Assembly: GCA_017303395.1 (NCBI GenBank)
Contig: JAFLBN010000002.1
Span: 62,001-126,000 of the forward strand
Length of the DNA: 64,000 nt
Source of the DNA: Chitinophagales bacterium
GTDB taxonomy: Bacteria; Bacteroidota; Bacteroidia; Chitinophagales; Chitinophagaceae
Direction: 5' to 3'
Positions 1 to 64,000 of this stretch are shown piece by piece; position 1 is the first letter of the stretch, and every line of letters begins with the position of its first letter. Below the pieces are notes generated by a model. It did no database searches. It was not told the origin of the DNA and was given only the letters and a program-made list of their open reading frames with translations. Both the position numbers and the translations under genes were made by a program.

Positions 1-804
1 GAGCCTACCATCGGTAACTACTTCCGTAACTCTGCACAGGACAGCGATGTTATTTCGTTCCTTTCTACACGTAAAGAAAGGCAGGACGCTGCAAAGCAAC
101 ACATACAACTTGTTTTAGAACAGTATAATGTGAATGCAGTAGATACGCTGATAGGCGACATCGTGCCACCGGAGGCATTGATGAAAACACTTACAGACCG
201 TAAGATTGCACAAGAGGAAGAAAAGACCTACGAAACACAACGTATGGCGCAGGAAAAACGTCAGGGTGTTGAAAAAGAAACAGCTATTGCCGATATGCAG
301 AAAGATATAGTAAAAGCACAACAGAGTGTTGAGATTGCACAACGTACTGCTGATGCTACTGTTAAGAAAGCAGAGGGTGACGCAACCAGTATGAAACTGC
401 AGGTAAATGCTGAAGCTGAGGCCACTAAAATGCGTGCAAACGCTGAGAGTGAAGCGACAAAACTGCGCGCTGCAGCACAGGCCGAATCTACTAAACTGAA
501 CGCTGTGGCAGAGGCTGAAAGAATTGCCAAAACAGGTTCGGCTGAGGCTGAGAAAATCTTAGCTATCGGTAAGTCAACAGCAGAAGCTTATGAGCTACAG
601 GTACGTGCTATGGGTGGTGACAACTTTACCCGATATAAAATTACCGAAGAGATAGGTAAAAACAGTATCAAAGTAATACCTGATATCATCATCAATGGTG
701 GTAACGGCACTGAAGGCTCTATGAGTGGCTTACTTGGTCTGAAACTGATGGAGATGATGGATGCTGACAAACGCATCAAGAAAGAGGATAACAAAGCTGA
801 ATAA
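1..804 (+). CDS. Flotillin-like SPFH protein, C-terminal part (5' end outside window)
   Basis: The reading frame is open from the first base, so the gene begins upstream; 267 codons are visible. The visible part is dominated by a long charged coiled coil (about residues 60-200) with repeated AEAEATK- and AESEATK-type segments. A short C-terminal region with a Gly-rich stretch follows. This is the typical second half of flotillin/SPFH proteins, which oligomerise on membranes and organise membrane microdomains. The PHB/SPFH domain itself is not in view. A GTG at 130 could be mistaken for a start, but the frame runs through it without a break. A hairpin terminator follows the stop. Confidence 0.8.
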   Translation, partial: EPTIGNYFRNSAQDSDVISFLSTRKERQDAAKQHIQLVLEQYNVNAVDTLIGDIVPPEALMKTLTDRKIAQEEEKTYETQRMAQEKRQGVEKETAIADMQKDIVKAQQSVEIAQRTADATVKKAEGDATSMKLQVNAEAEATKMRANAESEATKLRAAAQAESTKLNAVAEAERIAKTGSAEAEKILAIGKSTAEAYELQVRAMGGDNFTRYKITEEIGKNSIKVIPDIIINGGNGTEGSMSGLLGLKLMEMMDADKRIKKEDNKAE

Positions 805-821
805 CAGTTTTGTGTAAATGA

Positions 822-846
822 AAAAGCCGGCAAATAGCCGGCTTTT
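822..846. terminator. Bidirectional terminator between flotillin and gliding-type gene
   Basis: A perfect 10-bp stem (AAAAGCCGGC, 822-831, with 837-846) and a 5-nt loop, flanked by A- and T-rich runs. It lies between two convergent genes, so it can serve both strands. Confidence 0.85.
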
Positions 847-849
847 GTT

Positions 850-3009
850 TTATCTCATTAGATGGAAAGTCCCCTTTTTCTCGATTACTTCTTTATCCTG
901 ACAAATATATTTTATGTAGTAAATATACGAACCGGGTTCTTGTGGTTTGCCGTTAAATGTCCCATTCCATCCTTCCTGACCATTGGTAGTTTCAAATACT
1001 GTTTGTCCCCAACGATTTTTAATAACGAATGTGTGGATTTTATGGTTCTCAAGATTAATGCATTTATATATATCGTTTCTGCCATCTCCGTTTGGAGTAA
1101 AAGCATCAGGTAAGATTACCCTGCAACATAAATCCGCACCAACAAATGTAGAATCTGAGCCATAGCAACCGTACAAATCACTTACGTTTAGTTTTACCAT
1201 AGCAGGTTTCTCCATATGATATACTACTTTATAGTAAGCGTTATTATCAAAATATACAGCTGGTTGCCAATCGTAATTGTAATTACTTCCTTTGTCTTCA
1301 GTTAGCAGGGTTATACGGTCACCTATACATATCTTTTCATTAACATCCCGTTCAATTTTAGCTTTTGGATTATCATGTATGTTTACGTTTGCAATGTACG
1401 AATTTGACACACACCCGTTAGTGCCTATAAGTGTAAACGATACTTTTTTTAGCCCTGTACTGTTCCATGTCAGGTAATATTTGTTTTTATATAGCGTATC
1501 AGTTATTGTTTGTTCATCGATAGACCAATGATAAATACCAGCGTCTTTTCTTGGTGTCAACTCAAGCGGATAACCAATACAACCATGTTGTTTAATGTCA
1601 AAAGATGCCATAGGTCTTGGTTTAACATAGACAAGAACGGAGTCAGATATTTCACATTCTGAATTGACTACACGAAGTATGACTTTTTTAAGACCATAAC
1701 CAGACCATCGCAGCTTGGCATATCCACGTGCTGTATCTACATCCAGAATTTTAGCAGTATCTGTATTCCAAAAGAAGTTTGTACCCGAAGGGTTGCTAAG
1801 AAGGTTTTTAATCCACACTTCTTCGTTTTCACAAACTGTATCTTTCTCTGTACTAAGATCTACAAATACTGATGGTGCAACTATTACAGTTACAGTGTCA
1901 CTTCTTGTGCATTTAGAACTGTCTGTTACTGTTACTACATAATTGGTAGTAGTACTTACTGTGGCTAGTGGGTTAGAGCAGGTAATGCAACTAAGCCCTG
2001 TTGTAGGCGACCAAGTGTATGATGGACTGCTGATGCTACTTTTGCCTATTGCATTTAGCTGAACTGTTTTTGCGCCAGTAATAACGCATATAGTAGTGTC
2101 TTTACCTGCATTTACGGTTACATCTGCTCCTTTTCTGGTTGTGTATAATGTGTCTGCACATCCAAATCCGGGATAAGGTGTTACAACAACAGCAAATGTT
2201 GTAGTTGTAGCAGGAGTAGCAATTTGTATAGATTGCCCATTTCCATAGAATTGTGAAAAGGTACTATTCCACCATTGGTATGTTTGATAACCGGGTGGGC
2301 CACTAAGAGAAGTAAGGTTACCATTAAGACAATCAACGCCATAGGTTTCGAACAGTCCGCAATTAACATCAACATAGGAATAACCAAAATGCCCACCAAG
2401 TGCACAGTCTCCATTTGCAAACTCAATTGCCACAGTCTTACCGTTCATAGAACTCAAATCGACACTGGCAGAAGTCCATTCTTTATAATAAGGTGAGGGA
2501 ACAATGCCTGATTTTTTGAACCCTGGCAAGATTGACGAAGCAACATATGTATATTGAGCACAGGTAATTGCATTGCCGGTAGCAGAATCAAATGCGCGGA
2601 CCTCAAACCTTGGTTGATCTGCAGGATTATGGCCGGGGTCTTCAAATACTACAGCATATCTGAATATTAGGGAGTAGTTACTGCTACCTGTGGGTACATG
2701 CAGATAATATCTTGCAGCCTCTGCTTCAGCACCTATAAGATCATTTCCTAACCTTAATGAGTAAACCCCATTTAATGGATCAACAACAGGAAAACCACCG
2801 TAAGGGTCTACTGTCGTGCCAGATGTTATATTGTGTCTGCCAGCTATTGCTGCAGAAGTCGATACACTTATAGGACAACATGTACCTGAGTATAATACCC
2901 AGTTATTGAAATTGCCTTGTTCAAAATCTACATTAGGCTCACAACCAGTTTGGCTATATGATTGTATGGAAAGTAATAGTAGCAATATAAGGCTAAAGGT
3001 GTACTTCAT
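850..3009 (-). CDS. Large secreted protein with gliding-motility-associated C-terminal domain
   Basis: About 719 residues from the chosen ATG at 3009. An upstream in-frame ATG at 3042 only adds a non-signal-like leader, whereas MKYTFSLILLLLLSI followed by a QSYSQ cleavage region is a clear signal peptide. The N-terminal part looks like a beta-sandwich binding module. The middle has repeated Ig/PKD-like segments. The last 90 residues carry FTPNGDGRNDIY and KNRWGQTVFE, the signature of the gliding-motility-associated (type B, CHU) T9SS sorting domain. It is probably exported by T9SS and fixed to or released from the cell surface. The substrate is unknown. Confidence 0.85.
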   Translation of the reverse strand: MKYTFSLILLLLLSIQSYSQTGCEPNVDFEQGNFNNWVLYSGTCCPISVSTSAAIAGRHNITSGTTVDPYGGFPVVDPLNGVYSLRLGNDLIGAEAEAARYYLHVPTGSSNYSLIFRYAVVFEDPGHNPADQPRFEVRAFDSATGNAITCAQYTYVASSILPGFKKSGIVPSPYYKEWTSASVDLSSMNGKTVAIEFANGDCALGGHFGYSYVDVNCGLFETYGVDCLNGNLTSLSGPPGYQTYQWWNSTFSQFYGNGQSIQIATPATTTTFAVVVTPYPGFGCADTLYTTRKGADVTVNAGKDTTICVITGAKTVQLNAIGKSSISSPSYTWSPTTGLSCITCSNPLATVSTTTNYVVTVTDSSKCTRSDTVTVIVAPSVFVDLSTEKDTVCENEEVWIKNLLSNPSGTNFFWNTDTAKILDVDTARGYAKLRWSGYGLKKVILRVVNSECEISDSVLVYVKPRPMASFDIKQHGCIGYPLELTPRKDAGIYHWSIDEQTITDTLYKNKYYLTWNSTGLKKVSFTLIGTNGCVSNSYIANVNIHDNPKAKIERDVNEKICIGDRITLLTEDKGSNYNYDWQPAVYFDNNAYYKVVYHMEKPAMVKLNVSDLYGCYGSDSTFVGADLCCRVILPDAFTPNGDGRNDIYKCINLENHKIHTFVIKNRWGQTVFETTNGQEGWNGTFNGKPQEPGSYIYYIKYICQDKEVIEKKGTFHLMR

Positions 3010-3102
3010 TTGGTAGGTATTAATGAAATACAATATAAGCAACTTTAACTATGTTAGCGTCATTTTGAGCTGTAAGAACAAAAAATTAATTGAATTTTTA
3101 TT

Positions 3103-3693
3103 CTAACTTTTAGTTAATCTGACCAGGTTTTTCTTCACGTCAGGCCACTCTTCATCTATAATACTAAACATTACAGAATTGCGTTTTGTACCATTATATA
3201 GTATCCTTTCATTGCGAAGCGTACCTTCAAGTTTACCACCAATTTTCTTGATGGCTGTTTGACTTCGAATGTTTTTGTCAGAGGTTTTTAATTGTACACG
3301 TATGCACTTTAAAGTTTCAAATGCGTAGGTTAGTAATAGCAACTTACATTCACTATTATGGCCTTTGCCCCAGTAGTCAGGGTCATTCCATGTCCAGCCA
3401 ATTTCAAGCTTTCTGTATTGCGGGTGTATATCTATATATCGGGTACTACCTATTATTTTACCACTTTGTTTATCTATGATTGTGAATGGATATTCTGTTC
3501 CGTCCATGCGCTTCAGCAATGCACTTTTCAGTTCTGTAGTAATGGTATTTTCATCAGAGCCATCTACAGTCAGAAATTCCCATATCTTTTTATTCCTGCT
3601 GATTGCAATCAGCTCATTAAAATGAGCACTTTCAAGCGGTACTAATTTTACCATCTTGCCTTCCAATATTACAGGGTGACTAATCCAATTCAT
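3103..3693 (-). CDS. GNAT-family N-acetyltransferase (RimJ/RimL type)
   Basis: About 196 residues starting at MNWISHPV. The ORF extends 20 codons further upstream, but that part does not look like a GNAT N-terminus. The layout is that of the RimJ/RimL-like branch: an early LVPLESAHFNEL strand-helix, then FTIIDKQSGKIIGSTRY, EIGWTWNDPDYWGKGHN (the acetyl-CoA-binding helix region), and a C-terminal SQTAIKKIGGKLEGTLR motif that is highly typical. It should transfer acetyl from acetyl-CoA to an amine, but the acceptor cannot be read from sequence. It is divergent from lpxK. Confidence 0.85.
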   Translation of the reverse strand: MNWISHPVILEGKMVKLVPLESAHFNELIAISRNKKIWEFLTVDGSDENTITTELKSALLKRMDGTEYPFTIIDKQSGKIIGSTRYIDIHPQYRKLEIGWTWNDPDYWGKGHNSECKLLLLTYAFETLKCIRVQLKTSDKNIRSQTAIKKIGGKLEGTLRNERILYNGTKRNSVMFSIIDEEWPDVKKNLVRLTKS

Positions 3694-3768
3694 ATTGCAT
3701 AAATCTCTGTAAAGTTTTTGATAATACATATATAGTTGGTGCACTTTCGGCAAGTGTCATTGTTTTGG

Positions 3769-3776
3769 TACTTTTA
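3769..3776 (+). promoter_or_regulatory. Promoter -7 element of lpxK
   Basis: TACTTTTA fits the Bacteroidota -7 consensus TAnnTTTG at 7 of 8 positions. It ends 5 nt before the lpxK ATG, so the transcript would have almost no leader. Confidence 0.45.
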
Positions 3777-3781
3777 CCCCA

Positions 3782-4879
3782 ATGAAACCATTTTTCTCGT
3801 TTGTAAAGGTTTTTCTATATCCTTTTGCTTTGATATACGGTGCAGTAGTATGGCTTAGAAATAAGCTTTATGAGACAGGCTTTTTCTCATCCGTACAGTT
3901 TAGTGTGCCTGTAATTACGGTCGGAAACCTGTCTGTAGGTGGCACAGGTAAAACACCGCATGTTGAATATCTGATACGGTTGCTGCAATACAGGTACCGT
4001 GTAGCCACTATGAGCCGTGGCTATAAGCGTCGTACACAGGGCTTCTTATTAGCCAATGCCGATACGAATGCATTGCGTATTGGCGATGAGCCTATGCAAT
4101 ATCATATGAAGTTCCCGGAGCTGGTAGTAAGTGTTGCAGAAGAACGTATAACAGGTATCCCCACACTGATACAACGCAGGCCTGATATAGAGGTTGTACT
4201 GCTGGATGATGCTTACCAGCATCGTAGTGTAAAGGCGGGTAGAAACATTTTGATTACAGACTATTCAAAACCTTTTTATAAAGACTTCATACTGCCGATG
4301 GGTACACTGCGCGAGAGCAGAGAAGCTTATAAACGTGCGGATATTATCATAGTTTCTAAATGCCCTAAGGACCTAACGCGTCAGCAGGCAGATGAAATAA
4401 TAAAAGAGATAAAACCATTGTCTGATCAACGGGTGTTTTTTACAACCATACAATACGGGCAGGCCTATAATCTGTTTACAGGCGAAGAGGTTAGTATAAA
4501 AGATAAGAACGCATTGATTGTTTGCTGTATAGCAAAACCCGAACCGTTTGTAAACCATATAGCAAGCCTTGCAACAGACACACATACTTTGTCTTACGCA
4601 GATCATCATTATTTCCTGAACAGAGATGTGGAGGAAATGAAAGAGACTTTTGCAAATTGGGATGTAAAAAACAAGGTAATTGTTACCACAGAAAAAGATG
4701 CTACACGCCTGCATCTGCATGCAGATAAGCTACAGGAATGGGGTGTAGATATACTTGTAATGCCTATACAGGTTACATTCCTGTTTAATGGCAATGAAAT
4801 GTTTGATACCCTGATAACAGGCTATGTAGAGAATGAAATATCTGACAATAATGAAATTACATACGAAGAAATACTGTAG
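3782..4879 (+). CDS. lpxK: Tetraacyldisaccharide 4'-kinase
   Basis: 365 residues, close to the usual family length. LpxK phosphorylates the 4' position of the lipid A disaccharide at the inner membrane, late in lipid A synthesis. An N-terminal hydrophobic segment (residues 5-25) would anchor it in the membrane. VGNLSVGGTGKTP at about 47-59 contains the P-loop, preceded by the family-typical GNL. LDDAYQHR at about residue 140 matches the conserved DDG/A-[FY]-QHR motif. The start is fixed by a consensus -7 element just upstream. The gene converges on kup, and the two stops share one hairpin. Confidence 0.95.
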   Translation: MKPFFSFVKVFLYPFALIYGAVVWLRNKLYETGFFSSVQFSVPVITVGNLSVGGTGKTPHVEYLIRLLQYRYRVATMSRGYKRRTQGFLLANADTNALRIGDEPMQYHMKFPELVVSVAEERITGIPTLIQRRPDIEVVLLDDAYQHRSVKAGRNILITDYSKPFYKDFILPMGTLRESREAYKRADIIIVSKCPKDLTRQQADEIIKEIKPLSDQRVFFTTIQYGQAYNLFTGEEVSIKDKNALIVCCIAKPEPFVNHIASLATDTHTLSYADHHYFLNRDVEEMKETFANWDVKNKVIVTTEKDATRLHLHADKLQEWGVDILVMPIQVTFLFNGNEMFDTLITGYVENEISDNNEITYEEIL

Positions 4880-4895
4880 TGATTACTACAGTATT
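4870..4895. terminator. Bidirectional terminator on the lpxK and kup stops
   Basis: A perfect 11-bp stem (4870-4880 with 4885-4895) with a GATT loop. It contains the lpxK stop codon and touches the kup stop codon, so both convergent genes end in the same hairpin. Confidence 0.7.
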
Positions 4896-6855
4896 AATCT
4901 TCGTCAACACGTTTCAGGTTAAAGTCTGTAACACTTGATACTATAATAGGGTATTTCTCAACTGTCACGTCAGAAGAATCAAGACCGAAGCCTCTTTCTT
5001 CAGACAGGCTGAATTTCTTGAGGATGAAATAACCGCTCATCACCAGACGCTCCCACAAAGGCAAGTCGTTATCGCGAGATAGGAATTTCTCCATTACTAT
5101 AAAGCGGAAATCTCCTTTTACATTATTCTTGCTCAGCGATTCGTAGCGGCTCACAACATTCACTTCCTTATTCTGCACCATTTCCTCTACCACTTTGCGG
5201 AACATGAGTTGTATTTTATGCTCAACACGGAAGCCCAGACGGAATTCAACACGGATAATTTCGTTTGGTACAATAGTCTGTACAGCGTACTCCATTGTGT
5301 ACGGATCATCCAATACATCAACGTGAACGAACCAATAAATATCTGCACGTTTGGGTTTGCGATACAGTATAGAGAAGATGATTTTGTGCTCTATTTCTTT
5401 AGGATTGTTGGCACTTGTCAGGTACACAAGATGCGTAGCATATTTCGTAATGCTCTTATCATTACTCAGTTCCTGCAGGATAGGTACGTAGTCTTCCAGA
5501 CGAACAAATTCCACATATCGGTTCTTGATTTTACGAGCTTTGAACCAAACAAGCATCACCAGGAACAGACCACCGCCCACTATTACTGCTACATAACCAC
5601 CGTGTGGGAATTTTTCCAGATTTGCTACCAGGAAAGAAAACTCAATGCTCAAGAAGACCAAAAGATATGCTGCAATCCATACAATTGGTACTCTTTTGAT
5701 GAACATATAATAAGCAAACAGGGTTGATGTCATTATCATACACAGCGTGATAGCAAGACCGTAAGCAGCACCCATGTTTGATGATTTCTGGAATATCAGT
5801 ACCACCACTGTACAGCCCAAAAACAATAGGAAGTTTATGCCAGGAATGAACAACTGGCCACGTTCTACCGTAGGGTAGTTTATCTTCATTTTTGGCCATA
5901 GGTTCAGTTTGATAGCCTCACTTATAAGCGTAAATGAACCAGATATCAATGCCTGGCTGGCAATAATGGCTGCCATTGTTGCTATAATAATACCCGGCAA
6001 AAGAAACCACTGCGGCATTAACTCGTAGAATGGGTTCATGTCTTCTGCATGCCAAACATGACCTCTTTGTGTAAGCAGCCAAGCACCTTGCCCCAAATAG
6101 TTGAGTATTAATGCAGTTTTTACAAATATCCACGATATGCGTATGTTGCCGCGGCCACAGTGGCCAAGGTCTGAATACAAAGCTTCGGCACCAGTAGTAC
6201 AAAGGAATACAGCTCCCAATATCCAGAAGCCTTTAGGATATGTAGTGAGTAGTTTGATAGCAAAGTATGGGTTGAATGCTTTCATGATACCCCAATCGTC
6301 ATTCAGGTGATAAACACCTAACAATGCCAGCATCAGGAACCAAACAGTCATAATAGGTCCGAAAGCCTTACCAATAGCACCTGTACCAAACTGTTGAGCA
6401 AAGAACAGAGCTGTAATGATAGCGAGTATAATATTAACAATTGTCCAGTCTGTAATATCGTGTAGTACAGGTATGTTCCGGAGCCCCTCTACGGCAGATG
6501 CTACCGAGATGGGTGGGGTTATCATACCATCGGCAAGCAGGGCAGCACCACCAACCATAGCAGGGAAAACCGTCCATTTGCCATGCCTCCTAACCAAAGC
6601 AAATAGTGAAAAAATACCACCTTCACCCTTGTTGTCTGCTTTTAGTGTCAGCAGTACGTACTTTACAGTTGTCTGCAGGGTAAGTGTCCAGATGATACAG
6701 GACAAGCCACCGAGGATGAGGTCCTCGGATATTACTTTACCATTACAGATTTCGTTGAAAACGTAGAGCGGAGAGGTTCCGATGTCGCCATAAATAATGC
6801 CGAGTGCTATGATAAGCCCGGCAAAAGTGGCTTTATTAAGATTCTTGTGGCCCAC
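4894..6855 (-). CDS. kup: KUP-family low-affinity potassium transporter
   Basis: About 653 residues from a GTG start, the usual KUP length. It imports K+ with protons. The family hallmark GIIYGDIGTSPLYV stands at the start of the first membrane span; about 12 hydrophobic spans follow, then a soluble C-terminal domain. The frame runs upstream to an ATG at 7011, giving a 52-residue leader without KUP similarity that overlaps the divergent DUF1697 gene. A perfect TAACTTTG promoter element at 6880-6887 lies inside that leader. The GTG at 6855, giving (V)GHKNLNKATFAG, is therefore preferred. The start is inferred; the family call is firm. Confidence 0.9.
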   Translation of the reverse strand: MGHKNLNKATFAGLIIALGIIYGDIGTSPLYVFNEICNGKVISEDLILGGLSCIIWTLTLQTTVKYVLLTLKADNKGEGGIFSLFALVRRHGKWTVFPAMVGGAALLADGMITPPISVASAVEGLRNIPVLHDITDWTIVNIILAIITALFFAQQFGTGAIGKAFGPIMTVWFLMLALLGVYHLNDDWGIMKAFNPYFAIKLLTTYPKGFWILGAVFLCTTGAEALYSDLGHCGRGNIRISWIFVKTALILNYLGQGAWLLTQRGHVWHAEDMNPFYELMPQWFLLPGIIIATMAAIIASQALISGSFTLISEAIKLNLWPKMKINYPTVERGQLFIPGINFLLFLGCTVVVLIFQKSSNMGAAYGLAITLCMIMTSTLFAYYMFIKRVPIVWIAAYLLVFLSIEFSFLVANLEKFPHGGYVAVIVGGGLFLVMLVWFKARKIKNRYVEFVRLEDYVPILQELSNDKSITKYATHLVYLTSANNPKEIEHKIIFSILYRKPKRADIYWFVHVDVLDDPYTMEYAVQTIVPNEIIRVEFRLGFRVEHKIQLMFRKVVEEMVQNKEVNVVSRYESLSKNNVKGDFRFIVMEKFLSRDNDLPLWERLVMSGYFILKKFSLSEERGFGLDSSDVTVEKYPIIVSSVTDFNLKRVDED

Positions 6856-6879
6856 AGATATGCGGTTAAATACAGCGCG

Positions 6880-6887
6880 CAAAGTTA
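6880..6887 (-). promoter_or_regulatory. Promoter -7 element of kup
   Basis: TAACTTTG on the minus strand is an exact match to TAnnTTTG, 24 nt upstream of the proposed GTG start. It argues against the longer reading frame. Confidence 0.6.
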
Positions 6888-6992
6888 GTGCATATTTGTG
6901 ATATGTACATATTATACAATGATATTCAGAAAAAATACCGACAGAAGTTCTACAGGTTCCTTTACTTATCTTGCGGATAGATAACATTGAAC

Positions 6993-7529
6993 ATGCCAAA
7001 GTATATAGCACTGCTGAGAGGTATTAATGTAAGCGGGGTGAAAATCATCAAGATGGAAGACCTGAGGGGCTATTTCGCAAATATGGGTTTCACGGATGTA
7101 AAAACATATATACAGAGTGGCAATGTAGTATTCGAAGCCAATAAGCAAACTATAGCTGCATTAACTAAGAAGATTACAAAAGGATTGGAAGAAGTACTAG
7201 GGTATCATGTGCCTGTTGTGGTTATTGCTACAGAAACAATTCAGGAGATAGCAGTAGCAGATGTGTTTACTAATGTATTGAAATCTGTACCTACAGCTAA
7301 AAAGTATGTAGCCTTTCTTGAAAGGCCATTAACCAAAGAGGAGATAAAATATTTGCATTCATTGACAAATGAGGTAGATGTATATTATTCAACTGGCAAT
7401 GAAATATACATAACAATAGATGAGACGAAAGGTAAGAGTCTGTACACCAATATGCTGCTTGAGAAAAAACTGAAAATATATGCCACAACACGCAACTGGA
7501 ATACCGTTTGTAAGCTGGCGTCTATGTAA
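6993..7529 (+). CDS. DUF1697 family protein
   Basis: 178 residues starting MPKYIALLRGINVSG. This N-terminus, followed by MEDLR and the TYIQSGNVVF segment, is the recognisable signature of DUF1697, a small soluble family of unknown biochemical role that is widespread in bacteria. A TTG six bases upstream is less likely than this ATG. The next gene starts 9 nt after the stop, so the two are probably co-transcribed. Confidence 0.85.
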   Translation: MPKYIALLRGINVSGVKIIKMEDLRGYFANMGFTDVKTYIQSGNVVFEANKQTIAALTKKITKGLEEVLGYHVPVVVIATETIQEIAVADVFTNVLKSVPTAKKYVAFLERPLTKEEIKYLHSLTNEVDVYYSTGNEIYITIDETKGKSLYTNMLLEKKLKIYATTRNWNTVCKLASM

Positions 7530-7538
7530 ATTTATAGT

Positions 7539-8159
7539 ATGAGAAAACTTTTGCTTTTAGTTATCATGTTCCTGTCGCTGCAAGCAAATGCGCAGCGTTA
7601 CCTATTCTTTTTGCATAATGCCTTTCTGGAGCTGCAAGGCGAGAGTGGGGTGCATCCCGAATATGGTAAAGCAGAGTATAGTTCTATAAAAGATAAATTC
7701 AGCAAGGCAGGATTTGTAGTAATAAGTGAACTGCGCAAACGCAATACGGATGCAAATGAATACGCTGAAAAAGTAAGCCGTCAAATAGACAGCCTACTAA
7801 AAAAAGGCGTTAAGGCAAAAGATATAACCATAGTGGGAACATCAAAGGGTTCTTACATAGCTATGTGTGTATCAGGTTTGCAAAAGAATAAAGATTTGAA
7901 TTTTGTTTTCATCGCCTGCTGTAGTGATGAATTGTTGGTGAATGATAGATTGAGTTTTTACGGTAATGTGCTATCAATATTTGAAGAGAGCGATATGATT
8001 GGACGCAGTTGTGATGCACAAAGGAAACAAGCGGGAGACAAAGTAGCACGCTATAAAGAAGTAGAACTGCATACGGGGTTGAAGCATGGGTTCTTGTATA
8101 AACCAATGGACGAGTGGATGCAACCAACCATTAAATGGGCCAAACAAGACTACAAATAA
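7539..8159 (+). CDS. Secreted alpha/beta-hydrolase-like protein
   Basis: 206 residues. A signal peptide (MRKLLLLVIMFLSLQANAQ) is followed by RYLFFLHNAFLE. VGTSKGSYIA at about residue 105 is a classic nucleophile elbow (G-x-S-x-G), and a histidine in GLKHGFLYKP near the C-terminus would complete a Ser-His catalytic pair. These point to a periplasmic or outer esterase-like or peptidase-like hydrolase. The substrate cannot be inferred. It follows the DUF1697 gene at 9 nt and ends in a strong hairpin. Confidence 0.7.
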   Translation: MRKLLLLVIMFLSLQANAQRYLFFLHNAFLELQGESGVHPEYGKAEYSSIKDKFSKAGFVVISELRKRNTDANEYAEKVSRQIDSLLKKGVKAKDITIVGTSKGSYIAMCVSGLQKNKDLNFVFIACCSDELLVNDRLSFYGNVLSIFEESDMIGRSCDAQRKQAGDKVARYKEVELHTGLKHGFLYKPMDEWMQPTIKWAKQDYK

Positions 8160-8162
8160 GAA

Positions 8163-8188
8163 AAGGCAAGATGGTTTCATCTTGCCTT
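8163..8188 (+). terminator. Terminator after the hydrolase gene
   Basis: An 11-bp perfect stem (AAGGCAAGATG, 8163-8173, with 8178-8188) with a GTTT loop, 4 nt after the stop codon and followed by a T/A-rich stretch. Confidence 0.85.
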
Positions 8189-8214
8189 AATTATATAAAG
8201 TATCTGTTTACTGA

Positions 8215-8349
8215 TTATCCCCAACGCAGGTGTCTGCTGTTAACGCTGCGATTATGGTTCAATTTAGTTTTATGCCTTGTACCATAGCAACTACTAAATG
8301 TTACAGCACCTATTGTTAATAAAAGAAATGCGGCAATAATACGTTTCAT
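8215..8349 (-). CDS. Small predicted lipoprotein, 44 residues
   Basis: A short minus-strand frame, ATG at 8347-8349 to TAA at 8215-8217. It begins MKRIIAAFLLLTIGAVTFSSC, a basic start, hydrophobic stretch and lipobox (FSSC). The mature part is only about 24 residues and is basic and polar (YGTRHKTKLNHNRS, ending RHLRWG). I do not recognise the family. The complete lipoprotein signal makes translation plausible even though the frame is very short. Confidence 0.6.
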   Translation of the reverse strand: MKRIIAAFLLLTIGAVTFSSCYGTRHKTKLNHNRSVNSRHLRWG

Positions 8350-8491
8350 CTATTCTCGGATTTAGTGGTATAATAATACAAAATATTTTAAATAATAGTG
8401 TAGTAAAATGTTGTTTTTCTTGTCAGGTTCTGTAATTAACTACTAATCCTGATAACTAAGCTTATCACTAAAGTATGTAACACAAGAATTC

Positions 8492-9286
8492 TTAGGGTCT
8501 TATTGTGCTATTGAGTGTATATTTTTTTGATATATTATTATCTGTATTAACAATCGTAAGGTTAATTATAACTATTTTGTTAGCTCTATTGTAGGACCCT
8601 TTACCTGATACTTTATAATCTCTGTATTGAAAACTTGCTACTTCTCCTCTTATAATCTGTTCCGATATAATAATTTCATTTGTATTACAATCAACGTATG
8701 TATATATCTTATCCCAAGCAATAATTGTTGGTCCAGAAGTTTGTTTGTCTAAATAGCACCTCTTTATTGTCAAGTAGTTGTTTTCATATTCGAATATTGC
8801 AAAGCTGTCTACTAGTACACCCGACTCGTTTCGCATCGAATACCAATTGCAGTTCTTTGCTAAAAACTCTGCACAGCTAACAGGTGGTAGAGTCAGTTTA
8901 AATTTCAATGATTTTGTTTTTCCAGATTCTGATGTGCCTTTTACAGTCAAATCGTAACTGCCAGCTTTAGCATAGTTATTTTTAAAGTCAATTGTACTAG
9001 AAAATGGGATATTTCCACTAGTTGGGTCAAAAGACGTAGACACGTATTCAGGTAAACCATCTACAGATAACGTAATTCTGCTTTGTTGACTATTGACTGG
9101 AGATAGTGCAACCAACATAGTCTTTGTTTCTGTAGCCCCACCAATAGATATGTCGTTAACCCCTGAAATTATATAGGTTGTATCTTCATTGGACGTATTA
9201 TTGGTTGTATTAGTTATTGGATCATTCTTTTTGCATCCAGTAAAAAAGATGCAGCACACTACTGCTAGGGTTGTAGTTTTTAACAT
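8492..9286 (-). CDS. Predicted lipoprotein with Ig-like domain
   Basis: 264 residues. The N-terminus MLKTTTLAVVCCIFFTGCKK has a lipobox ending at Cys18, followed by a Thr/Asn-rich linker. Residues about 40-130 look like a beta-sandwich (alternating hydrophobics, SVDGLPEYVSTSF, a YDLTVKGTSESGKTKS strand pair). Residues 135-264 form a second beta-rich domain with paired cysteines (SCAEFLAKNCNWYS). No catalytic motif is visible. It is probably an outer-membrane surface or periplasmic lipoprotein of Bacteroidota type; the function is unknown. Confidence 0.75.
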   Translation of the reverse strand: MLKTTTLAVVCCIFFTGCKKNDPITNTTNNTSNEDTTYIISGVNDISIGGATETKTMLVALSPVNSQQSRITLSVDGLPEYVSTSFDPTSGNIPFSSTIDFKNNYAKAGSYDLTVKGTSESGKTKSLKFKLTLPPVSCAEFLAKNCNWYSMRNESGVLVDSFAIFEYENNYLTIKRCYLDKQTSGPTIIAWDKIYTYVDCNTNEIIISEQIIRGEVASFQYRDYKVSGKGSYNRANKIVIINLTIVNTDNNISKKYTLNSTIRP

Positions 9287-9376
9287 CAGATTTATTTTAA
9301 ATAATAAATATACTATATTCTATATTTATTTTACGAAGCCACCAATTGTGGTTGCTTTATCAATAATTAGTAAATT

Positions 9377-11059
9377 TTAAAACGGAGCGTCTTCGTCAGG
9401 TCCCTGATTCGGGCGCTTTATGAATGGAGATGATGGTGGTAAATCATCATCAAAATTGAAGTCATTAGCCTTTGATGGCATTGTTTGGAAGCCACCCGGG
9501 ATGAACATCTTGCTGCCACCAAAATCACTCATGTCATTCCTGTCTCTGCGTATGCCTGCACTCGGGTTATCGCCCGGAGAAGGTGGAGCAGGTGTAAATC
9601 CACCTCCGCCACCACCGAAGTTGCCGTTGAATCCACCTCCAAAATCATCATCGGGCAGGTCTACAAACTTCTGGAACTCCTTCAGGAAGCGCACTTTTAC
9701 AGTATCAGTACTACCATTACGGTGCTTGGCTATATGTATGTGGGTTTCGCCTTCTATAGGTTGGCCCATTTCGTCGTTATTGATACCATAGTATTCGGGA
9801 CGGTAGAGGAACATTACCATGTCGGCATCCTGCTCAATGGCTCCCGATTCCCTAAGGTCACTCAACTGTGGTACTTTGCTTTCTTTACGGCTTTCAACAG
9901 AACGGTTCAACTGAGATAGTGCTATGATTGGAATTTCAAGCTCTTTTGCCAGTTGCTTCAGGTCACGGCTGATTTTAGAAATCTCCTGTTCACGGTTACC
10001 ACCATTGTTCACACTACCTTGCATTAGCTGCAGATAGTCAATGATAATGAGCTGGATATCGTGTTTTTGCTTTAGCCTGCGTGCTTTTGCCCTTAGCTCA
10101 AATATGTTCAAAGCGGCCTGGTCATCGAGGAATATCGGTGCCTGTGCCAGCTTGTTCATGCGTTGTGTCATTTGCACAAACTCATGTTCCTGCATACGGC
10201 CTTTGGTAATGGCATCCATCCTTACCTCTGTAACGGCAGCCAAGAGCCTTTTTACCAGCTGTCCTGCACCCATCTCCAGCGAGAAGAAGGCCACAGGGAA
10301 GGGCTTAGATGAGTTCATTGCGGCATTCAACGCCAAATTCAGCGTGAAGGCTGTTTTACCCACGGCAGGACGGGCTGCCAGGATTATAAGATCCGTTTTT
10401 TGCCAGCCACTGGTGAGCTTGTCCAAAGGCACATAGCCAGATGGTACGCCTGTCAGGTCGTCTTTTTTATTCTTAGCCTCTTCAATTTCGTGTACTGTAC
10501 GTACCAAAACGTCTTTCAGGCTGGTAAAATTCTTACGAAGGTGCTTATCTGTAATCTCGTACAGGTTGCTTTCCGCTTTGTCCAGCAGGTCGAAAACGTC
10601 AGCGCTATCTTCATAGGCATCACTTATCACAAGGCCGGATATACGAATCAACTCTCTTTGAATGAATTTCTCCATCACAATACGGGCGTGTGCCTCAACG
10701 TGTGCAGATGATACCACGCTCATTGTAAGGCGGGTAAGGTAGTACGCACCACCAATTATCTCCAGTTCATTGCTTTTACGCAGTTCTTCCGTTACCGTCA
10801 GCAAATCCACAGGCATACCCTTGTCAAACAAGCGGCGTATGCCTGCATATATCTTTTGGTGAGCGTCTACATAAAAACAGTCTTCACTTTGTATAATCTC
10901 CAGTACCTCTGCCAGCTTGTCTTTTTCAAGCATTATGGCGCCAAGTACTGCTTCCTCCAGTTCGGGGGCTTGCGGAGGCACTTTTCCGTATACAAGATTC
11001 GTAATGTCCGGTTTACGATTCCTGGTACTTCCAAAGTCTTTTTTAATGTTTACTGCCAT
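9377..11059 (-). CDS. dnaB: Replicative DNA helicase DnaB
   Basis: 560 residues, longer than the usual 460-480. DnaB is the hexameric fork helicase. The N-terminal domain (about 25-130) begins VPPQAPELEEAVLGAIML. The RecA-like domain has Walker A LAARPAVGKTAF at about 228-238, SLEMG, and LIIIDYLQLM as Walker B, then QLNRSVESR and LSDLRESGAIEQDAD. These leave no doubt. The extra length is a C-terminal tail from about residue 465 that is rich in Gly, Pro, Asp and Phe and predicted disordered. There is a 423-bp gap to pheT on its 5' side. Confidence 0.97.
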   Translation of the reverse strand: MAVNIKKDFGSTRNRKPDITNLVYGKVPPQAPELEEAVLGAIMLEKDKLAEVLEIIQSEDCFYVDAHQKIYAGIRRLFDKGMPVDLLTVTEELRKSNELEIIGGAYYLTRLTMSVVSSAHVEAHARIVMEKFIQRELIRISGLVISDAYEDSADVFDLLDKAESNLYEITDKHLRKNFTSLKDVLVRTVHEIEEAKNKKDDLTGVPSGYVPLDKLTSGWQKTDLIILAARPAVGKTAFTLNLALNAAMNSSKPFPVAFFSLEMGAGQLVKRLLAAVTEVRMDAITKGRMQEHEFVQMTQRMNKLAQAPIFLDDQAALNIFELRAKARRLKQKHDIQLIIIDYLQLMQGSVNNGGNREQEISKISRDLKQLAKELEIPIIALSQLNRSVESRKESKVPQLSDLRESGAIEQDADMVMFLYRPEYYGINNDEMGQPIEGETHIHIAKHRNGSTDTVKVRFLKEFQKFVDLPDDDFGGGFNGNFGGGGGGFTPAPPSPGDNPSAGIRRDRNDMSDFGGSKMFIPGGFQTMPSKANDFNFDDDLPPSSPFIKRPNQGPDEDAPF

Positions 11060-11482
11060 CTCGGGGTTAGTCTTTTTAGTCTTATTGTAATTCTGTTATC
11101 TTAAATCCGCACCTGTATTTGTTTACACTGTTTTAACCTTCAGGTAATCATTCATTAACAATTTCATCATTTGTCATCCAACGTTAACAAGCGTTTTATT
11201 AGAGGCGGATGACTAATGTAATCTTGAAAAATGACTCGTCAATAGCTGTATAAATAAATAATTTTCAGCCCTTAATTAACCCGAACCTAACAGTTTATCC
11301 ACTCGTGGAACATTTTATTAGTGTGTTACCAACAAAGTTACAGCAGCTTTCACATCAATCCACAGATTACCCACAAATAAATGTGAATAAATGTTTTTTT
11401 TAGGGATATTTTATTAATGATGCGAATTACTTAAAACATGCCCGCTATGGGCTATCTTTACAACAAATTTTATACAAAACAG
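11060..11482. other. Intergenic region with a DnaA-box-like cluster
   Basis: This 423-bp gene-free, AT-rich stretch separates the divergent dnaB and pheT. Four sites resemble the DnaA box TTATNCACA. TGTGAATAA at 11382-11390 is an exact match in reverse orientation. TTATCCACT (11295-11303) and TTACCCACA (11367-11375) have one mismatch each. CAATCCACA (11356-11364) has two. Several TTTATTA runs lie between them. It could be a DnaA-responsive promoter of dnaB or an origin; the sequence alone does not decide. Confidence 0.45.
11453..11461 (+). promoter_or_regulatory. Promoter -7 element of pheT
   Basis: TATCTTTAC resembles TAnnTTTGC with one mismatch, 22 nt upstream of the ATG at 11483. It lies inside the longer ORF that begins at 11438, which supports the downstream start. 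Confidence 0.45.
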
Positions 11483-13885
11483 ATGACCATATCGTACCAA
11501 TGGCTATTGCAATACCTGCCGGAACCCTTACCGGTGGCTGAATTGAGTAATATATTGACATCCATAGGATTAGAAGTAGAAGCAGTTGAAAAAGCAGAGT
11601 TTGTGCCGGGAAGCCTTGAGGGGCTTGTGATTGGCGAAGTAGTATCTTGTCATAAACACCCTAATGCCGACAAGCTGAGTGTAACGAAAGTGAATATAGG
11701 CGCTGATTCTGAGCTGAATATAGTATGTGGCGCACCTAATGTGGCTGCAGGACAAAGGGTAGTGGTAGCACCAGTAGGTGCTACAGTACACCCTACAGCA
11801 GGAGAGCCTTTCCTGATAAAAAGAGCAAAAATACGTGGCGAAGAAAGTGAGGGTATGATATGTGCTGAGGATGAAATAGGCCTTGGAGGTAGCCATGCAG
11901 GCATCATGGTATTACCACACCATGCCCCCATAGGTATGGCCGCTAAGAAATACTTCAACATTCCGGATGCGGACGAGGTAATACATATAGGACTTACACC
12001 CAATCGCAGCGATGCTATGAGCCATATAGGTGTGGCAAGGGATGTATGTGCTTATCTGACGCACCACAAAGGTGGTACTTACAAGGTACTGATGCCACCA
12101 ACTTTAATGCCAGTTAAAGGTAAAGATGCTATCAACATCAAAGTAAATATTAAAGCACCTGAGGCTTGTTTACGCTATACTGGTGTTTCTATAAAAGGGG
12201 TAAAAGTAGGACCCAGCCCCGATTGGTTGCAGCAGCGCCTGAAGGCTATAGGCTCTCGCAGTATCAACAATGTGGTAGATATTACCAACTATGTGTTGCA
12301 CGAGTTCGGACAACCGTTACATGCATTTGATGCTGACAAAATAAAAGGCGGCGAAGTGAATGTACAGTTCCTGCCAAACGATAGCAATTTCACAACACTT
12401 GATGATAAAGAACGTAAACTGACGGATAATGACCTAATGATTTGCGATAGTGAAAACGGTATGTGTATTGCAGGTGTATTCGGTGGTTCGCAAAGTGGTG
12501 TTAGCGATAGTACAACAAACATTTTCCTGGAGAGTGCATATTTCCACCCAATGTATGTACGTCGTACCTCTATGCATCATGGACTACGTACAGATGCTGC
12601 TACACATTTTGAGAAAGGTGTGGATATGAACAATGTATTGCCTGCACTGCAACGTGCTGCTGCATTGATAGTAGAGATAGCAGGCGGAGAAATAGCATCG
12701 GATATAGTAGATGCGTATGCTAAAGAACTGATACCGGTTGAAGTGCATGTCACTTACGATTACATTACTAAACTGAGTGGTAAAGACTACGGAAAGAATA
12801 ATATCAAGAACATTCTTACTGCACTGGGTTTTGTTATAGACAGGGAGGACACAGATGGCTTGATACTGAAAGTGCCGAGCAACAAAACAGACGTTTCTCA
12901 ACCTGCAGATATAGTAGAAGAGATATTGCGAATTGATGGGCTTGATAATATCGAGATACCTTCAAAACTGAATATATCGCTGACTAAACCAATGCCAAGC
13001 GATCGGAAACAACGAGATAAGATTGCCAACCTGTTGACTGGCATGGGCTTCAGTGAAATTGTGACCAACTCTATTGTAAACAGCAAGTACTATCCGGAAC
13101 GTACGGACATTGTAAAGATGCTTAACAGCCTTACAAGCGAGTTGGACGTACTGCGTCCGTCTATGCTGGAAAGTGGATTGGAGGTTTTGCAATACAATGT
13201 AAACCGTAAGAACAGCAATCTTGCCATGTACGAATTTGGCAAGGTTTACCATCAGATGGGTGATAAGTATGTAGAGACAGAACAACTGGCTCTATATATG
13301 ACAGGTAACATAACAACACAAAACTGGAATGCAAAACCTATAGCAGGCAACCAGTACTACATGAAAGGCATTATCCAGAACCTGATGTTGCAAAGTGGTA
13401 TCAACAAGACATCGTTGGTGTATGATGAAAATGGTACATCGTGGAAATGGAAGAATGAAGTGCTTTGTGCCATATCTGCTGTAGATAATGCTAAGCTAAA
13501 CACATTCGATATAAAACAGGATGTATACTACGGTTGCATCAACTGGGCATTGTGGATGAAGGCCGTAGCTGCCGGTAAGATAAAGTATAGCGAGGTGGCA
13601 AAATATCCGGCTGTAGAACGCGACCTTGCTATAGTGCTTGACAAGTCTGTAACATATAATGATGTACAACAAATAACAGAGCAACAGAAAATAGATTCGT
13701 TGAAAGGCTTTGGTCTGTTTGACGTGTTTGAAAGTGAGAAGCTGGGTGCGGGTAAAAAATCTTATGCCCTGAGCTATACTTTTCAGTTGCAGGATCGTAC
13801 CTTAACAGATGGTGAAATTGAGGCAGTAATGCAGCAATTGATGAACGCATATAAAACCAAGCTACAGGCACAAATTCGCGAGTAA
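11483..13885 (+). CDS. pheT: Phenylalanine--tRNA ligase beta subunit
   Basis: 800 residues from MTISYQWLLQYLP, which is the normal PheT N-terminus; the 15 codons upstream are spurious. Domain order is complete: an EMAP/tRNA-binding domain (about 40-155, GEVVSCHKHPNADKLSVTKV), B3/B4 editing domain, B5 domain (about 400-480), the synthetase-like core, and a C-terminal ferredoxin-fold anticodon-binding domain (about 705-800, KYPAVERDLAIV). With PheS it charges tRNA-Phe. The stop overlaps the next start as TAATG. Confidence 0.97.
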   Translation: MTISYQWLLQYLPEPLPVAELSNILTSIGLEVEAVEKAEFVPGSLEGLVIGEVVSCHKHPNADKLSVTKVNIGADSELNIVCGAPNVAAGQRVVVAPVGATVHPTAGEPFLIKRAKIRGEESEGMICAEDEIGLGGSHAGIMVLPHHAPIGMAAKKYFNIPDADEVIHIGLTPNRSDAMSHIGVARDVCAYLTHHKGGTYKVLMPPTLMPVKGKDAINIKVNIKAPEACLRYTGVSIKGVKVGPSPDWLQQRLKAIGSRSINNVVDITNYVLHEFGQPLHAFDADKIKGGEVNVQFLPNDSNFTTLDDKERKLTDNDLMICDSENGMCIAGVFGGSQSGVSDSTTNIFLESAYFHPMYVRRTSMHHGLRTDAATHFEKGVDMNNVLPALQRAAALIVEIAGGEIASDIVDAYAKELIPVEVHVTYDYITKLSGKDYGKNNIKNILTALGFVIDREDTDGLILKVPSNKTDVSQPADIVEEILRIDGLDNIEIPSKLNISLTKPMPSDRKQRDKIANLLTGMGFSEIVTNSIVNSKYYPERTDIVKMLNSLTSELDVLRPSMLESGLEVLQYNVNRKNSNLAMYEFGKVYHQMGDKYVETEQLALYMTGNITTQNWNAKPIAGNQYYMKGIIQNLMLQSGINKTSLVYDENGTSWKWKNEVLCAISAVDNAKLNTFDIKQDVYYGCINWALWMKAVAAGKIKYSEVAKYPAVERDLAIVLDKSVTYNDVQQITEQQKIDSLKGFGLFDVFESEKLGAGKKSYALSYTFQLQDRTLTDGEIEAVMQQLMNAYKTKLQAQIRE

Positions 13886-14160
13886 TGCAATCATTGTCGC
13901 TACTGAACGAAAAACTGGATGTGTTGCTGAAAAAGTACACACAAATACAGGCTGAAAACAACAGGCTGCAGGCTACTATTGCCGAGCAGAAACAGCAGAT
14001 AGAAACACTGTCGGGCAAGCTAACATTGGCAGAGCAAAACCTGATGGCAGCACAAATGTCCACGTCTGTATTGGAAGGTAATGACAAAGAAGTATTCAAG
14101 AAGCAACTGGACACGGTATTGGGCGAAATAGATAAACTGTTGGCTACACTCAATGATTAA
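13885..14160 (+). CDS. Small coiled-coil protein downstream of pheT
   Basis: 91 residues, starting within the pheT stop (TAATG). Almost the whole length is a heptad-like coiled coil (LNEKLDVLLKKY, ENNRLQATIAEQKQQIETL). A short C-terminal helix follows. A small coiled-coil gene after pheT, often followed by zapA, is a common Bacteroidota arrangement; here no zapA follows. It is probably a division- or scaffold-related protein by context only. It overlaps the next gene by 8 bp. Confidence 0.75.
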   Translation: MQSLSLLNEKLDVLLKKYTQIQAENNRLQATIAEQKQQIETLSGKLTLAEQNLMAAQMSTSVLEGNDKEVFKKQLDTVLGEIDKLLATLND

Positions 14161-14647
14161 GAGGCGTTTATATTACATCATCTTACTGCTTTCTGTAACT
14201 GCATTGATGCAGACTGCATGTCAACGTGTAGCAGACCCCTGTCTGTTGTCTAAAAATGTATATGTTCGTATCAGTACATTGAAGCCAGCAGATACAGGCA
14301 GATTGGGTGTAGATAGCTCTTTGCCTAATCCTATTGTAGGCTATGCAGAAACAAATCAGGTGATATACTTAGGCACTAAGAATGTAAAAGACTTTTACAT
14401 GCAACTGTCGCCTATGAAGGATAGTGTGAAATGGTTTATTTCGCCAGATTCTACAATTGCTGCTTTAGATACCATTACTATGTATTATCAACGTAGTCAG
14501 GTATTTCTTTCGAAGTCTTGCGGATACGCGCATAACTATATAATTAACAATGTAAAATATACGACCAACCGCATAGATTCTGTTATTATAAACAACGGAA
14601 ATATTGACGGCAAATCGGATGTACAAAATGTCAAAGTATTTTACTAG
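14153..14647 (+). CDS. DUF6452-like lipoprotein
   Basis: 164 residues. The signal MIKRRLYYIILLLSVTALMQTAC ends in a lipobox Cys. The mature part is beta-rich, with paired Cys near the start (ADPCLL) and an SKSCGYAH segment near the C-terminus. Length and layout, and its place just before a DUF6048-type gene, fit the Bacteroidota pair DUF6452/DUF6048. The function is unknown, probably an outer-membrane lipoprotein partnered with the following barrel. Overlap with both neighbours implies translational coupling. Confidence 0.7.
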   Translation: MIKRRLYYIILLLSVTALMQTACQRVADPCLLSKNVYVRISTLKPADTGRLGVDSSLPNPIVGYAETNQVIYLGTKNVKDFYMQLSPMKDSVKWFISPDSTIAALDTITMYYQRSQVFLSKSCGYAHNYIINNVKYTTNRIDSVIINNGNIDGKSDVQNVKVFY

Positions 14648-15314
14648 TATATTATTTTTGTTGTTCAGCATCAGCCTGTATGCACAGGATGATGAAGAGG
14701 AGTCTGAAAAACCACCTATCACAGATTCGTTTTATCAGCTACGTCTTGGCTTTGACATCAGCAAGCCTATTATTACCAACTTTGTACCCGAAAGACAGGC
14801 ATATGAGTTTGAACTGGATTTCTTCAAAAAGAAAGACATGTACTATGTTGCAGAAGGCGGATGGGGCAGAGGGTATCAGGATTCTGCATACTTAAACTAC
14901 AGCAGTAAGAACACATTCTTCAAACTGGGTATTAATAAAGGTTTGTTTCCTCGTCTTTTTCCTCAAGACTGGGATCAGGCATATGTAGGGCTGCGCTATG
15001 CTATAGCGTTTATAGACCGTTCGCCTGCTACCTATACTATTTTCGATAGCTTCTGGGGCAATACTACGGGCTATGTTCCGGGTAAAAGCCTTACAGCACA
15101 TTGGTTTGAACTGACAGGAGGTATGAAGGTTGAATTATTTAAAGGCCTTTTTACGGGCTGGACAATACGTGGTAAGTTTCTATTGAATGGCAAGCAATTT
15201 AAAGACCTACCTCCACCATACGTAGCAGGCTATGGCAGGGGAGATAAGAACAGTATTTTCGATTTTAACTTCTATATCAGTTACGCCATCAGGTGGAAAA
15301 AGAAAGGGTTGTAA
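14628..15314 (+). CDS. DUF6048-like outer-membrane beta-barrel protein
   Basis: 228 residues from MSKYFTSILFLLFSISLYAQ, a clear signal peptide; a TTG further upstream is not needed. The mature protein starts with an acidic patch (DDEEES) and then alternates amphipathic strands ending in aromatic residues, with a final strand FNFYISYAIRWKKKGL typical of a barrel closing strand. It overlaps the lipoprotein gene by 20 bp. Its stop codon lies inside the terminator hairpin. Confidence 0.7.
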   Translation: MSKYFTSILFLLFSISLYAQDDEEESEKPPITDSFYQLRLGFDISKPIITNFVPERQAYEFELDFFKKKDMYYVAEGGWGRGYQDSAYLNYSSKNTFFKLGINKGLFPRLFPQDWDQAYVGLRYAIAFIDRSPATYTIFDSFWGNTTGYVPGKSLTAHWFELTGGMKVELFKGLFTGWTIRGKFLLNGKQFKDLPPPYVAGYGRGDKNSIFDFNFYISYAIRWKKKGL

Positions 15315-15329
15315 AACACAACCCTTTCT
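15301..15329. terminator. Bidirectional terminator between DUF6048 and OmpA-type genes
   Basis: A 12-bp perfect stem (AGAAAGGGTTGT, 15301-15312, with 15318-15329) and a 5-nt loop. It includes the stop of the upstream plus-strand gene and ends one base before the convergent gene's stop. Confidence 0.85.
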
Positions 15330-16181
15330 TTATTTCTGTAGTATTCTTATCTCTACCCGTCGGTTCTTATTCTCATCTTCTTCAGTTTGTTCCGGCCATG
15401 CCAACGGGCGTGTTTTACCAAAGCCCTTGTATTCCATACGGGTATCGTCAATGCCTTTTTCTTCCAGTATATCGTATATCTCTTTAGCTCTGTTTACAGA
15501 CAGGTTGAAGTCTTGAGAGTCATAGTCATAACCATCAGCATTCTTTGCCACCACACAGCATATATGGCCTTCTATTCTTATTCTAAGCGTAGGGTAGTCG
15601 CGCATCAGCATGTACAAGGAATCTACATACGGTTGGCTCTCTTCACGTATTTTGTGGCTACCGGGGTAGAAGAATATTTTATTCAGATTGATGGTCTGAT
15701 TTGCTTTTACTTTCGCCAGATTGATTATTTGCTTTTTAATGGTGTCCTTTTTTACAATCGGTTCTGGTTTCTTAACAACAGGAGGTACTTTAAAGCCACC
15801 GGGGATGATATCTACTCGCCTGTCTGTTGGATAGCCCGATAAGGCTGTCATACCATCGCGTGCTATTTCTCCTTTGCCTATTACTATCTGTATGTCATCT
15901 TCTTTCAGCCCCATGTGCAGCAGGTAGTCCTTCATCTTATTTGCCCTGGCTTCAGACAGTGCTATATTGGTCTCCTCGCTACCCAGATAATCTGCATAAC
16001 CAAGTATACCTACTTTTTCACCTGCCCTTAGTACATCCAGATAAATAAGGGAGTCTATTGTCTTTACAGATTGGTTGGTAAGCTCTGCTATATTAATAGG
16101 GTAGTACACCCTAATGGTATCTTGTTTGGCAGATGCATTGACAATAAGTAAACTGAGTATTAAACTAAATACATAACGCAT
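15330..16181 (-). CDS. Protein with two OmpA-like peptidoglycan-binding domains
   Basis: 283 residues with a signal peptide (MRYVFSLILSLLIVNASA). Residues about 25-130 form one OmpA-C-like domain (VGILGYADYLGSEETNIALSEARA, ending DRRVDII). Residues about 165-283 form a second, with LRIRIEGHICC, LSVNRAKEIYDIL, YKGFGKTRPL and a terminal NRRVEIRIL. No beta-barrel precedes them. It probably binds peptidoglycan from the periplasm. A TATCTTTG promoter element lies 4 nt before the ATG. Confidence 0.85.
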   Translation of the reverse strand: MRYVFSLILSLLIVNASAKQDTIRVYYPINIAELTNQSVKTIDSLIYLDVLRAGEKVGILGYADYLGSEETNIALSEARANKMKDYLLHMGLKEDDIQIVIGKGEIARDGMTALSGYPTDRRVDIIPGGFKVPPVVKKPEPIVKKDTIKKQIINLAKVKANQTINLNKIFFYPGSHKIREESQPYVDSLYMLMRDYPTLRIRIEGHICCVVAKNADGYDYDSQDFNLSVNRAKEIYDILEEKGIDDTRMEYKGFGKTRPLAWPEQTEEDENKNRRVEIRILQK

Positions 16182-16185
16182 TATG

Positions 16186-16193
16186 CAAAGATA
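16186..16193 (-). promoter_or_regulatory. Promoter -7 element of the OmpA-type gene
   Basis: TATCTTTG on the minus strand is an exact TAnnTTTG match, ending 4 nt before the ATG at 16181. The predicted transcript is leaderless or nearly so. Confidence 0.55.
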
Positions 16194-16437
16194 TAATTGC
16201 GTGTCTTATATACTATTACCCTTTTGGGGGGATAGGCTGGGCTGAAATACTATTAACTGTTGTAAGTATAATTAATGCCTGTACCCGGTATAAACACAGA
16301 TATTGCAATGGTTTTGTAGTATTAATTCATTTGCATGGTATAGTGTAGTTTTTTTGACAGCGTTTTTTCGTAATTTAGTCTGCTCGATAATATATTGAGC
16401 CTCAACCAATAATTGCCATTTACTAATAACCACCGAC

Positions 16438-17058
16438 ATGGGAGATAAGTTTGAGAAAGTAAAAACCTTCTATTTCTCTTTATGGCCCAGCCTGAATGAA
16501 GATAACTGGAGTGCATTTGAAAAGCGTCTCATAGTTAAGAAATATGAAAAGGGGAATTATATACTCAGACCCGGTGAGGTTTGTAATTGTATTTCTTTCA
16601 TCAACTATGGTTTGGTGCGCAGTTACTACCTGGTAGATGGCAGAGAGATTACCACTAATTTTTTTGTTGAGGATTCTGTATTCTCCAATTATCAAAGTTT
16701 TCTGTCTCGCACACCATCATTACTATACACCGATGTGCTGGAAGACACAGAGGTAATAGATGTAGATTATGACAGCCTGCAGTATGCCTACGAAAATATA
16801 CCTGACAGCGAACGTGTAGGCAGATTGGTTGCAGAGCAATTATACATACTGCTTTCTGCAAGAAATGCATCGCTACTGATGGAAACACCCGAACAACGAT
16901 ACATAAAAGTATTGCAGGAAAAGCCCGATCTAATTCGCCGTGTACCACAATACATGGTAGCTTCTTACCTCGGGGTTACTCCGGAAGCATTAAGCCGCAT
17001 ACGCTCGCGCATCAGTAAACGCAATGCAGAATTGCTACCAGATACATCTTCAAGATAA
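16438..17058 (+). CDS. Crp/Fnr-family transcriptional regulator
   Basis: 206 residues. Residues about 20-130 form a cyclic-nucleotide-binding-type beta-barrel (KYEKGNYILRPGEVCNCISFINYGLVR, then GREITTNFF). The C-terminal winged helix carries PQYMVASYLGVTPEALSRIRSR; EALSR fits the E-xx-SR recognition pattern that FNR uses to read TTGAT half-sites. The cAMP-binding Arg/Ser signature is not convincing, and the FNR iron-sulfur cysteines are absent (only CNC near 43-45). The ligand is therefore unknown. A perfect FNR-type palindrome lies 36 bp after its stop. Confidence 0.85.
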   Translation: MGDKFEKVKTFYFSLWPSLNEDNWSAFEKRLIVKKYEKGNYILRPGEVCNCISFINYGLVRSYYLVDGREITTNFFVEDSVFSNYQSFLSRTPSLLYTDVLEDTEVIDVDYDSLQYAYENIPDSERVGRLVAEQLYILLSARNASLLMETPEQRYIKVLQEKPDLIRRVPQYMVASYLGVTPEALSRIRSRISKRNAELLPDTSSR

Positions 17059-17093
17059 CCTGTTATTTTACCCGGTTTTATATGTGTTATTTA

Positions 17094-17107
17094 TTGATTC
17101 AAATCAA
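17094..17107. promoter_or_regulatory. FNR-type operator
   Basis: TTGAT-TCAA-ATCAA is an exact match to the FNR box TTGATN4ATCAA. It is centred about 41-43 bp upstream of the start point expected from the -7-like GACCTTTG at 17130-17137, which is the class II activator position. The Crp/Fnr gene just upstream is the obvious candidate to bind it. Confidence 0.6.
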
Positions 17108-17129
17108 TGGATTGTCCACCTTATATTTT

Positions 17130-17137
17130 GACCTTTG
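17130..17137 (+). promoter_or_regulatory. Candidate -7 element downstream of the FNR-type box
   Basis: GACCTTTG, followed by CGC, matches TAnnTTTG except for the first base. A transcript starting near 17142 would reach the 59-codon gene at 17301 with a leader of about 160 nt. Confidence 0.4.
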
Positions 17138-17300
17138 CGCAGTATAAGGGATAGCAGAGAGCGTTTTTGTGATGCTGTGACAATCAATTCCTTAAGAGAG
17201 AAGTATCAATTAATAAGCTAATCAAACAGCATTACGTCCAATAAGAGAGTTGAGGAGGTGTGATAGGTGTGTATGGGTGTATAGACGAGGATAACGATTT

Positions 17301-17480
17301 ATGGGGCAAAATACATTTCCGGGTTTTGAGTATACGGTAGAAGAACTATCGGCATACAAGTACCACGTAGATATGTTTGTCATTCTGCTGAAGATTGGCA
17401 AAATAGTAACCCATAAGACCAATGATGTGAAGGAATTCGCTAATTGGCTGGACGCTAACAATATCAGAAGAATAGACTAA
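17301..17480 (+). CDS. Small protein, 59 residues, unknown function
   Basis: ATG at 17301 to TAA at 17478-17480, with an in-frame stop three codons before the ATG, so the start is unambiguous. The protein begins MGQNTFPGFEYTVEELSAYKYHVDM; it has a short hydrophobic segment (FVILLKIGKIV) and ends in a helix-like NDVKEFANWLDANNIRRID. Codon use resembles its neighbours. I do not recognise the family. The promoter region carries an FNR-type box and a hairpin terminator follows 5 nt after the stop. Confidence 0.6.
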   Translation: MGQNTFPGFEYTVEELSAYKYHVDMFVILLKIGKIVTHKTNDVKEFANWLDANNIRRID

Positions 17481-17484
17481 AAAA

Positions 17485-17513
17485 TAACCCGCAACCATTT
17501 GGTATGCGGGTTA
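17485..17513. terminator. Terminator between the 59-codon gene and small lipoprotein
   Basis: Outer stem TAACCCGCA (17485-17493) pairs with 17505-17513; an inner ACC/GGT extension closes an ATTT loop with one bulged A. It is flanked by A- and T-rich runs. Confidence 0.75.
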
Positions 17514-17536
17514 AATATTTAAATAATTGACTAAGC

Positions 17537-17734
17537 TTAGTTCAACTCACAATCTCCAAGATTACCTTTTTCGTCACAGTTTTTATTAGCTTGTTGTATA
17601 GACTGTGCTTTAACTGTATAGTAAGAAATGGTTCCTTTATAGTTAACACATTTACAGTTATAATATTTAGTGCAAGATGTAAATAGCATAGTGCCTGCTG
17701 CCATTGCTATGATAACCATCAATTTTGCTTTCAT
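17537..17734 (-). CDS. Small Cys-rich lipoprotein
   Basis: 65 residues from the ATG at 17734; the longer frame to 17797 adds no signal-like sequence. MKAKLMVIIAMAAGTMLFTSC is a lipoprotein signal. The mature part has a CxC motif (NCKCVN), a later ANKNC and ends DCELN. The same arrangement occurs in the gene at 23677-23901, so these two are paralogues. Four non-lipobox cysteines could form two disulfides in the periplasm. The function is unknown. Confidence 0.7.
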   Translation of the reverse strand: MKAKLMVIIAMAAGTMLFTSCTKYYNCKCVNYKGTISYYTVKAQSIQQANKNCDEKGNLGDCELN

Positions 17735-17811
17735 CTTTATTATGCTTCTTTCTACAAGTTTATATAATTCTGCTCTTATATCAAAGTATTGAGCCAAAAA
17801 ACGCTGTCAAA

Positions 17812-19791
17812 TTAGTTTTTAATCCATGCAAGGCTCTTTACTGTACCTCCTGAAGCAATACTGGCATAATATATGCCCGGAATAAAGCTTTCTACGCTGA
17901 TCTGTATGTTATTGGTGCCACTATTCAGTTGCATATCTTTTGTGTAAAGCGTTTGCCCGTTGATGTTAGTGATAGTCACTGTGCCAATTACCGCTTTTTG
18001 AGCTGTCAGCGCAATATTCAATACATCAGAAGAGGGGTTAGGGTATAAGTTTGCCGAAACTACATTGCCAATTGTATTGACAGACTGGCTTTCTGAATAT
18101 GGATAATCTATGGTAACAGGTGCTGAAGTAACACCTATACTCAAGTTGCTATAGCTGCCTGAAGGGCTATTCTGCACCTTAACGGCACGTACCATGTAGT
18201 ACTTAGTACCATCTGTACCAAAAGAATCGTTGTATGTGGTAACGTTTACCAATGGCGAACGTCTTTTATACGCACCGTATCTGTCATCTGCACTGTATAT
18301 GTAATATCCTACTACTGCTGGGTCGGGCGATGCTGTCCAGGTAATGTTTGCCCCACCACCTGCTACGGGTGTTACGTTTACATTTCTCGCCGGTTTCAGA
18401 TAGTCTTGTCTCAGGCTAGGGTCTCCCATCAGTGCTATATGCACACCACCTGTCATATAGTTATTAGTTGTTTGGTAGGTAGCGTCATTGTTCTGAGATA
18501 TCATGGTGCTGTAGCCAATAGGTTCGCCCATTGCCATGTGGTGGAAAAACCAGTGTGGCCTGCCTGCCCAGCAATTGGTAAGCATCGGCGTATTGGCACA
18601 AAGCGGTGCACGCAGAAAATTGTTCTGGTTATCCCAATCGCCAAAATAGCTGCCAAATAGCATACTGAATATGCCATTCATATTGTTTGCAGCAATATTG
18701 GCTGTAGTGCCTATGCCTCCCGCACTGGTATAAGAACCTCCACCACACCCGAAAGACCATTGATAGGTGGTAGTATTGAGCGTTGTTATATAGTCTGATG
18801 ACTGTGTGCCGCTATAGCCCAAAAGTGGAGCAAAGTTTCTCCATCCGTTTGCTGCAAAAGGCTCACCTGTGCTTACGCCAAAGTTGTCATCAATCAATGC
18901 CTGATGTATCATGGCCAGCGAGTCCATTTTGTAACTATGTGCTTTGTTCAGGTATGTGCGCATCATCTGTACTTCTGTTTTGGAGAATGCAGGCATATTG
19001 CTTAAATCTACCCGACCCAATTGCAAATCTGCATAACTGGGAAGTGTTGTCTGGTCGAACTTACCATCACCGGGTGTATTGTCATTTCTGGTGCCTGTAG
19101 CTACCGTATTATTTACACTGTTATCTGTCCAAGTGCCATCAATATCTGCATAGTAAACATCTGCTGGCCATGCACCTTTATGGTCGGGGTGTGCGTCTGG
19201 GTTCATATCTCCACTGTATGGCACTGCAAGATGCCCGAGTATATATACAGCTTTTACGGTATTGTCTGCATTATATGTATTTACTATGTAGGTTTTTATA
19301 GTGCCTACACTTGCACTTCTGGCAAAGTCTTTGCGAACTACTTTCCAACCGTCACCACTCAGGTCGTTCATAAGTGTTGCTATTTCTGCACTGCAAGAGT
19401 CTGTAAATGTACTATCTACCAACAGGAGCATGGTACCTCTGTTGTGTATAGGCAATGCCTTGATAGCTGCGTATATATAGCCCGTAGCAGCATTACCACC
19501 TGTTTTAATAACCTGATACTCGTATGTACTGTCTGCAACTACATTATTGTCTGTATAAATACTATCTGTAGCAGGTACAGTGGTAAGTAGTGTTCCGAAG
19601 TTGGCAGCTGATTTTGTTTTACGATATACCTGATAACCTGTTGCTGAACTAAGTTTCTTCCAACTAATTTTTATTTGTGCAGGGGAAGCTTGTGTAATAG
19701 CAGTAAGTTGCACTGAATGGTCGAGTGGTGTTTGTGATTTTGCAATAATAACACTGCAACACATCATCATTAGCATGTAGATTTTTTTCAT
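17812..19791 (-). CDS. Secreted T9SS cargo with fibronectin-III modules, possibly C25-peptidase-like
   Basis: 659 residues. Signal peptide MKKIYMLMMMCCSVIIAKSQ; an FnIII-like module at about 25-115 (ISWKKLSSATGYQVYRKT); a large central domain at about 115-470; a second FnIII-like module (ITWTASPDPAVVGYYIY); and a type A T9SS sorting domain in the last 80 residues (LYPNPSSDVLNI, PGIYYASI). The central domain has AVYILGHLAVPYSGD, ADVYYADIDG and FGCGGGS segments that recall the gingipain (C25) fold. I cannot confirm a catalytic His-Cys pair, so protease activity is only a suggestion. Confidence 0.75.
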   Translation of the reverse strand: MKKIYMLMMMCCSVIIAKSQTPLDHSVQLTAITQASPAQIKISWKKLSSATGYQVYRKTKSAANFGTLLTTVPATDSIYTDNNVVADSTYEYQVIKTGGNAATGYIYAAIKALPIHNRGTMLLLVDSTFTDSCSAEIATLMNDLSGDGWKVVRKDFARSASVGTIKTYIVNTYNADNTVKAVYILGHLAVPYSGDMNPDAHPDHKGAWPADVYYADIDGTWTDNSVNNTVATGTRNDNTPGDGKFDQTTLPSYADLQLGRVDLSNMPAFSKTEVQMMRTYLNKAHSYKMDSLAMIHQALIDDNFGVSTGEPFAANGWRNFAPLLGYSGTQSSDYITTLNTTTYQWSFGCGGGSYTSAGGIGTTANIAANNMNGIFSMLFGSYFGDWDNQNNFLRAPLCANTPMLTNCWAGRPHWFFHHMAMGEPIGYSTMISQNNDATYQTTNNYMTGGVHIALMGDPSLRQDYLKPARNVNVTPVAGGGANITWTASPDPAVVGYYIYSADDRYGAYKRRSPLVNVTTYNDSFGTDGTKYYMVRAVKVQNSPSGSYSNLSIGVTSAPVTIDYPYSESQSVNTIGNVVSANLYPNPSSDVLNIALTAQKAVIGTVTITNINGQTLYTKDMQLNSGTNNIQISVESFIPGIYYASIASGGTVKSLAWIKN

Positions 19792-19970
19792 TACCAGACA
19801 GATTGTTTAATCTAATATATTTAATAATGAATTAAAAATCAAATACGTATGATGTGATAGAGAAATGAGTGTTATCACTTAGTGATATATACCCCAAAAA
19901 TGGCATTGCGTTTTAATAATCGTTCTACTATATTAGCATAAATAATACACCCCCAATTAAATACACCCCG

Positions 19971-20183
19971 ATGACTGACAAACTATACATTACCAACCGA
20001 ACCAACCAACCTATGCAGGCTACCATTACAGACAATTATACAGGGAATAATGTCATCACCTGCGAATTGCACCCAGGTGCTAATGAATTGTATGTTAAAG
20101 ATCTGCACGAGGGGGTTTATATGATTCATCTGGAAGATGCCAATCATGAAGTGTTTTATGAACAAAAACTGATTAAGGAATAG
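19971..20183 (+). CDS. Free-standing protein resembling a T9SS C-terminal domain
   Basis: 70 residues (ATG 19971) with no signal peptide. The pattern TITDNYTGNNV, then HPGANELYVKDLHEGVYMIHLED, then VFYEQKLIKE closely follows the last 60-70 residues of type A T9SS sorting domains, including the GANEL, L-x-x-GVY and terminal basic LIK motifs. Here it stands alone instead of being attached to a cargo. It lies between two T9SS cargo genes on the opposite strand. The role is unknown. It ends in a 14-bp terminator hairpin. Confidence 0.65.
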   Translation: MTDKLYITNRTNQPMQATITDNYTGNNVITCELHPGANELYVKDLHEGVYMIHLEDANHEVFYEQKLIKE

Positions 20184-20203
20184 TAACTACACTATCCTTT
20201 AAA

Positions 20204-20235
20204 ATAAAAGGGTTCCTGTGTAGGAACCCTTTTAT
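20204..20235. terminator. Terminator after the free-standing CTD-like gene
   Basis: A perfect 14-bp stem (20204-20217 with 20222-20235) with a GTGT loop and A/T-rich flanks. It is placed to serve this gene and the convergent deiminase gene. Confidence 0.85.
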
Positions 20236-20254
20236 TATTTTATGCATTATCTGA

Positions 20255-22090
20255 TTATTGCTTAGAGATACGTTTAGTGCCTACAGGCAGGCCATCTGCA
20301 AATACTTGTACAAAGTAAATGCCGTTTGCTGCATTGGCAAGGTTGAAGTCGAGCTTGTGCATGCCTGATTCCATCTTGCCGAAATCTGTAGCGCTTATTT
20401 TCTTGCCCATCATATCTGTAACTATAGCCGTTACCTGCATTTCTTTATCGAAAGAAGCCGGGATAGTGAAACTACCATTGTTTGGATTTGGCAGTGGGTT
20501 TAGCAGGAAGTTCCTGTCAGGATTCAGTGTTGTGGTAGAAGATGGCCAGTTGATCATAAATGTATAGTAACCATCAGGTGCTGTTATTGGTTTCACTGCA
20601 GTCTTACCATTATTGGTTGTTGCCGTCAGGTAATACTCAATTGCATCGCCATGGTTGAAGCTGCCTGATATGTCTGCTATGTGATGACCACTGCTGTCTG
20701 TCATGTTAACGGTATTCCAGCTAGTAGTACCTTTTTTGCGCCACATACATTTTGCAGATGCTATACCACTCCTGTTATCAATTTTAGATACAAGGTGGTA
20801 AGAGCTTTGTTTTACCTGCCAGTCTATAACAGGTGGATGCCAGAAGTGTACAGGGTTTTCTGCAGGTATCTGCATGGTAACGCAGTGTATAGCACCGCCA
20901 AGTACTGTAAGTATGCGAGAGTCTAACGACACAATTTTATAACCCGGTGCAATGTCTTTGAACAAGTTTGCAGCTGCAGTATTCTGCGCCTGATTTCCAC
21001 TAGTGCCATCTGAATAAGAAGGCATCAGGTAGGTTTTATTTACAGTAAGGCCATTTACAAATGTGCGGGCATCGTTGTTTATAGCCCCGCAACTCTTCAA
21101 TGTGTCTCCATTATCCTGTGTAGGCATTGGCACTTTGTATATACGGTATGGTTTGCCATATACATTCTTCATGCCCGTTACTGTTGTAATTACATTCTGT
21201 ATAATGGTTCTGTCTTGTGCTGTAACAACATTCGGATATTCCATGATGGCCATTGTATTCTCGTCCATCAGCTTCATATACATATCGTTGTGGCCGGTAC
21301 CACCATCACATTTTAATGTCGGGGTAGATGTTACATTGTTAGAAGCCCATACATATTTGATGGTATCTTGTGTTTGTCCCATAGACCATGCTCCGTGTTT
21401 AGGATTGGCTGTAGTATTTACACTTTCAACCACATTGCTATGGAATGAGTTTTTAAATCCGTCTGTAAAGAAGTTGCCACCCTCTGCATACAGGTTTGTT
21501 TTTACATCGAGGTAGCCGGTAACACCTGCCAGCAAGCCAGGATACAAATCGTCATTATCCCTACCAGGATAGTAGTTCATATCCAGCAAACCAATATCAT
21601 CATTAGCACCGTAGTAGAATCCTATCGGACCATAGTCGCGTATCCAGAAGTCATCGCCAACCATTACATGGAATTTGTAATTGGTAAGTGGTGTGCCTTT
21701 TGTTGTCATGAAATTTTTGATGGTAGTACTGTCTGCACCATCTTTAATGCGTATCCAAACGGTACATTCTTTCTGTATAGCATCTGTCATTTTTGCCCAC
21801 AGGTCGCCATATTCAGTTGTTACATCTGGGCCAGGACCGGGAAAGTTATCTACCCATGCAATAGATACAGCCTGCGATTCTTCAAACTCGCCCGGTATGC
21901 GTGCATCTGATGGCATTGTATAAGTTGCGGTAGTCTTATTTGCATAGGGGGATGCTTGTTGAGGAAGTGTTTTCCTGTACTCAAGTTCGTCAGCAGTGGG
22001 CTTAATACGCCATGGATATCGATACTGTGTCTGCGCCTGAGCACTGAGCGATGCAAATGCAACGCATGCAAATAAGAACTGTTTTCGCAT
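20255..22090 (-). CDS. Secreted peptidylarginine/agmatine deiminase-family enzyme with T9SS domain
   Basis: 611 residues. Signal peptide (MRKQFLFACVAFASLSAQAQ), a catalytic domain at about 55-430, a short beta-sandwich at about 430-530, and a type A T9SS sorting domain from about 540 (LLNPLPNPNNGSFTI, NGIYFVQVF). The guanidino-modifying active-site set is intact: Asp152 in WIRDYGP, His267 and Asp269 in GTGHNDMY, and Cys403 in GGAIHCVTMQ. These align with Asp130, His236, Asp238 and Cys351 of the Porphyromonas gingivalis deiminase. It should deiminate peptidyl-arginine or a free guanidine outside the cell. The substrate is unproven. Confidence 0.85.
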   Translation of the reverse strand: MRKQFLFACVAFASLSAQAQTQYRYPWRIKPTADELEYRKTLPQQASPYANKTTATYTMPSDARIPGEFEESQAVSIAWVDNFPGPGPDVTTEYGDLWAKMTDAIQKECTVWIRIKDGADSTTIKNFMTTKGTPLTNYKFHVMVGDDFWIRDYGPIGFYYGANDDIGLLDMNYYPGRDNDDLYPGLLAGVTGYLDVKTNLYAEGGNFFTDGFKNSFHSNVVESVNTTANPKHGAWSMGQTQDTIKYVWASNNVTSTPTLKCDGGTGHNDMYMKLMDENTMAIMEYPNVVTAQDRTIIQNVITTVTGMKNVYGKPYRIYKVPMPTQDNGDTLKSCGAINNDARTFVNGLTVNKTYLMPSYSDGTSGNQAQNTAAANLFKDIAPGYKIVSLDSRILTVLGGAIHCVTMQIPAENPVHFWHPPVIDWQVKQSSYHLVSKIDNRSGIASAKCMWRKKGTTSWNTVNMTDSSGHHIADISGSFNHGDAIEYYLTATTNNGKTAVKPITAPDGYYTFMINWPSSTTTLNPDRNFLLNPLPNPNNGSFTIPASFDKEMQVTAIVTDMMGKKISATDFGKMESGMHKLDFNLANAANGIYFVQVFADGLPVGTKRISKQ

Positions 22091-22223
22091 AAATTCTGTT
22101 GTATGTAAGTCTGTAATTTAACGTAATTAAACTGTAGGTAAAAAAATCTTTAAATAACTTTTACATATCTTTTACACTTACTGTCAGTATGTTTGATACG
22201 TTTATAAGTATAAATTAATATTA

Positions 22224-22727
22224 ATGATAAAACTTCATAAGGTGTTTTGCACAAGTGCGTTGACGTTGCTGTCTGCTGTCTCGGCATTTGCCCAAAAAGA
22301 GAACAAAGCGATTAAAATAGAAGTACCTGCTACTTTTAAAGTAAACACTGCAGAAGACATACGTTGCTATCTTTACAAACCTGCGCTTGGCAAAAACAAA
22401 CCCGTTATACAAATATTTGCACAAAACAATCAGCGTGGTATGCCTATGATGCTGTTACGTAATAAAACGGAATTACCTGTAAGATTGTTAGCTTTGGCAC
22501 GAAATACTCCATACCATCTGGCGTTCAGGGCAGCTACCAATGAAGTGTTGTACCAAAAACAGGGTAGTTCTCCCTATAGTTGGTCTTGGAGGGGTAGAGC
22601 AAAAGCACCCGCATCGCCCATTGTGGCAATACCGGGTGAACGTATAGAAAGCATTAAGTGGTGGGCAACCGTAAAAGTCGGCAATAAAACATATACATCA
22701 GATACATTAACAACAACGATAGAATAA
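22224..22727 (+). CDS. Secreted hypothetical protein, in operon with the DDAH-like enzyme
   Basis: 167 residues with a signal peptide (MIKLHKVFCTSALTLLSAVSAFAQ). The mature part is beta-rich and basic: VPATFKVNTAEDIRCYLYKP, then two or three strand pairs, and a GKNKPVIQIF segment. I do not recognise the family and see no catalytic motif. It ends 3 nt before the amidinohydrolase gene, so the two are surely co-transcribed. Confidence 0.65.
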   Translation: MIKLHKVFCTSALTLLSAVSAFAQKENKAIKIEVPATFKVNTAEDIRCYLYKPALGKNKPVIQIFAQNNQRGMPMMLLRNKTELPVRLLALARNTPYHLAFRAATNEVLYQKQGSSPYSWSWRGRAKAPASPIVAIPGERIESIKWWATVKVGNKTYTSDTLTTTIE

Positions 22728-22730
22728 CCA

Positions 22731-23639
22731 ATGCAACCAAGCGTATTTAAAAACAATATTTTATTCAGCATAAACGATATAAAAGACCGTACAGACCCAA
22801 CAAGGGTACTGATGTGCAGCCCCGACTATTTTGACATAGTTGACGTGAAGAACGTACACATGCAGGGGCATATAGGCAATACAGACAAAGCACAGGTAGA
22901 TGCACAATGGCAAAGCCTGAAAGATGCTTATGATGCATTGCTGAACAATAAAGTACTGGACGAGGTGAGTGTAATACCCGGTGCAACAGGCTGCGAGGAT
23001 ATGGTGTTCTGTGCCAACCAGACATTGCCGTGGAAGATGGAAGATGGCAGCGAGGTAGTGGTGATGAGCCGTATGAGACACGAGAGCCGTCAGCGTGAGG
23101 TGCCGTACTTTGAGGAGTTCTTTAAGAACAAGGGCTTTAAGCCACTGCACTTCAACAACGTGAAGATGTTTGAAGGTATGGGCGATGTGATACCACACCC
23201 CGGCAAACGCCTGCTGTATGGTGGCTACGGACATCGTACTACTGCCGAGGCTTATGATGAACTTGCACAAATGCTGCAAACACCTGTAGTAGCGCTTGAA
23301 TTAATCAATCCTAAGTTCTACCATCTGGATACCTGTTTTGTGCCACTTAGTAAGGATAGTGTGATGCTGTGCAGAGAAGCATTTACAGAAGATGGACTGG
23401 CGATGATTAGGCAACTGTTTACCAAAGTATATTATATACCGGAGTACGAGGCAGAGAAATACTTCTCGCTGAATGCACATGCTTTTGATGCACATGGTAC
23501 CAAGACGGCTATACTGCAAAAGGGTAGTGCCATCACGGTAGATGTACTGAAACAGGAAGGCTATAATGTAGTGGAAATAGAAACCGGAGAATTTATGAAG
23601 TCCGGTGGTAGTGTATTTTGCATGAAGATGATGTATTGA
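22731..23639 (+). CDS. Amidinotransferase/DDAH-like guanidino hydrolase
   Basis: 302 residues, no signal peptide, so cytoplasmic. It resembles dimethylarginine dimethylaminohydrolases and related arginine-modifying enzymes: FCANQTL near residue 90, MFEGMGDVI at about 145 (substrate-binding acidic residue), FYHLDTCFVPL at about 200 (catalytic His), and a near-terminal Cys in SGGSVFCMKMMY. The likely reaction is hydrolysis of a methylated or free arginine-type guanidine to citrulline or ornithine products; the exact substrate is uncertain. A secreted enzyme of the same superfamily is encoded divergently about 640 bp away. Confidence 0.8.
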   Translation: MQPSVFKNNILFSINDIKDRTDPTRVLMCSPDYFDIVDVKNVHMQGHIGNTDKAQVDAQWQSLKDAYDALLNNKVLDEVSVIPGATGCEDMVFCANQTLPWKMEDGSEVVVMSRMRHESRQREVPYFEEFFKNKGFKPLHFNNVKMFEGMGDVIPHPGKRLLYGGYGHRTTAEAYDELAQMLQTPVVALELINPKFYHLDTCFVPLSKDSVMLCREAFTEDGLAMIRQLFTKVYYIPEYEAEKYFSLNAHAFDAHGTKTAILQKGSAITVDVLKQEGYNVVEIETGEFMKSGGSVFCMKMMY

Positions 23640-23654
23640 TTACATCATCTTCAT
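23622..23654. terminator. Terminator after the DDAH-like gene
   Basis: A perfect 14-bp stem (23622-23635 with 23641-23654) with a 5-nt loop containing the stop codon of the upstream gene. Confidence 0.8.
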
Positions 23655-23676
23655 ACTTTATAAGAAAGACTTAGCA

Positions 23677-23901
23677 TTAATTGAGTGTGCAGGCAACAGG
23701 TGTATTCTGCTTAGCGCTGTCTGCATTACGATAGTTATCCATCTCTGTATTGCAATTATCCTGCGCGTTTTTCTTATTGATATCGTTGTAGGTAACAGAC
23801 TTCAGCAACACATTGCTTTGCGAGCAGGTACAGGTATAGTTACCTTTCTTTACACAAGAAAACAGCGTCACAGTCAATGCTAATAATACAATACGGTACA
23901 T
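23677..23901 (-). CDS. Small Cys-rich lipoprotein, paralogue of 17537-17734
   Basis: 74 residues from the ATG at 23901; the longer frame to 23952 is not signal-like. MYRIVLLALTVTLFSC is a lipoprotein signal. The mature part has TCTC near the start, a NAQDNC segment and ends ACTLN. These positions match CKC, ANKNC and DCELN in the other small lipoprotein of this window. Four cysteines beyond the lipobox suggest two disulfides. No function is known to me. Confidence 0.7.
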   Translation of the reverse strand: MYRIVLLALTVTLFSCVKKGNYTCTCSQSNVLLKSVTYNDINKKNAQDNCNTEMDNYRNADSAKQNTPVACTLN

Positions 23902-23965
23902 ATTCAATTCGTAATTTGCCATTGTAAGATAGTAAAATGTTTTAAAAACCAATATACCCGCCCGC

Positions 23966-24586
23966 CTAAAGCTTTCTTTTGTACGGATAGTGCCTGTTTC
24001 GGGGTATGTTATTCACTATCATAGCTATTGCAAACATTATCAGTACACCTGTCATCACAGGGCTAAGTATATACATCCAGCCCAGGGCTTTTATCTTTTC
24101 GCTGCCTATATTGGCTATCAGGGCGGTAGCACCACCGGGAGGATGCAGTGTTTTGGTCATTTGCATGGCTACTATACTGGTAGCAACTGCCAGTCCGCTG
24201 GCTAGCCATAGCTGGTCGGGGAGTAGCTTGTGTACCGTAACACCTATAATGGCTGAAATAAGATGCCCGCCTATCAGGTTGCGGGGCTGTGCAAGGGGGC
24301 TATTGGTAGCACCGAATATCAGTACGGCCGATGCACCGAAAGAACCTATCAGGAATACATTATCCATGTAGGTAAGCCCTGCGGTTTGTATGCCGCCTAT
24401 CAGGGCTATGGCTATAAATGCACCAATGAAAGTCCAGACATGGTCTTGGGGTTCTATCAGTGTTTGCCGATAAACCACATATTTAGTAACCCTGTAAGTG
24501 CGCTTCAGTTTTTGTTTCAATGCTATGGGGGGTATTAATACCAACAAAAATAGGGATACAAACTGCATCCCCATATTTAATACCAA
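23966..24586 (-). CDS. HPP-family membrane protein
   Basis: Up to 206 residues with four or five hydrophobic segments. The hallmark TLHPPGGATAL lies at about residue 145, with FIGAFIAIALIGG, VFLIGSFGASAVLIF and a preceding PRNLIGGHL loop. HPP proteins are integral membrane proteins; some members have been linked to nitrite transport, but that role cannot be assumed here. Start is uncertain: ATG at 24586, 24574 or 24568, or a TTG at 24520 that would give an N-terminus more like relatives. Confidence 0.8.
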   Translation of the reverse strand: MVLNMGMQFVSLFLLVLIPPIALKQKLKRTYRVTKYVVYRQTLIEPQDHVWTFIGAFIAIALIGGIQTAGLTYMDNVFLIGSFGASAVLIFGATNSPLAQPRNLIGGHLISAIIGVTVHKLLPDQLWLASGLAVATSIVAMQMTKTLHPPGGATALIANIGSEKIKALGWMYILSPVMTGVLIMFAIAMIVNNIPRNRHYPYKRKL

Positions 24587-24596
24587 GTATTTGTTA

Positions 24597-25364
24597 CTAA
24601 AGGTCTATACTGGCACCGAGGCTAACGCCTAACAAGAACATACGCTGCTTGTACTGTGCATTGGGGAACGGAGCTATGTACATCATTTGTGGTATAGGAC
24701 CATTGTACGATGTTCCCGAATATCCTTTGAAGCTCATATAACGGACGTTGGCTTCTGCCAATAGGTTTATATACTTGTAAACATTTACAGATACACCGGC
24801 CTGCAGACCACCTGTCAGGAACGAATTATCAGGATAATAATTGACTACATTAAGTGGTTTTGCTGAATACGGTGTGCCTGATGCTTGAAACTCTGTATAT
24901 GCTACAGGATTTTTTGTAAAGAACAAGTAGCCCAGATTCAAACCTGCATAAACGGAGGTTTTGGGTACTACTTTGAAACGTACATTGGCAAACAGAAATG
25001 GCATGTTATACTTAGCAGTAGCATAGGCAGTGCTTCCATCTATATAGGTAGCATACTTATCTGCGTTCTCACTGCTTTGTACCACACCTTTTGCTTTAAA
25101 TGCATTGCGTTCGAAACCTACACCAACTTCTACCTTGTTGATAATGGTAAGTTTCACCTTTACGTTAAAGCCTATCAACGATTTCGCACCTTTGCTGTAT
25201 TGCGGAGTAAATGTTTGAGTCTGCCAGGCAGAGTTCATCATTTCCCACTGATGATTGCCGGTTGTATTGATATTGTTTACAAGGTTGGCACCTATACTTA
25301 TTTTCTGTGCATTGCCTGCGATAGGGCTTAGTAATATGGCTGCTGCCAATAGTTTATGCTTCAT
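24597..25364 (-). CDS. Outer-membrane beta-barrel (porin-family-like) protein
   Basis: 255 residues with a signal peptide (MKHKLLAAAILLSPIAGNAQ). The mature part alternates amphipathic strands rich in aromatic residues with polar turns, for example VKLTIINKVEVGVGFERN, FLFANVRFKVVPKTSVYAGLNLGYLFF and the final RMFLLGVSLGASIDL. This is typical of 8- to 12-strand outer-membrane barrels of Bacteroidota. The function is unknown. It ends 10 nt before the HPP gene on the same strand, so the two may be co-transcribed. A TATCTTTAC element lies about 30 nt upstream of the ATG. Confidence 0.75.
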   Translation of the reverse strand: MKHKLLAAAILLSPIAGNAQKISIGANLVNNINTTGNHQWEMMNSAWQTQTFTPQYSKGAKSLIGFNVKVKLTIINKVEVGVGFERNAFKAKGVVQSSENADKYATYIDGSTAYATAKYNMPFLFANVRFKVVPKTSVYAGLNLGYLFFTKNPVAYTEFQASGTPYSAKPLNVVNYYPDNSFLTGGLQAGVSVNVYKYINLLAEANVRYMSFKGYSGTSYNGPIPQMMYIAPFPNAQYKQRMFLLGVSLGASIDL

Positions 25365-25431
25365 TGTAGTTTGTAGGTTGTGTTATTGATGCCGTAAAGA
25401 TAATACCTGCACCGTACATCACCTATACCTG

Positions 25432-25656
25432 CTACCTTCTCACCAATTGCAAAGCTCTGTTTACAAGAAAATACAAACCCGATAATACACCCCATATCAA
25501 CATAGCATAGAATGAACCCATAATTGCGCATTCAAATACTATCACACCTACAGGTGGCAAGGTGCCATCGTTATCCCAATACATATACTCCATGTACGTT
25601 AGATAAGCAGTAATGACTACAGCAATTACCAGCAGTATCTTGTAAGGCTTTTTCAT
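25432..25656 (-). CDS. Small membrane protein with two spans
   Basis: 74 residues. Two hydrophobic segments (about 7-21 and 37-66) flank an acidic and aromatic loop (YMEYMYWDNDGTLPP). The C-terminus is basic (NRALQLVRR), consistent with a cytoplasmic tail. I do not recognise the family. It lies 36 bp downstream of the amino acid permease on the same strand and could be co-transcribed with it. Confidence 0.6.
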   Translation of the reverse strand: MKKPYKILLVIAVVITAYLTYMEYMYWDNDGTLPPVGVIVFECAIMGSFYAMLIWGVLSGLYFLVNRALQLVRR

Positions 25657-25692
25657 ATATACGGTTTTCTCTATAACGAAACCATTTATCGT

Positions 25693-27423
25693 TTATTGCC
25701 CCTGTTGTGCCAGTTTGCTCCGTTTGCGGCCATAAGCGTAGTAGATAACAAGGCCTGCCACCAACCATATCAGGAAGCGTTCCCAATTGCTGACACCACT
25801 TTCGCACAACAGATAACTGCAACACAGAAAACCCAATACAGGTATCAGGCTATAGTTGTTGATGAATGATAGTATAGCCATCGTGAGAAATACACCGCCA
25901 AACAATATGTAGGGCACTTTCAGGCGTACTGCTTCCCAACTGTGGTCTCCACCCGTATCGAAAAGGCCGGCTAAGCCACCTGGGTAGTATTTGCCTATCA
26001 GCACTACCGTGATGATGAGCAACGCAGGTACTATCCATTTACCATTTATATACGGTGTCTGGAATCTGCTGACAGGTACATGCTGATGGCTGTGGTCGTC
26101 TTCTGTTATAATGTCTTCGCCCTTCAGGTGTTTGGCTTTTTTGCGTTGCTGCTGCAGGCGGATGATGCCACCACATACCAGTACAAATGCAAAGAGCGTA
26201 CCTACACTTGTCAACTCTACCACCACATTCAGGTTGAGGAACAGGGCAGGGATGCCCACTACAAAACCCGTGAGTATGGTACTGAAAGATGGTGTCTTGT
26301 ACTTAGGGTGTATCTTGCTGAATACAGGCGGCAGCAATCCATCGCGGCTCATGCTCATCCATATACGTGGCTGTCCGAGTTGGAATACCAAGAGTACACT
26401 TGCTGTAGCTATTACCGCACTCACAGCTATAACACCTGCCAGCCAACCCATACCATTTGCTTCGAACACATAAGCCAACGGGTCGCCCACATTCAGGTCT
26501 TTGTAACTAACCATACCTGTAAGCACCAGCGCTATGAGTACATATATAACCGTGCAGATAATAAGCGAGTAGAACATACCACGTGGTAAATCCCTTTGCG
26601 GATTCTTACATTCCTCTGCCGTAGTACTGATGGCATCAAAACCTATATAGGCAAAGAACACAGCCGCAGTACCACTTAGCACACCGCCAATACCATTGGG
26701 CATGAACGGATGCCAGTTTTCGGGCTTGATGAAGAAGGCACCACCTACTATTACCAGCAATATCACCGCCAGTTTCAGTATCACCATAGCATTGGTAGTA
26801 CGCTTACTTTCTTTAATGCCCACATATATAATTGCCGTAATAATACCCGTAACCACAAAAGCAGGAATATCACAAATCAGCTTAAAATTGCCCAGTGCAG
26901 GTGCATTGGCCCAAGCCTCTTTGGCAGCATCTGTCAGTCCGTCTCTTGCTGTCCAGTAGTCCATGGTTATCCATGCGGGCAGGTGTATGCCCATGCCATC
27001 CAGCAGGGTGGTGAAGTAGTCGCTCCACGATATGGCAACGGCTATATTACCAATGGCATATTCCATCAGCAAATCCCAACCTATTATCCATGCAATGATT
27101 TCGCCGAAGGCAACATAACTATATGTATATGCACTGCCCGATACCGGTACCATACTGGCAAACTCGGCATAGCACACCGCAGCAAAACCACAGGCTACAG
27201 ATACAAACAGGAAGAGGAACACAATACCGGGGCCACCATCATAACTTGCCTTGCCGATGGTGCTAAAGATACCCGCACCTACAACGGCGGCAATACCCAT
27301 CAGCGTCAGGTCTCGCACACCCAATACCTTGTGCAGGCCCGATGCATGTGCATCCGTCATACCACTGGCAGCTTCCTTTTCTATCTGGTGTAGTGTCTTG
27401 CGTCTGAAAACAGATTGACTCAT
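25693..27423 (-). CDS. Amino acid permease, APC superfamily (cationic amino acid transporter type)
   Basis: 576 residues with about 12-14 hydrophobic spans. GVRDLTLMGIAAVVGAGIFSTIGKA is the conserved first span of the family, followed by FAAVCYAEFASMVPVSGSAYTYSY and the FFAYIGFDAISTTAEECKNPQRDLP segment typical of CAT/YfnA-like carriers. It moves amino acids across the inner membrane with protons or by exchange. The specificity cannot be read reliably. Confidence 0.92.
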   Translation of the reverse strand: MSQSVFRRKTLHQIEKEAASGMTDAHASGLHKVLGVRDLTLMGIAAVVGAGIFSTIGKASYDGGPGIVFLFLFVSVACGFAAVCYAEFASMVPVSGSAYTYSYVAFGEIIAWIIGWDLLMEYAIGNIAVAISWSDYFTTLLDGMGIHLPAWITMDYWTARDGLTDAAKEAWANAPALGNFKLICDIPAFVVTGIITAIIYVGIKESKRTTNAMVILKLAVILLVIVGGAFFIKPENWHPFMPNGIGGVLSGTAAVFFAYIGFDAISTTAEECKNPQRDLPRGMFYSLIICTVIYVLIALVLTGMVSYKDLNVGDPLAYVFEANGMGWLAGVIAVSAVIATASVLLVFQLGQPRIWMSMSRDGLLPPVFSKIHPKYKTPSFSTILTGFVVGIPALFLNLNVVVELTSVGTLFAFVLVCGGIIRLQQQRKKAKHLKGEDIITEDDHSHQHVPVSRFQTPYINGKWIVPALLIITVVLIGKYYPGGLAGLFDTGGDHSWEAVRLKVPYILFGGVFLTMAILSFINNYSLIPVLGFLCCSYLLCESGVSNWERFLIWLVAGLVIYYAYGRKRSKLAQQGQ

Positions 27424-27447
27424 AGACCTGAAAGATATAAAAGAACG

Positions 27448-27503
27448 TTGATTTGTTGACTGGTTTACTTGTTGATTAGTTGATTTGTTTATTGGTTGAT
27501 TAG
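27448..27503 (+). repeat. TTGATT-type dispersed repeat, copy 1
   Basis: Tandem TTGATT(T/A)G-like units. The first 19 bases (GTTGATTTGTTGAC[T/C]GGTT) recur at 33694-33712. A related stretch in reverse complement is found inside the DUF6371 gene at 33064-33099. Confidence 0.6.
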
Positions 27504-27504
27504 G

Positions 27505-27561
27505 GTTTCACCATCTGTACTACTATTATACTTCAAAGGCGTTAGCACCGTTCATCGGTTG
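27505..27561 (+). repeat. 57-bp direct repeat, left copy
   Basis: Matches 34390-34446 at 52 of 57 positions in the same orientation, with the 3' half identical (CTTCAAAGGCGTTAGCACCG and beyond). It marks the left side of the accessory island. Confidence 0.8.
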
Positions 27562-27597
27562 TACTGCTATTTAGTAGAGAAATATGAGTATGCACTC

Positions 27598-27675
27598 TTC
27601 GCGAGCCTTTACTTTCTTTTGCCGCCAAAAGAAAGAAAGGAAGCGCAGGCATAAGCGCTGCAAAAGGCTCGCGAA
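27598..27675. repeat. Nested hairpin repeat cluster
   Basis: An outer 13-bp perfect inverted repeat (TTCGCGAGCCTTT, 27598-27610, with 27663-27675) encloses a 10-bp hairpin (27612-27621 with 27626-27635, loop CCGC) and a smaller AGCGC/GCGCT hairpin. About 35 bp of it recur inverted at 32458-32492. Confidence 0.8.
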
Positions 27676-27718
27676 AGACAAACAAAGAGAAAGCAAATTA
27701 CTTGCGAATAGCAAAACA

Positions 27719-29011
27719 TCACCCTTCCTTTCGCAGCTGCGATACATAGTCTGATAACTGGCGGGTATGAAGGTCGAGCAACAGGGCAGATTCCTTCATA
27801 GATACAGATACCGTTTTCAGTTCATCTTCCGATATCATTTCATTTTCCAACAAATCAGACACACCAACTATACTGCTGACAGGTTGCCTGATATCGTGCG
27901 ATATCTTGTTGAGTATCTCTTTGGCTTCATCTATACGGCGTTGCCTTTCCAGCTCACGTGCTTTACGTTCGCTGATGTCCATAGACAATATCAGTATGCC
28001 GTCGTCAATGGGTTCTATACTCAGGTCGAAGAAGTTGGTACTGCCATCGGGGAAGGTGAAAGCCGTATCGAGCCTTGAGGGTTGTCCTGTTTCCATACAC
28101 TGCTTCAGTACATGGTACAATTCGGCATTATCTTTTTCAGAGTATAGCTCGTATATCGATTTGCCAATCATGCGTTCCCTCGTCAGTTTCGATTGTCCTA
28201 CGGCGGCATCATTCAGGTATATATACTTCCAGTCTTTGCCTACTATCTGCATACCCTCTATCATATTATCCATCAGGTGGCGGAAGCGTTCGCTCTGGTT
28301 GCGTATGGTTTCCGTCTTAGCCTTCACACGTTGTTCCAGCCACTCGTTCACATCTTTCACTTCGGCTTCGGCACGCTTGCGCAGGCGTATCTGCTTGTGG
28401 GTGATGACAAACATCAGCGTTACCGTAACAGCCATACACACTATCAGCAGTGCTGTCAGTTTTGCAAACTGTGCTTCGCCATGGGTAAATATTTCTTTGC
28501 GTTTGTACAGCAGGTTGCGCTCTTCGCGTTCTATCTCTGCCACCTTATCGCGGATGGTATAGTTTATCTTACCGCTTTCGCCCATAGCATACAGTTGCAT
28601 GGCTGCCTGTTGTCCGCCTGTGGTATATGCCGCTACTATCTTATCTGTAAAGTTGATGCCCTGTAGTACAGATGCCTGCAGGCTTCGGATGCGTTGTTGC
28701 TGTGCGGGGTTGTCTGTCGTTAATGTTATCAGCTCGTTGAGGGTGCGCAGCATAGTATCCTTCTCGTCGTGTATGTATTGCAGCAATTGCTTATTGGCGG
28801 TAATGACATAGTTGCCGCCATGCAGCGCATTGTCTTTGCTGAGGGCGCGTACACGTGTCAGCTTGCGCAGTACGCTATAGCTATGGTTTACAGACTCGTT
28901 GTTGGCAGTATTGACACTGATATTTCTATATGCAGCTATGGCTATTATGCCCAAGCCTATCATCACGATGGCGTAGAACAGCACAAGCTTTCGGGTAAAA
29001 GACAGTTTCAT
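27719..29011 (-). CDS. Sensor histidine kinase-like protein lacking the ATPase domain
   Basis: 430 residues from MKLSFTRKLVLFYAIVM; the frame continues upstream without a credible start. Order: membrane span (about 7-28), periplasmic CHASE3-like helical domain, second span (about 183-203), coiled coil, PAS domain (about 245-355, VGKDWKYIYLNDAAV), and a dimerisation/phosphoacceptor helix with KISHDIRQPVSSIVG. The protein stops about 50 residues after that histidine, where a HATPase domain should begin; none follows in any frame. It lies beside a repeat cluster. It may be a truncated kinase or a phosphoacceptor that needs a partner. Confidence 0.8.
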   Translation of the reverse strand: MKLSFTRKLVLFYAIVMIGLGIIAIAAYRNISVNTANNESVNHSYSVLRKLTRVRALSKDNALHGGNYVITANKQLLQYIHDEKDTMLRTLNELITLTTDNPAQQQRIRSLQASVLQGINFTDKIVAAYTTGGQQAAMQLYAMGESGKINYTIRDKVAEIEREERNLLYKRKEIFTHGEAQFAKLTALLIVCMAVTVTLMFVITHKQIRLRKRAEAEVKDVNEWLEQRVKAKTETIRNQSERFRHLMDNMIEGMQIVGKDWKYIYLNDAAVGQSKLTRERMIGKSIYELYSEKDNAELYHVLKQCMETGQPSRLDTAFTFPDGSTNFFDLSIEPIDDGILILSMDISERKARELERQRRIDEAKEILNKISHDIRQPVSSIVGVSDLLENEMISEDELKTVSVSMKESALLLDLHTRQLSDYVSQLRKEG

Positions 29012-29317
29012 AGTAGTTACAGTTAGCGTAATATATTGGGTATCAGTCTGTCTTGTTTGTTGCCGTAGCAAATATGTAAAGGGTAATTGCTCTGCTTGTA
29101 TCTAATATACAACATCAGCTTTCTCATTCCAATACCCTTTAAATATAATTTTATTTGTCAGTCAAAAGCCTTACCATATCAACAATACATCATTATATAT
29201 ATAATACAAAAAACAATTTTACAACTTTATCTAAATTTTGTTTGTACATTTGTACAAGTTTCTGCGCAGGAACACTATAAACTTTTTTTTAATAACCGTT
29301 TTAAAACCCAGACTATC

Positions 29318-30511
29318 ATGTCAGAAAACACACAGGGCAACGAACAGCCCGAAAACCCGCAACAACCTGAAAACCAACATGAAAACACACAGGAGAACAC
29401 AGGTGAGAACAAAGAAGAACAAACACCCAAGCCTGCACCTTACGACCCGTCCAAAGACCCGACAAACCCGTACTACTTTCCGCCACCGCCACCTGTGGGC
29501 GATGCTATGGTAAGAGCCATCGTAGACGAGGTAGAAGGCTTTCTAAGACAACCGATAGACACGGGGATGTTTACCGTAAAAACAGCCAACCAGTGGATAG
29601 ACGAGGCCAGCAAACGCCCTATACCGCAAATGCTGTTTGACGAGCTATGGTACGAGGGAGAGATATGCATCTTCTTTGCCGATACCAACACGGGCAAGAG
29701 CATCCTTGCCGTACAGATAGCAGACAGCATCAGCCGTGGTGTACCTATCGATGGATTTAAACTATCTGCACAGGCACAGCCCGTGGTGTATTTCGATTTT
29801 GAGTTGTTCGACAAACAATTTGAACTGCGATACAGTGTAGACTATCAGCAGCACTACCGCTTTGCAGACAACCTGAAACGTGCCGAGATAGACCCCGACA
29901 TGAGCATCCCCGAGCATTATGCGTGTATGGAAGATTACCTGCACGACAGTATGGTTGAAACCATTATGGCTACAGACGCACGCGTACTTATCATTGACAA
30001 TATTACATACTTGCGGCAAGAAACAGAGAAAGCCAAAGACGCACTGCCCCTGATGAAACACCTGAAGGCACTGAAGCAGCGCTACAACCTGAGCATACTG
30101 GCACTGGCACACACACCTAAACGTGATGCCAGCAAACCACTGACAATGAACGACCTGCAAGGCAGCAAGATGTTATCAAACTTTTGCGACAGTTGTTTTT
30201 GTATAGGTGCCAGCACACAGGACAACAACCTGCGCTACCTGAAGCAGATAAAGACACGCACCAAAGAGTTTCGCTACCACGACCGCAACGTAGCCCTCTG
30301 CCGCATCGAAAAGCCCCACAACTTTCTGCGCTTTGCCCTGATAGGATACGGGAATGAATATGAGCATTTGAAAAGTGTGGAAGAAGATGAGCGTACTCAT
30401 AAGATAGCTGAAGTGAAAAGGCTGATAGATGAAGAAGGACTAAGCCAAAGAGAGGTGGCTGATATATTAGGTATTAGTACAGGTACGGTAAGTAAATACT
30501 ATAACCTATAA
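29318..30511 (+). CDS. RepA-like AAA family ATPase (mobile-element helicase type)
   Basis: 397 residues from MSENTQGNEQ; the frame extends upstream but that part is AT-rich and not protein-like. Residues 1-60 are a disordered Pro/Gln/Glu/Asn-rich tail. A RecA-like ATPase follows: Walker A FADTNTGKS at about 120-128, a DFELF segment, Walker B VLIIDNITYL and ALAHTPKR. The C-terminus is a helix-turn-helix (GLSQREVADILGISTGTVSKYYNL region, about 374-397). This matches hexameric RepA/AAA_25 helicases of plasmids, phages and integrated elements. A DUF6371 toprim-like gene follows in the same island. Confidence 0.85.
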   Translation: MSENTQGNEQPENPQQPENQHENTQENTGENKEEQTPKPAPYDPSKDPTNPYYFPPPPPVGDAMVRAIVDEVEGFLRQPIDTGMFTVKTANQWIDEASKRPIPQMLFDELWYEGEICIFFADTNTGKSILAVQIADSISRGVPIDGFKLSAQAQPVVYFDFELFDKQFELRYSVDYQQHYRFADNLKRAEIDPDMSIPEHYACMEDYLHDSMVETIMATDARVLIIDNITYLRQETEKAKDALPLMKHLKALKQRYNLSILALAHTPKRDASKPLTMNDLQGSKMLSNFCDSCFCIGASTQDNNLRYLKQIKTRTKEFRYHDRNVALCRIEKPHNFLRFALIGYGNEYEHLKSVEEDERTHKIAEVKRLIDEEGLSQREVADILGISTGTVSKYYNL

Positions 30512-30574
30512 TGCTCACACTGTTCATTTTGCTCACGATGCTCATATACTTGAGCGTTGTGAGCACTGTGAGCA
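30512..30574. repeat. Palindromic repeat, left copy
   Basis: An imperfect 63-bp palindrome built of TGCTCAC/GTGAGCA units, directly after the AAA ATPase stop. Its last 36 bp (30539-30574) match 33 of 36 positions with the reverse complement of 31588-31623. Confidence 0.8.
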
Positions 30575-30603
30575 GAGAAAAAATAAAATATTAATTTTAT
30601 ACT

Positions 30604-31575
30604 ATGCCTGAAGATATCACTAAAGAAATGAACTGGCCTAACCTAAATGCCAGAAAAGTACAAGATAGAATTTTATCCATTTTATCTAAAAATCCAAATT
30701 ATGCACAAGAAAAAGAATATATTAAAAAGATAGTCTTTAATAAATGGCAAGGAAAACTATTAGATGAAATATTTACAAGTGTAATTGCTGACTTAGTTGC
30801 CTTAGAATACATTGAGGAAGGACCATATTCTATATGGATTACTTTTAAAGGAAAAAAGTTTGTTCAAACTTCTTCCTTCCCATATAAAGGGAAGCCATTT
30901 ACATATGAATTATTCAAACAACGCGTAACTGTAATCTGGAATATTATTAAAGTAATTGCTGCTTTAATTAATGCAGTTGCTATTATATATCTGGCTTGGT
31001 TGTCTATATCAAAGCAAGAAGAATTTAATAAAGCTCAACTTCAATTACAGATATGGCAAGCAAAAGAAAACGAAAGGCAAGCAAAAGAAAATGATAGAAT
31101 AGAAAGGGAAAGATTTGATTCTATTAGCAGAAATAGCAATTACACGTTGCGAGTTAATGAAGAACAAAAGAATGCACTATTTGAGGAAGGGAAGCCACGT
31201 ATTAAACTTGAGTATCTTTCAATGTTTTACTTAAGTAATACAAACTCAATTGCGATTAGCTTTAATTATGAAAATGTTGGTAAAAGAGATGCTTTAAATC
31301 TAAAAGTTTATGCGGTCTTTACGATTAATGGAAAAACGACAAAAAAAATGATAGGTGTTAGGGATGAATTTGCTTCATTTGATAACGTAAATATTGACGA
31401 AAATATCACTTTTGTATCAGACATTTCAAATAAACATTACAACTTAACATTGCTATTTGAGTTTATAGACGCTGGAAAAAGCACTACTAAGCCTATATAC
31501 TTTGAAGGCACTATACAACAAGGCGAAATTTCATACAAAGAACTTTCTACTGGAATGTTCAAAACTATAAAATAA
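30604..31575 (+). CDS. Membrane protein of unknown function with N-terminal winged-helix-like domain
   Basis: 323 residues, visibly more AT-rich than its neighbours. Residues about 15-90 look like a winged helix (RKVQDRILSILSKNPNY, FTSVIADLVALEYIEEG, IWITFKGKKFVQ). A membrane span lies at about 115-140. A charged coiled coil (QAKENERQAKENDRIERERF) follows, and then a beta-sandwich-like domain (about 195-320, ISFNYENVGKRDALNLKVYAV). I do not recognise the family. The same span-plus-beta-domain plan occurs in the next gene. Flanking palindromic repeats and base composition suggest horizontal cargo. Confidence 0.7.
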   Translation: MPEDITKEMNWPNLNARKVQDRILSILSKNPNYAQEKEYIKKIVFNKWQGKLLDEIFTSVIADLVALEYIEEGPYSIWITFKGKKFVQTSSFPYKGKPFTYELFKQRVTVIWNIIKVIAALINAVAIIYLAWLSISKQEEFNKAQLQLQIWQAKENERQAKENDRIERERFDSISRNSNYTLRVNEEQKNALFEEGKPRIKLEYLSMFYLSNTNSIAISFNYENVGKRDALNLKVYAVFTINGKTTKKMIGVRDEFASFDNVNIDENITFVSDISNKHYNLTLLFEFIDAGKSTTKPIYFEGTIQQGEISYKELSTGMFKTIK

Positions 31576-31587
31576 GTATGATGATCC

Positions 31588-31650
31588 TGCTCACACTGCT
31601 CACAACGTTCAAGTGTATGAGCAAAATGAGCACGTGAGCAACCGTGAACA
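31588..31650. repeat. Palindromic repeat, right copy
   Basis: A second 63-bp imperfect palindrome of TGCTCAC units, 12 nt after the stop of the 323-residue gene, inverted relative to the left copy at 30512-30574. Confidence 0.8.
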
Positions 31651-31667
31651 AAAACCACAAAACTACA

Positions 31668-31725
31668 GAGTCATTGCGAGGCACGAAGCAACTTCTCTCA
31701 TGGAGCGTAGCGGAATAATCTCACG
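31668..31725 (+). repeat. ATTGCGAGG repeat, C variant, interrupted copy
   Basis: GAGTCATTGCGAGGCACGAA and GCAA (31668-31691) followed, after a 25-bp interruption, by AATCTCACG (31717-31725). It is in plus orientation upstream of the 178-residue gene. It carries C where copies near the GIY-YIG gene carry A (GGCACGAA against GGAACGAA). Confidence 0.7.
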
Positions 31726-31758
31726 TAATACCAATTATTTCACCAACCATAAACAATC

Positions 31759-32295
31759 ATGAACAGGATTAAAGTATTTATTGAAAAATGGAAGGCAGAA
31801 TTTAATATAGAAAAAACTGCAACTACTGCCATTGCTGTACTATCTTTTATTATTTCTGTGTATACAATCTGCCAAAGCCAAAAACAATTCACACGAAATA
31901 TTAGACCATTCGTATGGGCAGCAAGCTATAGCTTTCACGGGCCTAATGGATTACAAAATATCCCACATCGCCTTGCATACCGTGTTAAAAATGCACCTGC
32001 AAGAATATTATCAGTGAATGTAAAATTTATGCTGAACGATGTAGAGCTATTCGCTTTCCCAGATAGCAATGTTGTTAGGTATCCAGATGAAACATCTGAA
32101 TGGAGTCATGGTCTAAACCAACATACATTTAATCAAATAATGAATAGACCTATTGCCGAGCAACAAAATCTGAGAAGGATAGTTGACATAGCGTATCAAT
32201 CACTTGATGGAGGCGATACATACACCTTCAATATGGTACAAGGATATGTTCCGGCAGATAGCCAGTGGAGAGACATTGATGTGAAAGCTAATTAA
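31759..32295 (+). CDS. Single-span membrane protein of unknown function
   Basis: 178 residues. A short basic N-terminus is followed by one membrane span (about 20-42, TAIAVLSFIISVYTICQS) and a beta-rich domain (about 50-178) beginning RNIRPFVWAASYSF, with ILSVNVKFMLNDVELF as a strand pair. The plan resembles the second half of the gene at 30604-31575. I do not recognise a family. It is flanked by inverted copies of the ATTGCGAGG repeat, all of the C variant, which suggests it is carried with that repeat. Confidence 0.7.
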   Translation: MNRIKVFIEKWKAEFNIEKTATTAIAVLSFIISVYTICQSQKQFTRNIRPFVWAASYSFHGPNGLQNIPHRLAYRVKNAPARILSVNVKFMLNDVELFAFPDSNVVRYPDETSEWSHGLNQHTFNQIMNRPIAEQQNLRRIVDIAYQSLDGGDTYTFNMVQGYVPADSQWRDIDVKAN

Positions 32296-32303
32296 AGAAC
32301 ACC

Positions 32304-32321
32304 AGATTGCTTCGTGCCTCG
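32304..32321 (-). repeat. ATTGCGAGG repeat, C variant, partial inverted copy
   Basis: AGATTGCTTCGTGCCTCG, the reverse complement of the repeat core, 9 bp after the stop of the 178-residue gene. The rest of the unit is replaced by unrelated sequence. Confidence 0.65.
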
Positions 32322-32457
32322 ACCCGAAGTATCGGGATGCGAACACAATGACGGGAGTAAATAGCCATCCTTAGCTTGGCAGTACAGTCGAGGTGCAGCT
32401 ATATCAAGGCAACACCCGACTTTAAGGCAGTTTTTAAAGTCGGCGGCTTTCTTTGTT

Positions 32458-32492
32458 ACTTTCTTTTCCGCAAAAGAAAGTAAAGGCTCGCG
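32458..32492 (-). repeat. Inverted copy of the 27.6-kb hairpin repeat
   Basis: Contains CTTTCTTTTCCGCAAAAGAA and then AAAGGCTCGCG, the reverse complement of 27600-27635 with small differences. A separate short hairpin (GACTTTA with TTTAAAGTC) lies just upstream. Confidence 0.75.
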
Positions 32493-32510
32493 GAGAGCAA
32501 GCACTCATTT

Positions 32511-32539
32511 CGTGAGATTGCTTCGTGCCTCGCAATGAC
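32511..32539 (-). repeat. ATTGCGAGG repeat, C variant, full inverted copy
   Basis: A complete 29-bp unit in inverted orientation beginning CGTGAGATTGCTTCGTGCCT. It has G (C on the other strand) at the position that distinguishes the two variants. Confidence 0.8.
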
Positions 32540-32544
32540 GCAGA

Positions 32545-32736
32545 TTAATTATAATTCTTAGGGTCATAATCTTTAGGTATAGCATTTCCCTCTTTTAGCA
32601 TCTCTATTTCTGAAGGAGTAAAACGTTTGTGGATATGATATAAAATTTCTTGTGGGCGAGGATTCCTATTAAATCCAACTTCCATTTGCAATTCTGCATA
32701 CCTGCTTATTAACATCGAGTACACTTGTTCGTTCAT
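32545..32736 (-). CDS. Small hypothetical protein, 63 residues
   Basis: Composition looks protein-like: MNEQVYSMLISRYAELQMEVG, then NPRPQEILYHIHKRFTPSEI and a polar tail ending DPKNYN. Two helices are likely, with no membrane span or signal. I do not recognise it and there is no clear ribosome binding site. It lies on the opposite strand to the flanking island genes, so confidence is moderate. Confidence 0.45.
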   Translation of the reverse strand: MNEQVYSMLISRYAELQMEVGFNRNPRPQEILYHIHKRFTPSEIEMLKEGNAIPKDYDPKNYN

Positions 32737-32812
32737 TATTAATAATATTTAATGCACTATAAATTTCCTGATATTTTTATAAAGAATCTGTTAAGCTTTC
32801 AATCATCAACCA

Positions 32813-33694
32813 ATGAAAACCTATCGTTACACACTACAGCCCTATAAGGGGCGCAACACACGTTATACCTGTCCGCAGTGCGGGTGCAAGGATGTATTTG
32901 TCCGCTATATCGATACCAATACCGGAGAACACCTGGCAGAAGACGTGGGCCGTTGCAATCGGGAGCAACAATGCGGGTATCACAAACCACCCCCAAAGGG
33001 AAATACTAATATCGAATACCGAAATCCAAAGAAACAAATACAACAACCTAACATTTACCACACAACTAATCAACCAATAAACCAATCAACAAGTCAACTA
33101 AAAGCCATCTTCAAAAACTCCCTCTGTTGTTATCCGCAAAACGGACTGGCGCAATACATCTACCACACCTACGGCTGGCAGGCTATGGAGCGTGTGTTGG
33201 ATGCCTATCGCATAGGTAGTCATACAGACGGCAGCACCATCTTCTGGCAGATAGATGCACAGCAACGCATCCGCAGTGGCAAGGTAATACAGTACGATGC
33301 ACAAACAGGCCATCGCATCAAGGGTACAGACACACCACCCGTACGCTGGGTACACAGCCTGCACAAGCTACAGGGGTTTACACTCCATCAATGTTTTTTT
33401 GGTGAGCATCTGCTGAAAGGTAATCGTCGCCTACCCATAGCCATTGCCGAGAGCGAGAAGACAGCCGCTATAGCCAGCATCCGCATGCCTCAATACCTGT
33501 GGTTGGCAACAGGCGGCATCCGCAACCTGAGTGCAGAAAAATGCAGTGTACTGGAAGGCAGGCAAATCATCCTCTTTCCCGATGCAGGTGCTTGGGACTA
33601 CTGGCACAGCATTGCCACCCAAATACGCAAGTGCAGCATCAGCCATGTACTACAACACCACACAGACGGCAGCGATATTGCAGACTATTTGTAG
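32813..33694 (+). CDS. DUF6371-type toprim-like protein (probable primase-type partner)
   Basis: 293 residues. The N-terminus RYTLQPYKGRNTRYTCPQCG starts a zinc ribbon with Cys20, Cys23, Cys48, Cys54 and His57, as in DNA primases. The C-terminal half has toprim-like motifs: IAESEKTA (acidic residue at about 213) and LFPDAGAWDYW (Asp at about 257). A polar linker at about 84-96 (TTNQPINQSTSQL) is encoded by a dispersed DNA repeat. With the AAA helicase upstream it could form a replication module of an integrated element. No integrase or relaxase is in view. Confidence 0.75.
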   Translation: MKTYRYTLQPYKGRNTRYTCPQCGCKDVFVRYIDTNTGEHLAEDVGRCNREQQCGYHKPPPKGNTNIEYRNPKKQIQQPNIYHTTNQPINQSTSQLKAIFKNSLCCYPQNGLAQYIYHTYGWQAMERVLDAYRIGSHTDGSTIFWQIDAQQRIRSGKVIQYDAQTGHRIKGTDTPPVRWVHSLHKLQGFTLHQCFFGEHLLKGNRRLPIAIAESEKTAAIASIRMPQYLWLATGGIRNLSAEKCSVLEGRQIILFPDAGAWDYWHSIATQIRKCSISHVLQHHTDGSDIADYL

Positions 33695-33718
33695 TTGATT
33701 TGTTGACCGGTTGATTAG
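33694..33718 (+). repeat. TTGATT-type dispersed repeat, copy 2
   Basis: Overlaps the last base of the DUF6371 stop region. The first 19 bases match 27448-27466 with one difference. Confidence 0.6.
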
Positions 33719-33794
33719 TGGTGTTTAGGGTTTAGTATTTAGAAATTAGGATTTTCAGCAGCAATGCTGACATACAGTTGTCACTGCACTATTG

Positions 33795-33802
33795 TAGCTT
33801 TA
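33795..33802 (+). promoter_or_regulatory. Promoter -7 element of the YdeI-like gene
   Basis: TAGCTTTA matches TAnnTTTG at 7 of 8 positions and ends 7 nt before the ATG, so the leader would be very short. Confidence 0.4.
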
Positions 33803-33809
33803 CCGGCAG

Positions 33810-34379
33810 ATGAAGGACACACCGATAGAAACTTTCCATCCTGCCGGCCAAAAAGATTGGCGCAAGTGGTTGCAAAAGCATCATGCAAGCAAACAGTCTG
33901 TATGGCTCATATACTACAAGCAAAGCACGGGCAAGCCCAGCCTCAGCTGGAGCGATGCGGTTGACGAAGCCCTCTGTTTCGGGTGGATAGACAGTACCGC
34001 CCGCCCTGTAGATGAGGAACGATATATGCAATACTTCTGCAGGCGCAAACCAAGCAGTGTATGGTCCAGAATCAACAAAGAAAAAGTAGAACGCCTGATA
34101 GCCAACGGGCAAATGACACAAGCGGGTTTGGATAGTATCAACATCGCCAAACAAAACGGTTCATGGACGTCTATAGACGCGGTAGAAGCCCTCGAAGTAC
34201 CCAAAGAGCTTGCCAAAGCACTCAGCGCACACAAGGGTGCCAAAGCCTGTTTCGAAAGCCTCAGCAAATCTGTAAAGAAGCAAATGCTGCACCGCATCGC
34301 CATGGCCAAACGCCCCGAAACACGCACCAAACGCATTGACGATATAGTAGCCGAAGTATTGGAGAAAATGAAGAAGTGA
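33810..34379 (+). CDS. YdeI/OmpD-associated family protein
   Basis: 189 residues. WRKWLQKHHASKQSVWLIYYKQSTGKPSLSW, then EALCFGWIDSTARPVDEERYMQYFCRRKPSSVWSRINKEKVE, is the signature of the OmdA/YdeI family, and the C-terminal AMAKRPETRTKRIDDIV helix is also typical. These small soluble proteins have been linked to bacteriocin or peptide tolerance in a few cases; the biochemical role is unclear. It sits at the right end of the island. Confidence 0.85.
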   Translation: MKDTPIETFHPAGQKDWRKWLQKHHASKQSVWLIYYKQSTGKPSLSWSDAVDEALCFGWIDSTARPVDEERYMQYFCRRKPSSVWSRINKEKVERLIANGQMTQAGLDSINIAKQNGSWTSIDAVEALEVPKELAKALSAHKGAKACFESLSKSVKKQMLHRIAMAKRPETRTKRIDDIVAEVLEKMKK

Positions 34380-34389
34380 GGGGAGTGGT

Positions 34390-34446
34390 GTTTCAGCACC
34401 GTTACTACTATTATGCTTCAAAGGCGTTAGCACCGTTCATCGGTTG
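34390..34446 (+). repeat. 57-bp direct repeat, right copy
   Basis: Matches 27505-27561 at 52 of 57 positions in the same orientation, starting 10 bp after the YdeI-like stop. Confidence 0.8.
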
Positions 34447-34471
34447 GGGGGCTATGGGGCAAAAAAAACAC

Positions 34472-34514
34472 GAGTCATTGCGAGGAACGAAGCAATCTCA
34501 CGAAATGCAGGGTT
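34472..34514 (+). repeat. ATTGCGAGG repeat, A variant, upstream copy 1
   Basis: A 43-bp unit containing the 29-bp core (34475-34503) that begins TCATTGCGAGGAACGAAGCA. Identical over its whole length to 34608-34650. Confidence 0.9.
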
Positions 34515-34607
34515 ACTTCACAATGTATAAGTTAATGACACTCATAATATCCATTCTCTAAAACCAACAACAACATCTGTATCTATCAACACAAACCCCC
34601 AAAAAAC

Positions 34608-34650
34608 GAGTCATTGCGAGGAACGAAGCAATCTCACGAAATGCAGGGTT
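34608..34650 (+). repeat. ATTGCGAGG repeat, A variant, upstream copy 2
   Basis: Identical to 34472-34514 over 43 bp; the core is 34611-34639. It ends 16 bp before the ATG of the GIY-YIG gene. Confidence 0.9.
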
Positions 34651-34666
34651 GTATTATATTTACCGT

Positions 34667-34960
34667 ATGCACAAAGGCGGGGCTGTTTACATATTATCAT
34701 CACCCAATAGAAGTACACTATACATTGGTGTGACATCAAACCTGCCTAACCGTATTACAGAACATCAGCAAAAGAAAAATCCTACAGGTTTTGCTGCACG
34801 GTACAATTGTGTTGTACTTGTTTATTATAATCTGTTCGAATATATAGAAGATGCCATCAGGGAAGAAAAACGACTGAAGGGTTGTAACAGGGAATACAAG
34901 GAGCAACTGATTGAACAAATGAATCCTGATTGGAAGGATTTGGCTGTCGAGTTGTATTAG
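34667..34960 (+). CDS. Single-domain GIY-YIG endonuclease
   Basis: 97 residues from the ATG at 34667; a TTG at 34649 overlaps the repeat and is unlikely. The whole protein is one GIY-YIG domain of the UvrC/YhbQ-like type: VYI (7-9) and LYIGVTSNL (18-26), the catalytic Arg in LPNRITEH (29), and the metal-binding Glu in AIREEKRLKG (66-67). It should nick or cut DNA; the target is unknown. The gene is bracketed by two direct repeats upstream and two inverted copies of the same repeat downstream. Its last codons are part of the downstream 59-bp duplication. Confidence 0.9.
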   Translation: MHKGGAVYILSSPNRSTLYIGVTSNLPNRITEHQQKKNPTGFAARYNCVVLVYYNLFEYIEDAIREEKRLKGCNREYKEQLIEQMNPDWKDLAVELY

Positions 34961-35005
34961 GCTCATGTTATCGTGAGATTGCTTCGTTCCTCGCAATGAC
35001 ACTCA
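34947..35005 (-). repeat. 59-bp repeat with inverted ATTGCGAGG unit, copy 1
   Basis: Starts inside the last codons of the GIY-YIG gene and contains the inverted 29-bp core at 34971-34999. 57 of 59 positions match 35023-35081. Confidence 0.9.
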
Positions 35006-35022
35006 GATAGTTTTGATTTCTC

Positions 35023-35081
35023 TCGAATTGTACTAGGCTCATGTTATCGTGAGATTGCTTCGTTCCTCGCAATGACACTCA
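35023..35081 (-). repeat. 59-bp repeat with inverted ATTGCGAGG unit, copy 2
   Basis: A direct copy of 34947-35005 at a period of 76 bp, with the inverted core at 35047-35075. It includes a relic of the GIY-YIG gene's last codons and stop (TCGAATTGTACTAG). Confidence 0.9.
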
Positions 35082-35169
35082 TTTTATATCTGTACGGGTT
35101 ATTCAATAACCCCATAATCACCCTCAATACTCCGCAACACCTGTTACATAACAAATAGGCTTTATTGAT

Positions 35170-35177
35170 TACCTTTG
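35170..35177 (+). promoter_or_regulatory. Promoter -7 element of pruA
   Basis: TACCTTTG, followed by CGC, is an exact TAnnTTTG match 33 nt upstream of the ATG. Confidence 0.6.
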
Positions 35178-35210
35178 CGCTTCTTGTAAGGTAAAAATCA
35201 TATTATATAT

Positions 35211-36845
35211 ATGCATAACGCTTATTTTCATTACGAACTGCCAAAGAACGAAACAGTACTGAACTACGGCCCTAAAAGCCCTGAACGTGCTGCATTGCAA
35301 AAAGCCATTGCCGACCTGAAAAGCCAGACACGCGATATACCTATGTACATCAACGGTGTGGAAGTACGCACAGGCGATAAGAAAGAAATCCGTCCGCCAC
35401 ACGAAACAGGCCACTTGTTAGGTCATTTTCATGCAGGTGGTGCAGAGTATGTAAAGCAGGCTATAGATGCTGCGCTGGAGGCTCGTAAATCTTGGGCAGA
35501 AATGCCATGGGAACATCGTGCTGCCATCTTCCTGAAGGCTGCAGAGTTGCTGGCTACCAAGTATCGCTTCAAAATGAATGCGGCTACTATGTTAGGGCAG
35601 AGCAAGAATGCGTATCAGGCAGAGATAGACAGTGCTTGTGAGCTGATAGACTTCCTGCGTTTCAATGTTCACTTCCTTGCAAAAATCTATAACGAACAAC
35701 CGATATCTACACCTGCCTTCCACAACCGTATGGAATACCGTCCGCTGGAAGGTTTTGTACTGGCTGTAACACCGTTCAACTTTACAGCTATAGGTGGCAA
35801 CCTGCCTACTGCACCTGCCATGTGTGGCAACGTAGTGGTATGGAAACCTGCCAATACACAGATATACAGTGCATCTGTATTTATGGAGATACTGATGGAA
35901 GCAGGCCTGCCTGCAGGTGTTATCAATCTGGTATATCCTCCCGGCCCTGTAGTTGGTGAAATATGCTATGCACATCCTGATTTTGCAGGTGTACACTTTA
36001 CAGGTTCTACAGGCGTATTCCAAAGCATGTGGAAGAGCATAGGCGAGAACATTGCGAAGTACAAATCTTATCCGCGCATAGTTGGCGAAACAGGTGGTAA
36101 AGACTTTGTAATGGTTCACCCGAGTGCAAATGCAGATGCTGTAGTGGCAAACCTTGCCCGTGGTGCTTTCGAGTATCAGGGACAAAAGTGTAGTGCTGCA
36201 AGCCGTGCATACCTGCCTAGCAATCTGGCAGAAGAAATCAAAACAAAACTGGTAGCTGAAATAAAAACCATGAAGATGGGTGTGGTAGATGATTTTACCA
36301 ACTTCATCAACGCGGTGATAGACGAGAAGTCTTTCAACAGCCTTGCAAAATATATAGATGGTGTAAAGAACAGCAACGGACAGGCAAGCATTCTGTGCGG
36401 TGGTACTTATGACAACAGCAAAGGCTGGTACATAGAGCCTACTGTGATAGAAGCTAAAACACCTGACTATGTAACGATGTGCGAAGAACTCTTCGGACCT
36501 GTGTTGACTATCTACACATACGATGCAGACAAGTGGGAAGACATCCTTGACACAGTAGACCATACAAGCGGCTATGCACTGACGGGTGCTATCTTCTCTC
36601 AAGACCGTTATGCAGCAGAATACATGACACGCAAACTGGTAAACGCTGCGGGCAATTTCTACATCAACGATAAACCAACGGGTGCGGTAGTAGGTCAGCA
36701 ACCATTTGGTGGTGCACGTGCATCTGGCACTAACGATAAAGCAGGCTCTGCATTAAACCTGTATCGCTGGTTGAGTGCAAGAACCATTAAGGAAACATAC
36801 GTACCTGTTACAGACTACAGGTATCCTTTCCATCAGGCAGATTAA
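35211..36845 (+). CDS. pruA: L-glutamate gamma-semialdehyde dehydrogenase (1-pyrroline-5-carboxylate dehydrogenase)
   Basis: 544 residues. It oxidises glutamate semialdehyde, formed from P5C, to glutamate with NAD+, the second step of proline use. The stand-alone PruA N-terminus is present, and the aldehyde dehydrogenase core has VTPFNFTAIGGNLPTAPA, FTGSTGVFQ, the general-base Glu in IVGETGGKD and the nucleophile Cys in YQGQKCSAASRAY. The C-terminus has QQPFGGARASGTNDKAG, typical of P5C dehydrogenases. No proline dehydrogenase gene is next to it. A 369-codon antisense frame over it is a shadow. Confidence 0.95.
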   Translation: MHNAYFHYELPKNETVLNYGPKSPERAALQKAIADLKSQTRDIPMYINGVEVRTGDKKEIRPPHETGHLLGHFHAGGAEYVKQAIDAALEARKSWAEMPWEHRAAIFLKAAELLATKYRFKMNAATMLGQSKNAYQAEIDSACELIDFLRFNVHFLAKIYNEQPISTPAFHNRMEYRPLEGFVLAVTPFNFTAIGGNLPTAPAMCGNVVVWKPANTQIYSASVFMEILMEAGLPAGVINLVYPPGPVVGEICYAHPDFAGVHFTGSTGVFQSMWKSIGENIAKYKSYPRIVGETGGKDFVMVHPSANADAVVANLARGAFEYQGQKCSAASRAYLPSNLAEEIKTKLVAEIKTMKMGVVDDFTNFINAVIDEKSFNSLAKYIDGVKNSNGQASILCGGTYDNSKGWYIEPTVIEAKTPDYVTMCEELFGPVLTIYTYDADKWEDILDTVDHTSGYALTGAIFSQDRYAAEYMTRKLVNAAGNFYINDKPTGAVVGQQPFGGARASGTNDKAGSALNLYRWLSARTIKETYVPVTDYRYPFHQAD

Positions 36846-36936
36846 TAAGACTGAAGAAGTACGAATAGCTAAATCCTAAGGTTGTAGTAATATGACTTTA
36901 GGATTTAGTTTTTTTAGAAATTAGGATTTACACAGT

Positions 36937-36944
36937 TATCTTTA
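36937..36944 (+). promoter_or_regulatory. Promoter -7 element of the 110-residue lipoprotein gene
   Basis: TATCTTTA, a 7/8 match to TAnnTTTG, ends 4 nt before the ATG at 36949. Confidence 0.4.
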
Positions 36945-36948
36945 CAAC

Positions 36949-37281
36949 ATGCGCAGGTATTTGCCTTTACTTATTGTAGTATTCTTAGCGTCTTGTCAGG
37001 AATGCACTCGCTATGCCAAAAACTATGTGGCAGACAGAGAAACACGCAAACCCATTATAGGTGCGCAAGTATTTTGCGTAGCAGCAACTAACGGCAAGCA
37101 AGAGCTGGAGAAGAATTACTACACAGACAGTATTGGTTCTTTCGAGGCTATGTTTACCAAAGGTGGTGTAACACAATGCCCTGTTATGAAGATGACCATC
37201 AGCAAGTCGGGTTATTATCCATCCCGTTTCTGGGACCCTACCGTAGGCGATACACTGTTTCTTAACAGGATTACCAATTAA
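36949..37281 (+). CDS. Small lipoprotein with carboxypeptidase-regulatory-like fold
   Basis: 110 residues. MRRYLPLLIVVFLASC is a lipoprotein signal. The mature part KNYVADRETRKPIIGAQVFC, then YTDSIGSFEAMF and SKSGYYPSRF has the look of a single carboxypeptidase-regulatory-like beta-sandwich, a common accessory module in Bacteroidota surface proteins. No enzyme motif is present. It converges on the hybrid kinase gene and overlaps its stop by 4 bp. Confidence 0.7.
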   Translation: MRRYLPLLIVVFLASCQECTRYAKNYVADRETRKPIIGAQVFCVAATNGKQELEKNYYTDSIGSFEAMFTKGGVTQCPVMKMTISKSGYYPSRFWDPTVGDTLFLNRITN

Positions 37282-39056
37282 AGCATCAACTGCTTGCGTG
37301 CGGTAATATTATCCAGTTTATTGAGCAGCTCTGTCATGTTCACAGGCTTGTACAGAAAATCATTAAACCCGCTGCTGAATATCTCCTGCTGTTCTGTAAC
37401 AGATGCAGTAAATGCTATGATGTAGGTATTGGCTTTATGATTGTCTTCCAGTGTTCTTATCTTTTGTACGGCTTCGTAGCCATTCAGCACAGGCATGTGC
37501 AGGTCCATTAGTATGGCATCGTAGTCGTTATTTACACAGGCTTCAAAAGCAAGCTGTCCGTTCTCTACCAGTGTAGCCTGTATGTTCAGCTTCTCCAATT
37601 GTTTCCTCATCAGCAGTCGGTTCACATCATTATCCTCAGCAACCAATATGCGTAGGTGGCTGTAGTCTGTTTGTGGAGTGTCTGTATCTGCTGCTTTTTG
37701 TGTTTGTGCTACTATGGTAAAAGGTATGGTAAATGAAAACTTAGAACCATTACCGGGGCTGCTTTCCAAGTGCAGTTCACTGCCAAAGAGAGATAGTATC
37801 TGCTTCACAATGGCAAGCCCCAGGCCAGTGCCACCATACTTGCGTGTAGTATGGCTTTCTGCCTGTGTAAAGGATTCAAATATAGCCTCGTGTTTATCGG
37901 GGTGTATACCTATGCCTGTATCTGTAATAGAGAATTGTACAGTGGCTTTATCATCAGTAATCGATAAGCATTGCAACCTCACTGTAATACTACCATGCTC
38001 TGTAAACTTTATGGCATTACCACCCAGATTATACATCAGTTGCGATAGTCGGGTAGGGTCGCTCGATACCCAAAGTTTATCCAGTTGCGGGTCTGTTTCC
38101 AGTACAAAGTCCAGCTTCTTACTCGTGGCTTTTACACGCATACCTGTGCATATATTCTGCATAAACTCTGATAGGCGGAAGCTTACTTTCTCCAGCACCA
38201 TCTTGTCCGAATCTATCTTACTATAGTCCAGCACATTGTTGATGAGCGATAACAGATCGTTAGCAGAGTGTTGCAGTATGCGCAGGTTTTCCTGTTGTCT
38301 TTCTTCGGGTTTATCGTCTATCAGCATTTCGGTAATGCCTATTACAGAATTGAGGGGTGTACGCAATTCATGAGACATGGTAGAGAGGAAGCTCGACTTT
38401 GTAGCAGCCAGTTTCTGTGCTTCCAGCATCGATACCTTCAGCCTGTTGTTCAGTGCTTCTTTGTCTCTTATGTTTTGCATAAATGCCTCGTAAAACATGT
38501 ACTGGCATATAATGATGGTAATGAAATTGAGCGCAGCCATGAGCTCGTATGCAGGTGAGGCCAATCGCTGAAAGTCTGTATTATCAAGATATGCTTCAAC
38601 ATTACCACCAACAGCCAGAAAGACAATAATAGGCGCAGTACATACTACCGCATATATAATACCCAATCTGCTGCCCAGTATATAGAAGCTACCCATGATG
38701 ACCATGAACAGAAACTGCAGTGCTATCAGGTTTATCTGTTTGGCATAGAGAAATATACTGCTCCATACCAATGCAATACCCATACCCAGCATTATATGTG
38801 CAATGGGTTTCAGGGCAGATGGCTTTGTAAGCAACCTCCATAACAATGCGCCATATACCAGTGTAGATATAGCAGCCCTTGCTACCTGTGTTGTTTGTTG
38901 CATGGGCAATACTATGCCTATCACTATCAGCCCCTTGATGATGCTGAACAATAGTATAGTATAACAGATGATGAAACGTGACCGCAGATAGTTATCATCC
39001 TCATGCTTCAATGCGTTGGTTGCAGGTATTGTAAGTTGCGTAAGGAGTTTGTGCAT
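37278..39056 (-). CDS. Hybrid sensor histidine kinase/response regulator
   Basis: 592 residues. Six or so hydrophobic spans (about 25-195) form an uncharacterised membrane sensor. They are followed by HisKA (STMSHELRTPLNSVIGITEML, about 222-242), a complete HATPase (LGGNAIKFTEHGSITV, DTGIGI, YGGTGLGLAI) and a C-terminal receiver (ILVAEDNDVNRLL, phospho-Asp in DAILMDLHMPVLNG). There is no output domain, so it probably passes phosphate to a separate partner. The signal is unknown. Confidence 0.93.
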   Translation of the reverse strand: MHKLLTQLTIPATNALKHEDDNYLRSRFIICYTILLFSIIKGLIVIGIVLPMQQTTQVARAAISTLVYGALLWRLLTKPSALKPIAHIMLGMGIALVWSSIFLYAKQINLIALQFLFMVIMGSFYILGSRLGIIYAVVCTAPIIVFLAVGGNVEAYLDNTDFQRLASPAYELMAALNFITIIICQYMFYEAFMQNIRDKEALNNRLKVSMLEAQKLAATKSSFLSTMSHELRTPLNSVIGITEMLIDDKPEERQQENLRILQHSANDLLSLINNVLDYSKIDSDKMVLEKVSFRLSEFMQNICTGMRVKATSKKLDFVLETDPQLDKLWVSSDPTRLSQLMYNLGGNAIKFTEHGSITVRLQCLSITDDKATVQFSITDTGIGIHPDKHEAIFESFTQAESHTTRKYGGTGLGLAIVKQILSLFGSELHLESSPGNGSKFSFTIPFTIVAQTQKAADTDTPQTDYSHLRILVAEDNDVNRLLMRKQLEKLNIQATLVENGQLAFEACVNNDYDAILMDLHMPVLNGYEAVQKIRTLEDNHKANTYIIAFTASVTEQQEIFSSGFNDFLYKPVNMTELLNKLDNITARKQLML

Positions 39057-39147
39057 GTTTTGTTATCAGTACAGTAAATATACTATTCAAAACCACTGTT
39101 CAAAACAGGATGCGCAAGTTTTGTTGTAAGATTGACCCGTAAAAAAA

Positions 39148-39171
39148 ACAGTGCGATAACCACCGCACTGT
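39148..39171 (-). terminator. Terminator of the MATE transporter gene
   Basis: ACAGTGCG (39148-39155) pairs with 39164-39171. On the minus strand the hairpin is followed by eight T residues, a textbook intrinsic terminator. Confidence 0.85.
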
Positions 39172-39193
39172 CTTGTGAATTTTCTTGTATTTA

Positions 39194-40603
39194 TTACACC
39201 TTGATAGTCTTCCATTTACCTCTTTTAAACAGAATGATGGCTACAATAGCTATGGCACTCTCTGCAACAGGTATGGCTAGGAAAACGCCTGTTTCACCCA
39301 AGTTCAGTACTTTGGCAAGCACGTATGCCAGTGGTATCTGAAATGCCCAGAAGCCAAACAGATTGATAATAGTAGGTGTCTTGGTATCGCCCGCACCGTT
39401 GAAGGATTGAGACACTACCATACCATAACCATAGAATGCATAACCGAGGCTTACAAAGCGCAGGCATTTTACACCACTTGCTATTACATCTTTGTTGGTA
39501 GTAAAGAAGGTCATTATCCATTCTGCACCTGTAAAGAAGAGGATAGCAACCGTTACCAGAAAGAACATATTGTACTTAGCGGCTTTCCATACAGATTGCT
39601 CTGCACGGTCGGGCATTTTTGCACCCAGATTTTGGCCTACCAGTGTAGCAGCAGCATTGGCCATACCCCATGCAGGCAGTATGGTAAACACAATAACACG
39701 TATAGCAATGGTATAACCAGCCAGTGCATCGCTGCCATAGTCTGCCAATATCTTTACCAGAAATATCCAGCTTGCAGATGCTATCAGGAATTGTGCCGTA
39801 CCACCTGATGCCAGTTTTATAACACTACCCATCACCGGGAAATCGAAACTGATATGCTTGCGCAGGATGCGTATCACACCCTTGCCGTTGAACAAATGAT
39901 ACAGCTGATACAGCACACCAACACCACGGCCTATAGTAGTAGCCAAAGCAGCACCCGTTAGCCCCATAGCAGGTATAGGACCAAAGCCATTGATAAGCGT
40001 AGGGCAGAGGATGATGTTGAGAATATTGGCTATCCACAGTGAACGCATGGCTATAGAAGCATCGCCCGCACCACGAAATATACCATTGATAAGGAAGAGC
40101 AACATGATAACGATATTGCTACCCATCAGCAGTTGTGTATAGTGATAGTTGGCATCTGCCATAGCCTGCTCTGCACCCATCAGCATCAGCAGGTCTTTTG
40201 CAAAGAAGATACCCGCAATACTTACTATTAAGCTGATAAACACACCTACATAAATGGCCTGCATACCACCATGTGCAGCTCCGTCCGGATTCTTTTCTCC
40301 TATACGCCTTGCTACCAGTGCAGTAGCCCCCATAGATATACCCCAGGCTACAGAGTATAGTATAGTGAGCATGCTTTCTGTAAGCCCTACTGTAGCTATA
40401 GCGTCTGTACCCAGTTTACTTACAAAGAATACATCGACCACTGCAAAGAGCGATTCCATGACCATCTCCAGTATCATAGGTACCGATAGCATAAAGATGG
40501 CTTTATTAATACTGCCTGTTGTATAGTCTTGCTCTACACCTTTAACAGCCTGAGCAAATAAACGTAATATGTTTGTAGTACGTGACTGTTCACGTTCTTG
40601 CAT
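39194..40603 (-). CDS. MATE-family efflux transporter
   Basis: 469 residues with about 12 hydrophobic spans in two similar halves. The N-terminus (GSINKAIFMLSVPMILEMVMESLFAVVDVFFVSKLG) is diagnostic of MATE carriers, with WGISMGATALVARRIGEKN and later ATLVGQNLGAK in the equivalent place of the second half. It exports cationic drugs or metabolites in exchange for Na+ or H+. The substrate is unknown. A 352-bp leader region lies upstream. Confidence 0.93.
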   Translation of the reverse strand: MQEREQSRTTNILRLFAQAVKGVEQDYTTGSINKAIFMLSVPMILEMVMESLFAVVDVFFVSKLGTDAIATVGLTESMLTILYSVAWGISMGATALVARRIGEKNPDGAAHGGMQAIYVGVFISLIVSIAGIFFAKDLLMLMGAEQAMADANYHYTQLLMGSNIVIMLLFLINGIFRGAGDASIAMRSLWIANILNIILCPTLINGFGPIPAMGLTGAALATTIGRGVGVLYQLYHLFNGKGVIRILRKHISFDFPVMGSVIKLASGGTAQFLIASASWIFLVKILADYGSDALAGYTIAIRVIVFTILPAWGMANAAATLVGQNLGAKMPDRAEQSVWKAAKYNMFFLVTVAILFFTGAEWIMTFFTTNKDVIASGVKCLRFVSLGYAFYGYGMVVSQSFNGAGDTKTPTIINLFGFWAFQIPLAYVLAKVLNLGETGVFLAIPVAESAIAIVAIILFKRGKWKTIKV

Positions 40604-40955
40604 AATGAATTGTTTTAATGGTTAATGAAAATGTAGCTTAACCCCAGAGATGTGAGAATTACCAACAGAACGCCATACGGAATATATACCCCTACAGAGA
40701 GGTAAATGGTTTTATCTGCTCCGCACAAATGGGGAAGTCAGGATTTGAAATCATCACCCGAACAGAGCGGGTGGAATACTTAAATGTTCATCGTGCGTAG
40801 AAATGTGATTGCAAAACTATAGAAAAATGTTTTACAAAAACGTAGCCTCTGCCCCTGTACATAAAACAAAATTTGGTTGATGACAAAGTAAAACCAACCA
40901 CATTGTTTACAAACTGTGCAAATACGACAGTTTAGGGGCTATTTGCGGCAAAAAG
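40604..40955. other. Gene-free region upstream of the MATE gene and downstream of pth
   Basis: 352 bp without a credible ORF. It contains a CACCCG/CGGGTG hairpin (40755-40760 with 40768-40773) and, nearer the MATE gene, a weaker TACC/GGTA-type hairpin on the minus strand. It could be a structured 5' leader of the MATE transcript, or hold the end of the pth transcript. I could not match it to a known riboswitch class. Confidence 0.35.
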
Positions 40956-41516
40956 CTATTTATTGAAGATATTCATTGTTTTTTCAATGCCTACAGCAGC
41001 AAAACTCTCAATTATGTCAACCGCTTTCAGGATTTTCTCCTTCACTATCGGTAGTTCAGACGGTTTCCAGCGGCTCAGTACAAAATCGGCCTGTCTGCCT
41101 TTAGGGTAGTCGTTGCCAATACCAAACCTAAGGCGGGCATATTGTTGGGTTTGCAGTATCAGTTCAATATTCTTCAGCCCGTTTTGGCCTGCAGCACTAC
41201 CACCGGGGCGTAGTCTCAGGGTATCCAATGGCAAAGCAAGGTCATCTACCAGCACCAATATGTTTTCCAATGCAATATTTTCCTTATCCATCCAGTACTT
41301 CACTGCTTTGCCACTCAGGTTCATATAAGTAGTAGGTTTAATGACTACAAAAGTCTTTCCCTTCCATTTGCAGTTGGCTACAAAAGCGTGTCTGTCTAAT
41401 GAGAATTTTCCATCATGTTTAATAACAAAGGCATCAGCCACATCAAAACCTATATTATGACGGGTCATATCATATTCAGCCCCGATATTACCCAATCCTA
41501 CTATCAAAAATTTCAT
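40956..41516 (-). CDS. pth: Peptidyl-tRNA hydrolase
   Basis: 186 residues, the standard length. It frees tRNA from peptidyl-tRNA that has dropped off the ribosome. MKFLIVGLGNIGAEYDMTRHNIGFD contains the catalytic His20 and the N10 region. KPTTYMNLSGKAV and LVLVDDLALPLDTLRLRPGGSAAGQNGLKNI are the other two family signatures. TATCTTCG (41522-41529, minus strand), close to the -7 consensus, lies 5 nt before the start. Confidence 0.96.
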   Translation of the reverse strand: MKFLIVGLGNIGAEYDMTRHNIGFDVADAFVIKHDGKFSLDRHAFVANCKWKGKTFVVIKPTTYMNLSGKAVKYWMDKENIALENILVLVDDLALPLDTLRLRPGGSAAGQNGLKNIELILQTQQYARLRFGIGNDYPKGRQADFVLSRWKPSELPIVKEKILKAVDIIESFAAVGIEKTMNIFNK

Positions 41517-41685
41517 GATTGCGAAGATATAATCTAATAGTTAATAGGCTAAAAACCTGAAAAATTATTTATTCTACCCAACTAAAAAAATTAACTTTTT
41601 GTCTGTATATTAGTAGCTTAATAGAAATGTTGAGAAATCGGGAATTTACCCACGAAACATTCATTAGAAAATAAATACCTGTTAA

Positions 41686-44040
41686 ATGCGTAAACTTGTA
41701 TTATTCACGGCGATTCTGGCATCATTTGTTGTCAATGCAGTAGCCCAAACTTTTTATCCTGTAACACATACTACTGGTACACAAACAGTAAGTGGTGTTG
41801 CGGTTACTGTTACTAACAGTGCTGGTAGAACTAATTTCACACCACAGTATTCTTGTACTGCAGGGCCATATTATATTGGCGTTACTCAACCTGGTGGATA
41901 TGTTCACAGTTTTTCTCCTGGTGTTACACACATACGTTTAAGCGTTACCGACTTTCAGGCGGAAGATACATTACGCGTAAACGTAAACGGCTCTTCGTTT
42001 CCAATAACCACTGCGATGTTAGGCGACCTTACAACTTGTCCTGACCCGGGAGGCCCTGCTAACAACATGACAACAGTTAATGGATTGGTTGCAAATGCTT
42101 TAGGTGGCTCTGCAAAAAGAGATGTAACTGTTACTTTCTCAACAAGTCCTGGTTTTATTAATAATATAGAAGTATTACATGACCGCATAAACGATGGTAC
42201 AGGTGGAGGCCCTACTGCTAATGGTCTTATTTATTCCGTTGAGTTTGCATTAGATACTTGCTTGCAGAAATTTGAAGCATGGACTACTGATACGGTACAA
42301 TGTAGGACAAGAGATTTGCATCTTTTCGCAACTAACTTCCCTAATACTACTTATTCTTGGACTGCACCGGGTTCTCCTGTATGGGTTCCATCTAATACTG
42401 TTTACGATCCTGTTGTGAAATCATTGCCACTTACTACTGCAGATGGTAACTATATAGTAACAGCTACACGTGGTGCATGTATTTACAAAGACACTGTTGT
42501 TGTATCAGTAAAACAAACACCAGGTACACCACTCAACCCGATTACATACAGAGGTCCTAAATGTGCCGGTGATAAAGATACCGTACAGTTCGTATCTAAC
42601 CTGACAGCGGGTGGTACTACGTACATCATCAAACCAAGTGGTCAGGTTGTTACTTGTAATATCCCTCCACTTTTGAACTTTATAGAATTGCCTAACATAC
42701 AAATTGCAGATGCCGGTACATATAAAGGTTTCTCAAAAAGTACGGAAGGTTGTTATACAGATACATTCTCTGTAGTAGTATCTCTTAGCCCGCAGGCACA
42801 GGCAGATTTCAGTTACAATGCAATATTAGGTTGCGATGCCGATACGGTGAAGTTTACAGATCAGTCGAATGGTATTAATATATGGAACTGGAATTTTGGT
42901 GATGGCGGTACTAGCAATATCGATAACCCTACACATACATATCCTGCAAGCTCTGGTACTTACAACGTCAAGCTTGTAGTGAGCAATGGTACTTGTGCAG
43001 ATAGTGTTACTAAACAAATTGTATTGAATCACCCGTTAGTGGCAGATTTTGATATGAGTGTTGATAGTATATGTCAAGGTAAGCTGGTTACATTCACCAA
43101 CAACTCATCAGCAACGCCTGCAACACTTCCTACCTATTTCTGGGATTTTAAAGATGGTAATACTTCAGATCAGTACAATGTAACACATACATTCCTGAAC
43201 TATGGTGTATATAATATTGAAATGACAATAACAGACTATCTGGGTTGTAAAAAGACTGCTACCAAAACATTGGTTGTAGACTCGCTGGGTAGTGCAAACT
43301 TCTTGTCAGACTCTGTTATCTGTGCTGGTGAAAGTATCAAGTTCCTGGGTGACTATTCTACTATCGGTGGTACGTACGCTGAGTGGAACTTTGGTGATGG
43401 TCACGTTATTAAAGATAAGTTTACAATTGAGCACGCTTACGATAACCCTGGTACATACTTAGTACAATTGACAGCGAACTATCGTATTTGTCCTGATACT
43501 ACTTACGATCAGAATGTATATGTTAAACCATATCCTACTATCGATCTTGGTAAAGATACCAGCCTGTGTCCTGATGGAAATCCATTTATCATCAAAGACA
43601 TGATAAATGCAAGCACTGCAGGTGTTAGATGGCATTGGAATACCGAAACAAAAGACACCGGTTCTTACATCAATGTACACCATCCTGGTAAGTATGCTGT
43701 TACTGTAGATTTAGACGGTTGTTCTGCAACAGATACTATTGAGGTTAAAAAGAATTGTTACATAGACATCCCGAATGTGTTTACGCCAAACGGTGACGGA
43801 TATAACGATTACTTCTTACCGCGTCAGTTGTTGTCTCGCAGCGTTACTAAGTTCAGTATGACTATCTTCAACCGTTGGGGCGAAGTAATATTCGAAACTA
43901 ACAGCATCAATGGCCGTGGTTGGGATGGTAAAGTAAATGATAAAGAACAACCAACAGGTGTTTACGTTTATATGATAAAAGCTACATTCGCAAACGGATA
44001 TAGCGAGAACTATCAAGGCAACGTTACACTGTTGCGATAA
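41686..44040 (+). CDS. Large secreted PKD-domain protein with gliding-type C-terminal domain
   Basis: 784 residues. A signal peptide (MRKLVLFTAILASFVVNAVAQ) is followed by a beta-rich N-terminal domain with few charged residues, Ig-like segments, and three PKD-like domains from about residue 370 (WNWNFGDGGTS, YFWDFKDGNTS, AEWNFGDGHVI). The last 90 residues carry VFTPNGDGYNDYFLP and FNRWGEVIFE, the type B T9SS sorting domain. It is probably a surface adhesin-like protein, comparable with the gene at 850-3009. A terminator follows at 44063. Confidence 0.88.
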   Translation: MRKLVLFTAILASFVVNAVAQTFYPVTHTTGTQTVSGVAVTVTNSAGRTNFTPQYSCTAGPYYIGVTQPGGYVHSFSPGVTHIRLSVTDFQAEDTLRVNVNGSSFPITTAMLGDLTTCPDPGGPANNMTTVNGLVANALGGSAKRDVTVTFSTSPGFINNIEVLHDRINDGTGGGPTANGLIYSVEFALDTCLQKFEAWTTDTVQCRTRDLHLFATNFPNTTYSWTAPGSPVWVPSNTVYDPVVKSLPLTTADGNYIVTATRGACIYKDTVVVSVKQTPGTPLNPITYRGPKCAGDKDTVQFVSNLTAGGTTYIIKPSGQVVTCNIPPLLNFIELPNIQIADAGTYKGFSKSTEGCYTDTFSVVVSLSPQAQADFSYNAILGCDADTVKFTDQSNGINIWNWNFGDGGTSNIDNPTHTYPASSGTYNVKLVVSNGTCADSVTKQIVLNHPLVADFDMSVDSICQGKLVTFTNNSSATPATLPTYFWDFKDGNTSDQYNVTHTFLNYGVYNIEMTITDYLGCKKTATKTLVVDSLGSANFLSDSVICAGESIKFLGDYSTIGGTYAEWNFGDGHVIKDKFTIEHAYDNPGTYLVQLTANYRICPDTTYDQNVYVKPYPTIDLGKDTSLCPDGNPFIIKDMINASTAGVRWHWNTETKDTGSYINVHHPGKYAVTVDLDGCSATDTIEVKKNCYIDIPNVFTPNGDGYNDYFLPRQLLSRSVTKFSMTIFNRWGEVIFETNSINGRGWDGKVNDKEQPTGVYVYMIKATFANGYSENYQGNVTLLR

Positions 44041-44062
44041 AAAATAAAATACAGGTATTTAG

Positions 44063-44088
44063 AAAAGGCAATCTTCGGGTTGCCTTTT
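44063..44088 (+). terminator. Terminator of the PKD-domain gene
   Basis: AAAAGGCAA (44063-44071) pairs with 44080-44088 across an 8-nt loop and runs into seven T residues. Confidence 0.85.
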
Positions 44089-44123
44089 TTTATGCTTCTA
44101 TCAGAAACCATCGGGCATAAAAA

Positions 44124-44146
44124 AACGCCGGAGATTATCCGACGTT
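44124..44146 (-). terminator. Terminator of trxB
   Basis: AACGCCGGA (44124-44132) pairs with 44138-44146 with one mismatch. On the minus strand it runs into a stretch of T residues. Confidence 0.75.
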
Positions 44147-44169
44147 CTTATATTATGAGAGTTAACTAA

Positions 44170-45108
44170 TTAGTGTTCCAGTGCACCGAGGAAGCGTTCC
44201 GCATCTAATGCTGCCATACAACCACTGCCGGCTGCTGTTACAGCCTGACGATAGATTTTATCCTGTACATCACCACAAGCAAATACACCTTCTATATTGG
44301 TCTTAGAAGAGCCTGGTTGAGTAATCAGATAACCTGCTTCATCCATATCCAACATACCGTTAAACAATGATGAGTTTGGCTGGTGGCCAATAGCTACGAA
44401 GAATGCTTTTACGGGAATAATGCTTTCCTCATTTGTTTTATTGTTCAGCACTTTAATGCTGTCTACTTTGTTTTCGCCCAGTACTTCAAGCGTATCTGTA
44501 TTCCAATGCACTTTGATGTTTGCAGTCTTCAGTACACGCTCCTGCATTACTTTACTTGCACGCATTTCATCCCTGCGTATCAGCATATGCACGTTAGCGC
44601 ATATCTTAGATAAGTAAAGTGCTTCTTCACAAGCAGTATCACCTGCACCAACGATAGCCACATCCTGTCCTTTGAAGAAGAAGCCATCACATACTGCACA
44701 AGCAGATACACCATGGCCATTCAGACGCTGCTCTGAAGGCAGACCCAGCCATTTTGCGGAAGCGCCTGTAGCTATAATTAAAGCATCTGCTTCTATCCAT
44801 TTTTCTTCATCTATTTCTACTTTGAAAGGGCGTTGAGAAAGGTCTACTTTAGTAGCCAAACCCCAACGGATATCAGCACCCATACGCTGAGCTTGTTTTT
44901 CAAAGTCAACCATCATCTGAGGGCCCATAATTCCTTCAGGATAACCAGGGTAATTTTCAACTTCTGTAGTAATAGTAAGCTGTCCACCCGGTTGCAAACC
45001 CTGATATAAAACAGGATTCAAACCTGCACGAGACGCATAAATAGCTGCGGTATATCCCGCAGGGCCTGAACCGATAATCAGGCAATGTACTTTTTCTGTT
45101 TCAGCCAT
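44170..45108 (-). CDS. trxB: Thioredoxin-disulfide reductase
   Basis: 312 residues from MAETEKVHCLIIGSGPAG; a 17-codon upstream extension is spurious. FAD-binding GSGPAG (about 13-18), the redox-active CAVC at 137-140, the NADPH-binding VGAGDTACEEALYL and the C-terminal VFACGDVQDKIYRQAVTAAGSG complete the low-molecular-weight TrxR set. It reduces thioredoxin with NADPH in the cytoplasm. Upstream on the minus strand, CATCTTTG differs from the -7 consensus by one base. Confidence 0.96.
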   Translation of the reverse strand: MAETEKVHCLIIGSGPAGYTAAIYASRAGLNPVLYQGLQPGGQLTITTEVENYPGYPEGIMGPQMMVDFEKQAQRMGADIRWGLATKVDLSQRPFKVEIDEEKWIEADALIIATGASAKWLGLPSEQRLNGHGVSACAVCDGFFFKGQDVAIVGAGDTACEEALYLSKICANVHMLIRRDEMRASKVMQERVLKTANIKVHWNTDTLEVLGENKVDSIKVLNNKTNEESIIPVKAFFVAIGHQPNSSLFNGMLDMDEAGYLITQPGSSKTNIEGVFACGDVQDKIYRQAVTAAGSGCMAALDAERFLGALEH

Positions 45109-45177
45109 TTTAATAAATTCACTTTTGAGAGTGCATGCAAAGATGTAAAAAAAATGCAAGCCGCAATGTAATAAATG

Positions 45178-46101
45178 TTACTCTAAGACTAAGGTTTTGT
45201 AAACAGAACCATAACCTGCCCATATACCCAATGCACCATTACTTACATTACTTTTTACCTGTATAGGTGTAGAAAACGGATTGCCAAGCGTACCCAAAGA
45301 ATACTCATATGTACTCCAGAAGGTATAGGTAGCTTTATCTATAGCACTCCATTTCAGGGTAACGGTATCACCAGGATAGCCAACACCTGTAGAGTCTCTT
45401 TTAAACTCTGCCGAACGAGGTTCTCCTAATGACAATGTTGTTTCAAAATAGATACCGTTTATAATTTCATCGGGATATACTGAATTAAGACCCGGATAAT
45501 AAGGCTCGCTATTGCGCTTGGTAAAATAGCGTACAAAGTTGCCTGCAGTATCAGGTTCCTTAAAGTATATCCTTATTTGTCTTGCAATCGGGTTTTTCTC
45601 TTTGTCAAAAGGAGGATCGGGCTGTACTGTTTTTACAGAGTCAATTACTGTCGGGTTAGGTATTTTTGTATATGACTCATATACTTTACCTCCTGTTTCA
45701 ATGGTAAGTTTGTAGATTTTACCAATCTCACCAATGAAAAATCCTTTACTTGTATCTATAGTATAGAAGAAAAACTTGTTGCCTGAGCTACCAGTATCAA
45801 GTGCATACTCTTTCAGTTCTACAACATTAACCCCATCAGACACGGTTACTTTGGCATCGTGTACAAAGCTGTTTTGTAGTGTATTTAAATTGATGGTAGA
45901 GAAATATCCGATAGACTTAGTCAGAAAAACATAAGGAGGTAAATTATTTTCAATTGCTCCTTCTACTACCAAACTGGGATCACCTGTTTTCAGGTTTATC
46001 TTCACTTCCTTTTCGCAAGATACAAGAGACATTACGAGTAAAAAAACAACAGCAATACCGGCTGATAACCTGATATTGCTGCGCTTGAATATTGTAGGCA
46101 T
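45178..46101 (-). CDS. DUF4249-family lipoprotein
   Basis: 307 residues. The N-terminal hydrophobic segment ends in a lipobox (SLVSC). The mature part opens KEVKINLKTGDPSLVVEGAIENNLPPYVFLTKS, the recognisable start of DUF4249. The remainder is beta-rich, with IYKLTIETGGKVYESYTKIP and an IRIYFKEPDTAGNFVRYF segment. In many Bacteroidota such genes accompany TonB-dependent receptors; none is adjacent here. It is probably an outer-membrane lipoprotein of unknown role. Confidence 0.85.
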   Translation of the reverse strand: MPTIFKRSNIRLSAGIAVVFLLVMSLVSCEKEVKINLKTGDPSLVVEGAIENNLPPYVFLTKSIGYFSTINLNTLQNSFVHDAKVTVSDGVNVVELKEYALDTGSSGNKFFFYTIDTSKGFFIGEIGKIYKLTIETGGKVYESYTKIPNPTVIDSVKTVQPDPPFDKEKNPIARQIRIYFKEPDTAGNFVRYFTKRNSEPYYPGLNSVYPDEIINGIYFETTLSLGEPRSAEFKRDSTGVGYPGDTVTLKWSAIDKATYTFWSTYEYSLGTLGNPFSTPIQVKSNVSNGALGIWAGYGSVYKTLVLE

Positions 46102-46148
46102 ATAATGCTTGTTATTTAAATGGTATAACGTTTTGGGTATGTGTTTGT

Positions 46149-46913
46149 TTAGTTGCTGATAATGTATCTGCCATCAGCACTGTACATTACCGGTTGTATT
46201 TTCCTGAAGCGTTCAAAATAGTCGTAGCCTGATTTCAGATTTATCCAGAACTCTTGCTTGCTAGTATCTGTAGCATACGTTCTGCCAAGAAAGTTCAGAC
46301 CAACCTGATTGAAGCGTGTAGGGTAGATGTGGACAGGAATATATGTTTGTCCGTTCAGCTTTGCATTAAGGCAAAGGGTGTAAATTTCCTGAATACCGGC
46401 ATCTGTCATAGGCATACAACCTACGGTAACACAGCCACCATGTATGTAAATATCACCTCCGGGCTTTTTCTTGTCTCCCAGCAACATATCCGAATAGTTT
46501 GGATAGTTTATCAGCAATGACAAATGGAAGTCGCTCTTGGGGTTGAAGTCTTCAATGAAGTAATAACCCTCAGGTACTTGTCTGTCACCCTCATAACGTT
46601 TAGGGCCCAATATGCCTGATAATGCGCAAATACGGTATAGTTTTACCAGCTTGTATTTATCGTCAGGATTATCTCTGGCCCACAATTCCATTTCGTTTTG
46701 CGACTTGAATGTGCGGATATAAATATCAGAAGGTGGGTATTTCAAACCCTTATCCTGAAACATTTTCTGCAACGTATCATTGTACTTTATCCAAGCCTGA
46801 GATACCCTGTTGAATGATAACTGGAAATTTCGAAACGCCATCACATCGTCCTGTGCTTTGGCAGCTACAGACAACCCCGCTAACAATAAACTGAACGCCA
46901 GTTTTTTAACCAT
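46149..46913 (-). CDS. L,D-transpeptidase family protein (YkuD, YafK-like)
   Basis: 254 residues with a signal peptide (MVKKLAFSLLLAGLSVAAKA). The catalytic motif is intact: YIHGGCVTVGCMPM at about residue 155 has the His and nucleophile Cys of the YkuD fold. FHLSLLINYPNYSD precedes it as in the YafK/ErfK-like branch. It acts in the periplasm on peptidoglycan peptides or on lipoprotein attachment. It lies between hppD and the DUF4249 gene on the same strand, each separated by about 50-130 bp. Confidence 0.9.
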   Translation of the reverse strand: MVKKLAFSLLLAGLSVAAKAQDDVMAFRNFQLSFNRVSQAWIKYNDTLQKMFQDKGLKYPPSDIYIRTFKSQNEMELWARDNPDDKYKLVKLYRICALSGILGPKRYEGDRQVPEGYYFIEDFNPKSDFHLSLLINYPNYSDMLLGDKKKPGGDIYIHGGCVTVGCMPMTDAGIQEIYTLCLNAKLNGQTYIPVHIYPTRFNQVGLNFLGRTYATDTSKQEFWINLKSGYDYFERFRKIQPVMYSADGRYIISN

Positions 46914-46999
46914 TACTTTAATCTGCTTTCTGGGTTAGTAAAAAGCCATGTAAAGATAAGGCTTCTATACCAAAAGGATTTCATAAAAAAGCACTAAAA

Positions 47000-47017
47000 A
47001 AGGGGCAATAGCCCCTT
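47000..47017 (-). terminator. Terminator of the hmgA-hppD unit
   Basis: AAGGGGC (47000-47006) pairs with 47011-47017 across AATA. On the minus strand the hairpin is followed by a T-rich run. Confidence 0.75.
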
Positions 47018-47045
47018 AGTATCAATGAAATCTATAGTTTGATTC

Positions 47046-48173
47046 TTACAGATTACCTCTTTTCTCCTGTTCTCTTTCAATAGATTCAAACAGTGCTTTG
47101 AAGTTGCCCGCACCGAAGCTCTTGGCACCTTTACGCTGAATGATTTCGAAGAACATGGTAGGACGATCTTCTACAGGTTTGGTAAATATCTGCAACAGAT
47201 AACCTTCCTCATCACGGTCTACCAGTATTTTCAGTTCTTGCAGCGGAGCAATATCCTCGTCAATTTTACCTACACGGGCAAACAGCTCTTCGTAATAAGC
47301 ATCCGGTGTATCAAGGAATTCTACACCACGTGCACGCAGCTCGCGTACAGTTTTGATGATATCGTTGGTTGCTACAGCTATGTGTTGCACACCTTCACCT
47401 TCGTAGAAGTCGAGGTATTCTTCAATCTGTGATTTCTTCTTGCCCTCAGCTGGTTCGTTGATTGGGAATTTCACATACCCATTACCATTACTCATTACCT
47501 TGCTCATCAGGGCAGAGTATTCGGTATTGATTTGCTTATCGTCAAACGTCAGGATATTAGCAAAGCCCATTACATCTTCATACCATTGAACGGTTTCGTT
47601 CATACGGTTCCAACCCACATTACCAACGCAGTGGTCAACATACAGCAAACCTGTTTCCGTAGGATTGTAAGTAGATGATTGTGGCTGATACCCTGGCATA
47701 AATACACCCTTGTAGTTCTTACGTTCTACAAACATGTGAACTGTTTCGCCATAAGTATAGATGCCCGATGTTACTACTTCGCCATGTTCATCTTTCATGG
47801 TTATCGGCTCCTGATAAGACTTTGCACCGCGCTTAATTGTTTCTACATATGCACTCTTTGCATCATCTACCCACAAAGCCAGTATTTTAACACCATCACC
47901 ATGTTTCTTAACGTGCTCAGAAATTGGGTGGTTTGAATTTAATGCCGTTGTCAGTACAAGGCGGATTTTACCTTGTTGCAATACATAAGATGCCCTGTCA
48001 CGAACACCTGTTTCAGGACCTGCGTACGCTACTGTCTGAAAACCGAAAGCTGTTTTGTAGTAGTGTGCAGATTGCTTTGCATTACCTACATACAGTTCCA
48101 GATAGTCTGTGCCATTGATTGGCAGAAAATCTTGTGCTGCTGCCATTTTCTGGCTCACTGTCATTGGTTCCAT
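47046..48173 (-). CDS. hppD: 4-hydroxyphenylpyruvate dioxygenase
   Basis: 375 residues, normal length. It converts 4-hydroxyphenylpyruvate to homogentisate in tyrosine breakdown. Two vicinal-oxygen-chelate halves are present; the C-terminal half carries the iron ligands in YVDHCVGNVGW (His), EGVQHIAVAT (His) and TMFFEIIQR (Glu), and the terminal GAKSFGAGNFKALFESIEREQ helix is characteristic. It lies 38 bp downstream of hmgA on the same strand, which catalyses the next step. Confidence 0.96.
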   Translation of the reverse strand: MEPMTVSQKMAAAQDFLPINGTDYLELYVGNAKQSAHYYKTAFGFQTVAYAGPETGVRDRASYVLQQGKIRLVLTTALNSNHPISEHVKKHGDGVKILALWVDDAKSAYVETIKRGAKSYQEPITMKDEHGEVVTSGIYTYGETVHMFVERKNYKGVFMPGYQPQSSTYNPTETGLLYVDHCVGNVGWNRMNETVQWYEDVMGFANILTFDDKQINTEYSALMSKVMSNGNGYVKFPINEPAEGKKKSQIEEYLDFYEGEGVQHIAVATNDIIKTVRELRARGVEFLDTPDAYYEELFARVGKIDEDIAPLQELKILVDRDEEGYLLQIFTKPVEDRPTMFFEIIQRKGAKSFGAGNFKALFESIEREQEKRGNL

Positions 48174-48211
48174 ATAATGCTTTTTTGTTGTTTTTTTGTT
48201 AGATATATTTA

Positions 48212-49369
48212 TTACTCGGCCCAGCTCATGATGTAGCCTTCGTCCTCTATATTTTGTGCATCCACAGTCATTTTCAGCGGGTGGAAAGTATCGACCATTA
48301 CTGCCAGTTCCTGTGTTTCTTTCTTACCTATGCTCTTTTCTACAGCACCGGGATGCGGACCGTGAGGTATACCTGCAGGGTGCAGTGTTATCATACCACG
48401 CGTTACATGTTTACGGCTCATAAAGTCACCATCTACATAGTACAATACTTCATCACTATCTATATTGCTGTGATTGTATGGAGCAGGAATAGCTTCCGGA
48501 TGGTAATCGTACAGACGCGGACAGAACGAGCATATTACGAAGTTGTGCGCATCAAATGTCTGGTGTACCGGTGGTGGTTGGTGAACACGACCTGTTATCG
48601 GTTCAAAGTCGTGGATGCTCAATGCATATGGATACTCACAACCATCCCAACCTACAACGTCAAACGGATGGTTGGCGTATGTAATAGGGTAGAGCAGTCC
48701 TTTCTTCTTAGTCTGAATCAGGAACTCACCTTTCTGGTCTATTGTTTCCAGATTTTCAGGCTTGCGTACATCTCTCTCACAGAATGGTGCATGTTCCAGT
48801 AATTGACCGTATTTGCTCAGATAACGCTTAGGGAATGTAACAGGGCTGAATGACTCAACTATAAACAGACGGTTGTTCTCGTCATTGAACTCTATCTGAT
48901 AGATTGTACCACGTGGTACTACCAGATAGTCGCCATAGCTGAACGGAAGTTGACCATACTGTGTTTTCAGTGTCCCCGTACCTTCGTGTATAAAGATTAC
49001 TTCATCAGCATCTGCATTCTTAAAGAAATATTCTGTCAGGCTTTTAGTTGGTGCAGCAAGCGAAATCTGTACATCGCTGTTGAACAATACAATCTTTCTG
49101 CTTTTCAGATAGTCTGCATTGGGGCTCACTTTGAAGCCTTGAAAACTGCGGTGTTTCAGGATATTATCAGTAGATGCTTTTGGAGAAACATCTATCGGTT
49201 CTTCTGCCTTAATGATTTGTGTTGGCGGGTGTATGTGGTAGAGCAACGAATAATTAGAAGAGAATCCTTCTGTGCTGAATAGCTGCTCTGAATATAGCTT
49301 GCCGTCGGGCTGCCTGTACTGCGTATGACGCTTGTGCGGGATTTTGCCCAGTGAATAATAGTGTGCCAT
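48212..49369 (-). CDS. hmgA: Homogentisate 1,2-dioxygenase
   Basis: 385 residues. It opens the ring of homogentisate to maleylacetoacetate. The cupin core has EVIFIHEGTGTLKTQYG and YLVVPRGTIYQI, and the metal site and C-terminal signature HPAGIPHGPHPGA are intact. It is transcribed with hppD from an exact TAACTTTG promoter 25 nt upstream. The later enzymes of the pathway (maleylacetoacetate isomerase, fumarylacetoacetase) are not in this window. Confidence 0.93.
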   Translation of the reverse strand: MAHYYSLGKIPHKRHTQYRQPDGKLYSEQLFSTEGFSSNYSLLYHIHPPTQIIKAEEPIDVSPKASTDNILKHRSFQGFKVSPNADYLKSRKIVLFNSDVQISLAAPTKSLTEYFFKNADADEVIFIHEGTGTLKTQYGQLPFSYGDYLVVPRGTIYQIEFNDENNRLFIVESFSPVTFPKRYLSKYGQLLEHAPFCERDVRKPENLETIDQKGEFLIQTKKKGLLYPITYANHPFDVVGWDGCEYPYALSIHDFEPITGRVHQPPPVHQTFDAHNFVICSFCPRLYDYHPEAIPAPYNHSNIDSDEVLYYVDGDFMSRKHVTRGMITLHPAGIPHGPHPGAVEKSIGKKETQELAVMVDTFHPLKMTVDAQNIEDEGYIMSWAE

Positions 49370-49394
49370 TAAGTGAATAATGTGTTTGGAAGGG

Positions 49395-49402
49395 CAAAGT
49401 TA
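49395..49402 (-). promoter_or_regulatory. Promoter -7 element of hmgA-hppD
   Basis: TAACTTTG on the minus strand, an exact TAnnTTTG match, 25 nt upstream of the hmgA ATG. Just upstream an imperfect inverted repeat (TTGCC...GGCAA) could be an operator. Confidence 0.6.
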
Positions 49403-49621
49403 CAATATTGCCCGGCTTTGGCAATGGGATAGGCCTGCGACAGTCATAAATCCTGATGTTGGTAGGTATATACTATATCTATACAGACAATTTTATGACC
49501 CTAAGGCTGTATTATTCCGATTCGCCACAGAAAATAGCCCGTTCCCGTCAATCATTTTTTTCTTAAATGGTTCCAAATCAACTTTATACAAGTATCTGAT
49601 CACAAACTAAAACTACCTGTT

Positions 49622-50626
49622 ATGAAAAGAAGCGATTTTTTAAAAGGAATAGGCCTTGCAGGCGTTGGCAGCATGCTTCCGTTATCTAAAGTGGGGGCTG
49701 CAACTACAACAGTAAATAAAGCTACTGCCTGTACATTGATACCAAGCGAAACCGAAGGGCCATTTCCGCTCGACCTTACAGCAAACAGCACATATTTCAG
49801 ACAGGATTTGAGGGAAGACCGTACAGGTGTTACACTGCATGTGAAAATGAAAATTATAGGATCTCAAAACTGCCTTCCTATACAGAATGCACGTGTCAAT
49901 ATATGGAGCTGCGATAAAGACGGTGTTTATTCCGGTTATAACACAAGCAATAATCCCGGTTCTACTACAGCTACTTATCTGCGTGGCTACCAAATGACGG
50001 ATGCCAATGGCGAAGTGGAGTTTATAACCATATTCCCGGGTTGGTATACTGGGCGTATCTGTCATATACATTTTCAGATATATCTCAGCTCTATATACAA
50101 AGCCGTATCGCAAATGACTTTCCCTATTGCAGATAAAAATGCTATCTATGCTACAAACAGTAGTCTGTATACTAAAGGTGCAGACCCAATGACATTATCC
50201 AGCGATAACATATTCTCTGATGGATATTCATTGCAAATGGCAACGCTTACACAGAATACAGACGGTAGCTATACTAGCTATCTTGAAGTAACTGTTGAAG
50301 GCACAGGAACAACAGGCTTGATGAACTATGAGGGAGAGACTGGTGGTCAATTCAAAATGGGGCAAAACTTTCCTAATCCTCACAATGGCGTAACTACAAT
50401 ACCATTCACACTGAATGAAGCTTCGAATGTAAAATTCGACATCTTCGATTTATCTGCAAGGAAAGTAGCTGTAATAGATAAAGGAAGTATGGGAGTAGGA
50501 GAGCATAATGTAACAGTAGACTTGAGTGCATTAGGTGTGGCTTATGGTAACTATATCTATCAGATAGAAGTTGTAAATGAGAATGGTACTTTCCGCCAAT
50601 GCAAAATGATGACAGCACAGAAATAG
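49622..50626 (+). CDS. Secreted intradiol ring-cleavage dioxygenase with T9SS sorting domain
   Basis: 334 residues. A Tat-like or twin-hydrophobic leader (MKRSDFLKGIGLAGVGSM) precedes an intradiol dioxygenase domain at about 35-230. The non-haem iron ligands are in place: a Tyr in GVYSGY (103 or 106), and Tyr142, His148 and His150 in FPGWYTGRICHIH. Residues about 255-334 form a type A T9SS domain (NFPNPHNGVTTIPF, GNYIYQIEV). It would cleave a catechol-like ring outside the cell, but the substrate is not known. It is divergent from the tyrosine-catabolic genes. Confidence 0.88.
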   Translation: MKRSDFLKGIGLAGVGSMLPLSKVGAATTTVNKATACTLIPSETEGPFPLDLTANSTYFRQDLREDRTGVTLHVKMKIIGSQNCLPIQNARVNIWSCDKDGVYSGYNTSNNPGSTTATYLRGYQMTDANGEVEFITIFPGWYTGRICHIHFQIYLSSIYKAVSQMTFPIADKNAIYATNSSLYTKGADPMTLSSDNIFSDGYSLQMATLTQNTDGSYTSYLEVTVEGTGTTGLMNYEGETGGQFKMGQNFPNPHNGVTTIPFTLNEASNVKFDIFDLSARKVAVIDKGSMGVGEHNVTVDLSALGVAYGNYIYQIEVVNENGTFRQCKMMTAQK

Positions 50627-50734
50627 GCTTTCAGCGTATAGTTTTAATATGGGGTGTAGTGTGGAGCCACTTGGGAATATACAAGCCCGGTGGCTTCATC
50701 TTTCTTTAAAGGATATGGGTAATAACGAATTGGC

Positions 50735-51832
50735 ATGTTAATAGATGATAGAAAAAATGATGTAGTTTCAGTACATAAAAGTGGAGTGTTGAACAACAGG
50801 GTTAATCTTATACTGGTACATATTATCGGGTCTCTTGCATTCCTGATGATACCTGTATTATCTCCACCGCCGGGAACAACCAACCTTTTTGAATCGTTAG
50901 GCAATTATCATCAACTGAAGGATATATTCGGTTTCGTATTGACATTGCTATTCTTCTACGCCAACTACTACTATTTTATTCCCAACACCTATTTCAAAAA
51001 GCGTTATGCACTATACATACTATGGTGTTTGATTGGTTTTGCCTTTATCACTATTCTTCCGAATCTTGTCTTTCCTGATACAAACTTTATGCATGGCAGG
51101 GGACATCATAGACCACCGCCTCAGGATATGGGTAAACCAGGTGGTTTTATATTTATGTACGGGCATATGATACACAACGTGCTGCGCTTTCTTGTTGTGT
51201 TAAGCATATCCATGATGCTGAAAACAAACAGCAGGCTGAAGCAAATACAGAAAGAAAAGATGGATGCCGAAATATCTTTTCTGAAAGCACAAATCAATCC
51301 TCACTTTTTATTTAATACACTAAACAGTATCTATTCTCTGGCACTCACAAAATCAGACTATGCTGCACCTGCAGTGGTTAAACTGTCATCGCTTATGCGC
51401 TATTCAATAAGCGAAAGTGATAAAGACAAAGTGCCGCTTAGTAAAGAGCTTGCCTACATCAGTAACTATATAGAATTGCAGCGAATGCGCTTATCATCTA
51501 AAGTGCGCATATTTCATACTGTAAACGGAGATGGAACAGGAAAAGACATCGTGCCTTTTCTGCTGATACCATTTATTGAAAATGCTTTTAAGCATGGTGT
51601 AAATGCCGAAGAAGATTCTTTGATAGATGTAAAGATTGATATAACTACCGAACGACTGGTGTTGAATGTACGTAACAATAAAGTGTATGTACAACCTGAT
51701 AGAGAAGATAGTACAGGACTTGGTATTGGCAACACAAGAGAGAGACTGAAACATCTGTATCCCGGAAAACACAATCTTGTGATTCTGGATGGTGATGATT
51801 ATTTTAATATACTGCTGGAACTATACTGGTAA
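50735..51832 (+). CDS. LytS/YehU-type sensor histidine kinase
   Basis: 365 residues. Four membrane spans (about 28-170) precede a His-kinase domain of the LytS family: AEISFLKAQINPHFLFNTLNSIYSLA contains the phosphoacceptor His in NPHFLFN, and the ATP lid region has PFLLIPFIENAFKHG and GLGIGNTRERL. It has no dedicated periplasmic sensor. The stop overlaps the regulator's start as TAATG, a clear two-component operon. Confidence 0.93.
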   Translation: MLIDDRKNDVVSVHKSGVLNNRVNLILVHIIGSLAFLMIPVLSPPPGTTNLFESLGNYHQLKDIFGFVLTLLFFYANYYYFIPNTYFKKRYALYILWCLIGFAFITILPNLVFPDTNFMHGRGHHRPPPQDMGKPGGFIFMYGHMIHNVLRFLVVLSISMMLKTNSRLKQIQKEKMDAEISFLKAQINPHFLFNTLNSIYSLALTKSDYAAPAVVKLSSLMRYSISESDKDKVPLSKELAYISNYIELQRMRLSSKVRIFHTVNGDGTGKDIVPFLLIPFIENAFKHGVNAEEDSLIDVKIDITTERLVLNVRNNKVYVQPDREDSTGLGIGNTRERLKHLYPGKHNLVILDGDDYFNILLELYW

Positions 51833-52524
51833 TGATAAATGCTATTGCTATAGATGATGAACCATTGGCGCTGAATGTGATAAAAGCATTCTGTCACAAT
51901 CTTGATTTCATAGACCTGAAAGCAACTTTTACAGAAACATCTGAGGCACTTAAATACCTGCGTAATTATCCTGTTGATTTATTATTTCTGGATATAAAAA
52001 TGCCTGCTATGAGTGGTATAGATTTCTATAAATCTGTACCACATAAAACAATGGTGATATTTACGACTGCATATTCGGAATATGCTGTAGATGGCTTTAA
52101 CCTCAGCGCCATAGACTACCTACTGAAGCCATTTGAAAATGAACGTTTCTTGCAGGCTGTAAATAAAGCAAATGAGTACTACAAGTATCTGAACAAACAA
52201 GAGATAAGCAGCAACCAATACCTGTTTGTGCGCGCAGACTATAGCCTCGTAAAGATTGCACTATCTGATATCATATATATTGAAGGTTTAGATAACTACC
52301 TCAAGATTCATTTACAGAACAGTAAACCAGTCATTGCCCGTATGAGTATGAAGGCTGTGATGGATAAACTACCTGAAAAGGATTTCCTACGGGTACACCG
52401 TTCTTACATAGTATCTTTCGGCAAAGTCAATTATGTACGCAACAAGATTATTCATATTGCTGACGCCGAAATACCAGTTGGTACTAACTATAATGATACT
52501 GTAGCTGAACGCTTCGGGTTATAA
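51832..52524 (+). CDS. LytTR-family response regulator
   Basis: 230 residues. The receiver domain (1-120) starts MINAIAIDDEPLA, and the phospho-Asp lies in DLLFLDIKMPAMSG. The C-terminal LytTR DNA-binding domain (about 135-230) has FVRADYSLVKIALSDIIYIEGLDNYLKI and FLRVHRSYIVSF. It is translationally coupled to the LytS kinase. A terminator lies 129 nt after the stop. Confidence 0.95.
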   Translation: MINAIAIDDEPLALNVIKAFCHNLDFIDLKATFTETSEALKYLRNYPVDLLFLDIKMPAMSGIDFYKSVPHKTMVIFTTAYSEYAVDGFNLSAIDYLLKPFENERFLQAVNKANEYYKYLNKQEISSNQYLFVRADYSLVKIALSDIIYIEGLDNYLKIHLQNSKPVIARMSMKAVMDKLPEKDFLRVHRSYIVSFGKVNYVRNKIIHIADAEIPVGTNYNDTVAERFGL

Positions 52525-52652
52525 TTGCTATTCGTGTACAGATTTTGCCAATTCGCCACAATATTTTTTTATGCATCGCTATACGATGGATATTTGTGTA
52601 GTTACATTAAGCATAGGGGTATGCATCCTGTCACAAACAGGTGTTAATGTGT

Positions 52653-52674
52653 AAAGCCACTTTTCAGTGGCTTT
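52653..52674. terminator. Bidirectional terminator between the LytTR and DUF445 genes
   Basis: AAAGCCACT (52653-52661) pairs with 52666-52674 across TTTC, followed by a T-rich run; the DUF445 stop lies 6 nt beyond. Confidence 0.8.
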
Positions 52675-52679
52675 TATTT

Positions 52680-53270
52680 TTATAATTGTGTAAGGAAAAT
52701 CTGAATCACGCCTATTATAAAGCCAAGTACACCACCTATAATTTCTACAAAGCGAAACTCTTTGCTCATAATAGCTGTGAGGATTTCTTCAAGCTTGTCT
52801 GATGAAAAATTGGCTACTTTATCAGTAACCATTTTTTCAATGTCCATCTTCTGGCTCAGGTTATCGGCATATTTTCCAATCACCTCAGGAAGCAAACCAT
52901 TGATTTCTTCCATCATACCTTCTTTTAGCTTTCCAATGGTGCTATCGCCAATGAACATGGAAACAACAGGCAGCTTTTCCTGCAGCTTTACACGCAGGAA
53001 TGTATCGATGTGTTCTTCTATATAAGGTGTGACAGACTCCAATTGTTTAGGGTCTTTCAGCTTAGATGCAATATCATTGAAGTGGAGTAGCTCTGTTGCT
53101 ACCAGTACACCCAGTTTTTGCGCAAACTGCTGTTGCCTTTTAGGGAAAATACCTTGTATGGTAATACCCAGAACCTTTACAGGGTTCTTAGGATGGAATA
53201 ACATCTTAATGGCTATCCAGTTGGTAAACCAACCAATGAAAGCAGATATAAAGGGGATTAAATATAACAT
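52680..53270 (-). CDS. DUF445-family membrane protein
   Basis: 196 residues. The N-terminal span with LIPFISAFIGWFTNWIAIKMLFHP is the DUF445 hallmark, followed by FPKRQQQFAQKLG, an amphipathic helical middle, and a second hydrophobic segment at the C-terminus (VEIIGGVLGFIIGVIQIFL). It is shorter than many family members. The function is unknown. It is the last gene of the run that includes rfbA and rfbB, 12 bp after rfbA. Confidence 0.9.
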   Translation of the reverse strand: MLYLIPFISAFIGWFTNWIAIKMLFHPKNPVKVLGITIQGIFPKRQQQFAQKLGVLVATELLHFNDIASKLKDPKQLESVTPYIEEHIDTFLRVKLQEKLPVVSMFIGDSTIGKLKEGMMEEINGLLPEVIGKYADNLSQKMDIEKMVTDKVANFSSDKLEEILTAIMSKEFRFVEIIGGVLGFIIGVIQIFLTQL

Positions 53271-53282
53271 TGGGGGCGGCTA

Positions 53283-54149
53283 CTATTTCTCGTTTGCTAT
53301 CATCTCCAGATACTTACCGTATCCGCTCTTCATGTATTTATTAGCCAGTACCATCAATTGGTCTTTACCTATAAAGCCCATGCGGTATGCTACTTCTTCA
53401 ATACAGCCTATTTTTAGCCCCTGCCTTTTTTCTATCACCTCAATAAACTGGCCTGCTTCCTGCAGAGAGTCGAATGTACCTGTATCTAACCATGCAGTGC
53501 CACGGTCCAACACACCCACTTCCAATTTGCCTTTTTCAAGGTAGATTTTGTTTACGTCAGTTATTTCCAACTCTCCGCGTGGAGATGGTTTCATTGCTTT
53601 AGCAATTGCTAATACTTCATTATCATAGAAATACAAACCTGGTACAGCGTAGTTAGACTTTGGCTGCGTTGGTTTTTCTTCTATACTTATTACTTTGTTT
53701 TCTTTGTTGAATTCAACCACACCATATCTCTCAGGGTCATGTACCTGATAAGCAAATACTACTGCACCATCGGGGTTTACTTTGTTTTTAAGCAAAGTAC
53801 CCATACCGGAACCGTAGAAAATATTATCGCCCAGTACCAAGGCCACACTGTCATTGCCGATAAACTCTTCACCCAGAATAAATGCTTGTGCGAGACCGTC
53901 AGGGCTTGGCTGTACCACATACTCAAACCTACAACCTATCTGGCTGCCATCACCCAATAGCTTTTTAAATCCTGCCTGATCCTCCGGCGTTGTTATTATC
54001 AGTATCTCTCTGATACCCGCAAGCATCAGTGTAGAAAGCGGATAATAAATCATCGGCTTATCATATACTGGCATCAACTGCTTGCTGACAGCAATAGTTA
54101 ACGGATAAAGACGTGTACCGGAGCCGCCGGCTAATACAATACCTTTCAT
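53283..54149 (-). CDS. rfbA: Glucose-1-phosphate thymidylyltransferase
   Basis: 288 residues. It makes dTDP-glucose from dTTP and glucose-1-phosphate. [18 protein letters not shown] is the nucleotide-binding N-terminus, followed by [21 protein letters not shown], the active-site region [10 protein letters not shown], and [22 protein letters not shown]. Its ATG overlaps the stop of rfbB by one base, so the two are translated together. Confidence 0.96.
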
Positions 54150-55201
54150 TAGTTGGCGTATTGAGTGTTATAATATTTTTGATAATCACCACTTGTTACG
54201 TGGTCAAGCCATTCCTGATTATTAAGATACCAGTCAATGGTTATTTCAAGTCCTTGTTCAAATGTTACAGATGGTTCCCAACCAAGTTCGTTCTTGATTT
54301 TTGTAGCATCTATAGCATAACGCCTGTCATGGCCCGGACGGTCTTTTATATACGTGATGAGCTTGGCAGATGTACCTTTTTCACGACCCAGCTTCTCATC
54401 CATTTTGTCACACATCAGTTTTACCAGCTCAATATTCTGCCATTCGTTGAAACCACCAATGTTGTATGTTTCACCATTCTTACCCGTATGGAAAACAATA
54501 TCGATTGCACGCGCATGGTCAACAACATACAACCAATCGCGGGTGTATTTGCCATCACCATAAACGGGCAGTGGTTTGTTGTTGCAGATATTGTTGATGA
54601 AAAGCGGAATCAGTTTTTCAGGGAAGTGATTAGGACCATAGTTGTTGCTACAGTTTGTAAGTACAAACGGCAGGTGATAAGTATTGCCATAAGCACGTAC
54701 CAGATGATCTGATGCAGCTTTTGATGCAGAGTATGGAGACTGCGGATCGTAAGGAGTAGTTTCAAGGAAGAAACCTGTTTCTCCTAATGAACCATATACC
54801 TCGTCCGTAGATACGTGATAAAACCTTTTGCCTTCGTAATTGCCGTCCCATGCTTTGCGTGCTGCATTCAGCAGGTTAGCAGTACCCATTACGTTAGTAT
54901 GGATAAACGCATTCGGATTAGTGATAGAGCGGTCAACATGGCTTTCTGCTGCAAGATGTATTACACCGTCAAACTGATACTTATCAAACAGCTCATACAT
55001 TGCAGTTGCATCAGTAATGTCTGCTTTTACAAAAGTATAGTTTGGTGCGTTTTCTATGTCTTTCAGGTTTTCAAGATTGCCTGCATATGTAAGTGCATCC
55101 AGATTGATGATTTTATACTCCGGGTACTTGTTTACAAACAACCTAACTACGTGAGAGCCGATAAAGCCTGCGCCACCTGTTATAAGTAATGTTTTAGCCA
55201 T
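54149..55201 (-). CDS. rfbB: dTDP-glucose 4,6-dehydratase
   Basis: 350 residues of the extended SDR fold. [13 protein letters not shown] binds NAD+. [12 protein letters not shown], the catalytic [12 protein letters not shown] and the [15 protein letters not shown] Tyr-Lys pair are all present. It forms dTDP-4-keto-6-deoxyglucose, the precursor of dTDP-rhamnose and related sugars. rfbC and rfbD, the remaining rhamnose steps, are not in the window. Confidence 0.96.
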
Positions 55202-55245
55202 GTTGGTATTTCCTAATATGGGTGCGAAATTAATTAATTAAAAGC

Positions 55246-55295
55246 AAAGAGCTTCACAAATGATTGCCATTAGCAAATCCTTTGCAAAGCTCTTT
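55246..55295 (-). terminator. Terminator of accC
   Basis: AAAGAGCTT (55246-55254) pairs with 55287-55295 around a loop that contains further small inverted repeats, 18 nt beyond the accC stop on the minus strand. It may separate the acc genes from rfbB-rfbA. Confidence 0.5.
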
Positions 55296-55312
55296 AAATA
55301 TTACAAAAACGC

Positions 55313-56653
55313 TTATTTCAGTTCGAAAGTCTCGATGAACTTGGTAGTAAAATTACCGTTCCTGAAATCTTCGTTTTTCATCAGTTGCTGATGGAATGGG
55401 ATAGTGGTTTTAACACCTTCTATCACATATTCGCTCAGTGCGCGTTCCATAGTATCAATTGCTTCTTCGCGTGTTTGTGCAACAGCAATCAGCTTAGCTA
55501 CCATAGAATCGTAGTATGGAGGAATGGTATAACCTGCATAGATATGAGAGTCAACCCTTACACCATGGCCACCCGGCGTGTGCAGAACCGTGATCTTACC
55601 AGGGCTCGGACGGAAATCGTTATACGGGTCTTCAGCATTGATACGACACTCAATAGCGTGCATTTCAGGTTCGTAGTCCTTACCGCTGATAGCGATACCT
55701 GCAGCTATTTTGATTTGTTCCTTAATAAGATCGTAGTTGATAACCTCTTCCGTTACGCAGTGTTCTACCTGGATACGTGTATTCATCTCCATGAAGTAGA
55801 AATTGCGGTGTTTATCAACCAGAAACTCAATTGTACCAACACTTTCGTAGTTAATGGCTTTTGCCGCTTTCTTGGCAGCATCACCCATTTTCTTACGCAG
55901 TTCAGGTGTCATGAACGGTGAAGGAGATTCCTCTACCAGTTTCTGGTGACGACGTTGTATTGAACAGTCGCGCTCGCTAAGATGGCACACTGTACCAAAC
56001 TGGTCGCCTGCTATTTGTATTTCTATGTGGCGAGGTTCTTCTACAAACTTCTCCATATAGATACCATCATTCTTGAAAGATGCTGCAGCTTCAGCTTTGG
56101 CAGTGTTGTAAGCACGTTCCATTTCGCTTTCTTCCCATACCACACGCATACCTTTACCACCACCACCTGCAGTCGCCTTCAGGATAACAGGGTAGCCTAC
56201 CACATCTTTTGCCAATTGAATAGCCTCTTCAAGGCTTTCCAACAAGCCATCAGAACCCGGAATAACAGGTACACCTGCTTTTATCATGGTTTCTTTCGCT
56301 GTCATCTTATCGCCCATAGAGCGTATCATCTCAGGTGTTGGCCCGATGAATTTGATATTGTGCTTGGCACATATCTCAGAGAAGTTTGCATTTTCTGCAA
56401 GGAAACCATAACCCGGGTGGATAGCGTCTGCATTTGTAATTTCTGCAGCAGCCATTATGTTTGGTATGTTCAGGTAAGAATCTGCACTCTGCGGTTTACC
56501 GATACATACAGCCTCGTCCGCAAAGCGCACGTGCAGGCTTTCCTTATCGGCAGTAGAGTATACCGCTACAGTCTTAATACCCATTTCGCGACAAGTGCGG
56601 ATAACGCGCAGTGCAATTTCGCCCCTGTTTGCAATTAGTATTTTCTTAAACAT
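55313..56653 (-). CDS. accC: Biotin carboxylase subunit of acetyl-CoA carboxylase
   Basis: 446 residues. It carboxylates biotin on AccB with ATP and bicarbonate, the first half of malonyl-CoA formation. [22 protein letters not shown], the ATP-grasp glycine loop [13 protein letters not shown], the [21 protein letters not shown] segment and the [14 protein letters not shown] active site are all standard. It lies 90 bp downstream of accB. Confidence 0.97.
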
Positions 56654-56743
56654 GAAGTCTTTTTTGTAATTAACAAATTAGCCGACAGATACACACGCAA
56701 GCCATGCCTGCATGTATTGCTGTCAGCTATTTATCAAATATGA

Positions 56744-57238
56744 TTAAGCCGGTTCAACAAGGAACAGCGGTTGATCGTATTCTACCGGAGATGCGTCATC
56801 TATCAGTACCTTAACGATTTTACCACTTACTTCGCTTTCTATTTCATTGAAAAGCTTCATAGCTTCTACTATACACAGTACATCACCTTGTTTGATGTCG
56901 TCACCAACATTTACAAACGAAGGCTTGTCAGGAGACGGGCTGCGATAGAATGTACCAATCATCGGAGATTTGATGGTAATCAACTTATCGTTAGCTGCTG
57001 GTGCAGCAGCAGGTGTTGCCTGAGCAGCAGGAGCAGGTGCAGCAGGCAATGCCGCAGCTTGTGGAGCAGCCTGTGGCAACATTTGTGGCATAGGAGCCTG
57101 TACTGCTACAAATTGTGTTTCGCTGATTGTCTGAGCTTGTTTGATAGTGATTTTGAAATCGCCTTCTTCTACGCTCAGTTCGCTGATGTTTGACTTGTTG
57201 ATAGCCTTAATCAACTCTTGTATTTGTTTGAATTCCAT
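56744..57238 (-). CDS. accB: Biotin carboxyl carrier protein of acetyl-CoA carboxylase
   Basis: 164 residues. A short N-terminal helix ([16 protein letters not shown]) leads to a long Pro/Ala linker (about 50-85) and a biotinyl domain with the modified lysine Lys128 in [10 protein letters not shown]. It carries CO2 from AccC to the transcarboxylase. It is the middle gene of efp-accB-accC, a usual order in Bacteroidota. Confidence 0.97.
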
Positions 57239-57287
57239 GACGGATATCTTTAAAAGTTAAAAATTGAATGGTAAAACGGAATAAAAA

Positions 57288-57854
57288 TTATTCTTTAACA
57301 CGCTCAACATAAGCGCCTGTTTTTGTATCAATCTTAATCAGGTCGTTTTCGTTAACGAAAAGCGGAACCATTACTGTAGCACCTGTTTCAACCGTTGCAG
57401 GCTTCAGTGTACGTGTAGCTGTATCACCTTTTACGCCAGGTTCAGAGTAGGTAACACGCAGGTTAACACTTGAAGGCAGCTCAACACTCATAGGTTGTTC
57501 TGTTTCTGTGTTAACGAGGATAAAGCATTCCTGGCCGTCTTTGTACAGTTCAGGGCGTTCTATCTGGTTTTCAGGAATTGCCATTTGCTCAAATGTTTCA
57601 ACATCCATCAGGTTGAAACCACTGTCATCTTTATAAAGGAACTGATAGTTGCGGCGTTCTACACGAACAGGGAAGATGTTATCGCCTGAGTTCCAAGTGT
57701 GTTCTATCGTGCGGGTATTGTCTACGCCTTTCAGCTTTGCCCATACTTTAGCCGCTGCGCGTGCTGTCTTATTTTGTCCGAATTCTACTACTGAATAAAG
57801 GCTGCCATCCAGTTTGATGATTAGCCCGGTTCTGATGTCTGCTGTTGTAGCCAT
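57288..57854 (-). CDS. efp: Translation elongation factor P with arginine at the tip (Arg32)
   Basis: 188 residues in three beta-barrel domains. EF-P eases polyproline stalling at the ribosomal E site. The tip loop reads EFGQNKTARAAAKVWAKLKG. Aligned to relatives, the tip residue is Arg32, not the lysine of PGKG-type EF-P, and the loop resembles the NKSGRNAA type that is rhamnosylated by EarP in some proteobacteria. The C-terminal signature (TYSEPGVKGDTATRTLKPATVETGA) is normal. Modification here is unproven, and no earP is in view. An exact -7 element lies 21 nt upstream. Confidence 0.95.
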   Translation of the reverse strand: MATTADIRTGLIIKLDGSLYSVVEFGQNKTARAAAKVWAKLKGVDNTRTIEHTWNSGDNIFPVRVERRNYQFLYKDDSGFNLMDVETFEQMAIPENQIERPELYKDGQECFILVNTETEQPMSVELPSSVNLRVTYSEPGVKGDTATRTLKPATVETGATVMVPLFVNENDLIKIDTKTGAYVERVKE

Positions 57855-57875
57855 AATTGATTTTTATGCGGAAGG

Positions 57876-57883
57876 CAAAAGTA
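57876..57883 (-). promoter_or_regulatory. Promoter -7 element of the efp run
   Basis: TACTTTTG on the minus strand, an exact TAnnTTTG match, 21 nt upstream of the efp ATG. Confidence 0.55.
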
Positions 57884-57944
57884 GTCGAAAAAACAAAAAA
57901 CCCAACAAAAGCGGGGTTAAATCCCTCTTTTTGTGCATAAAAAA

Positions 57945-57978
57945 GGCTGTTTTTGTCGATTTTTCTTCAAAAACAGCC
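57945..57978 (-). terminator. Terminator of hutI
   Basis: GGCTGTTTTT (57945-57954) pairs with 57969-57978. On the minus strand the hairpin follows the hutI stop by 23 nt and runs into six T residues. Confidence 0.85.
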
Positions 57979-58001
57979 ATTTTCTTAAAATATGTCAGGT
58001 A

Positions 58002-59249
58002 TTATATGATACTGCCGTTGATTATCAGTTTTTCGACCGGATTATTACCAAAATCGTAAGGCATATAGCCCAAACTCGGAATTTCCTTAGTAATTATCAG
58101 ATTTGCACGTTTTCCGCCGGCAATTGTGCCAATTTCCTGTTCCAATTCCATTGCGGCTGCACCATTTATGGTTACGGCATTAATGGCTTCCTCAGGAGTC
58201 ATTTTCAGTTGTGTACATGCCAATGTTAGCAATAAAGGCATATTTCCTGACGGACAAGACCCCGGATTATAGTCGCTGGCTAGACATACGGGTAGCCCTG
58301 CATCTATTATTTTACGCGCTGGCTGATACTGCATACCTAAGAAGAAAGCTGCAGCAGGCAATAATGTAGGCATGGTATTACTGTTTTTCAGTGCATCTAT
58401 CTCTGCATCGCCTACGCATTCCAAATGGTCAACACTTATTGCATTATGTTTTACCCCTACCTGCACACCACCTGAATAGTGGAGCTGATTGGCATGTATC
58501 TTAGGTTTCAATCCATATTTAGCAGCCGCATCCAGCAGGCGGCTTGTTTCATCCACACTAAAAAAGCCCTCTTCACAGAAAGCATCCATATAATCTGCCA
58601 ATCCCTCATCTGCCACTTGCGGAAGCATTGTATTGATAATTAAATCAATATATCCTTCATGATTCTGTTTATACTCCAAAGGATAGGCATGTGCAGCAAG
58701 GAAAGATGCTTTGATTGGGATACGCACACTCTCCTTCAATCTACGTATTACCCTTAGCATCTTAAGTTCTCCCTCTACAGACAGGCCATAACCGCTTTTT
58801 ATCTCTATAGAACCCGTTCCTTGTGCCATAACACGGTGCAGGCGCTCGTATGCAGCATGAAATAGTTCATCCTCGCTGGTTGCATTCAATTTTGCAGCAC
58901 TATTTAATATGCCTCCACCTCGGCGAGCTATTTCTTCATAGCTTAGACCATTTATGCGGTCCACAAACTCACCCTCTCTGCTACCTGCAAATACCAAATG
59001 TGTGTGCGAGTCTGCAAAAGCAGGCATTATTATCTTTTTGCCTTTCAGGTCTATTATATCATTACATTGAATGAAATGCTCCTCTTCCATAGTGCCGAAG
59101 CTATGGATGCGACCATTTTCTATGTACAACCAGGCATTATCAATAGTGGGCAGGTACTTCATATCGCTGCCGGCAACGCGGCTGATGCGGTTTTCACCTT
59201 TTTCTACGCCTACAAGTTGTTTAATATTTATAAGAAGTAAATGTTGCAT
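58002..59249 (-). CDS. hutI: Imidazolonepropionase
   Basis: 415 residues of the amidohydrolase superfamily. It opens imidazolone propionate to formiminoglutamate in histidine breakdown. The metal site DSHTHLVFAGSRE, then SYEEIARRGGGI, the second ligand group in PKIHANQLHYSGG, and DHLECVGD and ASDYNPGSCPSGNMPLLL make the call firm. No other hut gene is in the window. Confidence 0.95.
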   Translation of the reverse strand: MQHLLLINIKQLVGVEKGENRISRVAGSDMKYLPTIDNAWLYIENGRIHSFGTMEEEHFIQCNDIIDLKGKKIIMPAFADSHTHLVFAGSREGEFVDRINGLSYEEIARRGGGILNSAAKLNATSEDELFHAAYERLHRVMAQGTGSIEIKSGYGLSVEGELKMLRVIRRLKESVRIPIKASFLAAHAYPLEYKQNHEGYIDLIINTMLPQVADEGLADYMDAFCEEGFFSVDETSRLLDAAAKYGLKPKIHANQLHYSGGVQVGVKHNAISVDHLECVGDAEIDALKNSNTMPTLLPAAAFFLGMQYQPARKIIDAGLPVCLASDYNPGSCPSGNMPLLLTLACTQLKMTPEEAINAVTINGAAAMELEQEIGTIAGGKRANLIITKEIPSLGYMPYDFGNNPVEKLIINGSII

Positions 59250-59378
59250 GATTCAAAAATACAAAGTGAAATACTAAAACTATTTCAAAATTAGGCTGTT
59301 TGGATTAGTAATAGGATGATGAAGATCAGATATTGCTACAGATAAGTTAAAGCGCCCTATTAAGACAATACAACTAAT

Positions 59379-59386
59379 TATCTTTG
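59379..59386 (+). promoter_or_regulatory. Promoter -7 element of the C45-family gene
   Basis: TATCTTTG is an exact TAnnTTTG match ending 6 nt before the ATG at 59393, so the transcript is probably leaderless. Confidence 0.55.
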
Positions 59387-59392
59387 CAAACT

Positions 59393-61075
59393 ATGCGTTT
59401 TCTTCGTTGGCTGCTCAAATGCCTCGGTATATTTATAGGTATTTCGTTACTGATTGTTATCATATTCAGCATATGGGTTTACAGTGTATCTGACGATATT
59501 GTTCCACCAAAAGTTGCTGATACCTCTGCATTTGCCTTGCAGGTTTCAAACCCAGACGGTAGCCTGCACACTATTGGCGACAACTGGATTCGTAAAAACG
59601 AATACGGATTGTACGAGATGTATGTATCTGGCAAGCCATTTGAGTTGGGCGTAAAAAATGGTAAGCTATCACAACAGCTTATCGTAAATCAGGAAATAGC
59701 TTTTACCGACCAGATAAAGCAGATGATACCAAGCACAGGCTATCTGAGATTCTTGAAATACATGGTTGGTTTCATCAACCGCGATTTGCCTGAAAACGTA
59801 AAAGACGAGTATCAACAAGAAATATATGGCATCTCTCATGCAGCAGCAGATAGCTTTGATTGGATAGGTACTAACTATGCACGTATCCTGAACTATCATT
59901 CGGCACACGATGTAGGTCATGCTTTGCAAAATATGATGCTGGTGGGCTGCACCTCTTTTAGTGCATGGGATGGCAAGACTACTGACGGCAGTATGCTGAT
60001 AGGCCGCAACTTCGACTTCTGGGTAGGTGATAAGTTTGCCGAAGAAAAGATGATTTCTTTCTATGCGCCCGACAAGGGGCATAAGTTTATGTTCGTAACA
60101 TGGGGTGGCTTTACAGGTGTAGTAAGTGGCATGAATGAGAAGGGGCTTACAGTAACTATCAATGCAGCTGCATCTGATATACCGTTTAATACAGCAACGC
60201 CCGTATCGCTGGTAGCAAGGGAGGTGTTGCAATATGCATCCAACATCAAAGTAGCAGTTGCTATTGCCAAGACCAGAAAAATGTTTGTTAGTGAGAGCTT
60301 TTTAGTGGGTAGTGCCGCAGACCATAAGACAATCATAATAGAAAAGACACCCAAAGAATTATCTGTTTATGACCCTGCAACAGATAATATACAATGCACC
60401 AACCACTACCAGAGCAAGCTTTTCCAAACACAGCAATTGAATAAAGACCAGATGGCTAATAGTGCGTCTGTTTATAGATATAAACGCCTGCAGGAACTGA
60501 TGAATGCAAACTACCCGCTGACACCACAAAAAATGGCGAATATCCTGAGGGATAGAAAAGGTATTGGCAACACAGACATAGGCGAGGGTAACGAGAAAGC
60601 GGTTAACCAATTGATAGCACATCATTCAGTCATCTTTCAACCAGATAGCCTGCGCATGTGGGTTAGCACAGCACCATGGCAATTAGGCACCTATGTATGC
60701 TATGATATGCGCAAAGTATTTGCAGCAAAGATTGATAAAGATGTACCTGTTGCTAACAATGCACTGAACATAGCACCTGATAGCTTTATCTATACAAAAC
60801 AGTTTAAAGATTTTATGGTATTCAGGCAGAATAAAATGGCTTTGCTGCAACACAAAGCAGTAGATACTGCAGCAGTAGTAAAGAGTAATCCGAATTTTTA
60901 CGATGCTTATAGAATAGCGGGAGACTACTGTATGCAGAAACAATGGTATTCACCTGCCATCAACTACTATGGTCAGGCATTAAAGTATGAAATTGCTACA
61001 CTTGGCGAAAAGAAAAGCATCATGAATAAGATGGAGGAGTGTGCAAAACTGAAAGCAGAATCGGAGAAGCAATAA
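59393..61075 (+). CDS. C45-family autoproteolytic acyltransferase/hydrolase, membrane anchored
   Basis: 560 residues. An N-terminal membrane anchor (about 8-31, no lipobox) precedes an Ntn-hydrolase domain. The nucleophile is Cys186 in MLVGCTSFSAWD, exposed by autocleavage in this family. It is followed by TDGSMLIGRNFDFW, FVTWGGFTGVVSGMNEKGLTVTINAA and SSFL-type segments typical of acyl-CoA:6-aminopenicillanate acyltransferase relatives. A C-terminal extension (about 470-560) includes a TPR-like helix pair. It may act on N-acyl amides; the substrate is unknown. Confidence 0.85.
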   Translation: MRFLRWLLKCLGIFIGISLLIVIIFSIWVYSVSDDIVPPKVADTSAFALQVSNPDGSLHTIGDNWIRKNEYGLYEMYVSGKPFELGVKNGKLSQQLIVNQEIAFTDQIKQMIPSTGYLRFLKYMVGFINRDLPENVKDEYQQEIYGISHAAADSFDWIGTNYARILNYHSAHDVGHALQNMMLVGCTSFSAWDGKTTDGSMLIGRNFDFWVGDKFAEEKMISFYAPDKGHKFMFVTWGGFTGVVSGMNEKGLTVTINAAASDIPFNTATPVSLVAREVLQYASNIKVAVAIAKTRKMFVSESFLVGSAADHKTIIIEKTPKELSVYDPATDNIQCTNHYQSKLFQTQQLNKDQMANSASVYRYKRLQELMNANYPLTPQKMANILRDRKGIGNTDIGEGNEKAVNQLIAHHSVIFQPDSLRMWVSTAPWQLGTYVCYDMRKVFAAKIDKDVPVANNALNIAPDSFIYTKQFKDFMVFRQNKMALLQHKAVDTAAVVKSNPNFYDAYRIAGDYCMQKQWYSPAINYYGQALKYEIATLGEKKSIMNKMEECAKLKAESEKQ

Positions 61076-61091
61076 TTAGCAACCTATATAT

Positions 61092-61099
61092 TACATTTG
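61092..61099 (+). promoter_or_regulatory. Promoter -7 element of the GT2-DUF2062 gene
   Basis: TACATTTG, an exact TAnnTTTG match followed by CGC, ends 9 nt before the ATG at 61109. Confidence 0.5.
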
Positions 61100-61108
61100 C
61101 GCACCCAT

Positions 61109-62281
61109 ATGCAAGACACCAAACAAAGGTTCAAACAACTGAAAGCCTGTGTGCTGATACCTACATATAATAATGCAGGTACACTAGCTGATGTGCTAAC
61201 CAATGTCTTGCAATATACCGACAACCTGATTGTTGTTAATGATGGCAGTACTGATAATACTGTTGAAATACTAAAGCAATTCCCAACCATACATGCAGTT
61301 AACTATACCCCCAACCAAGGTAAAGGTATGGCATTGCGAAGAGGAATAGAACAGGCTGCAAAGCTTGGCTATGAGTATGCCATTACAATGGATAGCGATG
61401 GCCAACATTATGCCAGTGACCTTGAACTGTTTCTGAACAAGATAGAAGAAACCCTAGGTGCGTTGATTATTGGTGCGAGGAATCTTAATCAGGAAAATGT
61501 ACAACTAAAAAGCAGTTTTGGTAACCGGTTTAGCAATTTCTGGTTTTGGGTAAACACTGGCATCACATTGCCCGATACACAAAGCGGCTACCGTTTATAT
61601 CCTGTACAGAAACTTGCCAAGAAAATATACTTTACTACCAAGTACGAATTTGAGATAGAAGTAATAGTACGCGCATCGTGGAGTGGAGTAGATATTACTT
61701 ACATTCCCATTTCTGTCTACTATCCAAAGCCTGAAGAAAGGGTTTCACACTTCCGACCATTTAAAGACTTCAGCCGCATTAGTGTATTGAACACTGTATT
61801 GGTATTAATAGCCTTGCTATGGATAAAGCCGCGCGACTTCGTCAGGCTATTATTCAGCAGAGAAGGATGGAAGAAAATATTCAAAGCGGTATTTGTTCAT
61901 CCTGAAGAGAGTAACCATACCAAGGCTGCATCTGTGGGTTTTGGAGTCTTTATGGGTATAGTACCTGTGTGGGGCTTCCAATTAGCAATAGGCATACCTG
62001 CAGCAATACTAATGCGTTTGAACAAAGCATTGTTTATACTGGCAGCCAACATCAGCATATTTCCTTTCACTCCATTCATATGGATGGCTAGCCTGTTAAC
62101 AGGCAAATGGCTGCTTGGTAATAAAGAATGGATTGTAGCATGGAAAGATTTTACACTGCAACGCTTTATGCAAGAAGGGCTTGCATTCTTTTTGGGTGGC
62201 ACAGTATTAAGTGTAGCTGCAGGTATTATTGCATACCTGCTTACTTATATTTTATTACTTCTCTTTAGAGGTAAAAAGTAG
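61109..62281 (+). CDS. Glycosyltransferase family 2 fused to a DUF2062 membrane domain
   Basis: 390 residues from the ATG; a TTG at 61097 is inside the promoter element. Residues about 10-230 are a GT2 domain (CVLIPTYNNAGTLADVL, VVNDGSTDNT, TMDSDGQH, DTQSGYRLYP) resembling dolichol-phosphate-mannose synthase-like enzymes. Residues about 255-390 are DUF2062, with a GVFMGIVPVWGFQ motif and about four spans. It probably moves a sugar onto a lipid carrier at the inner membrane; the sugar is unknown. It abuts the next gene stop to stop. Confidence 0.9.
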   Translation: MQDTKQRFKQLKACVLIPTYNNAGTLADVLTNVLQYTDNLIVVNDGSTDNTVEILKQFPTIHAVNYTPNQGKGMALRRGIEQAAKLGYEYAITMDSDGQHYASDLELFLNKIEETLGALIIGARNLNQENVQLKSSFGNRFSNFWFWVNTGITLPDTQSGYRLYPVQKLAKKIYFTTKYEFEIEVIVRASWSGVDITYIPISVYYPKPEERVSHFRPFKDFSRISVLNTVLVLIALLWIKPRDFVRLLFSREGWKKIFKAVFVHPEESNHTKAASVGFGVFMGIVPVWGFQLAIGIPAAILMRLNKALFILAANISIFPFTPFIWMASLLTGKWLLGNKEWIVAWKDFTLQRFMQEGLAFFLGGTVLSVAAGIIAYLLTYILLLLFRGKK

Positions 62282-63718
62282 CTATTTCTTTTTCTTTCCT
62301 ACAGTTTTAGCTACAGGTGCTACTTTAACTTGTTTCGCTTCAGCAGACGGGAATTCGAATGCTTTGATAGCTTCAGAAAGCTTCAATAATAACGGACTGT
62401 TACATAGATACATTATTATCAAAGGGAACATCTTGAATATACCACGCTTTGCTGTAGTGATATTGAACCATTTGGTGAAGTAGCTCATCAGCGGAAGTCC
62501 GAAATATATGATAGCAATACCAACAAGCATAAAAACGGCCTCTTTGTTTATTTTCTTTCTATATACTATTATATCTGCCACAAACACTAAAATGAAGATG
62601 TATATGATATAGCTGTATAATTGAAGGTTATCGCCACCAAATATCAATTCATTATTTATCCTGGCCATCCAATCAAAATACATTGAAACCGGACCCGGAT
62701 TTAATTCACTTTCCAGATTGGTACCAACAGGCAGGTAGTATTTTACAAATATATTTACCCAAACAAAGTAGAAAACTAACGGAACAGCAAGCATTAATCC
62801 TATTGAGTACCAGATACGTGACAGATCTACTTTATCTCTGTACAGGTAAACAAAAAGTAATGGTGTTGTTAGACCAATGAATATTAGAGTATCCAATCTT
62901 ACATATGTTGCGAAACCTAGTAACAATACACCAAACAAGAAGAGATTATATTCTTTAGTACGCGTGTATTGAAACAAATAATAGTATCCGGCAAAAAAGA
63001 ATACCATGTTACTATAGTCCCAAAGCAGAACATAAGTATAGCCATACACTTCCGGAATAGTGAGGAATAACAGTGTAACCAGACCTGCTAGAACAGGGTG
63101 TAAGCGATCGCGTACAAGATTGTAAACCCAAATTAAAAATGCTATAGTCAAGATAGTAAGCCACAGCTGGCCAAACGGATGAACAAACATTTTATAAATG
63201 ATTTGCAAATCTGTTATATATGGTGGTTTCAATAGGTTGGGTGTACTTTCCAGCAGATTGACACTAAATACAGAGTTACTTATTTTGTGCTCTATCAAAG
63301 CATAGTGTGATAGTGCTTCAGGACCCGATAATACGTCTCTAGCATATGGAGGATAATAATAGCACCGCCATACACTCGGCACTAACAATGCTGCGTACAC
63401 AACTATAAATAGTATCTCGTACAAAGCAGGCATTTTTAAGGCCTCTGACTTTAACGAACTTATTTTATATCTCCTTATAACGAAAATGTTGGGAAGTAGG
63501 GTAGCAATTACAATAGATACCAACACATTAGTTTTGGTTATTGGCAACTTGAATAATTCCAGCAACATGGGTAACAGTGAAAAGACCGCAATGCCAACTA
63601 TACTGGAAATTGCAAAAAGAACAATTGCTTTTTCTTTTATCCTGAAAAGATGAAGTATACCCCTGCCAGTTAAAAATTGGGCTATAATTAATAATATTAA
63701 TCCTGCGGTGTTCATCAA
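62282..63718 (-). CDS. Polytopic membrane protein, possibly glycosyltransferase-like
   Basis: 478 residues with about 11-12 hydrophobic spans. A large loop after the second or third span (YYYPPYARDVLSGPEALSHYALIEHKI) carries acidic and aromatic residues, an arrangement seen in GT-C-fold transferases, but no firm DxD-type catalytic motif was located. The C-terminus is basic. It starts 4 bp after the next gene in the same direction, and lies next to a GT2 gene, so lipid-linked sugar handling is the most reasonable context. Confidence 0.65.
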   Translation of the reverse strand: MMNTAGLILLIIAQFLTGRGILHLFRIKEKAIVLFAISSIVGIAVFSLLPMLLELFKLPITKTNVLVSIVIATLLPNIFVIRRYKISSLKSEALKMPALYEILFIVVYAALLVPSVWRCYYYPPYARDVLSGPEALSHYALIEHKISNSVFSVNLLESTPNLLKPPYITDLQIIYKMFVHPFGQLWLTILTIAFLIWVYNLVRDRLHPVLAGLVTLLFLTIPEVYGYTYVLLWDYSNMVFFFAGYYYLFQYTRTKEYNLFLFGVLLLGFATYVRLDTLIFIGLTTPLLFVYLYRDKVDLSRIWYSIGLMLAVPLVFYFVWVNIFVKYYLPVGTNLESELNPGPVSMYFDWMARINNELIFGGDNLQLYSYIIYIFILVFVADIIVYRKKINKEAVFMLVGIAIIYFGLPLMSYFTKWFNITTAKRGIFKMFPLIIMYLCNSPLLLKLSEAIKAFEFPSAEAKQVKVAPVAKTVGKKKK

Positions 63719-63722
63719 CTGG

Positions 63723-64000
63723 CTATTTTACAGATTTATATTCTTTGATAATGTTTGCTACAGCAGCACTATCTTCTAGTTTACTAAAGGACATACTGCC
63801 GTTAGCTGAAACAATACAATAGTTGGCCTTATATGCATCTTTAGCATCAATAGTAGTAGTATGTAAACCTGCATACAAATAACATACTACAGGCTCAGGC
63901 ATCACAACATTTTGTGTAAACTTCCCTGCATATGAGGCGGGAGGCATTAATACCAGCGCATTTTTAATCTTTTCCTTTTTCATATAATCATTAATAGAAG
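63723..64000 (-). CDS. Hypothetical protein, C-terminal end (5' end outside window)
   Basis: The frame is open through the right edge of the window; an ATG at 63983 is internal or possible, but the codons before it continue without a stop. The visible 92 residues include LVLMPPASYAGKFTQNVVMPEP and a YCIVSANGSMSF strand, ending in a Lys-rich helix. I do not recognise it. It is 4 bp upstream of the polytopic membrane protein and therefore co-transcribed with it. Confidence 0.6.
   Translation of the reverse strand, partial: SINDYMKKEKIKNALVLMPPASYAGKFTQNVVMPEPVVCYLYAGLHTTTIDAKDAYKANYCIVSANGSMSFSKLEDSAAVANIIKEYKSVK

Follow-up and report, generated by a model that had tools for sequence, protein, structure and literature searches.

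A lone GIY-YIG nuclease gene between inverted REP repeats as a candidate mobile unit in bacteria

The unit in the window and its nuclease

The window, i.e., the whole stretch of 64,000 nucleotides of Chitinophagales DNA that was analyzed, lies within contig C12 of a 3.76 Mb genome (G000; 44 contigs). Between an OmdA-domain gene (33810-34379) and an aldehyde dehydrogenase gene (35211-36845), it harbors the gene of a single-domain GIY-YIG nuclease of 97 aa (34667..34960, plus strand), which is bracketed by REP repeats. Four REP cores of 30 bp each, two on the plus and two on the minus strand, are all identical. The outer left REP (34474..34503, plus strand) shows this identity over 30 bp and has a short leader fragment of the unit after it; the inner left REP (34610..34639, plus strand) has its GTC tag directed outward, with the ATG 27 nt downstream. 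The inner right REP (34971..35000, minus strand), its tag also outward, has the stop codon 10 nt upstream, and the outer right REP (35047..35076, minus strand) lies where one REP is kept in a related species without the gene. Bounded by the inner copies, the minimal unit has the order REP, 27 nt, GIY-YIG gene, 10 nt, REP.

The first-pass annotation had reported four mismatch-free cores, two direct before and two inverted after the gene, and both arrangement and positions were confirmed. Its 29-bp core is identical among the copies as described but one base longer, and its set of four overlooked two one-mismatch copies at 31671-31690 (plus strand) and 32519-32538 (minus strand). These form an inverted pair of their own, which encloses a 178-aa ORF without Pfam match at E 0.01. 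The tag reads AGTC in the left copies of the unit and TGTC in the right ones, with the tail CTC; several further copies in the genome have a CGTC or TGTC tag. The first 20 REP bases occur six times in the window at up to three mismatches compared to 0.00 expected in shuffled windows, and the first 25 bases 17 times in the genome at the same stringency. Chance as an explanation was rejected on the basis of this expectation and of the controls described below.

Sequence repetition extends beyond the cores. The direct copies have 50 nt in common, a stretch that takes in part of the gene's leader. The inverted copies belong to a 62-nt direct repeat (95% identical) that covers the last codons and the stop of the gene. 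Since these last codons recur next to the outer right REP, a second unit seems to have been present here and to have decayed; the repeat copy directly before this REP (35020..35046, plus strand) is probably what remains of the 3' end of that GIY-YIG unit. A stretch of 17 nt (34534..34550, plus strand) resembles the outer edge of the inverted REPs (76% and 88%); this weak match is possibly the end of a collapsed unit that starts at the outer left REP and could also be due to chance. An AAA_25/HTH protein and a zinc-ribbon/DUF6371 protein are encoded near the unit (29087-33694); at a guess, the two may serve an integrated element as its replication module.

The nuclease matches PF01541 with E = 1.1e-13 over profile positions 3-74 of 78. 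Translation from the ATG at 34667 yields the 97 aa, and an alternative TTG at 34649 would extend the protein to 103 aa. Among 59 aligned sequences, Y19, G21, H33, E67, and N86 are invariant and Y8 and R29 are conserved in at least 90%. The GIY-YIG active-site residues are thus present (Y8, Y19-G21, R29, E67, and N86); we take them to be the two tyrosine motifs, the Arg, the Glu, and the C-terminal Asn of the active site. This agrees with the earlier description of a 97-residue GIY-YIG protein with catalytic Arg and Glu. An AlphaFold2 model (mean pLDDT 96) predicts a lone GIY-YIG domain without an added DNA-binding domain. The closest solved structures by sequence are two UPF0213 proteins (E 1.1e-5 and 2e-4), and the closest folds are UPF0213 (E 5.8e-4) followed by Slx1 (0.038) and UvrC (0.44), the last two being above 0.001. 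No NCBIfam family matched at E 0.01, and a phage gene was ruled out by the lack of any match among 50,697 phage records at E 1e-5. The window's genome contains four GIY-YIG matches, namely the unit's gene, another stand-alone gene, and frames of 617 and 469 codons. The other stand-alone gene (L001 1402-1812, contig C42) adjoins two CGGGTTCGAGTCCCGTCCG copies resembling tRNA T-arms, and no inverted repeat of at least 18 nt was found at it within the stretch searched.

REP repeats at related nuclease genes

Relatives of the nuclease were gathered by protein sequence alone, without use of the repeat. Matches were found in 102 of 195 genomes of the window's bacterial family, with a patchy distribution and up to six per genome. 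For a wider set, a species collection was scanned with an alignment of 22 relatives; 551 stretches were confirmed, and the best of these gave 79 loci, 77 of which could be used for the flank-arm test since two lie too near a contig end. Comparison of the 350-bp flanks without a repeat model revealed inverted arms scoring at least 20 at 28 of the 77 loci compared to 0 of 509 control positions within these loci, and direct matches of this score at 36 of 77 loci compared to 3 of 509. Across very different organisms, many of the arms share a common layout consisting of GTC, a stem starting A(T/C), the complementary stem, and C, and in many relatives they carry a CGTC or TGTC tag.

With a finder for this layout, a GTC-tagged REP was detected within 350 bp of the gene at 68 of the 79 loci and on both sides at 50. 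The nearest REPs form a tag-outward pair at 36 loci, an inward pair at 8, and other combinations at 6. REP density amounts to 7.6 per kb in the first 100 bp upstream and 8.6 per kb downstream and to 0.09-0.14 per kb beyond 700 bp, i.e., it is ∼60 times higher near the genes. Control finders with the tags CTG, GTG, and GAC or a G tail gave hits at 2, 6, 0, and 6 of the 79 loci, respectively. For comparison, 532 other ORFs of at least 100 aa lie in these loci; REPs flank 12 of them on both sides, with a tag-outward pair at one, and 146 have a REP on some side, partly because they neighbor the unit. The values for ORFs of 60-160 aa are 8, 2, and 37 of 186, respectively. Because the finder demands complementarity, a stem by itself is not independent evidence of a hairpin; such evidence comes from the many arms that show the REP layout when retrieved by left-right similarity alone.

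REP-positive loci comprise 45 of 51 from Bacteroidota, 13 of 17 from Pseudomonadota, 2 of 3 without phylum name, and the one locus each from Verrucomicrobiota, Ignavibacteriota, Atribacterota, Spirochaetota, Planctomycetota, Bdellovibrionota, Campylobacterota, and Omnitrophota, where most sequences are metagenome bins and could have been binned wrongly. The strict finder was negative at 11 of the 79 loci, and four of these (L071, L075, L102, and L117) have inverted arms of another make that score at least 20. It also misses the CCTC tag variant of Sinorhizobium (L192), where the GIY-YIG gene is flanked by CCTC-tagged hairpins recognized by eye at 2300-2500 and 2740-2980.

In the family to which the window belongs, a REP was found at 55 of 70 close relatives (taken from 76 listed matches with E <= 1.1e-15), on both sides at 39, and the strict finder detected none at the other 15. 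REP density is 5.3 per kb within 100 bp of the gene and drops to 0.45 per kb at 700-1500 bp, with less contrast than the wider set shows. Weaker GIY-YIG relatives (20 of the 33 listed matches with E 2.4e-7 to 1.1e-5; listed matches with E between 1e-15 and 2.4e-7 are left out of this comparison) have a REP at only 1 of 20 loci, and this sole match, GTCATTGGTTCGAATCCAATCCG, resembles a tRNA T-arm. These loci, together with the second stand-alone gene of the window's genome and its lack of an inverted repeat, ruled out that REPs are a trait of all stand-alone GIY-YIG genes.

When folded as DNA, two proteobacterial REPs lie well below shuffled sequences (z -4.39 and -3.18), and the ATTCCCGC type of Proteobacteria forms an 8 bp stem with a 4-nt loop. 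The window REP folds into a 5 bp stem with a 10-nt loop (-2.4 kcal/mol, z -0.51 vs shuffles), and two other Bacteroidota types do not fall below shuffles at all (z +0.17 and +0.28). With such a weak hairpin, the window's enzyme would need to stabilize it or to read duplex DNA.

Repeats with this kind of tag have been described as CGTC REPs. The relevant part of the survey by Di Nocera et al. 2013 (PMC3733652) defines them by a CGTC, TGTC, or CCTC tag, a stem of 8-9 bp with A-T pairs first, a loop of 4-5 nt, and an unpaired tail that is mostly CCA, and equates the neisserial ones with dRS3. It records them in five phyla, including neisserial dRS3, RPE-4/RPE-6 of Rickettsia, and Wolbachia repeats, and names Azospirillum lipoferum as a carrier (PMC3733652). 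The repeats of the window's genome and of its relatives carry tags of this superfamily and seem to share its AT closing pairs and hairpin. Stem and loop of the ATTCCCGC type are as defined, and the tail is CCA at many proteobacterial loci; in contrast, the Bacteroidota version in the window combines a 5-bp stem and a 10-nt loop with AGTC or TGTC as its tag and CTC as its tail. Judged by these features, the repeats appear to match the published CGTC REPs in Proteobacteria and to resemble them in the window. Moreover, A. lipoferum and a Neisseria record have a GIY-YIG gene among such repeats. In the latter, from Neisseria gonorrhoeae, the gene is found inside an array of eleven dRS3-type repeats (L191 1767-3108).

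REP types, gene-less sites, and dispersed copies

Several genomes encode more than one nuclease, each with its own REP. In genome G132, five paralogs go along with five REP types, and the left flank best matches its own right flank in all five cases. Among 25 paralog loci from 11 genomes, the own right arm was best at 19, one was a tie (L034), and at five the arm of a paralog scored better (L136, L155, L158, L048, and L041). Three of these exceptions reach scores of up to 11 for their own arm, which corresponds to background; for L136 and L155, which reach 15 and 22, the cause is probably that the paralogs of G026 and G104 have REPs resembling each other. Pairing of paralog and REP is clean in some genomes only. 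Exact copies were counted genome-wide for four of the five G132 types, leaving out the type at L138. The ACTGC type has three copies, two at L132, the ATGTT type three, all at L156, the TTGCGACG type two, both at L024, and the common ATTGC type 17, two of which are at L134.

A similar picture emerged in G169, which belongs to the window's genus. Here, a 77%-identical nuclease is flanked by a REP with an ATGGC/GCCAT stem, in which both sides of the stem are changed. This type has 11 copies in G169 and none in G000 or G094. A second paralog goes with an ATTTC type (three copies in G169, two at its gene) that is absent from G000 and G094, and eight ATTGC-type repeats of G169 lie away from its two closest nuclease genes. 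Mapped onto a protein tree (169 proteins, 96 columns, poorly resolved), REP stem type requires 34 changes for 109 loci compared to 62.0 +- 2.2 after shuffling (lowest 56); 15 of 124 loci with rare stem types are left out. Within a single bacterial family, 17 changes for 46 loci compare to 28.2 +- 1.4 (lowest 24). REP stem type thus follows the nuclease tree, and the presence of a REP as such is also clustered on it (24 changes vs 40.0 shuffled).

At the level of whole genomes, an exact ATTGC-type REP and a GIY-YIG match (E <= 5.1e-11) occur together in 21 of 195 genomes; 46 have the gene only, 8 the REP only, and 120 neither (odds ratio 6.8, Fisher p = 8e-6). Gene-only genomes are expected since other REP types exist. 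Three of the eight REP-only genomes, out of 29 family genomes with this REP, have weaker GIY-YIG matches; gene loss or diverged relatives would be the sole explanations we can offer for the eight, a result that weakens the story. The link between REP and GIY-YIG genes, on which the first-pass reading depends, is accordingly supported by the strong concentration at relatives and by REP types of their own in several genomes, and it is weakened by the REP-only genomes and by inverted REP pairs around other genes.

Such further pairs are present in the window's genome (C41:108370-109177, C10:45628-48208, and C26:6171-7163; L012, L013, L006, L014, and L018). They bracket an HEPN-like gene (below cut-off), SIR2_2 plus a small ORF, and a protein without match over cut-off; it may be that cargo is carried between REP pairs or that these mark variable sites. 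In another genome (L223; G172 C6:33500-36500), at least seven plus-orientation repeats, spaced by ∼130 nt, precede at least seven minus-orientation ones, and no GIY-YIG frame or relic was seen between these arrays.

Comparison of orthologous sites with and without the gene, as the first-pass annotation had proposed, gave largely supportive results. In A. lipoferum, a GIY-YIG gene and REPs are located between sufB and sufC, whereas gene and REPs are both missing between these genes in A. ramasamyi, A. oryzae, and strain B510 (mean identity 95-96%). Among 129 records matched, only A. lipoferum covers at least 80% of the query, and the insertion borders are inexact because the intergenic DNA differs and is too diverged. 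A REP or REP-like palindrome stays behind at other sites. In Sphingobium, the unit region was found in seven plasmids at an identity of at least 94.5%. At the unit site of TomTYG64, the left half of one REP is joined to the other REP's right half in a single palindrome (L202 1040-1190), and TomTYG74 has a near copy of it (L203 995-1140); no REP is present at this site in TomTYG72 and TomTYG65. The chimeric palindrome could be the footprint of a loss, by excision or slippage, or an earlier state. Two genomes with a 99%-identical dehydrogenase protein allow a comparison at the site of the window's unit. In G197, the unit is present with a single left REP; G198, a species of the window's genus, has another gene and one REP at the outer right place. 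Neither an insertion with exact borders nor a target-site duplication was seen at the Azospirillum and Sphingobium sites compared.

Dispersed deletion derivatives were searched for in one genome, that of Sphingomonas sp. IC081 (G207), which contains 14 matches to the ATTCCCGC pattern. Two full units at different places have the same REP-to-REP length (379 bp). Four deleted derivatives of 129-141 bp keep both REPs, the gene start, and about the last 60 nt of the gene, and a fifth at another site has one diverged REP. As one deletion junction is common, closely or exactly, to four of the five derivatives, a single deleted unit has probably multiplied. Beyond ∼70 nt, the left flanks show no relation to each other (scores up to 11) apart from a single pair (28), and several right flanks share a further repeat (scores 21-44). 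Shared sequence runs ∼60 nt (left) and ∼75 nt (right) past the REPs, indicating that REPs need not be the element ends in IC081. In this one genome, the unit behaves like an insertion sequence in having copies at several loci with differing flanks and a non-autonomous form.

A proposed action of the GIY-YIG nuclease on its own REP

On these comparative data, the unit is real, widely recurrent, paired with its repeat in several genomes, and mobile in at least one, and ordinary explanations fail for it. We consider it likely that it represents a REP-bounded mobile element whose only gene encodes a single-domain GIY-YIG nuclease that would act on its own REP. This is close to the mobile or repeat-spreading unit suggested by the first-pass annotation, a reading that gains support from the association with REPs and their prevailing orientation, the pairing of REP and nuclease in several genomes, the gene-less sites, and the dispersed deletion derivatives of IC081. 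From this pattern we infer an action of the nuclease on the REP, the form of DNA it cuts, the exact ends of the element, and its copying route.

In our model, each REP has GTC first, then a stem that opens with A(T/C), the loop, the stem strand complementary to the first, and a final C. The nuclease would most likely recognize its cognate REP via tag and stem sequence and then cut it, the target probably being a folded single strand or a cruciform REP. New copies, either of the whole unit or of shortened forms with the REPs retained, would then arise elsewhere by repair or replication; the non-autonomous products would be solo REPs, REP dimers, and units with internal deletions. Slx1 is a nuclease for branched and flap DNA; since the nearest folds include it, we favor a structure-reading nuclease that would cut the extruded REP, with the stem supplying specificity.

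A homing-like selfish gene is a rather improbable alternative, in which the nuclease cuts REPs elsewhere and unit-templated repair copies the gene into these existing REPs, the REPs themselves having been spread by something else or long ago. Free-standing GIY-YIG homing endonucleases do exist, and the gene-less sites of G198 and of the two Sphingobium plasmids keep one REP or a chimeric palindrome. However, three gene-less Azospirillum relatives have no REP at the site, a gene-dead deletion derivative is found at several loci with differing left outer flanks, and three G132 REP types are almost confined to their gene, which leaves few sites for homing.

It is very unlikely that another enzyme, i.e., RAYT/Y1 or some other transposase, moves the REPs and that the GIY-YIG genes are riders between them. 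REP pairs do bracket other genes in the window's genome, such as the HEPN-like and SIR2_2 genes, and related genomes encode Y1 transposases (12 Y1_Tnp matches in four of five genomes). Yet no Y1_Tnp match was found in the window's genome, and none of the 12 loci has a GTC-tagged REP within the stretch examined, on which grounds RAYT was rejected as the REP mover; this search covered the Y1_Tnp family only. Riders would explain neither one REP type per paralog nor the match to the tree, and the 2013 survey describes CGTC repeats beside transposase genes as just a few and fortuitous (PMC3733652). Least probable of all is a host function, with REPs as terminator or mRNA-stability hairpins or chromosome marks and a nuclease domesticated for processing or repair: Slx1 and UvrC are repair folds, but the patchy multicopy distribution (102 of 195 genomes, up to six copies), the deletion derivatives, and the gene-less orthologous sites fit a selfish unit better.

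The REP-bounded element that we propose would work like the RAYT/REP pair, with an unrelated enzyme. Like it, RAYT/GTAG-REP pairs (REPtrons; see Di Nocera et al., PMC3733652) are single-gene nuclease units with inverted REPs on both sides, repeat-specific pairing in multi-type genomes, and solo REPs and REP dimers elsewhere. In contrast, the window enzyme is a GIY-YIG protein (PF01541) and not an HUH/Y1 tyrosine transposase, and its tag is (C)GTC instead of GTAG.

Other systems are more distant. Like the unit's gene, free-standing GIY-YIG homing endonucleases are selfish genes; the window enzyme lacks their DNA-binding extension, and the unit has paired flanking hairpins and deleted derivatives. 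UPF0213, Slx1, and UvrC domains, which have housekeeping or unknown roles, are similar to the window nuclease in sequence or fold, whereas the 20 weaker GIY-YIG relatives examined have no REPs save for one false positive. IS elements with MITEs comprise full copies and internally deleted copies that keep their ends, as seen in IC081; unlike these, the unit has no known transposase, and neither exact ends nor a target duplication were seen for it.

In the portion consulted, the GIY-YIG superfamily survey of Dunin-Horkawicz et al. 2006 (PMC1564403) ties no GIY-YIG gene to such repeats. A published link between a GIY-YIG nuclease and REPs was not found among the best matches in open-licence literature, which has preprints outside it and few subscription papers, and the letters of the window repeat were found in none of its papers; a prior description of the link may nevertheless exist.

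The idea of a REP with a dedicated nuclease is already known from RAYT. Transposable elements are classed by the chemistry of their enzyme, and to our knowledge no class has a lone GIY-YIG domain as its only enzyme. For this reason, we rate the unit as new in kind; on a stricter view, it could be a variant of the REPtron idea. With slightly more reserve than for the unit itself, we think it probable that GIY-YIG nucleases acting on their own hairpins constitute an autonomous element class in as many as ten phyla (eight by one locus each), providing the missing enzyme of CGTC REPs, including neisserial dRS3, and an independent counterpart of RAYT.

For CGTC REPs a dedicated transposase is apparently absent, according to the part of the 2013 survey that treats them (Di Nocera et al. 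2013, PMC3733652), and these repeats were left there without a mobilizing enzyme; the paired GIY-YIG nuclease makes the question testable. Nucleases of ∼100 residues with targets of ∼26 nt that differ within one genome would offer a natural series for studying how a minimal GIY-YIG enzyme reads hairpins. If our reading is true, enzyme-plus-hairpin repeat spreaders would have evolved at least twice in bacteria, with unrelated nuclease folds.
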